This document shows positions 1 to 47,386 of a stretch of 47,386 bases of DNA, in pieces (the stretch's first letter is position 1; each line of letters starts with the position of its first letter). The position numbers and the translations under genes are program-made. Origin of the DNA: Muribaculaceae bacterium (GTDB lineage: Bacteria > Bacteroidota > Bacteroidia > Bacteroidales > Muribaculaceae); contig JAFQZK010000030.1 of the NCBI GenBank assembly GCA_017405965.1, forward strand, positions 1 through 47,386, read 5' to 3'. The notes under the pieces were generated by a model. That model searched no databases. It saw only the letters and a program-made list of their open reading frames with translations, and was not told the DNA's origin.

Positions 1-24
1 GCGCCGTACGGGCTGAAAAGTAAT

Positions 25-129
<105 letters not shown>

Positions 130-134
130 CCTAT

Positions 135-174
135 GAGGGAGTCACTGGTAAAACAGCGGCTCCCTCGTTTTTTT
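135..174 (+). terminator. Intrinsic terminator after 5S rRNA
   Basis: GAGGGAG at 135-141 pairs with CTCCCTC at 160-166 and is followed by seven T residues. This is a standard Rho-independent terminator for the rRNA operon. Copies of the same hairpin follow the degenerate 5S-like repeats downstream. Confidence 0.85.
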
Positions 175-186
175 GTTGTCACCGGT

Positions 187-328
187 CACCGCGCGAGGGT
201 CCCACCTCTTCCCGTTCCTGGCACAGAGCCCTATGCGTCACCACGACAATGGTCAGCGACGCGGGAAGGCGCAGGTAACCGCCCCCTAAGAGGGAGTCAA
301 TCGTCAAGGTTGGCTCCCTCGTTTTTTT
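187..328 (+). pseudogene. Degenerate 5S-like repeat, copy 1, with terminator
   Basis: This unit lies exactly 154 bp after the same position in the true 5S gene (GGGTCCCACC at 43 and 197). It keeps GAGGGTCCCACCTCTTCCC and the 3' GGTAACCGCCCCC, but the centre has changed (CTGGCACAGAGCCCTATGCG in place of the loop A region) and the 5' strand of helix I is lost. A terminator hairpin (290-296 with 314-320, then seven T) closes it. It is probably a non-functional duplicate, because the 5S terminator lies upstream and no promoter is visible. Confidence 0.7.
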
Positions 329-340
329 GTTGTCACTGGT

Positions 341-482
341 CACCGCGCGAGGGTCCCACCTCTTCCCTTTCCTGGCACAGAGCCCTAAGCGTCACCACGA
401 CAATGGTCAGCGACGCGGGAAGGCGTAGGTAACCGCCCCCTAAGAGGGAGTCAATCGTCAAGGTTGGCTCCCTCGTTTTTTT
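341..482 (+). pseudogene. Degenerate 5S-like repeat, copy 2, with terminator
   Basis: This is the second 154-bp unit (GGGTCCCACC at 351). It is almost identical to copy 1 and shares its derived bases rather than those of the 5S gene, so it arose by duplication of an already changed unit. The terminator stem is 444-450 with 468-474, followed by seven T residues. Confidence 0.7.
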
Positions 483-530
483 GTTACCTGAGAGCAATGG
501 GAATACTGGGAAGACAGGGAATAACTTGTA

Positions 531-606
531 GAGACGCAAAATTTTGCCTCTCCCATCGTTAGGCGTTACTAATATCCTGCCCTTGAGACGCAAAATTTTG
601 CGTCTC
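531..606. repeat. Pair of 22-bp palindromes (GAGACGCAAAA core)
   Basis: A perfect palindrome made of GAGACGCAAAA and its reverse complement lies at 585-606, and a one-mismatch copy at 531-552. Each can form an 11-bp stem. They resemble short dispersed palindromes of Bacteroidetes intergenic DNA. No gene is visible between 483 and 682. Confidence 0.7.
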
Positions 607-622
607 TTCATGATGGCAAAAT

Positions 623-659
623 AGAAAAGGGCGATGCCGTGGATGGCGCCGCCCTTTTG
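623..659. repeat. GC-rich hairpin flanked by A and T runs
   Basis: AAAAGGGCG near 625 pairs with CGCCCTTTT near 650, giving a stem with A and T edges that could act as a bidirectional terminator. It lies in the gene-free stretch between the second and third 5S-like copies. Confidence 0.4.
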
Positions 660-682
660 TGTGATTGTTGTGATTTCTACTT

Positions 683-807
683 TACTTCCCGTTCCTGGCA
701 CAGAGCCCTAAGCGTCACCACGACAATGGTCAGCGACGCGGGAAGGCGCAGGTAACCGCCCCCTAAGAGAGGTGATGTCAGCAATGATGTCGCCTCTCGT
801 TTTTTTG
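683..807 (+). pseudogene. Degenerate 5S-like repeat, copy 3, 5'-truncated, with a different terminator
   Basis: The 3' 80 bases match copies 1 and 2 nearly base for base from TTCCCGTTCCTGG onwards, but the first 25 or so bases are missing. The following hairpin (GAGAGG at 767-772 with CCTCTC at 793-798, then eight T) has another stem sequence yet still forms a terminator. It is separated from copy 2 by about 200 bp of unrelated repeats. Confidence 0.65.
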
Positions 808-860
808 TTGCCTGTAACGGATGAAACGGATACTGTGGGAATGCGGCTATCGCTGTGCTG

Positions 861-932
861 GAACTCGGAGATCTCGGAGTGCTCGGAGGTCTCGGAGGTC
901 TCGGAGTGCTCGGAGGTCTCGGAGGTCTCAGA
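861..932. repeat. 9-bp tandem repeat, eight CTCGGA units
   Basis: Eight consecutive 9-mers of the form nnnCTCGGA run from 861 to 932 (the last has CTCAGA). No convincing gene overlaps it; the open frames across it are side effects of a period divisible by three. The same motif occurs inside the GntP gene at 34681-34734. Confidence 0.85.
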
Positions 933-1037
933 GTCAGTGGTGCTGCTGTGGGGTGAGGGTGATGAAAGTGGGGGTTTGTTTGTTGAAATGGTGCTTTTTT
1001 AGTAATTTAGCCCCCAATAAATGTGGTGTGTTAATAA

Positions 1038-3227
<2,190 letters not shown>

Positions 3228-3235
3228 TGTATATT

Positions 3236-3261
3236 CAATCCCCGGTGAAGACCGGGGATTG
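3236..3261 (+). terminator. Hairpin after GH97 gene
   Basis: CAATCCCCGGT at 3236-3246 pairs perfectly with ACCGGGGATTG at 3251-3261 around a GAAG loop, eight bases after the stop codon. There is no strong T run, so it may be a weak terminator or an mRNA 3'-end stabiliser. Confidence 0.6.
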
Positions 3262-3263
3262 AA

Positions 3264-3472
3264 GTTTAGGGTTTAGGGTTTAGAGTTTAGGGGGACGTAT
3301 CGTGCGAGCCAAAGGCTCGCAATACTCTGACGGGACAAAATCGGGTGCTGGTGGAGTGCTCGCGATGCGAGCAGTATAGAGTTTAGAGGGGCGTATCGTG
3401 CGAGCCAAAGGCTCGCAATACTCTGACGGGACATAATTGAGTGGTGGTGGAGTGCCCGCGATGTGAGCGGTT
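3264..3472. repeat. Heptamer array followed by a 96-bp tandem duplication
   Basis: GTTTAGG-type heptamers run from 3264 to 3291. They lead into two copies of a 96-bp unit (CGTATCGTGCGAGCC at 3296 and 3392), each carrying the hairpin TGCGAGCC-AAA-GGCTCGCA and then a second GCTCGC/GCGAGC hairpin. The copies differ at a few positions. No open frame is supported here. Confidence 0.8.
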
Positions 3473-3484
3473 TAGAGAGGAACC

Positions 3485-3625
3485 TGTGTCATAATTGCGA
3501 CTTGGTAATATAACCGTACTGTCGCACGGGAAATTAAACAAATTATTAAATTGAAATTGATAATCAATTTGATTAATTTCACGCCCGCAGGGCGGTAATA
3601 GTTCTAGCAGTTGAATTATGACACA
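3485..3625. repeat. MITE-like palindromic element, copy A
   Basis: TGTGTCATAATT at 3485-3496 is the exact reverse complement of AATTATGACACA at 3614-3625. Inside, GAAATTAAACAAATT (3530-3544) pairs with AATTTGATTAATTTC (3566-3580) with one mismatch. GC hairpins flank that stem: CCGT/ACGG on the left and CGCCC-GCA-GGGCG (3582-3594) on the right. No coding capacity is present. A related element lies at 45168-45295. Confidence 0.75.
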
Positions 3626-3698
3626 CCGTCCTTTTTGGGGGGTATAAAAAGAATGGGCAAGCAGCCGAAGCATACTTACCCAAATCCTCTCTCCACTG

Positions 3699-3772
3699 CG
3701 GTGCGTACGTGACTCGAACACGCGACCCCCTGCGTGACAGGCAGGTATTCTAACCAACTGAACTAACGCACC
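3699..3772 (-). tRNA. tRNA-Asp (GTC)
   Basis: Read on the minus strand, GGTGCGT and ACGCACC form a seven-pair acceptor stem. The D arm is GTTCAGTTGGTTAGAAT, the anticodon stem-loop is CCTGCCTGTCACGCAGG with anticodon GTC (plus-strand 3736-3738), and the T loop is TTCGAGTC. The discriminator base is G, as expected for tRNA-Asp. CCA is not encoded. The length of 74 nt is normal. Confidence 0.96.
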
Positions 3773-3814
3773 AACATGTGACTGCTAAGGAGCATTTCTT
3801 TTCCAAAGCGACTG

Positions 3815-3846
3815 CAAAGGTACGGCGACTTTTTGAATTGGCAAAA
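3815..3846 (-). promoter_or_regulatory. Bacteroidetes-type promoter for tRNA-Asp
   Basis: On the minus strand a -7 box TACCTTTG (plus 3815-3822) follows a TTTTG -33 element (plus 3842-3846) with 19 bases between. It lies about 43 bp upstream of the tRNA, which fits the sigma-ABfr promoter pattern. Confidence 0.75.
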
Positions 3847-3883
3847 CTTTTTGGCGAAAATTTTTCAAAAAAATATCACATCA

Positions 3884-4132
3884 TCAATTAATAATCTGTA
3901 ATTCAGCATGATAGGATAAACTCCTATTGAGGCGAATCAGATCATCTGATGATGTGATATCAAAGAATGAAACAGGTATCTTAGAGTCTTTCCTTCTCGC
4001 TGGAGCCCGCTCCGATGCCCTTGTACTTGCTCTGGGCTGCGTTGAACTTGTAACGCGGCCGGTGAATGTGTCGGCAACAGCGGTCATCACGGCCAGCAGC
4101 GCCATCATCAGTGTGAAAAAGTATCTTCTCAT
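3884..4132 (-). CDS. Small secreted peptide, probably frameshifted
   Basis: The first 20 codons encode a clear signal peptide (MRRYFFTLMMALLAVMTAVA). The rest of this 82-codon frame is an unlikely run of Ser, Thr, Arg and Ala. In another frame, starting near the CCG CGT TAC codons at about 4055, the sequence reads PRYKFNAAQSKYKG followed by IGAGSSEKERL and a stop at 3981-3983, which looks far more like a real mature peptide. The gene was therefore probably a secreted protein of about 50 residues that has taken a frameshift, or the assembly has an indel here. Function unknown. Confidence 0.4.
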   Translation of the reverse strand: MRRYFFTLMMALLAVMTAVADTFTGRVTSSTQPRASTRASERAPARRKDSKIPVSFFDITSSDDLIRLNRSLSYHAELQIIN

Positions 4133-4212
4133 TTGTCTATAGGTTTTATTGAGTTATCTTGTTATTGGCAGGAATAGTATCCTACCGTTTTCCCTATAGA
4201 CGTGCACTTGAG

Positions 4213-4295
4213 GGTGAAAGGTTGCAACCTTCCACTAATAATTTTTCACTTTCACCTTTTAGGGTGTTAAAATGGCCGCGGCAGAGCCGCGACAT
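4213..4295. repeat. Intergenic palindromes and GC hairpin
   Basis: AAGGTTGCAACCTT (4218-4231) is a perfect palindrome. GGTGAAAG (4213-4220) pairs with CTTTCACC (4251-4258). Further right, GGCCGCGGCAGAGCCGCGACATGG is a GC hairpin nearly the same as the one at 38945-38963. The hairpins may end the minus-strand DUF3298 transcript. Nothing coding is supported between 4133 and 4350. Confidence 0.5.
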
Positions 4296-4350
4296 GGGGG
4301 ACCGGCCGGGTGGTGGCTTTTACTGGAGGAACTCGGGGCGATCGGTGGGT

Positions 4351-5187
4351 TTACCAGGGGTCTTCGGCTTGGGATTCCTCCATGATTGCTTTGCCGTAGG
4401 GAGTGAGGTACTCGGGGGCGCTTGGGTCGTTGGGATAAAAGAGGGGGACGTCGATGTCGCCCTGAGCGAAGCTGGCAATCTCATAGACCTGGTAGACGAG
4501 ATGCAGAAATCCCTCCTCGAAATACCATACCGATGGAATCTTCATGATACCGTCGTCGGGGAGGTAGAGGTCCTCCTCGGTGTAGTCATACTTGAGGTTG
4601 ATGGACTTGAGGATGTGGGGACGGATTAATCCGGGGTCAATCAAGATATCCTTTAAAGTGACGATCTTGCCGAGTTCGGTGTCATAGGTGATGTAGTTGC
4701 GGTTATACATGCCATGGGCCCCTCCTGCATAGATATAGGAAAACAGATGGAATGTGGCGAACCGCTTGCCCAGAGACTTGAGTTCAACGGAATGGGTAGA
4801 GGAAGAGACTGAGGATTCTATATCATTAAAACTGTCAAGAATTTGATAGGGGCCGTTGTCGCCAAAGGACACACCATTCTCGTTGTCGGAGTACAATATG
4901 TACTCGATAGCCTGATCCATCTGCTTGATGTCGTCCTTGCCTGTCAGCCATTTGCAGATGGCCTCTTGCAGATTGGGGCACTCCTTGCCATTGAGCATCA
5001 CAGGCCAAAGGGCCTTGATGGAGTTCTGCAGATACTGGGCGTCTTCTCCTGTGCCGAGTTTGGCCCTGACGGTCTTGTCGATGTTATTGAACTGACACGG
5101 TTTTTCGTTTGAAAATGATTGTGCCATGGCAGAGGCTGTCCACGCCATGAGTGTAATTGATGCCAAGAAAAGAATTATCCTGTTCAT
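4351..5187 (-). CDS. Secreted DUF3298 (RsiV-like) protein
   Basis: The 278-residue protein has a cleavable signal peptide (MNRIILFLASITLMAWTASAMAQ). A C-terminal DUF3298 domain follows, recognised by the AGGAHGMYNRNYITYD block, then the GKIVTLKDIL segment and the LVYQVYEIASFAQGDI stretch. DUF3298 forms the outer half of the anti-sigma factor RsiV, where it binds lysozyme, but here there is no anti-sigma or membrane segment, so only the fold can be claimed. The gene lies 31 bp after a paralogue (5219-6076) and is probably cotranscribed with it. The two share the GAxHG, Y-TYD and YQVYEIAS motifs. Confidence 0.8.
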   Translation of the reverse strand: MNRIILFLASITLMAWTASAMAQSFSNEKPCQFNNIDKTVRAKLGTGEDAQYLQNSIKALWPVMLNGKECPNLQEAICKWLTGKDDIKQMDQAIEYILYSDNENGVSFGDNGPYQILDSFNDIESSVSSSTHSVELKSLGKRFATFHLFSYIYAGGAHGMYNRNYITYDTELGKIVTLKDILIDPGLIRPHILKSINLKYDYTEEDLYLPDDGIMKIPSVWYFEEGFLHLVYQVYEIASFAQGDIDVPLFYPNDPSAPEYLTPYGKAIMEESQAEDPW

Positions 5188-5218
5188 GTGAGTGAAAGTT
5201 GATGGGGGAGAGGTAGTT

Positions 5219-6076
5219 TTAATCGGTGTAGTTGATGAGCTCGAGGCCGTAGGGGGTGAAGAGGCGTTTCATCTCCTCGGGCTTGAGCAAGTAGGGATAG
5301 ATGGGGGCGTCGATCATGCCCTGGGCGTAGCTGGCAATCTCATAGACCTGATAGACGACGTGAAGCACCATGTCGTCGATGAAGAAGTCTCGGGGCAAGG
5401 GCAGCAGGCCGTTGTCAGGGATGAAGAGGTCATCCTTGTTGTAGTCGTAGTTGTTCTTGATGGCCTTGAAGATGGCGGTGCGCAGCAGGGTAGTGTCGGC
5501 GATGATGTCATTGAGGGAGACGGCTTTCCCGGTCTTCATGTCGTAGGTGACATAATTGTTGGCATAAACGCCATGGGCTGCTCCGGCCATATAGGAATAG
5601 GTGCCCAGGTGGTAGGTGAGCAGACGGTCGGTCATGCTTTCCATGTCCACCTTGATTTCGCTGGTCGATAACTTGTCCTCATTCTGCTTGACCGACTTGA
5701 CCTGGACAAGGCTCTTGCGGTCATACTCGGTGTAGTTGCTGGGGTCCAGCAAGCAGTTGACGGCTTTTTCCAGCGTGTTGAGTTCGGCGCTGTCGGTCAT
5801 GGACCTAAGCAGGGCCTGCTGGAGTTCGGTGCAAGGCTTGCCGTTGATGACCTCGGGCCAGAAGGCTGTGAACTGATTGTCGAAGTAGAGCGTGTCGCGC
5901 TCCTCATCGACGTAGTAGAACATCTTCTCTTCCTTGATGTTGGTGAAATGACACTGTGAATCGTCGCCGACGGTGGCGACTTCCTCACTGACCGACTCGT
6001 TCATGCGGTTGTTGTTGCTGTTGCATGACAGCATGAGTGCCAGCATCAGCATGATGAAAAGGATATTCTTGCCCAT
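5219..6076 (-). CDS. DUF3298 (RsiV-like) lipoprotein
   Basis: I place the start at ATG 6076, which gives MGKNILFIMLMLALMLSC, a typical lipoprotein signal with Cys18. The longer frame begins upstream of the promoter. The C-terminal half carries the same DUF3298 blocks as its downstream neighbour (MAGAAHGVYANNYVTYD, the YQVYEIASYAQGMID segment). It is likely anchored in a periplasm-facing or surface membrane leaflet. The -7 box TACCTTTG sits 30 bp upstream. Role unknown; binding of lysozyme or another envelope ligand is a guess from RsiV. Confidence 0.82.
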   Translation of the reverse strand: MGKNILFIMLMLALMLSCNSNNNRMNESVSEEVATVGDDSQCHFTNIKEEKMFYYVDEERDTLYFDNQFTAFWPEVINGKPCTELQQALLRSMTDSAELNTLEKAVNCLLDPSNYTEYDRKSLVQVKSVKQNEDKLSTSEIKVDMESMTDRLLTYHLGTYSYMAGAAHGVYANNYVTYDMKTGKAVSLNDIIADTTLLRTAIFKAIKNNYDYNKDDLFIPDNGLLPLPRDFFIDDMVLHVVYQVYEIASYAQGMIDAPIYPYLLKPEEMKRLFTPYGLELINYTD

Positions 6077-6105
6077 AATCGTTGATTTGTTTAGTCTTGT
6101 ACCTG

Positions 6106-6113
6106 CAAAGGTA
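6106..6113 (-). promoter_or_regulatory. -7 box for the DUF3298 pair
   Basis: Minus-strand TACCTTTG is a perfect TAnnTTTG box, 30 bp before ATG 6076. No clear TTTG is seen at the -33 distance. Confidence 0.6.
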
Positions 6114-6146
6114 TATATTATTAAGGATATCCTGTCCAGTAAGGGC

Positions 6147-6176
6147 AAAAAAAATCCTCGACTCACGTCGGGGATT
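6147..6176 (-). terminator. Intrinsic terminator of the candidate small RNA
   Basis: Minus-strand AATCCCCGAC and GTCGAGGATT form a ten-pair stem (one G-T) around GTGA, followed by eight T. The T run exists only in the minus direction. Confidence 0.75.
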
Positions 6177-6300
6177 GCTTAACTAATTAACCTTCTAATA
6201 CCATTAACATAAACCTTAAAACATTTTGTTTTTATCTGAAAAAACAACTGTCTCACGACACCTGATTTCTCATAACCTTAAAAACTATTACCATGAAAAA
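6147..6300 (-). ncRNA. Candidate structured small RNA with own promoter and terminator
   Basis: On the minus strand a perfect -7 box TAATTTTG (plus 6307-6314) is followed by about 150 nt without a credible gene, then a strong intrinsic terminator. Inside are TGTC-GTGA-GACA (plus 6249-6260, a GNRA-type tetraloop) and TTGTTTTT/AAAAACAA (plus 6226-6247). The terminator stem AATCCCCGAC/GTCGAGGATT, also with a GTGA loop, is followed by a run of T (plus 6147-6154). The sequence also repeats AAGGTTA-like motifs. It looks like a conserved Bacteroidales RNA, but I cannot assign it to a named family. On the plus strand the same region offers only a 24-codon frame (6292-6366), which I do not favour. Confidence 0.55.
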
Positions 6301-6306
6301 CCGATG

Positions 6307-6314
6307 CAAAATTA
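6307..6314 (-). promoter_or_regulatory. -7 box of the candidate small RNA
   Basis: Minus-strand TAATTTTG matches TAnnTTTG exactly. The expected -33 position holds only a weak TTATG-like match. Confidence 0.5.
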
Positions 6315-6430
6315 GCGCCAATATGTTTTATAACATAATTTTTGAGCACAAAATGGCCAATAATTAACAAAAATTTGCAGTAAACACAAGATTTGCCGCA
6401 AATTTTACAGTTGTTAACAATCTAGTTCCT

Positions 6431-6955
6431 TTATCTCCTGGTGAGGGTGGCAAAGTAAATCATGTCGATTTCCTCGTAGGAAAAATCGGCGCTGAAGAAG
6501 TTGCCGGTCTTGAGTTTCAGGCAGTCGGACAGGCGCTGCAGAGCACGCTCGAACATCTCCTGGTGATCGAATGCCAGCGGGGGCAGCTGATTGATGGGGA
6601 ACCAGCGTGCAACGCGGGCATCGTCGCCGCCCATGACCTCCTGCACACGCGTGAGGGTGAAGTACGCGATTGAGATGACGCGCTCGCGCGGGTCGCGGTC
6701 GGGCGCCGCGAAAGCACCCAGCTGCTCGATGTTGGTCACTTGCAGGCCAGTTTCCTCCATCAGTTCACGACGAGCGCCGTCGGGGGCATCCTCGTCGATG
6801 TTAAGGAAGCCGCCGGGAAAAGCCCAGCAGCCCTTGTAGGGCTCGCCGCCGCGCTCGATGAGCAGCACGTTGAGGTGTAGTCCGTCATAGCCGAACACGA
6901 CACAGTCGGTCGTCACGGCAGGGTGGGGATATCGGTAGCAAAAATTTCCGTCCAT
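6431..6955 (-). CDS. Nudix hydrolase
   Basis: Nudix enzymes hydrolyse nucleoside diphosphates linked to another moiety, using a metal held by the Nudix box. That box is complete here: Gly49, Glu55, Arg63-Glu64 and Glu67-Glu68-x-Gly70 (GGFLNIDEDAPDG, then ARRELMEETGL). The 174-residue length and the opening HPAVTTDCVVF resemble the ADP-ribose pyrophosphatase/NrtR-like branch, but no DNA-binding tail is present, so it is probably an enzyme. It is the last gene of a minus-strand operon after MeaB. Substrate not determined by sequence. Confidence 0.9.
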   Translation of the reverse strand: MDGNFCYRYPHPAVTTDCVVFGYDGLHLNVLLIERGGEPYKGCWAFPGGFLNIDEDAPDGARRELMEETGLQVTNIEQLGAFAAPDRDPRERVISIAYFTLTRVQEVMGGDDARVARWFPINQLPPLAFDHQEMFERALQRLSDCLKLKTGNFFSADFSYEEIDMIYFATLTRR

Positions 6956-6967
6956 AGGGCTTCGTTA

Positions 6968-7033
6968 TTATTCGATGAAGAAAATATCCATGTCTTGAGT
7001 GCTGGCCGGCTTGTCGATGGTCAGATGTTTCAT
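6968..7033 (-). CDS. Possible 21-residue ORF coupled to meaB
   Basis: The ATG at 7033 overlaps the meaB stop codon (ATGA), and a clean 21-codon frame (MKHLTIDKPASTQDMDIFFIE) ends 12 bp before the Nudix start. Stop-start overlap of this kind often marks translational coupling. The peptide is acidic and soluble-looking. It may be a chance frame; conservation would decide. Confidence 0.3.
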   Translation of the reverse strand: MKHLTIDKPASTQDMDIFFIE

Positions 7034-8184
7034 TGCTTGGAATGTTCGTTAGTGATCTTGTTATAGTAGAAGTTGAGCACGTCGCTGGCGGCAACGAACG
7101 AGGTCTGCTTGCCGGCCAGTACCGTATCCTCCTTGATGGAGAGCAGGCGCTCGATTTCGGGGTCGAAGTAGAAGCGCGCCAACAGTTGCTCGTTGATGGT
7201 CTCGCGCATCCAGTAGCGCTCCTGCTCGTGACGTTTCTCGTCGAAGTAGCCGCTCGCCTTGACGTGGGCGAAGTAGCGGTCGATCATGTCCCAGACGCCC
7301 TCGATGTTCAGGTCGTAGTAGCCCGAATAGGTGATGACCTCGGGCAGGAAGCCGCTGGGAGGGAGGGGATAGAGGTGGAGGGCGTTGCGGAACTGAGCAG
7401 CAGCCAGATTGGCGCGCTCGATGTTGTCGCCGTCACACTTGTTGATGACGATGCCGTCGGCCATCTCCATGATGCCGCGCTTGATGCCCTGCAGTTCGTC
7501 GCCCGTTCCGGCCAGCTGGATAAGCAGGAAGTAGTCCACCATCGAGTGAACGGCGATTTCGCTCTGTCCCACGCCGACGGTCTCGACAAAGATGGTGTCG
7601 TAGCCAGCCGCCTCACACAGCACGATGGTCTCGCGCGTCTTGCGTGCCACGCCGCCCAGCGAGCCTGCCGAGGGGGAAGGGCGGATGAACACGTCGGGCT
7701 CAACGGCCAGGCGCTCCATGCGCGTCTTGTCACCCAGGATGGAGCCTTTGGAGCGCTCGCTGCTGGGGTCAATGGCCAGCACGGCCAGTTTGTGGCCCTG
7801 CTTGATGACATGCATGCCGAAGGAGTCGATCGACGTGCTCTTGCCGGCGCCAGGCACACCCGTGATGCCGATGCGTCGCGAGTTGCCCGTGTAGGGGAGG
7901 CACTTCTCGATGACCTCCTGGGCGATGATCTGGTGCTCGGCGTTGCGGCTCTCGACCAGCGTGACGGCCTGTCCCAGCACGGCGCGGTTCCCCTTGCGAA
8001 TGCCCTCGACGTACTCGGCGGGCGTGAGTTGCGGTTTGCGCTTGCGTTTCAGGTAGGGATTCACGCTGGGCAGCTGCTCCACGCCGCTGTTCACCTGCAG
8101 TCCGGTGAATTGTTCGTCGTTCTCGGGGTGCTGCGAGGGGCAACCTTCGGTATGTTGTACGATTTTAGTATTCTTTTTTGCCAT
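7030..8184 (-). CDS. meaB: MeaB/ArgK-type G-protein chaperone of methylmalonyl-CoA mutase
   Basis: MeaB uses GTP to load and protect adenosylcobalamin in methylmalonyl-CoA mutase, part of the succinate/propionate route used by many Bacteroidales. The 384-residue protein has the P-loop GVPGAGKS (109-116), the family segment AIDPSSERSKGSILGDKTRM, the switch region VETVGVGQSE and the NKCD guanine-specificity motif. The first 50 residues are a basic, poorly conserved extension. The mutase genes are not in the window, but a PduO adenosyltransferase lies at 33309-33860. It follows the DUF1573 gene by 22 bp. Confidence 0.95.
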   Translation of the reverse strand: MAKKNTKIVQHTEGCPSQHPENDEQFTGLQVNSGVEQLPSVNPYLKRKRKPQLTPAEYVEGIRKGNRAVLGQAVTLVESRNAEHQIIAQEVIEKCLPYTGNSRRIGITGVPGAGKSTSIDSFGMHVIKQGHKLAVLAIDPSSERSKGSILGDKTRMERLAVEPDVFIRPSPSAGSLGGVARKTRETIVLCEAAGYDTIFVETVGVGQSEIAVHSMVDYFLLIQLAGTGDELQGIKRGIMEMADGIVINKCDGDNIERANLAAAQFRNALHLYPLPPSGFLPEVITYSGYYDLNIEGVWDMIDRYFAHVKASGYFDEKRHEQERYWMRETINEQLLARFYFDPEIERLLSIKEDTVLAGKQTSFVAASDVLNFYYNKITNEHSKQ

Positions 8185-8206
8185 TTGTCTTTATGTCGGT
8201 TTGAAG

Positions 8207-9307
8207 TTATTTCTTGTCGATGATACCCACGAGTTTGATGGTCAACTGTGGCGAGTCGGGGTCATTGGACAGCAATGTGAGCGGCACGTTGAGCATCTTT
8301 TCGTCGGTCAGCGTCGGGTCGATTGTTACCGTGACCGTCGCTGTCTTGCCGCGCTTGACCTCGGTGCGGTTAGCGCTGACTTGGATGAACTCATCGGCGG
8401 GAACCCACAGGCGCCTGATGATGAGGTTGTTCTTGCCCTTGTTGGTGACGGTGAAGGTGCGGGTGAGGGATTGGCCCGGGGTGATGGTGCCGAAGTCCAG
8501 ACGGTCGTCGCAGTCCACCCTGATCACTGGCGCGTCGCGGCGTTCCTGGTCGGTCAGGCCTTCAAAATCTTCCATCACCTGTGCCATCACATTGATGACC
8601 GCCGAACCGGCTGTCGCTTGCGACGGTTGCCGCAATGGCTTGCAAGAAAGTGTCAGGCTGTCCATATTGAAGCCCCATTGGGGTGCATGTTTCGAGAGGT
8701 AATGGACCGTCAAGGCCGTGACCCGGCCGGGAGGTACCGTGTCGGGGACGACAGCGGGCCGCATGTGCGGTTTGTCGCTCGCGACGGCAACGAGAATCGT
8801 GTCGGTCGAAGCGTTGTAGGCACTCAGGTATTGTGTCCTGTTCTTGCCGCGGGAGAGTTCCCCGAAGGGGATATTACGCTGGCTGATGCGCAACGACCCC
8901 GCCTGCACGGGATATTGCTTGTCGAGGGTCGCGGCGCTGGGAATCACGTTGCCCGTAATTTCCAGGAGAGTGCGCTTGGGCTCGGTATTGGTGAAGACGA
9001 GCACCTCCTTGGTGAACTGGCCAGGGCGCCCCGCAGGGTTATAGGAAATCTCGATTGCGGCGGTGTCGCCGGGCTGGATGGGAGTCTCGGGGTAGTTGGT
9101 GGCCGTGCAGCCGCAGCCCACCTGCGCCCTGACGATGAGCAGCGGCTCATCGCCCGTGTTCACCAGCCGCATGTCGCAACGCACCTTGCCGTTCTCTTCC
9201 AGAAAAACGCCAAAGTCGTGCTGTCGCTCCAGCCAGGTCACTTGAGGCTGTGCGACGGCAATCAGTGCCGTCAAGGCAAGCAGCGTTATGGTCGTTAAGT
9301 GTCTCAC
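8207..9307 (-). CDS. Secreted protein with two DUF1573/ASH-like domains
   Basis: The start codon is GTG at 9307, directly after the TAA of the upstream gene. No other start would keep the signal peptide (MRHLTTITLLALTALIAVAQ). Residues about 25-125 are a DUF1573 immunoglobulin-like domain with HDFGVF, the VGCGCTATNYP loop and AGRPGQF. A second domain of the same fold spans about 245-366 (LDFGTITPGQSL to LVGIIDKK). Such domains are common in Bacteroidetes periplasmic or surface proteins, and their binding role is unproven. It is cotranscribed with another DUF1573 gene and with meaB. Confidence 0.85.
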   Translation of the reverse strand: MRHLTTITLLALTALIAVAQPQVTWLERQHDFGVFLEENGKVRCDMRLVNTGDEPLLIVRAQVGCGCTATNYPETPIQPGDTAAIEISYNPAGRPGQFTKEVLVFTNTEPKRTLLEITGNVIPSAATLDKQYPVQAGSLRISQRNIPFGELSRGKNRTQYLSAYNASTDTILVAVASDKPHMRPAVVPDTVPPGRVTALTVHYLSKHAPQWGFNMDSLTLSCKPLRQPSQATAGSAVINVMAQVMEDFEGLTDQERRDAPVIRVDCDDRLDFGTITPGQSLTRTFTVTNKGKNNLIIRRLWVPADEFIQVSANRTEVKRGKTATVTVTIDPTLTDEKMLNVPLTLLSNDPDSPQLTIKLVGIIDKK

Positions 9308-9700
9308 TTATTTCTTGGGGATGACGGTGCCCTCGATGCGCAGCACGTGGGTGCCCTCCTTGCCGTTAGTCTTGATTTTCACCGTCTTCTTGAAGGCACC
9401 GGGGCGTCCGATGGGGCTGAAAGTCACCTTGATTTTGCCCTTCTTGCCCGGCTTGATGGGCTTGGTGGGGTACTCGGGACGTGTGCAGCCACACGAGGCC
9501 GTGGCATCGATGATGAGCAGCGGCTTGTTGCCCGTGTTGGTGAACTCAAAGGTGCAGCTCACGGGTCCGGCCTCCTCCTTGATGGTGCCGAAGTCGTGGG
9601 TCTTGACGGCAAAAGTGGCCTCGGCCTTCTTGTCGTCGGCCATGGCGCTGATAGCCACCATACACACAGCGATAATTGCTATGAATAAACGCTTAGTCAT
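9308..9700 (-). CDS. Secreted single-domain DUF1573 protein
   Basis: The 130-residue protein has a signal peptide (through SAMA, about residue 21) and one DUF1573 domain with THDFGTIKE, the FEFTNTGNKPLLI strand, SCGCTRPEYP and PIGRPGAF. It is the first gene of the minus-strand operon. Its domain is a paralogue of the first domain of the next gene, so the pair likely arose by duplication. Function unknown beyond the fold. Confidence 0.88.
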   Translation of the reverse strand: MTKRLFIAIIAVCMVAISAMADDKKAEATFAVKTHDFGTIKEEAGPVSCTFEFTNTGNKPLLIIDATASCGCTRPEYPTKPIKPGKKGKIKVTFSPIGRPGAFKKTVKIKTNGKEGTHVLRIEGTVIPKK

Positions 9701-9731
9701 TGTATTATCAGTTTTTGTTCGGTATAACCTG

Positions 9732-9739
9732 CAAAGTTA
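9732..9739 (-). promoter_or_regulatory. -7 box for the DUF1573/meaB operon
   Basis: Minus-strand TAACTTTG is a perfect -7 box 31 bp before ATG 9700. A TTTTTG lies 24 bases upstream, rather far for the -33 element. Confidence 0.55.
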
Positions 9740-9810
9740 GAAACATTTTTTGGGATACATGTCCAAAAACCGAAAATTTGTGGGAATGTTATGAAGATAG
9801 AGTTTTTGAA

Positions 9811-9842
9811 TTTTGGATTTTAAGGGCAAATGATTATTTTTG
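9811..9842 (+). promoter_or_regulatory. Promoter for the first DUF2059-like gene
   Basis: TTTTG (9811-9815) and TATTTTTG (9835-9842) are separated by 19 bases, a textbook Bacteroidetes promoter. The start codon lies 43 bp downstream. Confidence 0.75.
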
Positions 9843-9885
9843 CATCATCAATCCAAAAAGTATTAACTTAAAGACTATCACTATT

Positions 9886-10752
9886 ATGAAAAAAGCAAGA
9901 TTACTCATTGCATTGCTGGTGATGCTGATTGCCTCCAGCGGCTATGCCCAGGACAGTTACCGTGAGGCTATAAGTGATTATTTGTCATTATTCGGCAAGT
10001 ATAATCAAATGGATAAAGCCATGCGTGAAATTAACGGAACCGTTTTTATGCAGAGTGACAAAGTGGACTTGGATATGTTGACCGAGCGTTATATACAGGA
10101 GGTTTTCCAAGACCACATGGTAGACTTATTTGAACCCATGATGAAAGAACGTGATGTCACAGAAGCCGACTTGAGAACTATCATTGCAATGGCGGTTACC
10201 CCCGAGGGAAAGACATATTTAGCCCACGAGAACGAGTGGAATGACAAGTTGTCCGAGGTCTCGGGTGAATACATGTCGCAGCTCTTGGAAGGCGTTGAAC
10301 CTGAGAATTTGCAAGTGAATCCAGACATCGATGCCGTTTATGCCGCCAAATTCCAAAAGCTGTGGAAAGATTGTGGTATTGAGGAAAAATCAATCCGCAT
10401 CATGGATGGAGCATTTTCTGGTGAGAAGTTTGGCGAGACGCCAGAAACCGGTAGATTAAAGACCTGGGTTGACAATTTAGGCACGATGGCCTTGAATGCC
10501 GCTTACGGCAGCATGACACTGGAGGATTTAGACTTCGGCGTGAAGTTATACAGCAATGAGTCTTTCCTCAAGGCCACAAACACATCGGACATGAATATTT
10601 ACAGCTTAATGGGTATAGGCGCTCAAATCATGATGAAATATCTCGACTGGATGGAATCCCAAGGTGCTCAGCCGAACGAGAAGTTGCAAAGCATAAAGAT
10701 GCTCAAGAGTCTGATGGAATCGACAAGTAACAGCTATGTCGAAGACGAATAA
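9886..10752 (+). CDS. Secreted DUF2059-like protein, paralogue 1
   Basis: ATG 9886 starts a signal peptide (MKKARLLIALLVMLIASSGYAQ), and the mature part begins DSYREA. The block VTEADLRTIIAMAVTPEGKTYLAHENEW resembles the DUF2059 signature, in which a short helix pair ends in TPxGKxY. The protein is all-helical in appearance, 288 residues, without membrane segments after the signal. A clear promoter precedes it. It is followed by a paralogue 189 bp downstream with the same signal peptide. Function unknown; periplasmic location inferred. Confidence 0.8.
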   Translation: MKKARLLIALLVMLIASSGYAQDSYREAISDYLSLFGKYNQMDKAMREINGTVFMQSDKVDLDMLTERYIQEVFQDHMVDLFEPMMKERDVTEADLRTIIAMAVTPEGKTYLAHENEWNDKLSEVSGEYMSQLLEGVEPENLQVNPDIDAVYAAKFQKLWKDCGIEEKSIRIMDGAFSGEKFGETPETGRLKTWVDNLGTMALNAAYGSMTLEDLDFGVKLYSNESFLKATNTSDMNIYSLMGIGAQIMMKYLDWMESQGAQPNEKLQSIKMLKSLMESTSNSYVEDE

Positions 10753-10941
10753 GTCTTAGAGTATTATTCAGCCTAAGGATACTTCACATTAATGCCATCA
10801 GTCGTTAATCATGCCAGCGGCTGATGCTCTTTGCCCCTCGCCAGATAATTTGTAGCGCAAAGTTGTCTGCTTGTACCGACTTTTTATCTATTATTGCAGA
10901 ATTAAACTCAAAGCGAATTAACTTTAAAACTATAATAAAAT
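10753..10941 (+). other. Spacer between paralogues, imperfect hairpin
   Basis: The 189-bp gap holds an imperfect stem (CATCAGTCG near 10797 with CAGCGGCTGATG near 10815) whose right arm recurs in the spacer after the second paralogue (11967-11978). The duplication therefore probably included the 3' flank. A weak -7-like TATTATTG lies near 10890. Confidence 0.4.
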
Positions 10942-11790
10942 ATGAAAAAGACAAGATTACTTATTGCATTGCTGGTGATGCTGGTTGCCTCCAGCGGCTA
11001 TGCCCAGGACAGTTATCGTGAGGCCGTGAAGCAGTACCTGAATGTGGATGAGAAGTTTGAACGGCTCCAAGTCATCATACCGGTCTGGAAGATGTTGTTC
11101 GCCAACGATGGCAAGGTGAACCTTGACCAGTTGAACGAACGTTATCTCAAAGAGCAAATGGTGGATGATTACATTGAAATACTGATTCCCCCATTACAGG
11201 CCCAAAACATAACAGAAGCCGACTTGCAGGAAGTTCACTCACTGCTTTCCACACCCCAGGGCAAGACTTATGCAGCCCATCTAGCGGAATGGCAAAACGA
11301 GTGGGATACCGAGGTCATGAGCCTCATGCTGGATGTAGTCTATGAAATGGATACTGAAGAGGAACTCGAACTAGAGCCTGTTCAACTCAATGCCGACATC
11401 GATGCCGCCTTTGCCACAAAGGTGACGAAGTTAGTGGATGACATGTCTATCGTGTCGACATTTGTTGAGACATTGAATGAACCCAGCCCGTTCGGTCCCG
11501 ATGATGAGACGGACCCAAAGGTGATAGACTGGTTCAAAGAAAATTTGCCCGTCATAGCACTGAATACTGCTTATGGCATGTTAACTGACGAAGACCTGGA
11601 TTTCGGCCTAATGCTTTTCACCAAGGAGTCGTATCGTAAAGTTGTGGATTTTTCGAACAACAATGATGATAAATTAATGGTGACCGCCTTGTTGACAAAG
11701 TATATGGAATGGATGAATGCACAAGGTGCAACACTCAGAGAGGATCCTGCTGCTGTCGGGGACATTTTCAAGGCTTTATTGAATGGGTAA
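10942..11790 (+). CDS. Secreted DUF2059-like protein, paralogue 2
   Basis: The signal peptide is almost identical to that of the preceding gene (only Thr for Ala at residue 4 and Val for Ile at 15), and DSYREAV follows. The mature part has diverged strongly but keeps ITEADLQEVHSLLSTPQGKTYAAHLAEW, LNADIDAAFATKV, the ALNTAYGMLTDEDLDFGLML region and a closing YMEWMNAQGA. The 282-residue protein carries an acidic insert, DTEEELELEP. Tandem duplication followed by divergence is clear. Role unknown. Confidence 0.8.
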   Translation: MKKTRLLIALLVMLVASSGYAQDSYREAVKQYLNVDEKFERLQVIIPVWKMLFANDGKVNLDQLNERYLKEQMVDDYIEILIPPLQAQNITEADLQEVHSLLSTPQGKTYAAHLAEWQNEWDTEVMSLMLDVVYEMDTEEELELEPVQLNADIDAAFATKVTKLVDDMSIVSTFVETLNEPSPFGPDDETDPKVIDWFKENLPVIALNTAYGMLTDEDLDFGLMLFTKESYRKVVDFSNNNDDKLMVTALLTKYMEWMNAQGATLREDPAAVGDIFKALLNG

Positions 11791-11887
11791 TGCAGGTATA
11801 GACTATAATTTTGCCGATGATATAGACCTTGGCGACCGCGAGTCCAACTAGCAGATGCATGATTAGCGATATTTCTTAAGAACTCAC

Positions 11888-12007
11888 GTTTCGGCGTTGA
11901 GAATTCAAGATTTATCTCGCAGTTGCCGAAACAGCTTCTACCAGCCGCTGTCCGAGTGATCGATGACAGCGGCTGATGTCATAGTCGGAGGTGCCGACGG
12001 TTTTTTT
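11888..12007 (+). terminator. Nested hairpins and intrinsic terminator
   Basis: GTTTCGGC/GCCGAAAC (11888-11895 with 11925-11932) and CAGCCGCTGTC/GACAGCGGCTG (11942-11952 with 11965-11975) precede GTCGG-CCGAC (11984-11998) and seven T (12001-12007). The last stem with its T run is a Rho-independent terminator separating the DUF2059 pair from the protease gene. Confidence 0.65.
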
Positions 12008-12050
12008 AGCGTTTTTCTGCGAGAATTAGGGTTTGTAATAGCTTTTTTAG

Positions 12051-12058
12051 TAAATTTG
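12051..12058 (+). promoter_or_regulatory. -7 box for the tricorn-like protease
   Basis: TAAATTTG matches TAnnTTTG and lies 29 bp before ATG 12088. The nearest TTTG upstream (12032-12035) is only 15 bases away, short for a -33 element. Confidence 0.55.
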
Positions 12059-12087
12059 CAGGATAAAACCCAAATTTAAGTACGATC

Positions 12088-15000
12088 ATGATGAAGAAAA
12101 TCTTGCTTTCTCTCGCCGCAGTGACGGCGATGACGGCGATGGCCGACACGCCGTTGTGGATGCGTTTTGCGAGCATCTCGCCAGACGGTAACAAGATCGC
12201 GTTCTGCTACAAGGGTGACATCTATGTGGTGCCCTCCAGTGGCGGACAGGCTGTGCAGTTGACCTCACAGTCGAGTTATGAAACCATGCCCGTGTGGTCG
12301 CCCGACGGCGCTACGCTGGCCTTTGCCAGCGACCGTAAGGGTAACAACGACATCTATGTGATGCCCTCGACCGGTGGCCAGCCCAAGCAGCTCACGCGCA
12401 ACAGCGCTGCCGAGACGCCGTGGACCTTCAGCCCCGATGGCAAGTACATCTATTACAGTGCCGCCATCCAGGACCCTGCGAGCAGCATGCTTTTCCCGAG
12501 CGGCCGCTTGACCGAGGTGTACAGGGTGCCTGTTGAGGGAGGCCGCTCCACGCGCGAGTTGGGCACCCCTGCCGAGTACATCTGCTGGAACAAGACCGGT
12601 GATTACTTCGTTTATCAGGATCGCAAGGGCGGCGAGGATGAATACCGCAAGCATCACACCTCGTCGATTACACGCGACATCTGGTGCTATGACGCCAAGA
12701 CCGGTCATCACACCAACCTGACCAACATCGGCGGCGAGGACCGCAACCCCGTCCTCAGTCCCGACGGCAAGACGGTCTATTTCCTGAGCGAGCGCAACGG
12801 CGGCTCGATGAACGTCTATTCGATGCCCCTCGACCATCCCAGCCAGTTGACTGCAGTGACCAACTTCACCGTCAACCCCGTGCGCTTCCTCTCCATCGCC
12901 AATAACGGCACATTGTGCTTCACCCAGGACGGTGAACTTTACACCATGCGCCAGGGCGGTCAGCCCAGCAAGGTGAACATCAGCCTGTGGCATGACGACA
13001 GCGACCAGATCCAGAACCTGTCGTTCACCCGCGGCGCTACCGATGCCGCGGTATCGCCCGATGGCAAGATGGTGGCCTTTGTCGTTCGCGGCGAGGTCTT
13101 TGTGACCTCGGTGGAATACAGCACCACCAAGCGTATCACCAACACCCCCGCTGCCGAGAACTGGGTATCGTGGGGCGCCGACAACCGTACGCTGGCCTAT
13201 GCTACCGAGCGCAACGGCAACTGGGAACTCGTCCTCGCCACCATCGAGCGCAAGGATGACCCCAACTTCCCCAACGCCACCCTCATCAAGGAAGAGATCC
13301 TGCTGCCCTCGACCACGGTTGAGCGCATGTATCCCTGCCTGTCGCCCGATGGCAAGAAACTGGCCTTTATCGAGGACCGTACCTACCTCAAGGTTTATGA
13401 CCTCAAGACCAAGCAGGTTACCCAGGTGACCGACGGCTCGACCTGGTATGAGACCAACGGCGGCTTCGACTACAGTTGGTCGCCCGACGGCAAGTGGTTT
13501 GCCCTCGAGTTCATCGGCAACCAGCGTGACCCCTATACCGACATCGGTATCGTGTCGGCCAACGGCGGTCCCATCACCAATATCACGGGTAGTGCCTACA
13601 TCAGCGAGGGGCCCCGCTGGGTCATGGAGGGCAATGCCATCATGTTCCGCAGCAACCGCTTCGGTATGCGCAGCCACGCCTCGTGGGGCTCGCAGGACGA
13701 CGTCTTCCTGGCCTTTGTCAACCAGGAGGCCCTCGACCGCTACAACCTCAACAAGGAGGATTACGAACTGCTGACCGAGGCCGAGAAAGAAGCCAAGAAA
13801 GCTGAGGATAAAGCCGCCGAGGCTGCCAAGAACAGCAAGAAGAAAGGCAAAGATGCCGCACCCGCTGCCAAACCCGCCAACAAGGACATTAACGTCGAGC
13901 TGGCCGGCATCGAGGACCGCATCGTGCGCGTGACGCCCAACTCGAGCAACATCTCGGGCTGCATGGTCACGCCCGACGGCGAGTCGCTCTACTACCTGTC
14001 GGCCTTTGAAAAGGGTTATGACCTGTGGAAGATGGACCTGCGCAAGCACGAGACCAAGCTGTTGAACAAGATGGGTGGCGGCGGTGCCGACATTCAGGCC
14101 AGCAAGGATGGCAAGACGCTGTTTGTGCTGGGTGGCAGCAGGATGCAGAAGCTCACCGTTGCCAGTGACAAGCTCACGGGCATCGATTACAAGGCCGACA
14201 TGAAGATGGACCTGTTCGCCGAGCGCGAGTACATGTTCAACCATGTGGACAAGCAGATCACCAAGCGCTTCTACAACCTCAACTACCACGGTTGTGACTG
14301 GAAGGCCAACGTGGAGACCTACCGCAAGTTCCTGCCCCACATCAACAACAATCAGGACTTCGCCAACCTGTTGAGCGAGTTGCTGGGTGAGCTGAACGCT
14401 TCGCACACCGGTGGCCGTTTCTATCCCACCAGCGGCGAGGCCACATCCGACCTGGGTCTCATCTACGACTGGAGCTATACCGGCAACGGACTCATGGTGG
14501 AAGAGGTGATCGAGGGCGGCCCGCTGGCCAAGGCCAAGAGCAAAATCAAGCCCGGTGTCGTTCTTGAGAAAATCAACGGCACTTACATCAACCTGGATAA
14601 CGACTATACCGAGTTGCTTAACGGCCAGGCCGGCAAGAAGACCCTGCTCTCGCTGTTCGACCCCAACACCGGCAGACACTGGGAAGAGGTTGTGAAGCCC
14701 ATCAGCAAGGGCGCCCTTGGTGACCTGATGTACAAGCGCTGGGTAAAGCGTAACGCCCACATCGTGGACAGCCTGTCGGGCGGCCGCCTGGGCTATGTTC
14801 ACCTGGAGTCGATGAACGACGCCAGCTACCGCGACATCTACAGCGATGTACTGGGTAAATACAACAAGCGTGACGGTATCGTCATCGACACCCGCTTCAA
14901 CGGCGGAGGTCGCCTGCACGAGGACATCGAGGTGCTCTTCAGCGGCAAGAAGTATTTCACTCAGGTCATCCGCGGCCGCGAGGCCTGCGACATGCCCAGC

Positions 15001-15342
15001 CGCCGCTGGAACAAGCCCAGCATCATGCTGCAGTGCGAGGCCAACTACAGCAACGCGCACGGCACGCCCTGGGTTTACAGCCATGACAAGTTGGGCAAAC
15101 TTGTGGGTATGCCCGTTCCCGGCACCATGACCAGTGTGTCGTGGGAGCGCCTGCAAGACTCGTCGCTCGTGTTCGGTATTCCCATCATCGGATACCTGCT
15201 GCCCGAGGGCAATTACCTCGAGAACACGCAGTTGGAACCCGATATCAAGATCGCCAACAACCCCGAGACCGTCGTCAATGGTGAAGACTTGCAGCTCAAG
15301 GCTGCCGTCGAAGAATTGATGCGCGAGTGTGGACTGAAATAA
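12088..15342 (+). CDS. Tricorn-like S41 family protease, secreted
   Basis: The 1084-residue protein has a signal peptide (through MTAMA), then WD40/TolB-type propeller repeats with recurring SPDGxxxAF motifs over about residues 25-540. A Lys/Ala-rich linker (about 565-605, EAKKAEDKAAEAAKNSKKKG) and a second short propeller follow. A C-terminal part has His773 (ELNASHTGG), a PDZ domain (about 790-870) and an S41 core with the likely nucleophile Ser988 (ANYSNAHG). Tricorn proteases cut short peptides; in Bacteroidales they are exported and may digest peptides in the periplasm. The residue after the serine is Asn, where archaeal tricorn has Asp. The gene stands alone between terminators. Confidence 0.93.
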   Translation: MMKKILLSLAAVTAMTAMADTPLWMRFASISPDGNKIAFCYKGDIYVVPSSGGQAVQLTSQSSYETMPVWSPDGATLAFASDRKGNNDIYVMPSTGGQPKQLTRNSAAETPWTFSPDGKYIYYSAAIQDPASSMLFPSGRLTEVYRVPVEGGRSTRELGTPAEYICWNKTGDYFVYQDRKGGEDEYRKHHTSSITRDIWCYDAKTGHHTNLTNIGGEDRNPVLSPDGKTVYFLSERNGGSMNVYSMPLDHPSQLTAVTNFTVNPVRFLSIANNGTLCFTQDGELYTMRQGGQPSKVNISLWHDDSDQIQNLSFTRGATDAAVSPDGKMVAFVVRGEVFVTSVEYSTTKRITNTPAAENWVSWGADNRTLAYATERNGNWELVLATIERKDDPNFPNATLIKEEILLPSTTVERMYPCLSPDGKKLAFIEDRTYLKVYDLKTKQVTQVTDGSTWYETNGGFDYSWSPDGKWFALEFIGNQRDPYTDIGIVSANGGPITNITGSAYISEGPRWVMEGNAIMFRSNRFGMRSHASWGSQDDVFLAFVNQEALDRYNLNKEDYELLTEAEKEAKKAEDKAAEAAKNSKKKGKDAAPAAKPANKDINVELAGIEDRIVRVTPNSSNISGCMVTPDGESLYYLSAFEKGYDLWKMDLRKHETKLLNKMGGGGADIQASKDGKTLFVLGGSRMQKLTVASDKLTGIDYKADMKMDLFAEREYMFNHVDKQITKRFYNLNYHGCDWKANVETYRKFLPHINNNQDFANLLSELLGELNASHTGGRFYPTSGEATSDLGLIYDWSYTGNGLMVEEVIEGGPLAKAKSKIKPGVVLEKINGTYINLDNDYTELLNGQAGKKTLLSLFDPNTGRHWEEVVKPISKGALGDLMYKRWVKRNAHIVDSLSGGRLGYVHLESMNDASYRDIYSDVLGKYNKRDGIVIDTRFNGGGRLHEDIEVLFSGKKYFTQVIRGREACDMPSRRWNKPSIMLQCEANYSNAHGTPWVYSHDKLGKLVGMPVPGTMTSVSWERLQDSSLVFGIPIIGYLLPEGNYLENTQLEPDIKIANNPETVVNGEDLQLKAAVEELMRECGLK

Positions 15343-15354
15343 CAATTAACTCAT

Positions 15355-15383
15355 GTGGGGCCCCTTTGGGGTCCCACGTTTTT
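15355..15383 (+). terminator. Intrinsic terminator after the protease gene
   Basis: GTGGGGCCCC pairs with GGGGTCCCAC (one G-T) around TTT, with five T residues after it. It lies 13 bp after the stop codon and just before the SemiSWEET start, so read-through into that gene is possible. Confidence 0.75.
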
Positions 15384-15398
15384 AATCTTATATCTCAT

Positions 15399-15686
15399 AT
15401 GATCGATTTTATCACCAACAACTTGTCCGACATTATCGGTTACTCCGGTTCGATCTGTCTGGTACTTGGCTACATGCCCCAGGCTATCTACACCATCCGT
15501 ACCCATGACACCGACGGCATCGCCTTGCCCACCTTCCTGATGATGGGTATAGGCGGTATCTTGTTTGCCATCCAGGGCCTGATGCTTGAAAACTGGCCGC
15601 TGTTCATCACCAATGTCATCACCACCGTGTCGAGCGCCATTGTGTTCGGCATCAAGATGTACAACGACTATTGGAAGAAAAAGTAG
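15399..15686 (+). CDS. SemiSWEET sugar transporter (PQ-loop family)
   Basis: The 95-residue protein has three predicted membrane helices (about 11-29, 42-60 and 66-84) and the Tyr-Met-Pro-Gln motif at 25-28 that gives the PQ-loop family its name. SemiSWEETs dimerise and carry sugars by facilitated diffusion across the inner membrane. I choose ATG 15399; the longer frame would run through the terminator hairpin. The substrate cannot be read from the sequence. Confidence 0.88.
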   Translation: MIDFITNNLSDIIGYSGSICLVLGYMPQAIYTIRTHDTDGIALPTFLMMGIGGILFAIQGLMLENWPLFITNVITTVSSAIVFGIKMYNDYWKKK

Positions 15687-15764
15687 CTGTCCTGCACCAA
15701 GCATTTCTCTGCATGTTTATCGGGTTATGGATTTCAAGGGAGAGGATTAAAAAGCATTTTTTTC

Positions 15765-15795
15765 TTTGACAGGTCAAAAATAACCCTTAACTTTG
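15765..15795 (+). promoter_or_regulatory. Promoter for the TonB receptor/DUF5689/EEP operon
   Basis: TTTG at 15765-15768 and TAACTTTG at 15788-15795 are 19 bases apart, a perfect Bacteroidetes promoter. The leader to ATG 15907 is about 105 nt, AT-rich, with no obvious hairpin. Confidence 0.75.
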
Positions 15796-15906
15796 AAAAC
15801 TTTTCATGGTGGGACGACCTTTCTTGCTGTGGATTATGTGAAATTAACTTAAACGTTAAGCACTTAACCTTATCTGTGATCACTATAAATTTAATATATT
15901 ACTTTT

Positions 15907-18672
15907 ATGAGACTGAAACTGTTTTTGCTATTAGCACTCTTTGCTACCCTGCCGCTGCTGGCCCAGCGAGCTGGCGTGCAGGGCGTGGTGATTGACGCCA
16001 AGAGCGGTCTGCCAGTAGTCGGCGCGACTGTCATTCTCGACGATCAAGGCGATGCAGCCACAACGGGCACCGACGGTTCGTTCATCATTGATGATGCGCA
16101 TCCCGGTCCCGATCAACTGCTTGTCCTCGCCTACGGCTACACTGACTGGGTGCTTGACGTTGTGATCGTCAACGATGTGGTAGAGAATCTGGGCACGATA
16201 CAGATTGAACCTGTATCCTTTGAGAGCGCCCAGACTCTGGAGTTCCGAAATGCCATGTCAGACATGGTTCTCACTGAGTCTCAGCTTGAGGATGAAGCGG
16301 GCAACACTCAGGAAATCGCCCTGTTGAGCGGTGCGAGTGACAACCCCTTCTATCAGGCGTCGAGTTACACCTTCAGCGCGATGCGTTTCCGCATCCGTGG
16401 CTACGAGAGTAACAAGACCGAGGTTTATATCAACAGCATCCCGTTCAACGACGGTGTGCGTTTTGCCTTCAACTACTCGATGACCGGCGGTATGAACCAA
16501 GCCTTCAGGAACAAGACTGTCGGTATGGGCTTGGAAGACAACAACTACGGTTTTGGTGGCATTGGCGGTGCCAGCAACATCAAAACCTTTGCTGCTGATT
16601 ATGCGCCCGGCACGCGACTGAGTCTTGCTTACACCAACGGCAATTACCGTTGGCGCGGCATGGTGACGCATGCCACCGGCTTGAACAAGCATGGTTGGGC
16701 CATGACACTTTCGGCCGTGGCACGTTATGCCGACGAGGGTGTCTATCCCGGCTCGTTCTACAACAGCTGGGGTTACTTCCTGTCGGTGCAGAAGGTTTTC
16801 AACCCGCAGCACTCGTTGACGCTGACCACCTTTGGCGCTCCGACGAAGCGTGCCGCCAACTCGGCCGTGTTCGAGGAGGTGTGCAGGCTGGTGGGCAGCA
16901 ACATGTACAGTCCTGACTGGGGCTGGCAAGACGGCAAGAAGCGCAACAGCAAGGTTGTTGAATCCTTCGACCCCACTGCTATCCTGAACTGGCTGTGGAA
17001 GCCCAATTCAAGCACTTCGGTCAACACTGGTTTCGCCTATCACAAGTCGTTCTACAGCAAGGCCGCCCTCAACTGGTACAAGGCCGCTGACCCGCGTCCC
17101 GACTATTACCGTTACCTGCCGTCGTATTATGACGTGAATTCCGAAGCGTTTGACCTTTACTACGACCGTTGGCACAACGGGAGCGAGTACACCCAGATTC
17201 TGTGGGACGACCTGTATCAGGTCAACCAGTTGAACAATTATCTGGCAGGTAAGGACGGCAAGGAAATGGGTTCGACCTATGTGCTCGAGAATCGTCACAG
17301 CAACCAGTCGAGCTTCACGCTGTCATCGACGCTCAACAAGCGCTTCTCCCACCAGCTGCTCATGCAGACCGGTGTCAACGCCAACTACACGATGTCGTCC
17401 TACTACAAGACGGTCAAGGACTTGTTGGGTGGCAGGTACTGGCTTGACGTTGACAACTTCAGCGAGCGCGACTTCCCCGATAATCCCGCGATGGCTCAGA
17501 ACGATATGGATAACCCCAACCGCAAGGTGGGCAAGGGTGACCGTTTCGGCTACGACTACAACATGCTGACGACGAAGGCCCAGTTGTGGCACCAGTGGGT
17601 ACTCAACCTGGCCAAGTGGGAATTGTTCGCCAGTGTCAAGGGTGACTATTTCCAGTTCCAGCGTGACGGTAAGATGCGCAATGGCCGTGCTCCCGAGAAC
17701 TCCTTGGGCAAGGGCGATGTGCATCGTTTCCTGACCTATGGCGCCAAGGGTGGTATCACCTTCAAGCTCGATGGCCGCAACAGCTTCACGGGTCATGCTT
17801 TCTATGGCACCGAGGCTCCTCGCCCCTACGATGCCTACATCTCATCGCGCACCAAGGACGATGTGATCGACCTCAAGGTGGAGAAGATCTTCTCGGCCGA
17901 CCTGAGTTATACGATGAGTTACCGCAACTTCAAGGGCGTTGTCACCGTATTCTATACCGACCAGCGCGACAACACCGAGCGCACCGCGTTCTATGATGAC
18001 CTGCACAGCACGTTCATGAACTATGCGCTCACCGGTGTTCACAAGCAGTACAAGGGCGTTGAGGTGGGCTTCAGCTACAAGCTGTCTCCCTCACTGACCA
18101 TGAGCGGTGCTGCCAACATTGCCCGCTACCAGTACAAGAACAACCCCTACGGTACCCGCAGCTACGAGAATGGTTCGGAGCCTGATGAGACCAACCAGGT
18201 TTATCTCAAGAACTACTATGTTGCCGGAACGCCCCAGGAGTGCTATATGTTAGCCTTTAACTGGGCCGGTCCCAAGCAGTGGTACGTTGAGTTGAATGGC
18301 GCATGGATGAACCGCTCCTATGTGAGCATCGCTCCCACCCGCCACGAGGTCATCAAGGACCTGTATCAGCTGGCCGACAACGAGGCGCAGCTCAGGGACA
18401 TGATTGCCGACATCGCGCAGCAAGAGAAACTGAACGAGGCCCTGGTGTTCAACGCCAGCATCGGTCACGTGATCTACATCAACCGCACGGCATCGTTCAA
18501 CATCAACCTGAACCTGAACAACATTCTTGATAACAAGAATATCCAGACGGGAGGTTACCAGCAGGGTCGTACCGACACCAAGGACTATACCAACACGTCG
18601 ACCAAGTTCCCCAACAAGTACTACTACGCTCAAGGTTTCAAGATGTTCCTGAACCTGGGTCTGAAGTTCTGA
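15907..18672 (+). CDS. TonB-dependent outer-membrane receptor
   Basis: The 921-residue protein has a signal peptide (MRLKLFLLLALFATLPLLAQ) and a carboxypeptidase-regulatory-like domain (about 23-100, GVVIDAKSGLPVVGATV). A plug domain (about 115-220) contains FRIRGYESNKTEVYINSIPF, and a beta-barrel of alternating aromatic strands ends in LGLKF with the terminal Phe typical of BamA substrates. It takes up a large or scarce ligand powered by TonB. It is not paired with a SusD gene; instead two DUF5689 lipoproteins and a secreted phosphodiesterase-like enzyme follow in tight order, which points to a phosphodiester or nucleic-acid-like substrate. That last step is inference. Confidence 0.92.
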   Translation: MRLKLFLLLALFATLPLLAQRAGVQGVVIDAKSGLPVVGATVILDDQGDAATTGTDGSFIIDDAHPGPDQLLVLAYGYTDWVLDVVIVNDVVENLGTIQIEPVSFESAQTLEFRNAMSDMVLTESQLEDEAGNTQEIALLSGASDNPFYQASSYTFSAMRFRIRGYESNKTEVYINSIPFNDGVRFAFNYSMTGGMNQAFRNKTVGMGLEDNNYGFGGIGGASNIKTFAADYAPGTRLSLAYTNGNYRWRGMVTHATGLNKHGWAMTLSAVARYADEGVYPGSFYNSWGYFLSVQKVFNPQHSLTLTTFGAPTKRAANSAVFEEVCRLVGSNMYSPDWGWQDGKKRNSKVVESFDPTAILNWLWKPNSSTSVNTGFAYHKSFYSKAALNWYKAADPRPDYYRYLPSYYDVNSEAFDLYYDRWHNGSEYTQILWDDLYQVNQLNNYLAGKDGKEMGSTYVLENRHSNQSSFTLSSTLNKRFSHQLLMQTGVNANYTMSSYYKTVKDLLGGRYWLDVDNFSERDFPDNPAMAQNDMDNPNRKVGKGDRFGYDYNMLTTKAQLWHQWVLNLAKWELFASVKGDYFQFQRDGKMRNGRAPENSLGKGDVHRFLTYGAKGGITFKLDGRNSFTGHAFYGTEAPRPYDAYISSRTKDDVIDLKVEKIFSADLSYTMSYRNFKGVVTVFYTDQRDNTERTAFYDDLHSTFMNYALTGVHKQYKGVEVGFSYKLSPSLTMSGAANIARYQYKNNPYGTRSYENGSEPDETNQVYLKNYYVAGTPQECYMLAFNWAGPKQWYVELNGAWMNRSYVSIAPTRHEVIKDLYQLADNEAQLRDMIADIAQQEKLNEALVFNASIGHVIYINRTASFNINLNLNNILDNKNIQTGGYQQGRTDTKDYTNTSTKFPNKYYYAQGFKMFLNLGLKF

Positions 18673-18717
18673 TGTGCAAGAAATAGATATTAACTAAGAC
18701 AATAAAAATCATACAAT

Positions 18718-19545
18718 ATGAAACGTTTTAATTTCTATCTGAGCTTGGTGCTCCTGTTGGCATTGGCCACGGCTTGCAATGATAAGTTTGACGACCAGGA
18801 TCTGAAAACCCCAGTCGCCAAGCACACTCCCAATATGACCATTGCCGATTTCAAGGCCAAGTACTGGCAAGATGCTGTCAATTACATCGACACCGTCAAG
18901 GAGGACATCGTCATCCACGGTTGGGTGACCAGTACCGATGTGAGCGGCAATATCTACAAGAACCTGTACATCTATGACGGCACCGCTGCTCTGTCGATAT
19001 CCATCAACCAGAACAGCCTGTGCAACAAATACCGCATCGGTCAGGAACTCGTTCTGCCGTTGAAGGACTATTATGTCGGTAAATATAATGGCCAGCAGCA
19101 GTTGGGCTATCCGGCATGGTATCAAAAGGGCCGCACGTGGGAAGCCACGTTCCTGCCCCAAGCCATGTGGGAGGATATGGTCGAACTCAACGGCCTGCCT
19201 GATCCCTCCAAGGTAGAGCCCCTCGAAGTGAGGTTGGGCGACTTCTGCGAAGACTTCTCAACCGCGACATTGTTGAAATACCAGGGCCGCCTGGTGCGCA
19301 TCAATGGTGTTGAGTTTGATGGTGCCGGAGAGCTGACTTTCTCGGACAAAGACGCTTCCAGCAATCGCACTATCCATGACGATTCAGGTAAGACATTGAC
19401 ATTGCGCAACAGCAATTATGCCGACTTTCGCGCTGTTACCCTGCCAACCGGCAAGGTGGACATCATCGGTTTGCTCGGTTCCTATTCCAGCAACACCTGG
19501 CAGCTCTACCTGCGCACGATTGACGATGTGAAACCCGCCAATTAA
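18718..19545 (+). CDS. DUF5689 lipoprotein, single domain
   Basis: A lipoprotein signal ends at Cys20 (LATAC). Residues about 36-270 form one DUF5689 region, recognised by NMTIADFKAKYWQ, the VIHGWVTSTDVSGNIYKNLYI strand pair and DGTAALSISINQ, an OB-fold-like pattern. It lies 45 bp after the receptor gene and 32 bp before its paralogue, so the three are one operon. The two lipoproteins share most of this block. A surface substrate-binding role beside the receptor, comparable with SusD or SusE, is inferred from position only. Confidence 0.85.
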   Translation: MKRFNFYLSLVLLLALATACNDKFDDQDLKTPVAKHTPNMTIADFKAKYWQDAVNYIDTVKEDIVIHGWVTSTDVSGNIYKNLYIYDGTAALSISINQNSLCNKYRIGQELVLPLKDYYVGKYNGQQQLGYPAWYQKGRTWEATFLPQAMWEDMVELNGLPDPSKVEPLEVRLGDFCEDFSTATLLKYQGRLVRINGVEFDGAGELTFSDKDASSNRTIHDDSGKTLTLRNSNYADFRAVTLPTGKVDIIGLLGSYSSNTWQLYLRTIDDVKPAN

Positions 19546-19577
19546 TTTGAGAATCAAGCAAAAAACAGAATAACGAT

Positions 19578-21830
19578 ATGAAAAGCATTAAATATTTTCT
19601 TGGACTGATGCTACTGCTGGTTCTCGTGACGTCATGTCATGAAGAGTTTGACCAGCCGCCAGTTTACATTCCTGTTGCCGATGCTGTCCCGAATATGACC
19701 ATCGCCGAGTTCAAGGCAAAACATTGGCAGGAAAGTGCCAACTATGTGGACACCGTGACCGAGGATGAGGTCATTCATGGCTGGGTGACTGCAAACGATA
19801 TCAGCAACAACATCTATAAGACCGTTTATATCAGTGACGGAACTGCAGGCCTGTCGATTTCCATTTCCCAGAACGAACTTTACAAGAAGTTCCGCGTGGG
19901 CCAGGAGGTCGTCCTTCCCATGAAGGGCCACTATGTGGGCAAGGCCACCGGCCAATTGAATGTGGCTGCTCCTTACTATTATGTCAACAGGAATAGCGGT
20001 GACAGCACGCTGGAATGTCTCAACATGTCGGCCGCCGAGATGGAATCGCTGATTCAGTACAACCGAATGCCCGACGTGAGCAAGGTGGATACCGTTGACG
20101 TCGAGATCAGTGAATTCCAAAACAAGTTTGACTCCGAGACCCTGCGCAAGTATCAGGGCCTGCTCGTGCGCATCAAGAACGTGGAATTTGTGGAGGGCGA
20201 CGGCCGCACCCCTTATGCCGAAGACGGCAGTTCCAACACGAACCGCACGATTATGGACATGAGCCGCAACAAGCTCATTGTCCGCAACAGCCGCAGTGCC
20301 GACTTCGCCACCACCCCGCTGCCGCTTGGCCGCTATGATGTCGTGGGTATCCTCGGTTTCTACCAGACTAGCTCCAGCACCTGGCAGTTCTACTTGCGCA
20401 CCATCGAGGACGTGATGGGCGAAGGCAAGAAGGGAACCATCACTCTGCCGTATTCGGTAGCCGATGCTATCGAGAATCAGAATACCGGCGCCATCGGCTG
20501 GATTGAGGGTTATATCGTGGGTGCCGTTGCACCTGAGAAGACCACCGTGAGCAGCAATGCCGACATCGAGTGGAGTGCACCCACTCAGCTCGATAATACC
20601 ATCGTGATTGCCGATGATCCAGAGTGCAAGGACTACACCAAGTGCATTGTCGTGCCGCTGCCGCAAGGTTCGCCCTTCCGCACTGATGCCAACCTGGCAG
20701 ATAATCCTGTGGCTCACAAGGCCCATCTGTTCGTATATGGTCAGCCTGGTACCTACATGGGCATGCCCGGCCTCCTCGGAAACACCGGTTCGGTGGAAGA
20801 GTATCTGCTGGATGTTGCTCTGGAGAAGATGGAAGAGACCTTTAACAATGGCTCAATACCTCGTTCCTGGACCAATGTGGTCATTGGCGGCGACACGCGA
20901 TGGGGTACTTATTCTTACACCAGCGGTGGCAAGCCCATCGTATGTGCCCAGATCAGGTATACCAGTACGCCTAACCAGGATGCCGAGTCGTGGCTGATCA
21001 CTCCGAGGTTAAATATCAAGAAAGCCAAGAGCAAGATCTTCACCTTCACCTCCGAGGTAAACAGCACGGGTAATAACCGACTCGAGGTTTATCTGCTCAA
21101 TTCCAAGGATCCCGTGACAGCCACTGTGAAAGTGAAGCTGAATCCCATTCTCCCGCCCAGACCTGCCAGCAACTATAGCGCTTGGACCTCGTCAGGTGAC
21201 ATCGACTTGAGCGAGTGGGCCGACGGTGAATACTACATCGGCTTCTGCTACAAGGCGCCTGCAGGCGCAACCCAGACGACATGGTGCATCGACGATGTGA
21301 CCTTCGGCATGGGTAAGGTTGATGTTGCGAACCGCGCCGACTTCGAGACGATGGGTGATGCCACGGGTCAGTACGGCACCTTCACCTCGGAGAAGGGTTG
21401 GGTGGCAAACAACTGCTGCCTGTTCCAGGGTGGTGCTGATGAGCTCAATCCCACCTTCCCGTTCATCGGCTTCATGACCGAGAATCCCGGCATCTATGCC
21501 AAGGCTCCGACGCTGAACGGTAAGACGACCAGCGTGGGTACCATCGTGTCGCCTGTTATCAAGGGCGGCATGAAGAAGCTGGCATTCAGCTACGGTGCAG
21601 CGATGTCTGACAAGGTGCTGTCGTTCCGCATCGATGTGAAGCAGAACGGCAATGTGGTCAAGTCATGGACCGAAACGAGAAACAATGTGGCCCAGAAGAC
21701 GGCCTACGACTTCTCGGCAACCTGTGACATCAGCGGTGACTTCACGATTGAGATCACCAACCTGTGCCCGTCCAACTCAAAGAGTAACAAGGACCGTGTA
21801 TCCATCTGGAATCTTGTTTGGGATAATTAA
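19578..21830 (+). CDS. DUF5689 lipoprotein with DUF6359-like and choice-of-anchor-like domains
   Basis: The lipobox is LVTSC (Cys20). Domain order in 750 residues: DUF5689 (about 35-285, NMTIAEFKAKHWQ and IHGWVTANDISNNIYK); a second OB-like unit resembling DUF6359 (about 290-415, PYSVADAIENQNTGAIGWIEGYIVG); a jelly-roll of the choice-of-anchor type (about 420-575, ESWLITPRLNIKKAKSK); and another such domain (about 580-750). Carbohydrate- or polymer-binding jelly-rolls on a lipoprotein suggest a long surface-exposed capture protein. It is the product of a tandem duplication of the preceding gene plus domain gain. Confidence 0.82.
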   Translation: MKSIKYFLGLMLLLVLVTSCHEEFDQPPVYIPVADAVPNMTIAEFKAKHWQESANYVDTVTEDEVIHGWVTANDISNNIYKTVYISDGTAGLSISISQNELYKKFRVGQEVVLPMKGHYVGKATGQLNVAAPYYYVNRNSGDSTLECLNMSAAEMESLIQYNRMPDVSKVDTVDVEISEFQNKFDSETLRKYQGLLVRIKNVEFVEGDGRTPYAEDGSSNTNRTIMDMSRNKLIVRNSRSADFATTPLPLGRYDVVGILGFYQTSSSTWQFYLRTIEDVMGEGKKGTITLPYSVADAIENQNTGAIGWIEGYIVGAVAPEKTTVSSNADIEWSAPTQLDNTIVIADDPECKDYTKCIVVPLPQGSPFRTDANLADNPVAHKAHLFVYGQPGTYMGMPGLLGNTGSVEEYLLDVALEKMEETFNNGSIPRSWTNVVIGGDTRWGTYSYTSGGKPIVCAQIRYTSTPNQDAESWLITPRLNIKKAKSKIFTFTSEVNSTGNNRLEVYLLNSKDPVTATVKVKLNPILPPRPASNYSAWTSSGDIDLSEWADGEYYIGFCYKAPAGATQTTWCIDDVTFGMGKVDVANRADFETMGDATGQYGTFTSEKGWVANNCCLFQGGADELNPTFPFIGFMTENPGIYAKAPTLNGKTTSVGTIVSPVIKGGMKKLAFSYGAAMSDKVLSFRIDVKQNGNVVKSWTETRNNVAQKTAYDFSATCDISGDFTIEITNLCPSNSKSNKDRVSIWNLVWDN

Positions 21831-21848
21831 TAATCAAGTTTTTCAGAC

Positions 21849-21895
21849 CTCAGTTTTCAGTTGTCAGCTTCATCGGCTTTCAACTGAAAACTGAG
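21849..21895. repeat. Perfect 15-bp inverted repeat between lipoprotein and nuclease genes
   Basis: CTCAGTTTTCAGTTG (21849-21863) and CAACTGAAAACTGAG (21881-21895) are exact complements around a 17-nt loop, and the right arm continues as AACTGAG heptamers. It could attenuate or stabilise the transcript between the two genes. No T run follows. Confidence 0.7.
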
Positions 21896-21924
21896 AACTG
21901 AGAATCCGAAAATCAAAAATTGAT

Positions 21925-23016
21925 ATGATGAAGAAATTGTTATTACTGGCTCTGGCATGGATGGCAATCCTGCCGATGCTGGCCCAAGACCAGGAAGAGC
22001 AGCAACAATTGGAACGCCGCTACACAATGTATGGCGTGATGTTCTATAACCTGGAGAACCTGTTCGACACCATCAACAACAATGGCGTGTATGACAAGGA
22101 GTACTCTCCCGATGGCCCTCGTCAATGGAACGGCACCAAGTACTGGCAGAAACAGCACAACATGGCCTATGCCATCAGCCAGATGGAAGTGAAGGGCTCG
22201 CCTGCCGAAGGTCCCGTCATCATCGGCGTGAGTGAGATCGAGAACATCACCGTGCTTCAGGATCTCGTGCGCCAGCCCGAACTCAAGGACCGCCGCTACC
22301 AGATTGTTCACCACGATAGTCCTGACCGCCGTGGTGTGGACGTCGGCTTGTTGTACAATCCTCGTTTCTTCAAGGTGCTGAATGTCACTAACCAGCGCAT
22401 CAACAAGTACCTGCCCGAGGATAGGAGAGAAGATTTCCGCTCCCGCGACCAGCTCTGTGTCACCGGTATGCTTGCCGGTGAAAAGGTCTCGGTCCTCGTC
22501 AACCACTGGCCCTCGCGACTGGGTGGTGAGGAAGCATCAAGCGAATTGCGTGAGGCCGCCGGCCGCATGGCACGCGCGACGATCGACTCGCTGCTGCTCG
22601 ATGATCCCAATCAGGGCATCATCTTCATGGGCGACTTGAACGACGACCCGCAGAACAGGAGTTGCAGCGAAGCACTGGGTGCCAAGAAGGAGATCAAGGA
22701 CTGCACCGAGCCTGGTTCGTGCTTCAATCCCTGGTGGAACATCCTGAACAAGGGTATCGGTACGCTGGGTTACAAGGGCAACTGGAACCTGTTCGACCAG
22801 ATCATCTTCACCAACTACTTCCTGCGCAACTACGACAGCAAGGACAAGCCCACCTTGACCTTCGCCCGCGCCGAGGTGCTGAACCGCAAGTTCCTGCGTG
22901 GCGACGAGGGTGACCGTCAGGGCTATCCCCTGCGCACTTTCTCGGCAGGTATCTTCATGAACGGTTACAGTGACCACTTCCCCACGATGATTTACCTGGT
23001 GAAAGAAGTCAAGTAA
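21925..23016 (+). CDS. Secreted endonuclease/exonuclease/phosphatase (EEP) family enzyme
   Basis: EEP enzymes cut phosphodiester or phosphomonoester bonds of DNA, RNA, inositol phosphates or lipids. The 363-residue protein has a signal peptide (MMKKLLLLALAWMAILPMLA) and a full active site: FYNLENLFD (Asn42, Glu44), the metal-binding Glu in VSEIEN, NHWPSR, GDLNDDP and a final SDHFP. It is the last gene of the receptor/DUF5689 operon, 94 bp after the lipoprotein gene with a hairpin between. The expected place of action is the periplasm or the surface. Whether it is a nuclease or another phosphoesterase cannot be told from sequence alone. Confidence 0.9.
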   Translation: MMKKLLLLALAWMAILPMLAQDQEEQQQLERRYTMYGVMFYNLENLFDTINNNGVYDKEYSPDGPRQWNGTKYWQKQHNMAYAISQMEVKGSPAEGPVIIGVSEIENITVLQDLVRQPELKDRRYQIVHHDSPDRRGVDVGLLYNPRFFKVLNVTNQRINKYLPEDRREDFRSRDQLCVTGMLAGEKVSVLVNHWPSRLGGEEASSELREAAGRMARATIDSLLLDDPNQGIIFMGDLNDDPQNRSCSEALGAKKEIKDCTEPGSCFNPWWNILNKGIGTLGYKGNWNLFDQIIFTNYFLRNYDSKDKPTLTFARAEVLNRKFLRGDEGDRQGYPLRTFSAGIFMNGYSDHFPTMIYLVKEVK

Positions 23017-23046
23017 TCGACGCGTTACTGTAAAAAAACTCACATG

Positions 23047-23090
23047 ATCGCTCCATAACTCCTGGTTTAGGGTTATGGAGCGATTTTTTT
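23047..23090 (+). terminator. Strong intrinsic terminator ending the receptor operon
   Basis: ATCGCTCCATAAC (23047-23059) and GTTATGGAGCGAT (23072-23084) pair over 13 bases and run straight into seven T residues. Confidence 0.88.
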
Positions 23091-23170
23091 AGCCTTTCGT
23101 GTAGCTTTTCGGGCATCCGGTACGTCTAATAGGCAAAGAGAACAGAAAAACAGCTAAAAACAGAATCGTT

Positions 23171-24538
23171 ATGATGAGATTGATGAACTATATCATATTG
23201 GCCGGATGCCTGATGACAGCGTGCAACGCCAAGGCTCAGGACAGCGTGGCGGTTTATCAGGAGACGCCTTACACATGGACCCTGCAGGACTGCATCAACT
23301 GGGCAAAGCAGCAGAGCATCACCGTGCAGCGCAACAAGGTGAACGTGCGCACTTCGCAGATTGCCATTAAAGAAGCCAAGGCCAATCGACTGCCCACTGT
23401 TGACTTCTCGACGAGCCAGTATGTGAGCAACCGTCCTTTCCAGGAGAGTTATAGCGGCGTTGTGGGCAGTGAGGTGATTTCCTTCAGCAACAAGAACAGC
23501 TATAGCGGCAGCTACAATCTGGGCGCGTCGATGAATCTGTATAATGGCGGACTGACCAAGAACAACATCCGTCTGGCGGAAATCAATACCCAGATTGCCG
23601 AGTTACAGGTGCTGACAAGCGAGTTGAACCTGGAGGAGCACATCACGCAACTGTATGTACAGATTCTCTACTCGCAGGATGCCGTCGTGCATGACGATGA
23701 ACTCATCGCACTGGGGCAGGCGCAGCTGGAACAGGCGCGTGCCCGCAAACAGGCCGGCCTGCTCAACAAGGCCGATGTGTCGCAGTTCGAGTCTCAGTTG
23801 GCTCAAGACAAGTACCAAAAAGTGGCCGACCAAACGGCCCTGGATGGCTACCGCTTGCAACTCAAGCAATTGATGGAACTTGACGGCGACGATAATCTGG
23901 TGCTCGCCGACCCGCAATTCACCGACAACGTGCTTGCCGAGCTGCCTGCAAAGCAGATGGTGTATCAGAACGCTGTCGCTTCACGTCCCGAGCTCAAAGT
24001 CCAACAGTTGGCCATGGACAGGACGTACATCGATGAAGAAATCGCCAAGGCGGGCAGCAAACCCGTGCTCAATGCCAGTGCCGCCATCAGCACCACCAAC
24101 TCGTCGGGCAGCGGCAACATGTTCACCCAGTTGAAGAAACAGTGGAGCAATGGCATCGGCGTGTCGCTGATCATCCCCATCTGGGACCACGGCAAGACCA
24201 AGAATGCTGTCGCCAGGGCCCGCCTGGAACGAGAGAACACCTATCTTGACATGGTCGAGGCGCAGAAGAACCTGTGGAAGACCATCGAGAACTACTGGCT
24301 CCAAGCCCACAACAATCAGCAACGCTACATCGCTGCCAAAGAGAAAGTGGACTATTGCCGCGAGAGCTACAGCCTGACCAGTGAGCAGTTCCGCCTGGGC
24401 TTGAAGAACATCGTGGAACTGACTCAGGACAAGACCAACCTGAGTACTGCCATCCAGCAGATGCTGCAGGCCAAATATGAGGCCCTGCTCAACATGGCGA
24501 TGCTCAAGTACTATAACGGAGAGGGAATCCAGTTTTGA
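23171..24538 (+). CDS. TolC-family outer-membrane efflux channel
   Basis: The 455-residue protein carries the duplicated helical outer-membrane factor repeat, seen as long heptad-rich stretches around residues 40-230 and 250-445, with strand segments such as SYNLGASMNLYNGG and SNGIGVSLIIPIWDHG. The signal could be cut after NAKAQ or processed as a lipoprotein at Cys18 (LMTAC); both occur in the family. It forms the outer exit of the MacAB-like pump encoded downstream. No clear promoter is seen in the 80 bp after the preceding terminator. Confidence 0.92.
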   Translation: MMRLMNYIILAGCLMTACNAKAQDSVAVYQETPYTWTLQDCINWAKQQSITVQRNKVNVRTSQIAIKEAKANRLPTVDFSTSQYVSNRPFQESYSGVVGSEVISFSNKNSYSGSYNLGASMNLYNGGLTKNNIRLAEINTQIAELQVLTSELNLEEHITQLYVQILYSQDAVVHDDELIALGQAQLEQARARKQAGLLNKADVSQFESQLAQDKYQKVADQTALDGYRLQLKQLMELDGDDNLVLADPQFTDNVLAELPAKQMVYQNAVASRPELKVQQLAMDRTYIDEEIAKAGSKPVLNASAAISTTNSSGSGNMFTQLKKQWSNGIGVSLIIPIWDHGKTKNAVARARLERENTYLDMVEAQKNLWKTIENYWLQAHNNQQRYIAAKEKVDYCRESYSLTSEQFRLGLKNIVELTQDKTNLSTAIQQMLQAKYEALLNMAMLKYYNGEGIQF

Positions 24539-24605
24539 GTTAGAGGTTAGAAGTTAGAAGTTGACTTCTCTAGATTCTCTAGATATTCTGGAAAATCTAG
24601 ATTTT
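24538..24605. repeat. Heptamer repeat and palindrome between tolC and macA
   Basis: GTTAGAG/GTTAGAA heptamers start at the tolC stop codon (24538-24564). They are followed by CTCTAGATT copies and the palindrome AAAATCTAGATTTT (24592-24605). The same heptamer returns before the permease gene at 26604. Confidence 0.75.
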
Positions 24606-24637
24606 CAGGAAACTAAAAAACTAAAAATATTAAAGAT

Positions 24638-25786
24638 ATGAAAAAGGGAAAGATAATCATTTTGTCACTGGTAGGCCTGCTGTTGCTCGCCGGGATTATT
24701 GCCTTCGTGAGCAAGAAGGGTGGAGGTGAGCAGATCAATTTCCAGACCACCGAAGTGGGGCCTGGCGACATCGCCTCCAACATCACCGCCACGGGCACCA
24801 TCGAACCCGTCAAGACTGTTGACGTGGGTACCCAGGTATCGGGTATCGTCACGCGGCTGTATGTGGACTATAATAGTGTTGTCAAGCGCGGGCAGATCAT
24901 TGCTGAACTGGACCGCACCAATCTGCAGAGCAATCTCTCCACGGCCCAGGCCCGCCTGCGTTCGGCCCAGATCGACCTGGATTACCAGAAGAAGAATTAT
25001 GCCCGCTATGCCGAGCTCAAGCAGAAGGACCTGGTGAGCCTCTCGGAGTATGACGTGGCGCTGGAGAACTTCCGCAAGGCTCAGGAAGCCGTCAGGATTG
25101 CGCAGCAGGATGTGGCCAGAGCCAAAACCGACTTGAGCTATGCCACCGTCTATTCTCCCATCGACGGCGTTGTCATCAGCAAGTCGGTCGAGGAAGGCCA
25201 GACCGTGGCCTCGGCGTTCAGCACCCCGTCCATCGTCAAGATAGCCAAGGACCTGACCGACATGCAGTGCATCGCCAAGGTTGACGAGGCCGACATCGGC
25301 GAGGTGCGTGAGGGTCAGCGCGTGACGTTCACCGTCGATGCCTACCCCGAAGACGTGTTCTCGGGGACGGTCAAGCAGGTGCGCCAGAATCCCGTCACCA
25401 CCAATAATGTGGTGACCTATGAAGTGGTCATCAGCGCCCCCAATGCCGACCTCAAACTCAAGCCGGGCCTGACCGCCAACATCACCATCTACACGCTGGA
25501 ACGCACCGGAGTCAAGAGTGTGCCCGCAGCCGCCCTGCGCTTCACGCCCGAGGCCAGCGTGTTCGGCTGGAAGTATGTTGTCAAGGACACGACAGCCGAG
25601 CACAAGCTGTGGACGCTTAAAGGCAACGTGCTCACGGCTCACAAGGTGGAAGTGGGCGTGACCGACGGCATCCGCACCGAGATTATCAGTGGCATGGAAG
25701 AAGGCGACACCGTAATCCAGGGCTTCGAAATCGGGATGAAAGCCATACCCGGCAAGAAAGACGCCAAAAAAGATGCCAAGAAGTAA
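24638..25786 (+). CDS. macA: MacA-like periplasmic adaptor (HlyD/RND-type)
   Basis: This is a 382-residue membrane fusion protein with one N-terminal membrane anchor (about 5-24). The lipoyl halves are TIEPVKTVDVGTQVSGIV and SPIDGVVISKSVEEGQTV, a coiled-coil hairpin lies between them (about 85-165), and a beta-barrel follows (VDEADIGEVREGQRVTFTVD). It links the MacB permease to the TolC-like channel. The C-terminus is a Lys/Asp/Ala tail (GKKDAKKDAKK). It lies between the channel and the ABC genes in one operon. Confidence 0.92.
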   Translation: MKKGKIIILSLVGLLLLAGIIAFVSKKGGGEQINFQTTEVGPGDIASNITATGTIEPVKTVDVGTQVSGIVTRLYVDYNSVVKRGQIIAELDRTNLQSNLSTAQARLRSAQIDLDYQKKNYARYAELKQKDLVSLSEYDVALENFRKAQEAVRIAQQDVARAKTDLSYATVYSPIDGVVISKSVEEGQTVASAFSTPSIVKIAKDLTDMQCIAKVDEADIGEVREGQRVTFTVDAYPEDVFSGTVKQVRQNPVTTNNVVTYEVVISAPNADLKLKPGLTANITIYTLERTGVKSVPAAALRFTPEASVFGWKYVVKDTTAEHKLWTLKGNVLTAHKVEVGVTDGIRTEIISGMEEGDTVIQGFEIGMKAIPGKKDAKKDAKK

Positions 25787-25794
25787 ACAGGTAA

Positions 25795-25830
25795 AAGGAC
25801 TTTAACGACCTAAGAGACCTTAAAGTCCTT
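25795..25830. repeat. 11-bp inverted repeat between macA and the ATPase gene
   Basis: AAGGACTTTAA (25795-25805) pairs exactly with TTAAAGTCCTT (25820-25830). There is no T run, so it is more likely an mRNA hairpin than a terminator. Confidence 0.6.
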
Positions 25831-25851
25831 AACGAATTGATTAAGCGAATT

Positions 25852-26598
25852 ATGGCACAGAAACCAGTCATAGAACTTGAAGGCATCCGCCGTGACTTTA
25901 TCGTGGGCTCGGAGACGGTACATGCCCTGCGAGGGGTGTCCTTCACCATCCACGAGGGTGAGTTCGTCACCATCATGGGCACCTCGGGCTCGGGAAAATC
26001 CACGCTGCTCAACATCCTGGGTTGCCTGGATACGCCCACCAGCGGCGAATACCGCCTGGACGGCACGCCGGTGCGCACGATGAGCAAGACGCAGCGAGCC
26101 GTGCTCAGGAACCGCAAGATCGGCTTCGTGTTCCAGAGTTACAACCTGCTGGCCAAGACCACTGCGGTCGAGAACGTGGAGTTGCCGCTGATGTACAATA
26201 GCGCGATAGGTGCCCGTGAGCGTCGTGATCGCGCCGTCACGGCCCTGCAACGCGTAGGGCTGGGTGACCGCCTGAACCACAAGAGCAACCAGATGTCGGG
26301 CGGACAGATGCAGCGCGTGGCCATTGCCCGCGCACTGGTCAACGACCCTGCCGTCATCCTGGCCGACGAGGCGACGGGCAACCTGGACACTCGCACGTCG
26401 TTTGAGATCCTGGTGCTGTTCCAGCAGTTGCATGCCGAGGGGCGCACCATCATCTTTGTGACGCACAATCCCGAGATTGCCCAGTATTCCACGCGCACCA
26501 TCACCCTGAGTGACGGCAAGTTGCGCGAGGACCGCGTCAACACCAATATCCTTGATGCCACCGTCAAGCTGGCCTCGCTCCCCGTCGAGGAAGAGTGA
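25852..26598 (+). CDS. macB: MacB-type ABC transporter ATPase
   Basis: All ABC motifs are present: Walker A GTSGSGKST, the Q-loop FQSYNLL, signature MSGGQMQRVAIARAL, Walker B VILADEATGNLD and the H-loop histidine in VTHNPE. I take ATG 25852 (248 residues) over an upstream TTG. In E. coli MacB the ATPase and permease are fused; here, as usual in Bacteroidetes, they are separate genes. It powers the mechanotransmission pump that works with the MacA- and TolC-like neighbours. Substrates may be peptides, macrolides or lipids. Confidence 0.93.
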   Translation: MAQKPVIELEGIRRDFIVGSETVHALRGVSFTIHEGEFVTIMGTSGSGKSTLLNILGCLDTPTSGEYRLDGTPVRTMSKTQRAVLRNRKIGFVFQSYNLLAKTTAVENVELPLMYNSAIGARERRDRAVTALQRVGLGDRLNHKSNQMSGGQMQRVAIARALVNDPAVILADEATGNLDTRTSFEILVLFQQLHAEGRTIIFVTHNPEIAQYSTRTITLSDGKLREDRVNTNILDATVKLASLPVEEE

Positions 26599-26603
26599 GA
26601 TGA

Positions 26604-26638
26604 GTTAGAAGTTAGAAGTTAGGAGTTAGAAGTTAAGA
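26604..26638. repeat. Five GTTAGAA-type heptamers abutting the permease start codon
   Basis: Five 7-bp units (GTTAGAA, GTTAGAA, GTTAGGA, GTTAGAA, GTTAAGA) fill the gap between the ATPase stop and the permease ATG, ending two bases before it. Changes in unit number would alter the spacing of the translation start region. Confidence 0.8.
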
Positions 26639-26640
26639 CG

Positions 26641-27885
26641 ATGAATATCACCAATCTATTCAAAATCGCCATGAAGGCCATCGGTGCCAACAAGATGCGC
26701 AGCTTCCTCACCATGCTGGGCATCATCATCGGTGTGTCGTCGGTCATCATCATGCTGGCGCTGGGACACGGCGCCAAGGAGACGATCAAGCAGGATATCC
26801 AGGAAACTGATCCCGGAACAATCATGATTATCCCGGGGCCTGACTATGAGACCTTGGAAGGTGACTGGCTCCCAGAGTATTCACAAACGTTAAAGCCGGC
26901 CGATTATCAGAGCATTCTTGAACAGAACAAGTACTTGAAGTCGCTGTCGCCAATGGTGTTCAGCGACGGGCAACTCGTGTGCGGCAACAACAACCACAGC
27001 ACTACCGTGTATGGCGTGAATGACCAGTATCCCGCCATCAGCGGACAGGTGGTCGAAAAGGGCTCCATTTTCACCGAGGAGGAGATCCATAGTTCGGCCA
27101 AGGTGTGTGTCATCGGTAAGAGCATCGTCGATAAATTGTATGACAAAGATGCCGATCCCATCGGGACTGTCATCCGTATCAACAATATCCCGGTGGCTGT
27201 CGTGGGCGTGCTCAAGAGCAAGGGTAAGGATATCACGGGCCGGGACCAGGACGATCTCGTGCTCATGCCTTACACGACGGTGATGAAGCGAATGAACCCG
27301 TGGCAGAACTATTACAATATGATCTATGCTACAGCGGAGAACGAGAAAATGATTGACCTTGCGATGAAGGATGTCACCGAGATTCTGAGGGCAAACCACA
27401 AAATCAAGGAAGGAGATATGCAAGATTTCAATGTGCGGTCGCTTGAACAGGCCGTTTCGATGGTGGATTCGGTCATGGGCGCTCTTACCTTGCTGCTCTC
27501 TTGCATTGCAGGCATCTCGCTGCTGGTGGGCGGCATCGGCATCATGAACATCATGTATGTGAGCGTGACCGAGCGCACGCGTGAAATCGGACTGCGCATG
27601 AGCGTGGGCGCCCGCACGCGTGACATCATGAACCAGTTCCTTATCGAGGCTATCCTCATCAGCGTCACCGGTGGACTTATCGGAGTGCTGATAGGCGCCA
27701 GTATCGCCTATTTTGCGCGGTTCATACTGATGAATTTCACCGAACACCATTTCCTGATTGCCGTCGAACCGTGGACCGTGCTGCTGGCTTTTGCCATCTG
27801 CACCATCACCGGCGTGTTCTTCGGCTGGTATCCCGCCAAGAAGGCCGCTAACCTTGATCCGATCGACGCCCTGCGCTACGAGTAA
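26641..27885 (+). CDS. macB: MacB-type ABC permease (FtsX family)
   Basis: The 414-residue protein has the MacB layout: an N-terminal helix (about 20-45, MRSFLTMLGIIIGVSSVIIML), a periplasmic MacB-PCD domain (about 46-275), and three C-terminal helices (about 280-305, 330-360 and 375-397) with the FtsX signature GIGIMNIMYVSVTERTREIG. It is the fourth gene of the efflux operon. No obvious terminator follows before the sensor-kinase promoter. Confidence 0.93.
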   Translation: MNITNLFKIAMKAIGANKMRSFLTMLGIIIGVSSVIIMLALGHGAKETIKQDIQETDPGTIMIIPGPDYETLEGDWLPEYSQTLKPADYQSILEQNKYLKSLSPMVFSDGQLVCGNNNHSTTVYGVNDQYPAISGQVVEKGSIFTEEEIHSSAKVCVIGKSIVDKLYDKDADPIGTVIRINNIPVAVVGVLKSKGKDITGRDQDDLVLMPYTTVMKRMNPWQNYYNMIYATAENEKMIDLAMKDVTEILRANHKIKEGDMQDFNVRSLEQAVSMVDSVMGALTLLLSCIAGISLLVGGIGIMNIMYVSVTERTREIGLRMSVGARTRDIMNQFLIEAILISVTGGLIGVLIGASIAYFARFILMNFTEHHFLIAVEPWTVLLAFAICTITGVFFGWYPAKKAANLDPIDALRYE

Positions 27886-27980
27886 GGCGATATCTGACAC
27901 TTCATGTGAGGTGGCGCCTATAGTGTTTGGGCAGAAGTATTGAGTTTTTGACGAGGTGATATGCTTTTTTGTCTAATATT

Positions 27981-28012
27981 TTTGTGATGGTTAAAAGAGT
28001 TGATTATCTTTG
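27981..28012 (+). promoter_or_regulatory. Promoter for the LytS/LytTR pair
   Basis: TTTG at 27981-27984 and TATCTTTG at 28005-28012 are 20 bases apart. The start codon is 26 bp downstream. The two-component genes can therefore be transcribed apart from the efflux operon. Confidence 0.75.
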
Positions 28013-28038
28013 CGATATGTAATTAAACCAATCCAAAG

Positions 28039-29109
28039 ATGGCGACGACTCTTGAAGAAAAAAAATCCAATTACCGCTACCTGATTCTACACCTGTTGTG
28101 CTGGTCGGTGCTCATTGTTGTTCCTATGTTTTTTCATAGTGCCAGTGATGATTGGGCAGCCGTCTGGAACCGTTATGTCCGGTGGTTAGGCAACCTGCTG
28201 GCCTATATGCTGGTGTTTTATGTGAATTACTTGTGGGTGGTTCCACGTTTCCTGCTCAAGAAGAACTGGAAAATGTTCCTGTTCATCAATTTCTTAGTGA
28301 TTGAGGGTGGACTCTTTCTGATGGATGTGTGGCACTGGGGTATACTGCAGTTTCTTCCCGAGTTGAATATCAACCGCCCTCCGAGGGGATTTTTCAGGTT
28401 CCAACGATACTTTTGGGCTATATTGACCCTTATCCTGATTATTGCGCTTGCCGTGGCAGTGCGCATGATCCAGCGATGGCAGCACATCGAGGAAGCCCGC
28501 AAGGAAGCCGAGGCGTCCCGTGCCGAGGCCGAGTTGAGCAACCTGCGCAACCAGTTGAACCCTCATTTCCTGTTGAACACGTTGAACAACATCTATGCAC
28601 TCATCGCCTTTGACCAGACCAAGGCCCAGACGGCCGTCGGGGAATTGAGCAAGCTGTTGCGACACGTGCTCTATGAGAATCAGCAGGATTTTGTGCCATT
28701 AAGTAAAGAGGTGGATTTCATGAAGAATTACATTGAGTTGATGAAGATCCGTGTGACCGATCATGTCAAGATCAATACCAAATTCAACGTCCAGCCCAAC
28801 GACTCCACTCCTGTCGCCCCGCTCCTTTTCATCTCCCTTATCGAGAATGCCTTCAAGCATGGCATTTCGCCGCAGGGTACGGGAGAAATCAATATTGAGT
28901 TGAGTCAGGCGAAAGGTGACATCATTTGCGAGATATGCAACACCTGTTATCCCAAGCGCGAGAATGACAAGAGTGGCTCCGGCATCGGCCTGGAGCAGGT
29001 ATCCCGTCGTCTGGAACTCATATACCCTGACCGCTACACTTGGGACAAAGGGAAGAGTGAAGACGGCAAGCGCTATTATTCCAAAATCACCATTAAGAAA
29101 GAATCATGA
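28039..29109 (+). CDS. LytS/YehU-type sensor histidine kinase
   Basis: Four membrane helices (about 16-33, 51-68, 78-97 and 125-143) are followed by a coiled coil rich in Glu/Ala/Arg, and by the His_kinase domain with His176 in NQLNPHFLLNTLNNIYAL. The ATP-binding part has LISLIENAFKHG and SGSGIGLEQVSRRL. There is no extracellular sensor domain, so the signal is probably sensed in or near the membrane. The stop codon overlaps the start of the response regulator (ATGA), so the pair is translationally coupled. The position after the MacAB-TolC operon suggests that operon as a target. Confidence 0.93.
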   Translation: MATTLEEKKSNYRYLILHLLCWSVLIVVPMFFHSASDDWAAVWNRYVRWLGNLLAYMLVFYVNYLWVVPRFLLKKNWKMFLFINFLVIEGGLFLMDVWHWGILQFLPELNINRPPRGFFRFQRYFWAILTLILIIALAVAVRMIQRWQHIEEARKEAEASRAEAELSNLRNQLNPHFLLNTLNNIYALIAFDQTKAQTAVGELSKLLRHVLYENQQDFVPLSKEVDFMKNYIELMKIRVTDHVKINTKFNVQPNDSTPVAPLLFISLIENAFKHGISPQGTGEINIELSQAKGDIICEICNTCYPKRENDKSGSGIGLEQVSRRLELIYPDRYTWDKGKSEDGKRYYSKITIKKES

Positions 29110-29825
29110 TTATCAAGTGTGCCATAGTTGACGATGAGCCGCTAGCGGTGGAACTGCTGGCGAGCTATGTGGAAAAGATCCCTTTCCTGGAATTGTGCGG
29201 CAAGTACACTAACGCCACCGATGCCCTTCACGGCATCGGCGAGAACCCCGTTGACCTGCTGTTCCTGGATATCCAGATGCCAGAGCTCAATGGCTTGGAA
29301 TTGAGCCGCATGGTGCCCGAGAACACCCGCATCGTGTTCACCACTGCATTTAACCAGTATGCTGTAGACGGTTTCCGTGTCAATGCGCTGGACTATCTGT
29401 TGAAGCCCATCAGCTATGCCGACTTCCTGGAGGCGTGCAACAAGGCGATGCAGTGGTTCCAGCTCGTTCAGCAAAACGAGCAACCTACCGCGCGTACCGA
29501 GGAAGAACCCACCAGCATCTTTGTCAAGAGCGAGTACAAGCTGTTGCAAATCAACCTTGACGACATCCGTTACATCGAGGGCCTGAAGGACTATGTGAAA
29601 ATCTACACCGAGCAGTCGCCGCATCCCGTCCTGTCGTTGATGAACATGAAGGCCATCGAGCAGATGCTGCCCGCCTCGCGCTTCATCAGGGTTCACCGCT
29701 CGTTCATCGTGCAGAAGAGCAAGATCCGCGAGATCGAGCGCAACCGCATCGTCTTCGGCGACGTGTATATCCCCATCGGTGACAGTTACAAGCAGGCCTT
29801 CCTGGACTTCATCAACGCCAAGTGA
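29106..29825 (+). CDS. LytTR-family response regulator
   Basis: The receiver domain (1-120) has the acidic pair at Asp9-Asp10, the phospho-acceptor Asp55 (LLFLDIQMPE), the conserved Thr in FTTAF and the Lys in YLLKPI. The LytTR DNA-binding domain (about 140-239) begins with IFVKSEYKLLQI and includes FIRVHRSFIVQ. LytTR proteins bind paired 9-bp direct repeats upstream of their targets. It overlaps the kinase gene by four bases. Confidence 0.94.
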   Translation: MIIKCAIVDDEPLAVELLASYVEKIPFLELCGKYTNATDALHGIGENPVDLLFLDIQMPELNGLELSRMVPENTRIVFTTAFNQYAVDGFRVNALDYLLKPISYADFLEACNKAMQWFQLVQQNEQPTARTEEEPTSIFVKSEYKLLQINLDDIRYIEGLKDYVKIYTEQSPHPVLSLMNMKAIEQMLPASRFIRVHRSFIVQKSKIREIERNRIVFGDVYIPIGDSYKQAFLDFINAK

Positions 29826-29862
29826 AATCCCGGCATTCCGCAAAAATGCTTCAAAATATTTG

Positions 29863-29912
29863 CGTAATTAAAATCTTATTACGTAATTTGCATTATTAAA
29901 ATTTAATAATGC
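29863..29912. promoter_or_regulatory. Clustered inverted repeats upstream of the AAA ATPase gene
   Basis: CGTAAT (29863-29868) and ATTACG (29878-29883) form one inverted repeat, TTACGTAA a second (29879-29886), and GCATTATTAAA/TTTAATAATGC (29890-29912) a perfect 23-base palindrome ending 17 bp before ATG 29930. Such a cluster next to a start codon could be an operator or a hairpin over the translation start. No perfect -7 box is seen. Confidence 0.45.
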
Positions 29913-29929
29913 GATTCAGATAATTGATT

Positions 29930-31075
29930 ATGGCAAAGAAAAAGGCGACCAAACTTGATAATCCGTTTGTAAATCAAGGATATGTCAGTCCGGAGTATTT
30001 TTGTGACCGTAAGGATGAGACCGATTTGATGCTTAATCACTTTAAGAACGGGCGCAATATTACGCTTGTATCTCCTCGCAGGATTGGCAAAACGGGACTT
30101 ATCAAGAATGTTTTCTACCACATTGAGAAGGAAAACAAGAATGCTATTTGCTTATATATAGATATTTTTTCTACCAAGAATCTGCGGGATTTTACCGAAA
30201 TGTTCGGTGCCGTGGTGCTGAACGGGTTTGCCCAGCGTGAAAAGACCTTCTTCCAGAAGGCAGCAACCTTGCTGGGGAGTCTGCGCCCCGTGTTCAGCCA
30301 TGACCCCTATACGGGAACGCCCAAGATGTCGATTACCGTTGAGCCGTCGCGGTCGCAGTTGACCATTCAGCAGATCTTTGAATTGTTGAACAACAGCCGT
30401 CACGATATCTACATTGCCATCGACGAGTTCCAGCAGATCGCCAATTATCCCGAGACCGGTACCGAGGCCTTGTTGCGATCCCATATCCAGTTTGCGGGCG
30501 GTGTGCATTTCATTTTTGCCGGCAGCAAGTATCGCTTGATGGCCGAGATGTTCGGGTCGCCGCAGCGCCCGTTCTTCCAGAGCACCGAGATGATGGACCT
30601 CAAGCCGCTGGACAAAGAGGTGTATTATGATTTTACCAATCGCTTCTTCGAGAAGAAGAACGGCAGTTTCGACCAGGAGACGTTCAATGGGCTGTATGAC
30701 CGTTTTGAAGGCCACACCTGGTATATCCAGAACGTGTTGAACAGGCTCTACGAGACCTGCCGTCACGTGAAGAGCATCGACGACGTGAATCGCGCGATCG
30801 TGTATCTGGTGGATTCCCGCTCACCGCAATACGAGAGTCTGGCGCAGTTCCTGTCGTCCAACCAGTTCAATCTGCTCAAGGCCATCGCCAGCGAGGGCCT
30901 TGTCGCCGAGCCGACAGGCGTCAAGTTCATCCGCGAGCACAATATGGCCTCGGCCAGCGTCGTGCAGTCGGCCTTGCGAGGATTGCTCGAGAAGGACATC
31001 GTCTATCGCACGCCGCGAGGCTACATCATCTATGACCGCTTCATGAGCATCTGGCTCAAGCGCACCTTCGGTTGA
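29930..31075 (+). CDS. AAA ATPase, ATPase_2/MNS-type
   Basis: The 381-residue protein has Walker A in SPRRIGKTGL (48-57), a Walker B-like IYIAIDEFQQI, a sensor-like FIFAGSKYRLM and a C-terminal winged-helix region (about 300-381, FNLLKAIASEGLVAEPTG and a basic end). These solitary P-loop ATPases are common in Bacteroidales and archaea, and their tasks are mostly unknown. The start is ATG 29930; an upstream TTG is less likely. The 5' third uses more AT-rich codons than neighbouring genes, which hints at separate origin. Confidence 0.85.
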   Translation: MAKKKATKLDNPFVNQGYVSPEYFCDRKDETDLMLNHFKNGRNITLVSPRRIGKTGLIKNVFYHIEKENKNAICLYIDIFSTKNLRDFTEMFGAVVLNGFAQREKTFFQKAATLLGSLRPVFSHDPYTGTPKMSITVEPSRSQLTIQQIFELLNNSRHDIYIAIDEFQQIANYPETGTEALLRSHIQFAGGVHFIFAGSKYRLMAEMFGSPQRPFFQSTEMMDLKPLDKEVYYDFTNRFFEKKNGSFDQETFNGLYDRFEGHTWYIQNVLNRLYETCRHVKSIDDVNRAIVYLVDSRSPQYESLAQFLSSNQFNLLKAIASEGLVAEPTGVKFIREHNMASASVVQSALRGLLEKDIVYRTPRGYIIYDRFMSIWLKRTFG

Positions 31076-31156
31076 TGTGGCATGGTTTTTGTAATCAAGA
31101 GGAGACGCAAGTAATAGTACAAACACTCTTAATATTTCACTTAAAAAAGACTGATT

Positions 31157-32104
31157 ATGGAATTTCATCTGATTAAAAACGGAGTCCAGGAAGGTCCGTT
31201 CACTGTTGAGGAACTGGCGCAGCAGGGAATATCCCCCGAGAGCGTTGTGTGGGCCCCCGGCATGGCCGAATGGCAGCAGGCGGGTGACGTGCCCGAGTTG
31301 ACGGCCGTGCTGCAACGCGCCGAGTTTGAGGCCGCTCAGCAGGCCGCCCGCGCCGCCGAGAACATGGCGACGACAGGTCAGCCCTATGAGCCCTCAGTGC
31401 CGCCCACTTATATGCCGCCGCAGGCTCCCCGCTACGGTGGTGGTGATCCCGAGCCGCCCAAGAAGAAGAGCGGCTGCACGCCGTGGCTCATCGCAGCCCT
31501 GATACTGGCAATCCTGTTCGGCACGATGGTGCTCACCTGCCCCGACCGTCAGGCCCACGAGACCGCTATCCAAGATGTCACTAAGGCATGGGTTGACGAC
31601 AAGGTTGACGAGAACCTGGGCAGCATCACCGGTGTTGGAGGCGTGTTCGGCGACTTGATCAACAAGGCGCTCAAGGAACTCACGGGCTTCGGTACCGACA
31701 AGGTCATCTCCAAGTACCTTGACGTGAAGAATTATCTCGTGTGCTCGGTGGGCCGCATGTCCATCGGCGACAACGAGGAGAAGATGGTGTCGTTAGGCGT
31801 GTTCGGCCATGTGTTCACCTTCGGCAAGGAAGACATCGAGAAGGCATGGACCCGTGCAATGGACGATTACGAGGCCAACCACCGCATCACTCCGCCGCCT
31901 GCACCGCAGCAGCAAGAGGGCGAGGATCCTCAGGACCCGAATCAAGACGAGGAAATGGTGCCTGATCCCGGGGTGCTCCCCGACAGCGTCATGGGCATTG
32001 AGATTCCCGAGGGCATGGACTCGATGGTCAACCAGATGGCCAATGAAGCCCTCCGCATGGCCAAGGAGTGGGCCAAGCAACAGATCGACAACCTGGGTAA
32101 GTAA
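31157..32104 (+). CDS. Membrane protein with GYF_2 (DUF4339) domain and DUF4359-like part
   Basis: Residues 1-52 match the GYF_2/DUF4339 fold (GPFTVEELAQQGISPESVVWAPGMAEWQ). A Pro/Tyr-rich linker, one membrane helix (about 109-127) and a domain ending in YLVCSVGRMSIGDNEEKMVSLGVFGHVF follow. That last domain resembles DUF4359, though I am less sure of it. The C-terminus is acidic and Pro-rich. GYF_2 domains usually bind proline-rich peptides on the cytoplasmic side. Convergent with the zinc-ribbon gene, with a shared hairpin between them. Confidence 0.75.
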   Translation: MEFHLIKNGVQEGPFTVEELAQQGISPESVVWAPGMAEWQQAGDVPELTAVLQRAEFEAAQQAARAAENMATTGQPYEPSVPPTYMPPQAPRYGGGDPEPPKKKSGCTPWLIAALILAILFGTMVLTCPDRQAHETAIQDVTKAWVDDKVDENLGSITGVGGVFGDLINKALKELTGFGTDKVISKYLDVKNYLVCSVGRMSIGDNEEKMVSLGVFGHVFTFGKEDIEKAWTRAMDDYEANHRITPPPAPQQQEGEDPQDPNQDEEMVPDPGVLPDSVMGIEIPEGMDSMVNQMANEALRMAKEWAKQQIDNLGK

Positions 32105-32128
32105 AGACAGGTCGTCCATTAAAACGAT

Positions 32129-32160
32129 GAAGGGTCTTGAGCTGTCGCTCAGGACCCTTC
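32129..32160. terminator. Hairpin between convergent genes
   Basis: GAAGGGTCTTGAGC (32129-32142) pairs with GCTCAGGACCCTTC (32147-32160) with one mismatch. On the minus strand AAAA/TTTT lies beyond the stem, so it can serve both converging transcripts. Confidence 0.65.
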
Positions 32161-32188
32161 ACTGTTGTGGGTGTGATCTGCTGTTTCG

Positions 32189-32851
32189 TCACATGCCGCA
32201 GGTTTTCATCAGGAAGAGGAAGAACACGCCGATGAGCAGCCATGTGAAGCAGCCGAAGCGGCGGGGCTGGGGCCTGCGTTGAGGTGAATCTCCGCCCTGC
32301 ATGTTGTCAGGTCGCGGGATGTAGTCATAGTAGCCCCGGTGAGGAATGAGAATCTGCCTGGGGCCGCCGTTGTTGTACGGGCCGATGATGCCGCCCGCCT
32401 CGAGTTGGCGGATGAGCTCGGCAGCGCGTTCGTCACTCAGGTGGAAACGGTCGCGCAGCATCATGGGAGTGATGGAAGTGCATCCCCTCAGGAATTGAAC
32501 GGCCTCGTTGTAGAGCGGGTCGGCGCCGGGAATGGGCGGCGGCAACACAGTCACCTCTTCGGGTGCGATGTCAATCGCCGTCGGCGGGGTGGGGGTGTCG
32601 AAGCTGGCACCGCAGTTGGGGCAGAAGTGGGCACCCGTGCTCGCCTCGTGCCCGCACTTGGGGCAGTTGATGGTGCGTGACGGCTCGACCGAGGTGTCGA
32701 GCTCGAGCGACTCGTGCGGGATGTAGGCATAATCGCCCACAATCTGCAATGTGCACAGGCATTGCGGACAGATCACCTTGTAGTCGCTGTTGATGAGCAC
32801 CTCGGTGGTCAAGTCCATCTTCTTGCCGCATTTTGGACAGGTGTATATCAT
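32189..32851 (-). CDS. Zinc-ribbon / FtsK-gamma winged-helix / C-terminal membrane anchor protein
   Basis: The 220-residue protein has two zinc ribbons (Cys5-Cys8 with Cys28-Cys31; Cys63-Cys66 with Cys77-Cys80). Residues 111-169 look like the FtsK gamma domain: DPLYNEAVQFL, the RDRFHLSDERAAELIRQLE core and GIIGPYNNGGPRQIL closely follow the DNA-binding pattern of FtsK/SpoIIIE. A Gly/Pro/Arg linker and one C-terminal helix (about 201-215, FTWLLIGVFFLFLM) come last. There is no ATPase motor. If the domain reads FtsK-orienting sites, this protein would tether DNA to the membrane. That function is inference. A good promoter precedes it. Confidence 0.78.
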   Translation of the reverse strand: MIYTCPKCGKKMDLTTEVLINSDYKVICPQCLCTLQIVGDYAYIPHESLELDTSVEPSRTINCPKCGHEASTGAHFCPNCGASFDTPTPPTAIDIAPEEVTVLPPPIPGADPLYNEAVQFLRGCTSITPMMLRDRFHLSDERAAELIRQLEAGGIIGPYNNGGPRQILIPHRGYYDYIPRPDNMQGGDSPQRRPQPRRFGCFTWLLIGVFFLFLMKTCGM

Positions 32852-32870
32852 ATTGTTGCTGGTTTTATTG

Positions 32871-32902
32871 CAAAGATATCAAAAAGTGGGTTACTTGACA
32901 AA
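32871..32902 (-). promoter_or_regulatory. Promoter for the zinc-ribbon/FtsK-gamma gene
   Basis: Minus-strand TATCTTTG (plus 32871-32878) and TTTG (plus 32899-32902) are 20 bases apart, 20 bp before the start codon. Confidence 0.75.
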
Positions 32903-32935
32903 TCACTGCAAAAACTGTGCCGCTTTTTCCCGTGA

Positions 32936-32977
32936 GAAAAAAGACGACAGCCCCGCGTCACAAGAGCGGGACTGCCG
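32936..32977 (-). terminator. Intrinsic terminator of the DUF2795 gene
   Basis: On the minus strand CGGCAGTCCCGC pairs with GCGGGGCTGTCG (wobbles allowed), followed by a T-rich run (plus 32937-32944). It lies about 25 bp after the DUF2795 stop. Confidence 0.75.
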
Positions 32978-33002
32978 TTATTGTCTGTTCTCTGCCGATG
33001 TG

Positions 33003-33227
33003 TCAATACTCGTCAGGGTCAAAGAAGAAGTCGTCGTCGTTGGTCGGATAGTCGGGCCAGATGTCCTCGATGGATTCGTAGGTATCGCCTTCGTCTTCAA
33101 TTTCCTGCAGGTTTTCGATCACTTCGAGAGGTGCGCCACTGCGCACGGCATAGTCGATGAGCTCGGCCTTGGTAGCGGGCCAGGGAGCATCCTCGAGTTT
33201 TGTTGCCAATTCAAGTGTCCAATACAT
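33003..33227 (-). CDS. Small DUF2795-family protein
   Basis: The 74-residue acidic protein starts MYWTLELATKLEDAPWPATK and contains ELIDYAVRSGAPLEVIENLQ, both highly typical of a short DUF2795-type protein found across Bacteroidales. The C-terminus is a run of Asp and Phe (DDDFFFDPDEY). It has its own promoter and terminator. Function unknown. Confidence 0.88.
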   Translation of the reverse strand: MYWTLELATKLEDAPWPATKAELIDYAVRSGAPLEVIENLQEIEDEGDTYESIEDIWPDYPTNDDDFFFDPDEY

Positions 33228-33283
33228 AGTCTTTTTCTTGTTGTACTTATCTTTTATGAAATGCTCTTTATCTAAAAATCGCG

Positions 33284-33291
33284 CAAAAGTA
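33284..33291 (-). promoter_or_regulatory. -7 box for the DUF2795 gene
   Basis: Minus-strand TACTTTTG matches TAnnTTTG and lies 57 bp before ATG 33227. No clear -33 box is present. Confidence 0.55.
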
Positions 33292-33308
33292 ATACATTCT
33301 TTGGAAAA

Positions 33309-33860
33309 TCACGCCTCTTTGTCCCAATAAATTTCTTCAACTTGGTTGCGAATGTTGTTAAATCTTGCAAAAACAAAGAAGAAATCGCTCAACCTGTTGA
33401 GATACTCCAGCACCAGAGGGTCAACGGTAGCGACTTTGGCCAGGGTTACCACGCGGCGCTCGGCACGGCGTGTGACGGTGCGGCAACGGTCGGCTTGGGC
33501 CGACAGGCGCGTGCCTCCGGGGAGCACAAATCCCTGAGCGGGAGGCAGCTCCTCGTTCATGTGGTCCATCATCTTCTCGAGTTGCTCCACGTCTTCTTTC
33601 GTCACGCCGTACAAGGCATCGGCCTTGTCGTTGGCGAGGTAGGCGCCGATGTTGAACAGTTTGTTCTGAGCCTTGCGGATGACCGCTATGATTTCCGGGT
33701 CATCGAGCTTTGTGCTGTGCGCAAGCACGCCCAGGTTGGAGTTGAGTTCGTCGACGGTGCCGTAGGCCTCGACGCGAACGTCGTCCTTGTCAACACGCGT
33801 GCCGCTCACGAGCGACGTCTTGCCGGCATCGCCGGTACGGGTATAAACTTTGCTGATCAT
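33309..33860 (-). CDS. PduO-type cob(I)alamin adenosyltransferase
   Basis: The enzyme moves the adenosyl group of ATP to cob(I)alamin to make adenosylcobalamin. The 183-residue protein has the N-terminal ATP-binding YTRTGDAGKTSL (6-17), VEAYGTVDELN (30-40), FVLPGG (111-116), CRTVTRRAER (126-135) and YLNRLSDFFFVFAR near the end, all hallmarks of the PduO family. It supplies the cofactor that MeaB helps load into methylmalonyl-CoA mutase. The promoter is not obvious in the 136 bp upstream, which otherwise holds nothing I can name. Confidence 0.95.
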   Translation of the reverse strand: MISKVYTRTGDAGKTSLVSGTRVDKDDVRVEAYGTVDELNSNLGVLAHSTKLDDPEIIAVIRKAQNKLFNIGAYLANDKADALYGVTKEDVEQLEKMMDHMNEELPPAQGFVLPGGTRLSAQADRCRTVTRRAERRVVTLAKVATVDPLVLEYLNRLSDFFFVFARFNNIRNQVEEIYWDKEA

Positions 33861-33996
33861 TGTTTCAATTATGTTTTATGTTGGTTGATATATTATCTAA
33901 ACTGATAAATCCGTTAAATATTATATGGTGCTGCAATAACCATGCCATAAACCTGATACTGACGTTATGGCACAAGTGGTCATGCGGGAAAACATT

Positions 33997-35343
33997 CTAC
34001 AGCAGGATGGCAGCGGCGAGGGCGATGAGGATGATGGCCGTGAGGCCCATGATGAGTGTCATGAGCGTCATGGTGCGGTAGCCGTCGCGGGCCTTGATGC
34101 CGCCGAAACCTGTCACTACCCAGAAGTAGCTGTCGTTGGCGTGCGAGACGGTCATCGCGCCGGCACCGATGGCCATCACCACCAGGGCTGCGGCAAGGGG
34201 ACTGGTGAAGCCCAGGGCGCTCATCATCGAGCCCGAATCATTGAACATGCCCATCATGCTGGCCGTGGTGGTGATGGCCACGGTCGATGAGCCTTGGGCC
34301 GACTTGAGGATGGCGGCGATAATGAAGGGGAATACCACGCCTAATGCCTTGAGCGCGTCGCCCGACTCCTTGATGATATCGACAAAACCGCTGGCCACGA
34401 CCACGGCACCCAACACACCGCCCGCGGCGGTGATGAAGATGATGGGTCCGGCGGTCTTGAGCGACGACTGGGTGATGTCGTAGAACTTGCTTGTCATTTT
34501 GGTCTGCATCAGCAGAGGCAGGCATGAGAGCAACGCAATCATCAGGGCGATGACGGGTTTGCCCAGGAAGGTGAGGGTGGCGGCAACGCCTGCAGGCAGG
34601 GTTGCCAGTGCTGCCACGCTGCCCAGGGCCATGAGCACGATGGGCAAGACGATGGGCAGGAACGCCAGCGTGGCGTTGCAGCTCTTGGGGTTCTTGGGGT
34701 TCTCGGAACTCTCGGAGCTCTCGGAGGGCTCGGAGTTGACGTTGCCAAAGCGGGCTGTAAAGAAGTAGGCGGGAATGAGCGACAGGAGCGAGATGATGAC
34801 GCCGAGGCCAATCACCAACAGCAGGTTGTTCTCGAGGCCTGTCATACCGGCTGCCGCCACGGGTCCGGGCGTGGGCGGGATGAACACATGCGAGGCAAAC
34901 AGTCCCGCCGCCAGCGCCAGCATCAGTGGCACGGGCGAAATGCCTGACCTGTGTGCCAGCGACTTGCCTATCGGGCTGACGAGCACAAAGCCGCTGTCGC
35001 AGAAGACGGGTATCGACACAATCCAGCCGATGAGCATCATCGCCAGGCGCGGATGCCGCTTGCCCACCACGCGCTCCACGGCACGCGCCAGGGCCACCGC
35101 ACCGCCGGTGTGTTCCAGCACGCTGCCGATCAGCGTACCGAAGATGATCACCAGGGCAATGCCGCTTGACACGCCGCCGAAGCCCTTGCCGATGACGTCA
35201 GGGATGTCGGCAAACGGAACGCCCAGCAGCGCCGCCAGCAAAATTGCGGTAGCAAGTATCGCCAAAAACGGGTGAACCTTAAATCTTGCAATCGCCACCA
35301 CCATCAGCACAATGGCGGCAGTAAATATCAATAGAGTACTCAT
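33997..35343 (-). CDS. GntP-family gluconate/organic-acid permease
   Basis: The 448-residue protein has about 12-14 membrane segments and GntP signatures such as FGTLIGSVLEHTGGA, the PVFCDSGFVLVSPIGK segment and HVFIPPTPGPVAAAG. The family carries gluconate, related sugar acids or glycerate with protons. A hydrophilic loop at about residues 204-221 is a Ser-Glu-x/Pro-Lys-x tripeptide array encoded by a 9-bp tandem repeat. The gene follows the DUF4143 ATPase by 18 bp and may be read from that promoter. Confidence 0.93.
   Translation of the reverse strand: MSTLLIFTAAIVLMVVAIARFKVHPFLAILATAILLAALLGVPFADIPDVIGKGFGGVSSGIALVIIFGTLIGSVLEHTGGAVALARAVERVVGKRHPRLAMMLIGWIVSIPVFCDSGFVLVSPIGKSLAHRSGISPVPLMLALAAGLFASHVFIPPTPGPVAAAGMTGLENNLLLVIGLGVIISLLSLIPAYFFTARFGNVNSEPSESSESSENPKNPKSCNATLAFLPIVLPIVLMALGSVAALATLPAGVAATLTFLGKPVIALMIALLSCLPLLMQTKMTSKFYDITQSSLKTAGPIIFITAAGGVLGAVVVASGFVDIIKESGDALKALGVVFPFIIAAILKSAQGSSTVAITTTASMMGMFNDSGSMMSALGFTSPLAAALVVMAIGAGAMTVSHANDSYFWVVTGFGGIKARDGYRTMTLMTLIMGLTAIILIALAAAILL
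34681..34734. repeat. 9-bp tandem repeat inside the GntP gene
   Basis: Six 9-bp units (GCTCTTGGG, GTTCTTGGG, GTTCTCGGA, ACTCTCGGA, GCTCTCGGA, GGGCTCGGA) keep the reading frame and encode a Ser-Glu/Pro-Lys loop between membrane helices. The CTCGGA core is the same, on the same strand, as in the intergenic array at 861-932. Confidence 0.85.
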
Positions 35344-35361
35344 TGTTGAAAATGTATTATA

Positions 35362-36636
35362 TTAATCCTTCAAACATCCTATAGGTATCACATATATGCC
35401 ATCAGGTCGCTGGTAGGCATATTGCCCAACCGCAGTCAAAACCATCATAAACGAAGGGGCCATCATATGGGTCGTATCAATCGTGTTGGCAAGTTTTTTC
35501 AAAGTTTTTGCTCCGTCTTCAATCAATTGCTCGCCCCCCAATTTGATTTCAATTAGGGCATAAGTCCCATTACGACGGTGAAGAACAGTGTCGCATTCCA
35601 ATCCCGAACTGTCACGATAATGATATAGTTTGCCATCAAGCACCTCGCCATAAACTCGTAAGTCACGAACTGCCAGGTCCTCAAAGAAAAGGCCAAAAGT
35701 GTTCAAATCATTCATTAAGTCATTAGGGCCAAGACCTAGGGCTGCCACACCGATGCTCGGGTCGACAAAATGTCGGGTGTCGCTGGTTCTGATGGCACTT
35801 TTACTGCGGATATTAGGATTCCAAGCTGGCAAATCTTCAATGACAAACAGGCGTTTCAGCGCCTTGATGTAATCGGCAACGGTATCTTCATCAAGCGTCT
35901 TTGCATCATTAGATAACATGTCAGCCTTGATTGTACCATAAGACACTTGCTGAGCAACATTGCGAGCATAGGAGCGCAACAGCATCTTGGCTCTTTCTGG
36001 ACTGCGCATTACTCCATCTACGCGCTGAATGTCTCGTTCAGTAACTGCTTCTACATAGTCAAAAACTTGGTCCAAAGCGATATCTCCATCCAAGAATGTA
36101 GCCTGAGGCCAACCTCCACGGCATACTAAGAAGGCAATTTGCTGAAGTTCAAGCTGATTCACTTGGGGTTCAAATGAATTCCCGTTGAATAATTCAAGAA
36201 GGCTGACACATCCCGAAGACTCACCCGATTCAAAAAGACTCATAGGACGCATTTTTACCCATGCGAATCGTCCAGTACCGCTGTGAATGGTGGCTCCTGC
36301 TTCAGGGGGAACAGACGACCCCGTCAAAATGAACTGCGAAAAAGTGCCTCGTTTGTCCACCTCACTACGAACAGTATCCCACAATGATGGTATGGTTTGC
36401 CATTCATCAATCAGTCGAGGTGTATTGCCTTGTAATAAAGTCTGAGGGCTAATTTCCATCATCTGCCGACTTTGGCTTAAGACCATACTGTCACCTAAGT
36501 CAAGCATACTTAAAGCCTGTTGTTTAGCAGTAGTGGTTTTGCCGCACCATTTAGGGCCTTCGATCAATACCGCGCCCTTACCAGCCAATTTGCGGACGAG
36601 TATTCTATCCGCTATTCTTTGTTTATATGTTACCAT
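35362..36636 (-). CDS. DUF4143 family AAA_14 ATPase
   Basis: The 424-residue protein has Walker A EGPKWCGKTTT (26-36), a Walker B-like RLIDEWQ, a sensor region FILTGSSVP and the C-terminal DUF4143 domain with a PD-(D/E)xK-like core (LECDTVLHRRNGTYALIEIKLG). Proteins of this family are scattered, often recently gained and of unknown role; some are thought to act in toxin-like or DNA-handling systems. Codon use is more AT-rich than in flanking genes, a sign of transfer. Its promoter and three upstream 23-bp repeats are described separately. Confidence 0.92.
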   Translation of the reverse strand: MVTYKQRIADRILVRKLAGKGAVLIEGPKWCGKTTTAKQQALSMLDLGDSMVLSQSRQMMEISPQTLLQGNTPRLIDEWQTIPSLWDTVRSEVDKRGTFSQFILTGSSVPPEAGATIHSGTGRFAWVKMRPMSLFESGESSGCVSLLELFNGNSFEPQVNQLELQQIAFLVCRGGWPQATFLDGDIALDQVFDYVEAVTERDIQRVDGVMRSPERAKMLLRSYARNVAQQVSYGTIKADMLSNDAKTLDEDTVADYIKALKRLFVIEDLPAWNPNIRSKSAIRTSDTRHFVDPSIGVAALGLGPNDLMNDLNTFGLFFEDLAVRDLRVYGEVLDGKLYHYRDSSGLECDTVLHRRNGTYALIEIKLGGEQLIEDGAKTLKKLANTIDTTHMMAPSFMMVLTAVGQYAYQRPDGIYVIPIGCLKD

Positions 36637-36662
36637 AAAAAACGCCTAAATCAATATTTCGG

Positions 36663-36694
36663 CAAATTTACTGATTATTACTGATTTATGCAAA
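36663..36694 (-). promoter_or_regulatory. Promoter for the DUF4143 ATPase gene
   Basis: Minus-strand TAAATTTG (plus 36663-36670) follows TTTG (plus 36691-36694) with 20 bases between, 27 bp before ATG 36636. Confidence 0.75.
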
Positions 36695-36709
36695 TTTTTA
36701 TCAGATTTT

Positions 36710-36778
36710 CGGCCATTTGTGGAATTTTTGTTCGGTTATTTGTGGTGTTTTTATTCGGTCATTTGTGACTCGTTTATG
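36710..36778. repeat. Three 23-bp direct repeats upstream of the DUF4143 promoter
   Basis: CGGCCATTTGTGG, CGGTTATTTGTGG and CGGTCATTTGTGA begin at 36710, 36733 and 36756, exactly 23 bp apart, each followed by a T-rich half. A further CATTTGTGG lies near 36865, off register. They start 15 bp upstream of the -33 box, where an activator or repressor could bind. The rest of 36779-36967 holds no gene I can support. Confidence 0.75.
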
Positions 36779-36967
36779 AAAAACGTAGTCAAAATTCAAT
36801 CATTGTGTGTCTTTCCCCTGGTACACGAATGGGCACAAATGTCCATGAAAATCTTTCACGGCTCATTTGTGGCCATTGTTGTTTTTTGTGTTTTTTTCTG
36901 CGTTTATCATGCGGCCACGCCAAGGCGAGGCCCTACGTTGCGGATGCCTTCAGCAAATTCAGACTAA

Positions 36968-37510
36968 TCAGTTGTTTTTTAGGGTGGAGAGGATGGAGAG
37001 TAACTCGGTGGAGGTGGTAGCGACGAGGGTGCGGGCGAGGTTCTTGCCGCGGGCGAAGGGGGTGCGCGTCATGTCGGCGAGTTGCTGGACAGTGGCGTCG
37101 TAGAGGCCGTCGAGGTTGGCGACGATGATGGGACGCGGATCGTCGTTGCCGATGGTCATGACGGCAAGGGTGGACATCCACTCGTCGAGGGTGCCGATGC
37201 CGCCGGGCATGACGATGAACGCGTCGCCGTGCTCAATCATGTACTGCTTGCGGTCGCCCAGGTTGGCGGTATAGACCACCTCGTCGCAGAGGGGGTCGAT
37301 GCGGTGCCTGAACATCTCGGGTATCACGCCGATGATGTGTCCGCCCGCCGCATGGGTTGCGGCTGCGGTGATGTGCATTAAGCCGGCTTTAGAGCCGCCG
37401 TAGAGCAAGGTATGACCGTTCTGGCCGATCCATGTGCCCAAAGTCGTGGCCAACTGCTGGTATTTCTCTTCCAGCCCTTCCTGTGAACTGCAGTAAACAA
37501 CAATGTTCAT
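36968..37510 (-). CDS. LOG-family protein (TIGR00730)
   Basis: LOG proteins cleave nucleoside 5'-monophosphates such as cytokinin ribotides and AMP. The 180-residue protein has the family motifs LYGGSKAGLMH (36-46) and MPGGIGTLDE (101-110), with the catalytic Arg/Glu in GDRKQYM and the PGGxGTxxE box. The length is typical. In bacteria the physiological substrate is often unclear. It lies at the end of a minus-strand run with birA, tsaE and porX. Confidence 0.93.
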   Translation of the reverse strand: MNIVVYCSSQEGLEEKYQQLATTLGTWIGQNGHTLLYGGSKAGLMHITAAATHAAGGHIIGVIPEMFRHRIDPLCDEVVYTANLGDRKQYMIEHGDAFIVMPGGIGTLDEWMSTLAVMTIGNDDPRPIIVANLDGLYDATVQQLADMTRTPFARGKNLARTLVATTSTELLSILSTLKNN

Positions 37511-37540
37511 TTCTTTTTTGACGATATCAACAGGAAAACA

Positions 37541-37613
37541 ATAAGTACAATAAATACAAACTATCCGGCATGTGACGCGGATGCCATTGTGATTATTGTA
37601 TTTATTGTTTTCA
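37541..37613. repeat. A/T-rich inverted repeat upstream of the LOG gene
   Basis: ACAATAAATACAA near 37547-37559 is complementary to TTGTATTTATTGT near 37597-37609, and repeats of ACAATAA extend the arms. The minus strand also shows a 35-codon frame from ATG 37614 with one in-frame TAG (37561-37563) whose second half would be a short membrane helix ending at the LOG start (ATGA). I think the hydrophobic reading follows from the repeat. Confidence 0.5.
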
Positions 37614-37632
37614 TTTTAGTTTTGTTTTTGGG

Positions 37633-38385
37633 TTAAAGGACGGTGTTGTTGATGATGTGCTTGACTTGCTTGAAGAGGTAGTCGTGGCGGGTGCCGTCCT
37701 CGTGGAGTAGGGTGAGGGTGCCGTCGGGGGCGATGCCGGCTACACTGGCCATGAAGCGGTTGCCGTCGGCGTCCTCCCAAAGGTGCAACCGGCCGTCGTT
37801 GCGGTAGAGGGCAGCCATGTAGCGCTGGTGCAGGTCAGAGCGGGCAGTGTCGTCGGCCAGCGAGTCCACCAGTTGCTCGATGCGTGAGCACACACGTTTC
37901 AATAGCGCCATCAGGTCGTGCTCATGGCCGGTGATGTTGATGAGCGAGACGGGATTGGGGGCGTCGCTGACGAAAACTTGCTGGTTGACGTTGATGCCGA
38001 TGCCGATGATGCAGGTCGCGATATCGGAGCCGTTGAGCGAGTTCTCGATGAGCATTCCGCAGACTTTCTTGTCCTGCCAATAGACGTCGTTGGGCCACTT
38101 AACCGAAAAACCGCCACCGGCCTCGGTCGTCAGTGCCTCGACGACGGCCAGGGCTGCCGCTTCGCTCAGGTAGAACTGGTCGCGAGCCTTGACAGGCGGT
38201 CGCTTGAGCAAATGAGAAAACGTGAGGTTCTTGCCGTCCTCGCTCTCCCAGGAATTGCCTTTCTGGCCGCGGCCAGCGGTCTGGCAGGGGGTATAAATGA
38301 CCGTACCGCCCGGCAGCGTGGCTGCCAAGCGGGACAGGTAGGTGTTGGTGCTCGCCGTCTGGCTGACCTTGATGTAGTGTGGCAT
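37633..38385 (-). CDS. birA: Biotin--[acetyl-CoA-carboxylase] ligase
   Basis: The 250-residue protein attaches biotin to carboxylase carrier domains through biotinyl-AMP. The catalytic loop TAGRGQKGNSW (36-46), the KWPND motif with Lys96, VCGMLIEN and the GIGINVN strand are all present. A C-terminal SH3-like domain follows (about 205-250). The N-terminal winged helix of the repressor type is missing, so it should not regulate biotin genes directly. Confidence 0.95.
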   Translation of the reverse strand: MPHYIKVSQTASTNTYLSRLAATLPGGTVIYTPCQTAGRGQKGNSWESEDGKNLTFSHLLKRPPVKARDQFYLSEAAALAVVEALTTEAGGGFSVKWPNDVYWQDKKVCGMLIENSLNGSDIATCIIGIGINVNQQVFVSDAPNPVSLINITGHEHDLMALLKRVCSRIEQLVDSLADDTARSDLHQRYMAALYRNDGRLHLWEDADGNRFMASVAGIAPDGTLTLLHEDGTRHDYLFKQVKHIINNTVL

Positions 38386-38486
38386 TTTTAGTTTTTAGTC
38401 CTTAGTTTTTAGTCCTTAGTTTTTAGTCCTTAGTTTTTAGTCCTTAGTCCTTAGTTTCTAGTCCTTAGTTTTTAGACCTTAGTTTA
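38386..38486. repeat. 14-bp (2 x 7) tandem repeat between birA and tsaE
   Basis: Alternating heptamers TTAGTTT and TTAGTCC form about seven 14-bp units that fill the whole gap between the birA start and the tsaE stop. No promoter or terminator is seen in it. It belongs with other TTAG-type heptamer linkers in the window. Confidence 0.85.
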
Positions 38487-38927
38487 CTAGAGGGTGGGGA
38501 AGGTCATCTTGAGGGTGCGGCTCTCGTCGTCGTTGACGGTGATGTCCACGCGCACGGTGTCGTCGGGCAGCAGGCCGTCGATGCGCTCGGGCCACTCGAT
38601 GAAGCACAATGCGCCGCTGTCGAAGTAGTCCTCGGCGCCCAAGTCAACAGCCTCTTCCTCCTTCTCGAGGCGATAGCAGTCGAAGTGGTAAATCAGTTCG
38701 GCGGTGGTGTCGCTGCGGTACTCGTTGATGATGGCAAACGAGGGCGAGTTGGTCATGTCGCTCTCGACGCCCAACTGCTTGCACAGGGCGTTGATAAACG
38801 TGGTCTTGCCGGCGCCCATCTCGCCATAGAAGGCATAGACGGTGAGGTCGCCCATCTCGGTCATGAACTTGTAGGCGGCATCGTCGATGGCCTCCAGATT
38901 GGGAATCGGTATTTCGATTGTTTTCAT
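38487..38927 (-). CDS. tsaE: tRNA threonylcarbamoyladenosine ATPase TsaE
   Basis: TsaE is the ATPase that drives turnover of the TsaB-TsaD-TsaE complex making t6A37 in tRNAs reading ANN codons. The 146-residue protein has Walker [10 protein letters not shown] (35-43), the switch-like [19 protein letters not shown] and the Walker B-like [11 protein letters not shown] use ATG 38927, since the longer frame would begin inside a GC hairpin. It is cotranscribed with porX, a pairing I recall from other Bacteroidales. Confidence 0.94.
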
Positions 38928-38944
38928 ATTCTGGTATTTTATTG

Positions 38945-38963
38945 GCCGCGACATAGTCGCGGC
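38945..38963. repeat. GC hairpin between porX and tsaE
   Basis: GCCGCGAC-ATA-GTCGCGGC is a perfect stem of eight pairs. With its flanks (TTGG before, ATGG after) it matches the hairpin near 4272-4295, so it is a dispersed element. Confidence 0.65.
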
Positions 38964-38987
38964 ATGGTGAATCTTATTGAACGTTAA

Positions 38988-40532
38988 TTACTTGGGGGAG
39001 AGGGTCACGATGGGCACTAGCATCTCTTCCATCGAGATGCCGCCGTGCTGGAACGTGTCGTTGTAATAGGAAACGTAGTAGTTGTAGTTGTTAGGGTAGG
39101 CGAAGAAGTCGCGGTTCATCGCGAAGATGTAGGTGCTCGAGATGTTGGGAGCAGGCAGGCCCACACGCTTGGGCTGCTTGATCTCATAGACTTGCTTGCT
39201 GTTGTAGGTGAGGCTCTTGCCCACCTTGTAGCGTAGGTTGGTGTTGATGTTCTTGTCACCGATGACATTGATGGGACGGTCCACCTTGATGGTGCCGTGG
39301 TCGGTGGTGAGCACGATCTTGTAGCCGTTCTGCGCCATAAGCTTGAAAATCTCGAGCACGTTGGAGTTCTTGAACCAGGACTCGGTGAGCGAGCGGTAGG
39401 CCTTGTCGGTGTTGGCCAGCTCGCGTATCGTCTTGGACTCGGTGCGGGCATGCGACAACATGTCCACGAAGTTGAACACGAGCACATTGAGTTCGTAGTT
39501 CTTGAACATTCCGAAGTTCTGCATCAGTTTCTCGCCGGCAGCACTGTCATTCATCTTGTTGTAAGAGAAGTGCACCTTGCGGCGATAGCGGTCGAGCAGG
39601 GTCTGGATGAGCGGTGCCTCGTTCAGGTTCTTGCCTTCCTCGCTCTCCTCATCGACCCACAGGTCGGGGAACATCTGCTCGATGTCCACGGGCATGAGTC
39701 CCGAGAAGATGGCGTTGCGGGCATATTGCGTGGCCGTGGGCAGGATCGTGGTATAGAGTTCCTCGCTCTCGATGTTGTAGATATCGGCGAGCAGCGGGCT
39801 GACAATGCGCCACTGGTCGAGCCTGAAGTTGTCGATGACCACGAAGCACACTTTCTCGCCCTTGTCGAGCAAGGGGAGCACCTTGGTCTTGAACAGCTCG
39901 TTGCTGCGCAGGGGGTGTTCGGGTTTGGTGAGCCAGTCCTCATAATTGCGGCGCACGAATTTGGCGAAGGCGCTGTTGGCCTCGACCTTTTGCATCTTGA
40001 GCATCTCGTCCATGTTGGTGTCGGCATTGGACAGGGTGAGCTCCCAGTGCACGAGGGTGGTGTAGAGCTGGTACCAGTCCTCGATGGTCTGTGCCGAGTT
40101 GATCATCTGGCTGATGCGCATGAATTCCTGTTGGTAGTCGCCGGTGACTTTCTCGGTGATGAGGGCGTCGCTGTGCAGGTTCTTCTTGATGGACAGCAGG
40201 ATCTGCATCGGGTTGACCGGCTTGATCAGGTAGTCGGCGATCTCGCTGCCGATGGCCTGGTTCATGATGTCCTCCTCCTCGCTCTTGGTGATCATGATGA
40301 CGGGGACATTGGGCTGCATGATCTTGATGCGTTGCAGGGCCTCCAGGCCGCTGATGCCGGGCATGTTCTCATCCAGAATGATGAGGTTGAAAATCTGGTT
40401 GCTCAGAGCATCGAGTGCGTCACGTCCGTTGGTGACAGTCTCCACTTCATATCCCTTGTTCTCGAGGAACAGGATGTGGGGCTTCAACAGGTCGATTTCG
40501 TCGTCGGCCCACAATATTCTTTCCTTGCTCAT
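38988..40532 (-). CDS. porX: PorX response regulator/PglZ phosphodiesterase of type IX secretion
   Basis: PorX controls the type IX secretion system together with the kinase PorY and the sigma factor SigP. The 514-residue protein has a CheY-like receiver with Asp10-Asp11 and phospho-acceptor Asp54 (LILDENMPG), a helical linker, and a C-terminal alkaline-phosphatase-superfamily (PglZ) domain. That domain has metal-binding Asp234 (VVIDNFR), the nucleophile region ILPTATQYARNA (264-275), FNFVDMLSHA, TTDHGT and QHGGISMEEM. All expected catalytic residues are present. It is followed by tsaE and preceded, 24 bp upstream, by porW. Confidence 0.95.
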   Translation of the reverse strand: MSKERILWADDEIDLLKPHILFLENKGYEVETVTNGRDALDALSNQIFNLIILDENMPGISGLEALQRIKIMQPNVPVIMITKSEEEDIMNQAIGSEIADYLIKPVNPMQILLSIKKNLHSDALITEKVTGDYQQEFMRISQMINSAQTIEDWYQLYTTLVHWELTLSNADTNMDEMLKMQKVEANSAFAKFVRRNYEDWLTKPEHPLRSNELFKTKVLPLLDKGEKVCFVVIDNFRLDQWRIVSPLLADIYNIESEELYTTILPTATQYARNAIFSGLMPVDIEQMFPDLWVDEESEEGKNLNEAPLIQTLLDRYRRKVHFSYNKMNDSAAGEKLMQNFGMFKNYELNVLVFNFVDMLSHARTESKTIRELANTDKAYRSLTESWFKNSNVLEIFKLMAQNGYKIVLTTDHGTIKVDRPINVIGDKNINTNLRYKVGKSLTYNSKQVYEIKQPKRVGLPAPNISSTYIFAMNRDFFAYPNNYNYYVSYYNDTFQHGGISMEEMLVPIVTLSPK

Positions 40533-40556
40533 GTGGTTTGTCTCAATAATGTATTG

Positions 40557-43500
40557 TTAGTCTTTCTTCTTTTCGGGTTCCTGGCCGGGAGGAGTGAACT
40601 TGCCTTCCGGGTTGGACGGAGTGGCCTGGTTGGCCGGGTTAGCCGGGTTAGCAGAGCCAGCCGGATTGGCAGGATTGGACTGGGTGGGCGGTGTAGCTGG
40701 ACTGGCTTGGTTATTGCCACTGCCGTTGTCGTTACCGCTGCCATTGTTCTGGCCGCTGCCGCTACCGTTGTTCTTACCCTTGCCCTTGTTCCGATCTTGG
40801 CGCTCCTGGGCTTGCTGTTTGCGCTCCTGGTCTCGCTCCCTAGCCTGTTGCTTGCGCTCTTCGGCCTTTTCCTTGCGTTCCTGATCTCGCTCTTTCTGCC
40901 GCTGTTTGCGTTCCTGCTCACGGGCCTTGGCCTGCTCCTTGCGCTCCTTTTGCTTGGCTTTGCGTTCGCGTTCGCGCTCTTTGGCTTTGGCCTTGCGCTC
41001 CTTCTCGCGTTCCTTGGCAAGTTGCTTGCGCTCCTTAGCCTTGTCCTTGCGGGCCTGCTCTTTAGCCTTCTTGGCATCCTTCTTGGCCTGTTCGGCGGCC
41101 TTATAGGCAGCCTTTGCCGAGTCTTCACGCCACTTGTAGCGGAAGTCGCGTTCTTTCTCCTTCTCCCTCTCGGCTAGCTCGATGGAGTCTTGCTCGGCTA
41201 TCTCTTCGAGGCGTGCCAGTTTGCGCTGGTGCTTCTGTTCTTGCTTGATGCTGTCGTCAATCTCCTTTTGACGCTTGCGCTCTTCCTTTTCACGGGCCTT
41301 AGCCTCGCGTTCCAGTTGCTTGAGGTGCTCTTCCTCGGCCTTCTCCTGAGCTTTGAGCTCCTTCTCGGAGAGGGTGTTCTGGGACGATCTTGCAGTCGTT
41401 GTGCGGTTGCGGTAGTCGTCGGCCTTGATCTGTTGACGTTCGGACTGAGCACGAGCTTTCTCTTCGGCCTCGGCGCGTGCCTTCTCTTCGGCTTCGATAC
41501 GTGCCTTCTCGGCAGCCTCGGCTTCGAGGCGTGCCTTTTCTTCGGCCTCTTCACGTGCCTTTTCTTCGGCGTCACGTTTCGCCAGTTCGGCGGCCTCGCG
41601 TTCCCATTGCTCGGCCTCGATTCTTGCTTTCTCGCGCTCTTCGGCCGCTTTAGCTTCGGCCTCTTCGATGGCTTTCTTCTCTTCCTCGTCAAGTTCTTTC
41701 TTCTCGAGGTCGCTGTGCTCCTTGTCGTTCTTCTCCTCCAGATAGTTGAAGTAGTCCTCGAAGGTGCGTCCCTCGTTGAGCAGCAGGTTGAAGTTGTCCA
41801 CGCTGATGATGACGTAGTGAACCTGTCGCGGCACGTTGATGGTCTGGTCCTGCTCAAACACCGAGCGGTAATGGGTGGCCTCCTTGAAGTTGTCCAAGCC
41901 CTTGACCACAAGCAGTCCCAGGGTGCCGAAGCTCATCTGCTCGATATCGTAGTCCTTGACCTTGAACGCGTTGAAATTGTGGCGTGCCACCTCGTAGAGG
42001 AGCAGATTGCCGTTGACGCTGTCCAGCGGGAAGAGCAGGATGAATACCTGCGGCTTGTCGTTGTCCTCGGCAAACGGAGTGAAAGTGCGCTCCAGTGCCT
42101 GAGGTGTCGTGTCGTTGCTCAGGCGTGTGCTCCACAGCATACCGCGCACGTTGCTGCCGCCACCCTCGAGTCGGCGTCCCTGATTGAGTTGCTTGACAAT
42201 CTCGGACGCGACGGGTGTGATGTCGGTCTGCGGGTAGCGCTGGAGCATATCCTTGATGGTCTCCTTGAACTTGTCGTGATTCTTCTGTGTCAGGTAGCTC
42301 AACGCATCGATGAACATGAACTTGGGCATGATCTTGGAGAGCGGATACTTGCGCATCATCTCGGCATAGGCCTCATGCACGGCCTCGTTGTTGTTGGCCA
42401 GGTAGTTGGCGTAGGCTTCCTCGTACATCCTCTCCTGGTCCCTGTTCATGTTCTTGAGGTTCTCCAGGTAGTTGGGATCCTGCATGGCCATGCCGTACTT
42501 GGACTCGGGGAACTCAATGAGGATGCTGTCCCTGTAGGGCTCGGCATCGGCATCCTGGCCGTTGCGCATGTACATCATGTACATATTATAGAACACGTCC
42601 AGACGATAGGTGTTGTCGGGATAGCGTTTCAGCAACTGTCCGAACTCATAGGCCGCCGCATTATAGTCCTCCATCTTGTCCTTGAGGATGGTGCCCATGT
42701 TGTACAGGCCCTCTTGAATGATCTCGTGGGCTGCCTGGATCTCCTCTTCGGTCTTGGGAATCTGTTTCAGGTAATACTCCTCGAAGTGGGGGTCCTCGGC
42801 TCGTTTCAAGGCCTCGACGTCCACCTGTACGGTATCGCCGTTCTCGTCAACAATCACGCTGTCGGCCAGCGCCAATAGTGTGCTGTCGACCATCTCCTCG
42901 TCGTTGAACGAGAAGGTGTTTTTGTTGTAGCGGCGCCAGTTGTCTTCAAGTTTACGGCTACCCCACAGTTTCTGGAACTGGGTTTTACCGGCATTCTTGG
43001 TGGAGGTGTTGTAGAAGTACCACGAGTTGTCGGTGTTCATCGTGTATTGCGACGGCGTGTTGCCCCTGTCCTGAATGGCGTCGCCCTTGGCTCTCTGCTC
43101 GGCAAGGTATGCCTCGCGTTCGGCGGCTTCTTTCTCTTCTTTCTCTTTCTTCTTGAGTTCCTCGATGATCTTGGCGATGACGGCTTTCTGCTCCTCGGGG
43201 GTCATCTTGGCCAACATGAGCAGCGAGTCCTGCAAGGTCACGTTCTGGGAATAGACCGCCAGCTCGTCGAGCACATCGCTGCGCTTCTTGAGCATCTTGT
43301 AGTTGGGGTAATCCTCGTTGATCAGGGGGATAGCCTCGGCATAGCAGGGCTGTGCGTCGTCATACTGGCGCCTGTTGAAGTATATGCCGCCCAGCGTGAG
43401 TTGGCTGATGGCCTTGTCCACACCGTTGCGGGTGCTCTTCTCGGCAGCAAGCCTGTAGTTCTCGATTGCGTTCAAGGTGTCGCCATGTGTGAGATAGAGG

Positions 43501-44489
43501 TTGCCTATCGCGTAATAGACCTGGTCGAGGTACTCCTTGTTGCGGTCGTAGCGCGTCATGCGCTTCAGCGCCTTGACCTCGCTGGCGATGCTTGCGCCCT
43601 CATACACGGCGCTCTGCTTGATGCGGGCGTTGAACTTGGTGCGGTAGGTTGAGCCGCTGCTGCTGCCGGCCTGCTTGTAGGCCAGGTAGGCGTTGTGCTT
43701 GTCGCCCACGTCCTCGTAGAGCTGTCCCAACAAGAAACTCATTCGCATCTTCTCGTTGCCCTTGAATCCCTTGACGGCCTTAGCCAGATAGGGAATGGCC
43801 TCCTCGGGCTCCTGCACCTTGATGTAGTAGTCGGCGAAGGCGGCGTTGGCCAGGGCCCTCACCTTCTTGTTGGTGATCTCTTCGAGATGGATGTGGGAGA
43901 GCACGTTGTCGGCCTCGGCAGGCCATCCCATGGCGCAGTAGCACAAAGCCTCGCGCACCTGGCACTCCTGCACCAGGTCTTTCTTCCACGAGAAATGGTG
44001 TGCGATGTAACGGAAGGTGGCTGCGGCATCCAGGAAGTCGCCCTTCATGTATTGTGCCTTGGCCATCAAGTACCATGCGTTGTGCAGATAGGGGTTGTAT
44101 TCATCGCGCGAGAGCCACTCTTGATACTTGGGATCGCGTCCCTTGCCGCTCTTGCGTTTGGGTTTCTTCTTGATGGAGTGCAGGGCGATGGCCTTCTCCA
44201 TCTTCTCGATGGTGCGTTCAAAGCTGCCCGACGGCTGCGGCGCCTTGGGGTTGGAACGGGCCTCGGCGGGATGCATGAACAGGCGTTGCGAGTAGTCGTC
44301 CTCGTAGGATTCCATCATCGTTTTCAACTGCTCGTCATAGTTGGTCTTGCCGTTGAAATAGACGTTATACTTGGTGGTGAACGACTGCCAGAAACGTGAA
44401 CGAGCGTTGTTGGTCTTGTTGCTGCAGGCAGCCAAAATGACCAACATCGCCATCATCATCAGCGGTATGAAGCGTCGTGTTCTGTTCAA
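40557..44489 (-). CDS. porW: PorW/SprE-type TPR lipoprotein of type IX secretion, with long charged tail
   Basis: A lipobox (VILAAC, Cys22) and the opening ARSRFWQSFTTKYNVYFNGK match the SprE/PorW lipoproteins needed for type IX secretion and gliding. TPR-like helical repeats cover about residues 120-760. After a conserved C-terminal domain (about 780-895) comes an unusual tail of over 400 residues: Glu/Ala/Lys/Arg heptads such as EEKARAEAEEKARA (about 900-1230), then a Gly/Asn/Ser/Pro/Ala stretch and a Lys end. The protein is 1310 residues, against about 870 for the usual SprE. The tail is low-complexity DNA that also gives long spurious frames on the plus strand. Confidence 0.9.
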   Translation of the reverse strand: MNRTRRFIPLMMMAMLVILAACSNKTNNARSRFWQSFTTKYNVYFNGKTNYDEQLKTMMESYEDDYSQRLFMHPAEARSNPKAPQPSGSFERTIEKMEKAIALHSIKKKPKRKSGKGRDPKYQEWLSRDEYNPYLHNAWYLMAKAQYMKGDFLDAAATFRYIAHHFSWKKDLVQECQVREALCYCAMGWPAEADNVLSHIHLEEITNKKVRALANAAFADYYIKVQEPEEAIPYLAKAVKGFKGNEKMRMSFLLGQLYEDVGDKHNAYLAYKQAGSSSGSTYRTKFNARIKQSAVYEGASIASEVKALKRMTRYDRNKEYLDQVYYAIGNLYLTHGDTLNAIENYRLAAEKSTRNGVDKAISQLTLGGIYFNRRQYDDAQPCYAEAIPLINEDYPNYKMLKKRSDVLDELAVYSQNVTLQDSLLMLAKMTPEEQKAVIAKIIEELKKKEKEEKEAAEREAYLAEQRAKGDAIQDRGNTPSQYTMNTDNSWYFYNTSTKNAGKTQFQKLWGSRKLEDNWRRYNKNTFSFNDEEMVDSTLLALADSVIVDENGDTVQVDVEALKRAEDPHFEEYYLKQIPKTEEEIQAAHEIIQEGLYNMGTILKDKMEDYNAAAYEFGQLLKRYPDNTYRLDVFYNMYMMYMRNGQDADAEPYRDSILIEFPESKYGMAMQDPNYLENLKNMNRDQERMYEEAYANYLANNNEAVHEAYAEMMRKYPLSKIMPKFMFIDALSYLTQKNHDKFKETIKDMLQRYPQTDITPVASEIVKQLNQGRRLEGGGSNVRGMLWSTRLSNDTTPQALERTFTPFAEDNDKPQVFILLFPLDSVNGNLLLYEVARHNFNAFKVKDYDIEQMSFGTLGLLVVKGLDNFKEATHYRSVFEQDQTINVPRQVHYVIISVDNFNLLLNEGRTFEDYFNYLEEKNDKEHSDLEKKELDEEEKKAIEEAEAKAAEEREKARIEAEQWEREAAELAKRDAEEKAREEAEEKARLEAEAAEKARIEAEEKARAEAEEKARAQSERQQIKADDYRNRTTTARSSQNTLSEKELKAQEKAEEEHLKQLEREAKAREKEERKRQKEIDDSIKQEQKHQRKLARLEEIAEQDSIELAEREKEKERDFRYKWREDSAKAAYKAAEQAKKDAKKAKEQARKDKAKERKQLAKEREKERKAKAKERERERKAKQKERKEQAKAREQERKQRQKERDQERKEKAEERKQQARERDQERKQQAQERQDRNKGKGKNNGSGSGQNNGSGNDNGSGNNQASPATPPTQSNPANPAGSANPANPANQATPSNPEGKFTPPGQEPEKKKD

Positions 44490-44543
44490 TTCAGTCTCGA
44501 ATCTTCTTTAATGTAGTATCTAATAAACGAGGGTTTTGCCATT

Positions 44544-44996
44544 TTATTGCCTTGTGGCCCCTCGATGTTCGCCCGCAAGCTGGAGAAACTCGGTGCGTAT
44601 TGCCGCCGGCATCACCAGCCCGCGATGCTTGATGCTCTGTCCCCAGCCCAGCAGGTCGGCCGGTTGCAGGGTATAGAGCACGTCACGCCATTGCTCCTCC
44701 TCGTCGGGCATGTAATCGTTCTCGCCGCGACCCATGAAACCGTCAAGTTCCTCATCGTCGTAATAGACGGGGTCCTGGCGGCACTCGCCCGCCAGAATCT
44801 GCTCGCTGGGACAGATGTCGCGCAGGCCGCAGGCCTCGTCGGCGCAGCCCGTCGAGGTCACCTCGCCGTCAAGGGAGTCTTGCCCTGTCGCAGCGTCCTT
44901 CCCGGTTTTGTCGTTGTGATAGAACAGGCGGTCGATGAGCCAGACGATGGCTCCACCCACCACCAGTATCGTCAATAAAATGATAGCCGGTTTCAT
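44544..44996 (-). CDS. Small membrane-anchored Cys-rich conserved protein
   Basis: The 150-residue protein has an N-terminal helix (about 3-22) and a domain with five cysteines in CADEACGLRDICPSEQ and GECRQDP, then an acidic YYDDEELDGFMGRGE and a conserved end (WRDVLYTLQPADLLGWGQS). I recall similar uncharacterised proteins in Bacteroidales, sometimes labelled phospholipase, which I cannot support from sequence. It is the first gene of the run leading to porW and porX, so a link to the envelope or to type IX secretion is possible. Confidence 0.8.
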   Translation of the reverse strand: MKPAIILLTILVVGGAIVWLIDRLFYHNDKTGKDAATGQDSLDGEVTSTGCADEACGLRDICPSEQILAGECRQDPVYYDDEELDGFMGRGENDYMPDEEEQWRDVLYTLQPADLLGWGQSIKHRGLVMPAAIRTEFLQLAGEHRGATRQ

Positions 44997-45019
44997 TGCT
45001 TCGTGTCGTATTTCTCACG

Positions 45020-45027
45020 CAAAGGTA
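45020..45027 (-). promoter_or_regulatory. -7 box for the small membrane protein/porW/porX run
   Basis: Minus-strand TACCTTTG lies 24 bp before ATG 44996. No good -33 box is seen. Confidence 0.6.
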
Positions 45028-45119
45028 GTGTTTTTTTCAATCGGTGGGGGTTGACTGTCTAATTATTAGACACTGAATTGTAAAAAAAATAGACAATCGC
45101 GGTTTTTTCGCGAAAAAAC

Positions 45120-45152
45120 TTTGACATGCCGCTGCCGCACATTATAATTTTG
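45120..45152 (+). promoter_or_regulatory. Promoter for the dockerin protein gene
   Basis: TTTG (45120-45123) and TAATTTTG (45145-45152) are 21 bases apart. The predicted leader to ATG 45344 is about 185 nt and contains a palindromic element. Confidence 0.7.
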
Positions 45153-45167
45153 CTGCCGAGAGGAGGC

Positions 45168-45295
45168 TGTGTCATCATGAGCCTATAGAACTTTAATCGG
45201 CCTAGCGGCCGAGAAATTAAACAAATTTCATTTCCAATTATGTTTGATTTCTCGCGCGAAGCGCGATTACAACGATAAGCCAGAAATATGATACA
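45168..45295. repeat. MITE-like palindromic element, copy B, in the dockerin gene leader
   Basis: TGTGTCAT (45168-45175) and ATGATACA (45288-45295) are degenerate terminal inverted repeats. GAGAAATTAAACA (45211-45223) pairs with TGTTTGATTTCTC (45241-45253) with one G-T. CGGCC-TAGC-GGCCG (45199-45212) and CGCGC-GAA-GCGCG (45253-45265) flank this stem. Order and sequence match copy A at 3485-3625. Confidence 0.7.
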
Positions 45296-45343
45296 TCCTC
45301 GATAATTAACAACGAAGTACTAAAATCTAAACAATTTCATATT

Positions 45344-47059
45344 ATGAGACATTTTTTCTTGATTCTGATGTGTTTAGGCGTTTGCCTGGGTGCCGCGAGT
45401 GCCACTCCGCGTTTGAACAGTGCCAAGAAGGCTGTTGCCGGCAAGCCCGTCAATACCCTGTTGAAAAAGGAAAACCCGGCGCTGAAGCGGTTGACCTCTC
45501 CCGTGATGACGGGCGAAAAGGTTGATGTGATCACCCCGCAGCGCTTTTTCACCGAGTATAATGTCACCCCTGGCGACAACCGCCTGTTGAAGAAGGCTCC
45601 CCGTCGCGTGGGTAACGACGACTTGCTGAGCCCCAAGATTGCTTTCATGGAGCGATATACCTATGATTGGGAGACAGGCGATGTGGAACGCTCCAAGTGC
45701 TATTACGATGGCGGTTGGGACGTTAATTTGGAGATGGTAGATGATGGTGTTTTCTATGCCTATGTCTATTACGACCAAATCCCGATAAACATCTACGTCG
45801 ATTACAGCACCGGCACGGCCGAGATGGGCATGGAGGCAGTGGGTGCCTGGAATTGGGCCGATACCGTAGCCAGCGGCCGAATCACGACGATTAACGATAC
45901 CACCGAGTATCTCTTCATCATGAACGAGGGATTCTTGCTGAATGATGAAGATCTCACGAATCTGACGGGTACAGTCTATGATGACGGCACCCTGTGGTTC
46001 CCCGACGGCTGGTTGTTCTGTATGGTTGATTATGTGACTACGACAGTGACCCGCAATGGTCGCACCACCGTCAGCTATGACACGATTATGTCTTCGACCG
46101 ATATTTTCCGCGACACTTACCTGATGACACCCAACGCCACTCACAGCTTCTCCTGCGACTATCAGTACTCGTCAGGCCACACGATGACGGTGAATGAAAC
46201 ATATAATGCCTATATGTTCCAGTATGACGACTCGACTGTAGTCGCCTGGAACATGTGGGGCCTGGGCGGACGCGGCAACTTCATGTACATCTACGAGGAC
46301 GGCACGATGGTGCTGCCCACGAGACAGGTGGTCGGTACCCGCGAAGTGGCTGATCTCGAGGAAGCATATCCCGAGTATGACTGGAGCGAGGCCTATGAGA
46401 ACATCCTCATTAACTATGATCTTGAAAATGACACCTATAGCTACGACGATAAAGTGGGCATCGTGGCCGGCATCGCCGTCTCATGGGACGCGTCAGTGTT
46501 GTGGAACTATTGCATCTATGGCGGCGAGTACTATGTCTTGCAATCCTATCCGATGTATGACAACGAAATGGTGCTCACCGATGGCTCGCGATTTCTGTTA
46601 GGCAAGGCCGAGAATCCCCAGATTGTCGTGACCGAGGGCGAAGAGTGTTACACCTTTGCCGCGGTCACCAGTGATGGCTCGACCCCCTATCTGTTCACGA
46701 TGAATCCCTCGACGGGCGGCATGGAGTCGATGCTGGACAACCCCTATGTCGTTCCTCGCACGACCCAGGATCAGGAGATTAGTCTGATGGCCATTGCCGA
46801 CGGATACAGCATTGGCAAGAACATGAGCGAGCGGGTCATCGGCACCTTTGTCGTTCCTGCCCTCACGACACCAGTAGTCGTCGGTGACATAAACCGCGAC
46901 GGCAGAGTGGCCCTCGATGATGTGACTCTTCTCATCGACCTCATGCTTCAAGACAACGGTCACAAGATAGACAGCAATGTCGCCGATGTCGATCAAAACG
47001 GCAGGCTTAACCTTGACGATGTCGTCGCATTGATCAACTTGATATTATCTGCTAAGTAA
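45344..47059 (+). CDS. Secreted protein with C-terminal dockerin type I domain
   Basis: The 571-residue protein has a signal peptide (about 1-20, MRHFFLILMCLGVCLGAASA). A large central region is rich in Tyr, Trp, Asp and Thr, with no domain I can name (beta-rich, for example FMYIYEDGTMVLPTRQVVG). The last 60 residues are a dockerin pair: GDINRDGRVALDDVTLLIDLML and then DVDQNGRLNLDDVVALINLIL, with the Asp/Asn calcium-loop positions intact. Dockerins normally bind cohesins, but in Muribaculaceae- and Prevotella-like bacteria they often end secreted proteins without known cohesins. No type IX C-terminal signal is seen. Confidence 0.85.
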   Translation: MRHFFLILMCLGVCLGAASATPRLNSAKKAVAGKPVNTLLKKENPALKRLTSPVMTGEKVDVITPQRFFTEYNVTPGDNRLLKKAPRRVGNDDLLSPKIAFMERYTYDWETGDVERSKCYYDGGWDVNLEMVDDGVFYAYVYYDQIPINIYVDYSTGTAEMGMEAVGAWNWADTVASGRITTINDTTEYLFIMNEGFLLNDEDLTNLTGTVYDDGTLWFPDGWLFCMVDYVTTTVTRNGRTTVSYDTIMSSTDIFRDTYLMTPNATHSFSCDYQYSSGHTMTVNETYNAYMFQYDDSTVVAWNMWGLGGRGNFMYIYEDGTMVLPTRQVVGTREVADLEEAYPEYDWSEAYENILINYDLENDTYSYDDKVGIVAGIAVSWDASVLWNYCIYGGEYYVLQSYPMYDNEMVLTDGSRFLLGKAENPQIVVTEGEECYTFAAVTSDGSTPYLFTMNPSTGGMESMLDNPYVVPRTTQDQEISLMAIADGYSIGKNMSERVIGTFVVPALTTPVVVGDINRDGRVALDDVTLLIDLMLQDNGHKIDSNVADVDQNGRLNLDDVVALINLILSAK

Positions 47060-47083
47060 TTTTTTCATAAGACCTGTAATCAG

Positions 47084-47121
47084 TGCGGGTGTGCGGCGGG
47101 TTGCCGCGCCCCGCATTTTTT
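47084..47121 (+). terminator. Intrinsic terminator of the dockerin gene
   Basis: TGCGGG (47084-47089) pairs with CCCGCA (47110-47115) around an inner GCGGC/GCCGC stem, followed by six T. Confidence 0.8.
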
Positions 47122-47232
47122 ATGCTCGCGATGCTCGCTGGCGCGAGCAGTGGAGGCGCTCGCGCCAGCGAGCGGTGGAGTTCACTCGCTGGCGCTCGTG
47201 GTGGAGTGCGCTCGCGCAGCGAGCGGTGTAGG
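47122..47232. repeat. Tandem GC-rich hairpin repeats (GTGGAG/CTCGC units)
   Basis: Units of the form GAGC(A/G)GTGGAG plus a CTCGC...GCGAG hairpin occur three times between about 47145 and 47225. They relate to the GGTGGAGTGCTCGCGATGCGAGC parts of the 96-bp repeat at 3281-3472. No gene is supported. Confidence 0.7.
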
Positions 47233-47329
47233 AGAGGCATCCGCCTGACTCGTCCTAAAATTTTTTGACAGATTGTTCTTTATTTTCCTATCAAGACGGG
47301 TAATGCTGAGCCGTCATTGTTGGTGCTAA

Positions 47330-47367
47330 AGTCTGTTGGGGGCTCGATGCCCCCACAGGCTTTTTTT
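47330..47367 (+). terminator. Strong intrinsic terminator near the right edge
   Basis: AGTCTGT-TGGGGGC (47330-47343) and GCCCCCA-CAGGCT (47349-47360) form a long stem followed by seven T. No plus-strand gene ends nearby, so it may end a small RNA that starts after 47232 or back up the dockerin terminator. Confidence 0.6.
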
Positions 47368-47386
47368 GACGGTCTAAAGCGTCGCC

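What the first reader, a model, noticed from the sequence alone, without database searches (positions are those of the whole stretch)
15907..23016. Receptor/DUF5689/DUF5689/EEP locus as a possible surface system for phosphodiester substrates
Seen: one promoter, four tightly spaced genes, one strong terminator. The products are a TonB-dependent receptor without SusD, two OB-fold-like lipoproteins (one extended by jelly-roll domains) and a secreted EEP enzyme with a full active site. Known: EEP enzymes cut nucleic acids and phosphate esters, and some extracellular nucleases carry OB-fold domains. Inference: the lipoproteins capture, the enzyme cuts and the receptor imports, so the substrate may be DNA, RNA or another phosphodiester polymer used as phosphate or nucleoside source.
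Basis: partly seen in the sequence, partly recalled or inferred. Interest (0 to 1): 0.7.

Follow-up and report, generated by a model that had tools for sequence, protein, structure and literature searches.

The report
Outer-membrane DNA import locus with nuclease
Four neighbouring genes look like a surface machine that grabs DNA, pulls it through the outer membrane and cuts it; relatives of two of the genes are needed by a duck bacterium to take up foreign DNA.

Summary
In detail: one Bacteroides-type promoter, four same-strand genes (receptor, two DUF5689 lipoproteins, EEP enzyme), a strong terminator. [quoted passage not shown] In a named R. anatipestifer record the pair lies beside a divergent EEP gene, with comEC the third gene beyond it. 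Receptor-DUF5689 pairs recur in several orders of Bacteroidota; an EEP gene lies within a few genes in 128 of 158 strong-hit or receptor-selected loci. DUF5689 is fused elsewhere to EEP, PLD-type and Endonuclease I nucleases, and its AlphaFold model is two OB folds whose best structural matches bind nucleic acid. Best reading: a TonB-type outer-membrane DNA importer with its own, probably periplasmic, nuclease. Transformation or nutrition is open: no counterpart of Riemerella's helix-hairpin-helix protein was found in this genome, and the one informative same-family relative lacks EEP at the locus.

The parts
15765..15795 (+). Bacteroides-type promoter-like site TTTG-N19-TAACTTTG
   Evidence: 8 in window, 0.55 expected; consensus recalled, not from a call
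15907..18672 (+). outer-membrane receptor (REC): signal peptide, CarboxypepD_reg domain, weak plug match, 22 barrel strands by my count on the model
18718..19545 (+). DUF5689 lipoprotein A, two OB folds in the model
19578..21830 (+). DUF5689 lipoprotein B, with DUF6359 and choice-of-anchor J domain
21840..21904 (+). long RNA hairpin between lipoprotein B and EEP, z -7.2 for the 94-nt gap
21925..23016 (+). EEP-family enzyme (PF19580) with signal peptide and conserved active-site motifs
23046..23085 (+). intrinsic terminator, 16-pair stem plus T-run

Best explanation
The locus encodes an outer-membrane DNA import system. Two surface lipoproteins bind DNA through tandem OB folds (inferred from fold and fusions) and sit on or next to a TonB-type 22-strand barrel (adjacency and model shown, complex inferred) that moves DNA into the periplasm (inferred; deletion of the Riemerella homologues abolishes transformation). 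A signal-peptide-bearing EEP nuclease (family and active site shown, DNase activity inferred) nicks or degrades the arriving DNA. ComEC and DprA, both in this genome, could then bring one strand into the cytoplasm; otherwise the DNA is used as food. My estimates: nucleic acid substrate about 0.85, import through the receptor about 0.75, natural transformation as a use in this organism about 0.4.
Against: No counterpart of what I take to be Riemerella's periplasmic HHH protein was found in this genome (96% complete, and the tool warns that an empty answer proves little). comEC is not near the window locus; in the fetched loci it is near only in Riemerella's genus. The one informative same-family relative, L082, lacks EEP at the locus; L083 is cut by the contig end 715 bp past its second lipoprotein gene, and G416 has neither receptor nor DUF5689. 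The lipoproteins are acidic (window pI 4.9), no help for DNA binding. Flavobacterium johnsoniae has the homologues but was not transformable in the assay used. The Riemerella lipoprotein falls in the M949_1556 family, whose founding gene was linked to LPS, so the defect could be indirect; the authors of the TonB paper suggest nutrient transport for TonBA. Foldseek TM-scores are low (0.20-0.34 by query length). The receptor model is weak (pLDDT 68, plug unresolved). Nothing was tested at the bench.
Confidence: 0.7

Rival explanations
1. Purely nutritional version: DNA or RNA is captured and cut, and fragments enter for phosphate or nucleosides; no transformation.
For: No HHH counterpart found in this genome; several nucleases can crowd one locus, which suits digestion; transformation rises without peptone or phosphate in R. 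columbina (abstract).
Against: The measured phenotype is transformation with PCR DNA made of two ~620-bp flanks and a marker, so DNA fit for recombination passes in Riemerella; in R. anatipestifer phosphate removal lowers transformation; no nucleosidase or SusD match among the four genes.
Confidence: 0.2
2. Indirect envelope effect: the receptor-lipoprotein pair shapes LPS or the outer membrane and transformation is lost as a side effect; the substrate is not nucleic acid.
For: The R. anatipestifer DUF5689 protein belongs to NCBIfam M949_1556 (590.8 bits, cut-off 475), a gene described as associated with LPS synthesis (one passage in PMC4976936).
Against: Does not explain fusions and neighbourhoods with three nuclease families nor the OB-fold model.
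Confidence: 0.07
3. Importer of another phosphodiester (phospholipid head groups, inositol phosphates, cyclic nucleotides), with EEP as phosphatase or phosphodiesterase.
For: The EEP superfamily is broad (recalled); the window EEP itself matched no NCBIfam model at E 0.01.
Against: 8 of 12 family members match ExeM/NucH DNase below its cut-off and one matches exonuclease III; Endonuclease I and PLD nucleases occur in the same setting.
Confidence: 0.03

Closest known systems
R. anatipestifer RA0C_RS04915/RA0C_RS04920 natural-transformation pair (Huang 2021, PMC8459023)
   Same: homologous CarboxypepD_reg receptor directly followed by a DUF5689 lipoprotein; EEP gene next door in a named R. anatipestifer record
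   Different: window has two lipoproteins, the second with DUF6359; EEP downstream on the same strand instead of divergent; comEC not nearby; the paper reports RS04915 homologues only in Flavobacteriaceae
Aureibacter tunicatorum pAT2 locus (NZ_AP025307.1)
   Same: receptor, two DUF5689 genes and EEP on one strand
   Different: adds an Endonuclease I gene and a second annotated EEP gene; no function reported in the record
ExeM/NucH-type secreted DNases
   Same: OB-fold plus EEP logic (OB part recalled); Bacteroidota fusion L139 has LTD, DUF5689, EEP and a type IX tail
   Different: single secreted protein; in the window the parts are split and joined to a receptor; window EEP does not match the family model
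SusC/SusD nutrient importers
   Same: TonB-type barrel with surface lipoprotein partner
   Different: no SusD and no SusC-family match; the lipoprotein model is OB-fold
Entry nucleases EndA, NucA, NucM
   Same: proposed role of EEP at DNA entry (passages of PMC6384898)
   Different: different nuclease family; role of EEP untested

Membership tests
Riemerella-type receptor/DUF5689 DNA-uptake pair | full-length homologue of the receptor | tested here: met
   28% over 965 columns, E 5e-111. Receptor model: 147 of 184 matches in the fetched loci score above 800 bits, 14 under 60 and 23 between; these were not sorted one by one
Riemerella-type receptor/DUF5689 DNA-uptake pair | DUF5689 lipoprotein gene directly downstream | tested here: met
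   45-nt gap
Riemerella-type receptor/DUF5689 DNA-uptake pair | ComEC and DprA in the genome | tested here: met
   (widespread genes, little weight)
Riemerella-type receptor/DUF5689 DNA-uptake pair | periplasmic multi-HHH protein in the genome (not part of the locus) | tested here: inconclusive
   only a 715-aa ORF, Tex-like by recall, matches HHH_3; the 445-aa protein of L239, which I take to be RA0C_RS02645, finds nothing
Riemerella-type receptor/DUF5689 DNA-uptake pair | deletion abolishes transformation | not testable with these tools
   shown in R. anatipestifer
EEP superfamily (PF19580) | profile above cut-off and conserved catalytic motifs | tested here: met
   344 bits, cut-off 27; N42, E106, H194, D237, N239, D350, H351 invariant in 12 of 12; catalytic assignment recalled
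ExeM/NucH DNase (NF033681) | score over 300 bits | tested here: not met
   no match for the window member; 8 of 12 members match, L163 at 21.8 bits
SusCD importer | SusD partner and SusC/RagA-type receptor | tested here: not met
   no SusD or SusC family match in the four genes
nucleic-acid-binding OB fold | OB fold | tested here: met
   model of lipoprotein A only; sequence-only Pfam search found no OB family in 36 rows; binding not testable here

The most novel reading that the evidence does not exclude
A widespread, pilus-independent DNA uptake machine of Bacteroidota: tandem-OB lipoprotein, TonB-driven barrel and a dedicated nuclease (EEP, in places joined or replaced by Endonuclease I) form one module that carries double-stranded DNA through the outer membrane. 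EEP would be the missing nuclease of the Riemerella model.
Probability: 0.45. Interest if true: 0.92.

Novelty: new variant of a known kind. Interest (0 to 1): 0.74.

Why it matters
How Bacteroidota bring DNA through the outer membrane is largely open. This links a widespread operon of unnamed function to genes with a transformation phenotype, gives DUF5689 a likely role, and names a testable nuclease for a step that Huang 2021 left as unknown. If true, a TonB-type barrel moves DNA, and gene exchange in these bacteria has an overlooked route.

Tried and rejected
HHH_3 (PF12836) as a marker of competence: found in 287 of 295 order genomes; the best matches listed lie mostly on ~715-aa ORFs (Tex-like by recall), so it does not discriminate. 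Counted by eye: 9 of 25 genomes with at most one match carry DUF5689, against 163 of the other 270; weak, not corrected for kinship.

Clustering with competence genes: comEC lies in 4 of 164 loci, all of Riemerella's genus, two of them (L148, L163) the same contig by length. ComF lies in 8 of 164 loci (five from one family, L104, L105, L109, L113, L115, of which L105 and L109 lack the receptor; plus L087, L095, L150), DprA in 2. The loci hold 3.28 Mb, about one genome's worth, so about one hit per gene is expected; suggestive only.

Bulk charge: against DNA binding for the lipoproteins (median pI 4.8-5.1 in three sets; other exported-like ORFs 5.5). Receptor basic only in the set around Riemerella (8.6); EEP basic there (9.0) and in other Bacteroidia (8.2) but not in the window's order (6.5); window receptor 6.1, EEP 5.7.

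Sequence-only PDB searches gave no useful relative of receptor, lipoproteins or EEP (CarboxypepD-like matches only for the receptor). Pfam on 36 DUF5689 rows gave no OB family; L067 and L086 gave sub-cut-off OB hits.

Full report
What is there. The window holds, on one strand, a receptor gene (REC), two DUF5689 lipoprotein genes and an EEP gene, with gaps of 45, 32 and 94 nt. A Bacteroides-type promoter-like site lies about 110 bp before REC and a 16-pair terminator follows EEP. A hairpin of -35 kcal/mol, z -7.2, sits in front of EEP. REC has a CarboxypepD_reg domain and only a sub-threshold plug match; A is DUF5689 alone; B adds DUF6359 and a choice-of-anchor J domain; EEP is PF19580 at 344 bits. 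The lipoboxes of A (..ATAC) and B (..VTSC), with acidic residues behind, are read directly from the sequence; surface display is inferred from recalled export-signal rules. EEP starts with what looks like an ordinary signal peptide; 3 of 136 family ORFs have a lipobox-like start by a crude pattern, and no type IX tail was found on the window protein, so I place it in the periplasm.

I call its order Bacteroidales by inference: the same-order locus L064 has the layout of the named Bacteroides finegoldii locus L244 (two ORFs that are fimbrillin-family in L244, then REC, DUF5689, EEP).

The key link. A full-text search for DUF5689 found one paper, Huang 2021, PMC8459023 (outline, passages, and the sections on mutants, sequence analysis, distribution and discussion seen). 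In R. anatipestifer ATCC 11845, unmarked deletions of RA0C_RS04915 (CarboxypepD_reg outer-membrane protein) and RA0C_RS04920 (DUF5689 plus DUF5017) are each below the detection limit for transformation. The authors report RS04915 homologues only in Flavobacteriaceae and leave the nuclease step unknown. I obtained a named R. anatipestifer record (L163, NZ_QXHU01000005.1, strain CCUG25054). Its order is ComEC, 145 aa, a carboxylase, EEP (all one way), then receptor and DUF5689 the other way (Pfam names from the close relative L144). By tag numbers RA0C_RS04910 should be this EEP; that is an inference across strains. The main text names RS04910 once, as the upstream gene whose transcription was unaffected. 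Window REC aligns with L163 over the whole length, 28% identity, E 5e-111.

Spread. DUF5689 was found in 180 of 392 phylum genomes and 172 of 295 order genomes. I fetched 80 neighbourhoods that I picked from these hits: 74 from strong hits, 6 from weak ones; then 20 picked from receptor hits in the family that includes Riemerella; and all 64 loci of one named scan with a Riemerella-type receptor (mostly Chryseobacterium, not independent). One search, where REC counts as beside DUF5689 within two ORFs: 40 of 40 in the window's order, 31 of 34 in the other strong-hit loci, 18 of 20, 64 of 64, and 0 of 6 weak loci. EEP counts as near if divergent or upstream within two ORFs, or downstream within four: 25 of 40, 25 of 34, 17 of 20 and 61 of 64, so 128 of 158 without the weak six. 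Most are divergent; 121 divergent pairs have a median gap of 199 nt. Of the 40 order loci, 19 are divergent, 2 have EEP downstream like the window, 4 upstream on the same strand and 15 none (three of these flagged at a contig edge). In the window's own family, L082 has no EEP in 19.5 kb, L083 is cut by the contig end 715 bp beyond its second lipoprotein gene so says little, and G416 has neither receptor nor DUF5689. REC occurs in 118 of 120 genomes of Riemerella's family and, at E 1e-60, in 55 of 119 order genomes; 54 of the 55 have DUF5689 at E below 1e-20 (the exception is G407). G508 has strong DUF5689 but is not in the REC list; its locus L085 does hold REC, so it was probably not in that sample. 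Named records outside these sets: B. finegoldii REC-DUF5689-EEP; Aureibacter REC-DUF5689-DUF5689-Endonuclease I-EEP-EEP; Flammeovirga EEP-EEP-REC-DUF5689/DUF6359/LTD-DUF5689/Endonuclease I; Prevotella REC-DUF5689 with no EEP match in the stretch. These four are of the 6 records matched in the plasmid collection; the two weakest were not opened.

Nucleases. All six weak DUF5689 loci were scanned: three proteins fuse DUF5689 to an EEP domain and two to PLD domains, all five with type IX tails; one (L138) is not fused. Two more DUF5689 proteins match the PLD nuclease region (L070, L085). Endonuclease I homologues lie in 8 of 164 loci: in L067 and L072 directly upstream of REC (an EEP gene lies further off there), in L092, L098 and L100 downstream on the operon strand, in L073 behind EEP, in L080 and L135 near it. 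The EEP family keeps its active-site motifs in 12 of 12 aligned members; 8 of 12 match ExeM/NucH DNase below cut-off, the window member not.

How it most likely works. Shown: gene order, families, homology, fold. Inferred: DNA is held by the OB lipoproteins, pulled through the barrel by TonB (in R. anatipestifer the tonBA mutant transforms less with no iron defect, PMC8383284, outline and two sections seen; its authors suggest nutrient transport), and cut by EEP in the periplasm. This genome has ComEC and DprA, but no match to what I take to be Riemerella's HHH protein, so the end use may be transformation, food or both.

Novelty. The pair and its phenotype are known in Riemerella. I found no report of the conserved nuclease partner or of the Bacteroidales form in searches of an open-access library; subscription papers and preprints were not searched. 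Other papers: PMC7965970 outline with abstract only; PMC6557517, PMC12566107, PMC4976936 and PMC6384898 passages only; Zou 2015 only as a citation.

Noticed in passing
21840-21904: Very stable hairpin (gap z -7.2) with an AACTGAAAACTGAG-type inverted repeat before EEP; no second place in the window matches the pattern.
   Followed up: partly
L105, L109, L121: Strong DUF5689 lipoprotein without a REC gene in the fetched 20 kb.
   Followed up: no
L163 15664-21106: Large ORF beginning like Cas9, followed by two small CRISPR-type ORFs, beside the R. anatipestifer DNA-uptake locus (identity from reading the sequence, not scanned).
   Followed up: no
L244 (Bacteroides finegoldii NZ_OY725948.1): REC-DUF5689-EEP on a 27-kb circular record called a plasmid, with fimbrillin-family genes upstream.
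   Followed up: no
15327-15686: SemiSWEET-like PQ-loop gene whose longest ORF overlaps the end of a large Tricorn-like S41 peptidase gene just upstream.
   Followed up: no
L217, L218, L221, L222, L226: Flavobacterium loci with an extra ~200-aa ORF between REC and DUF5689.
   Followed up: no
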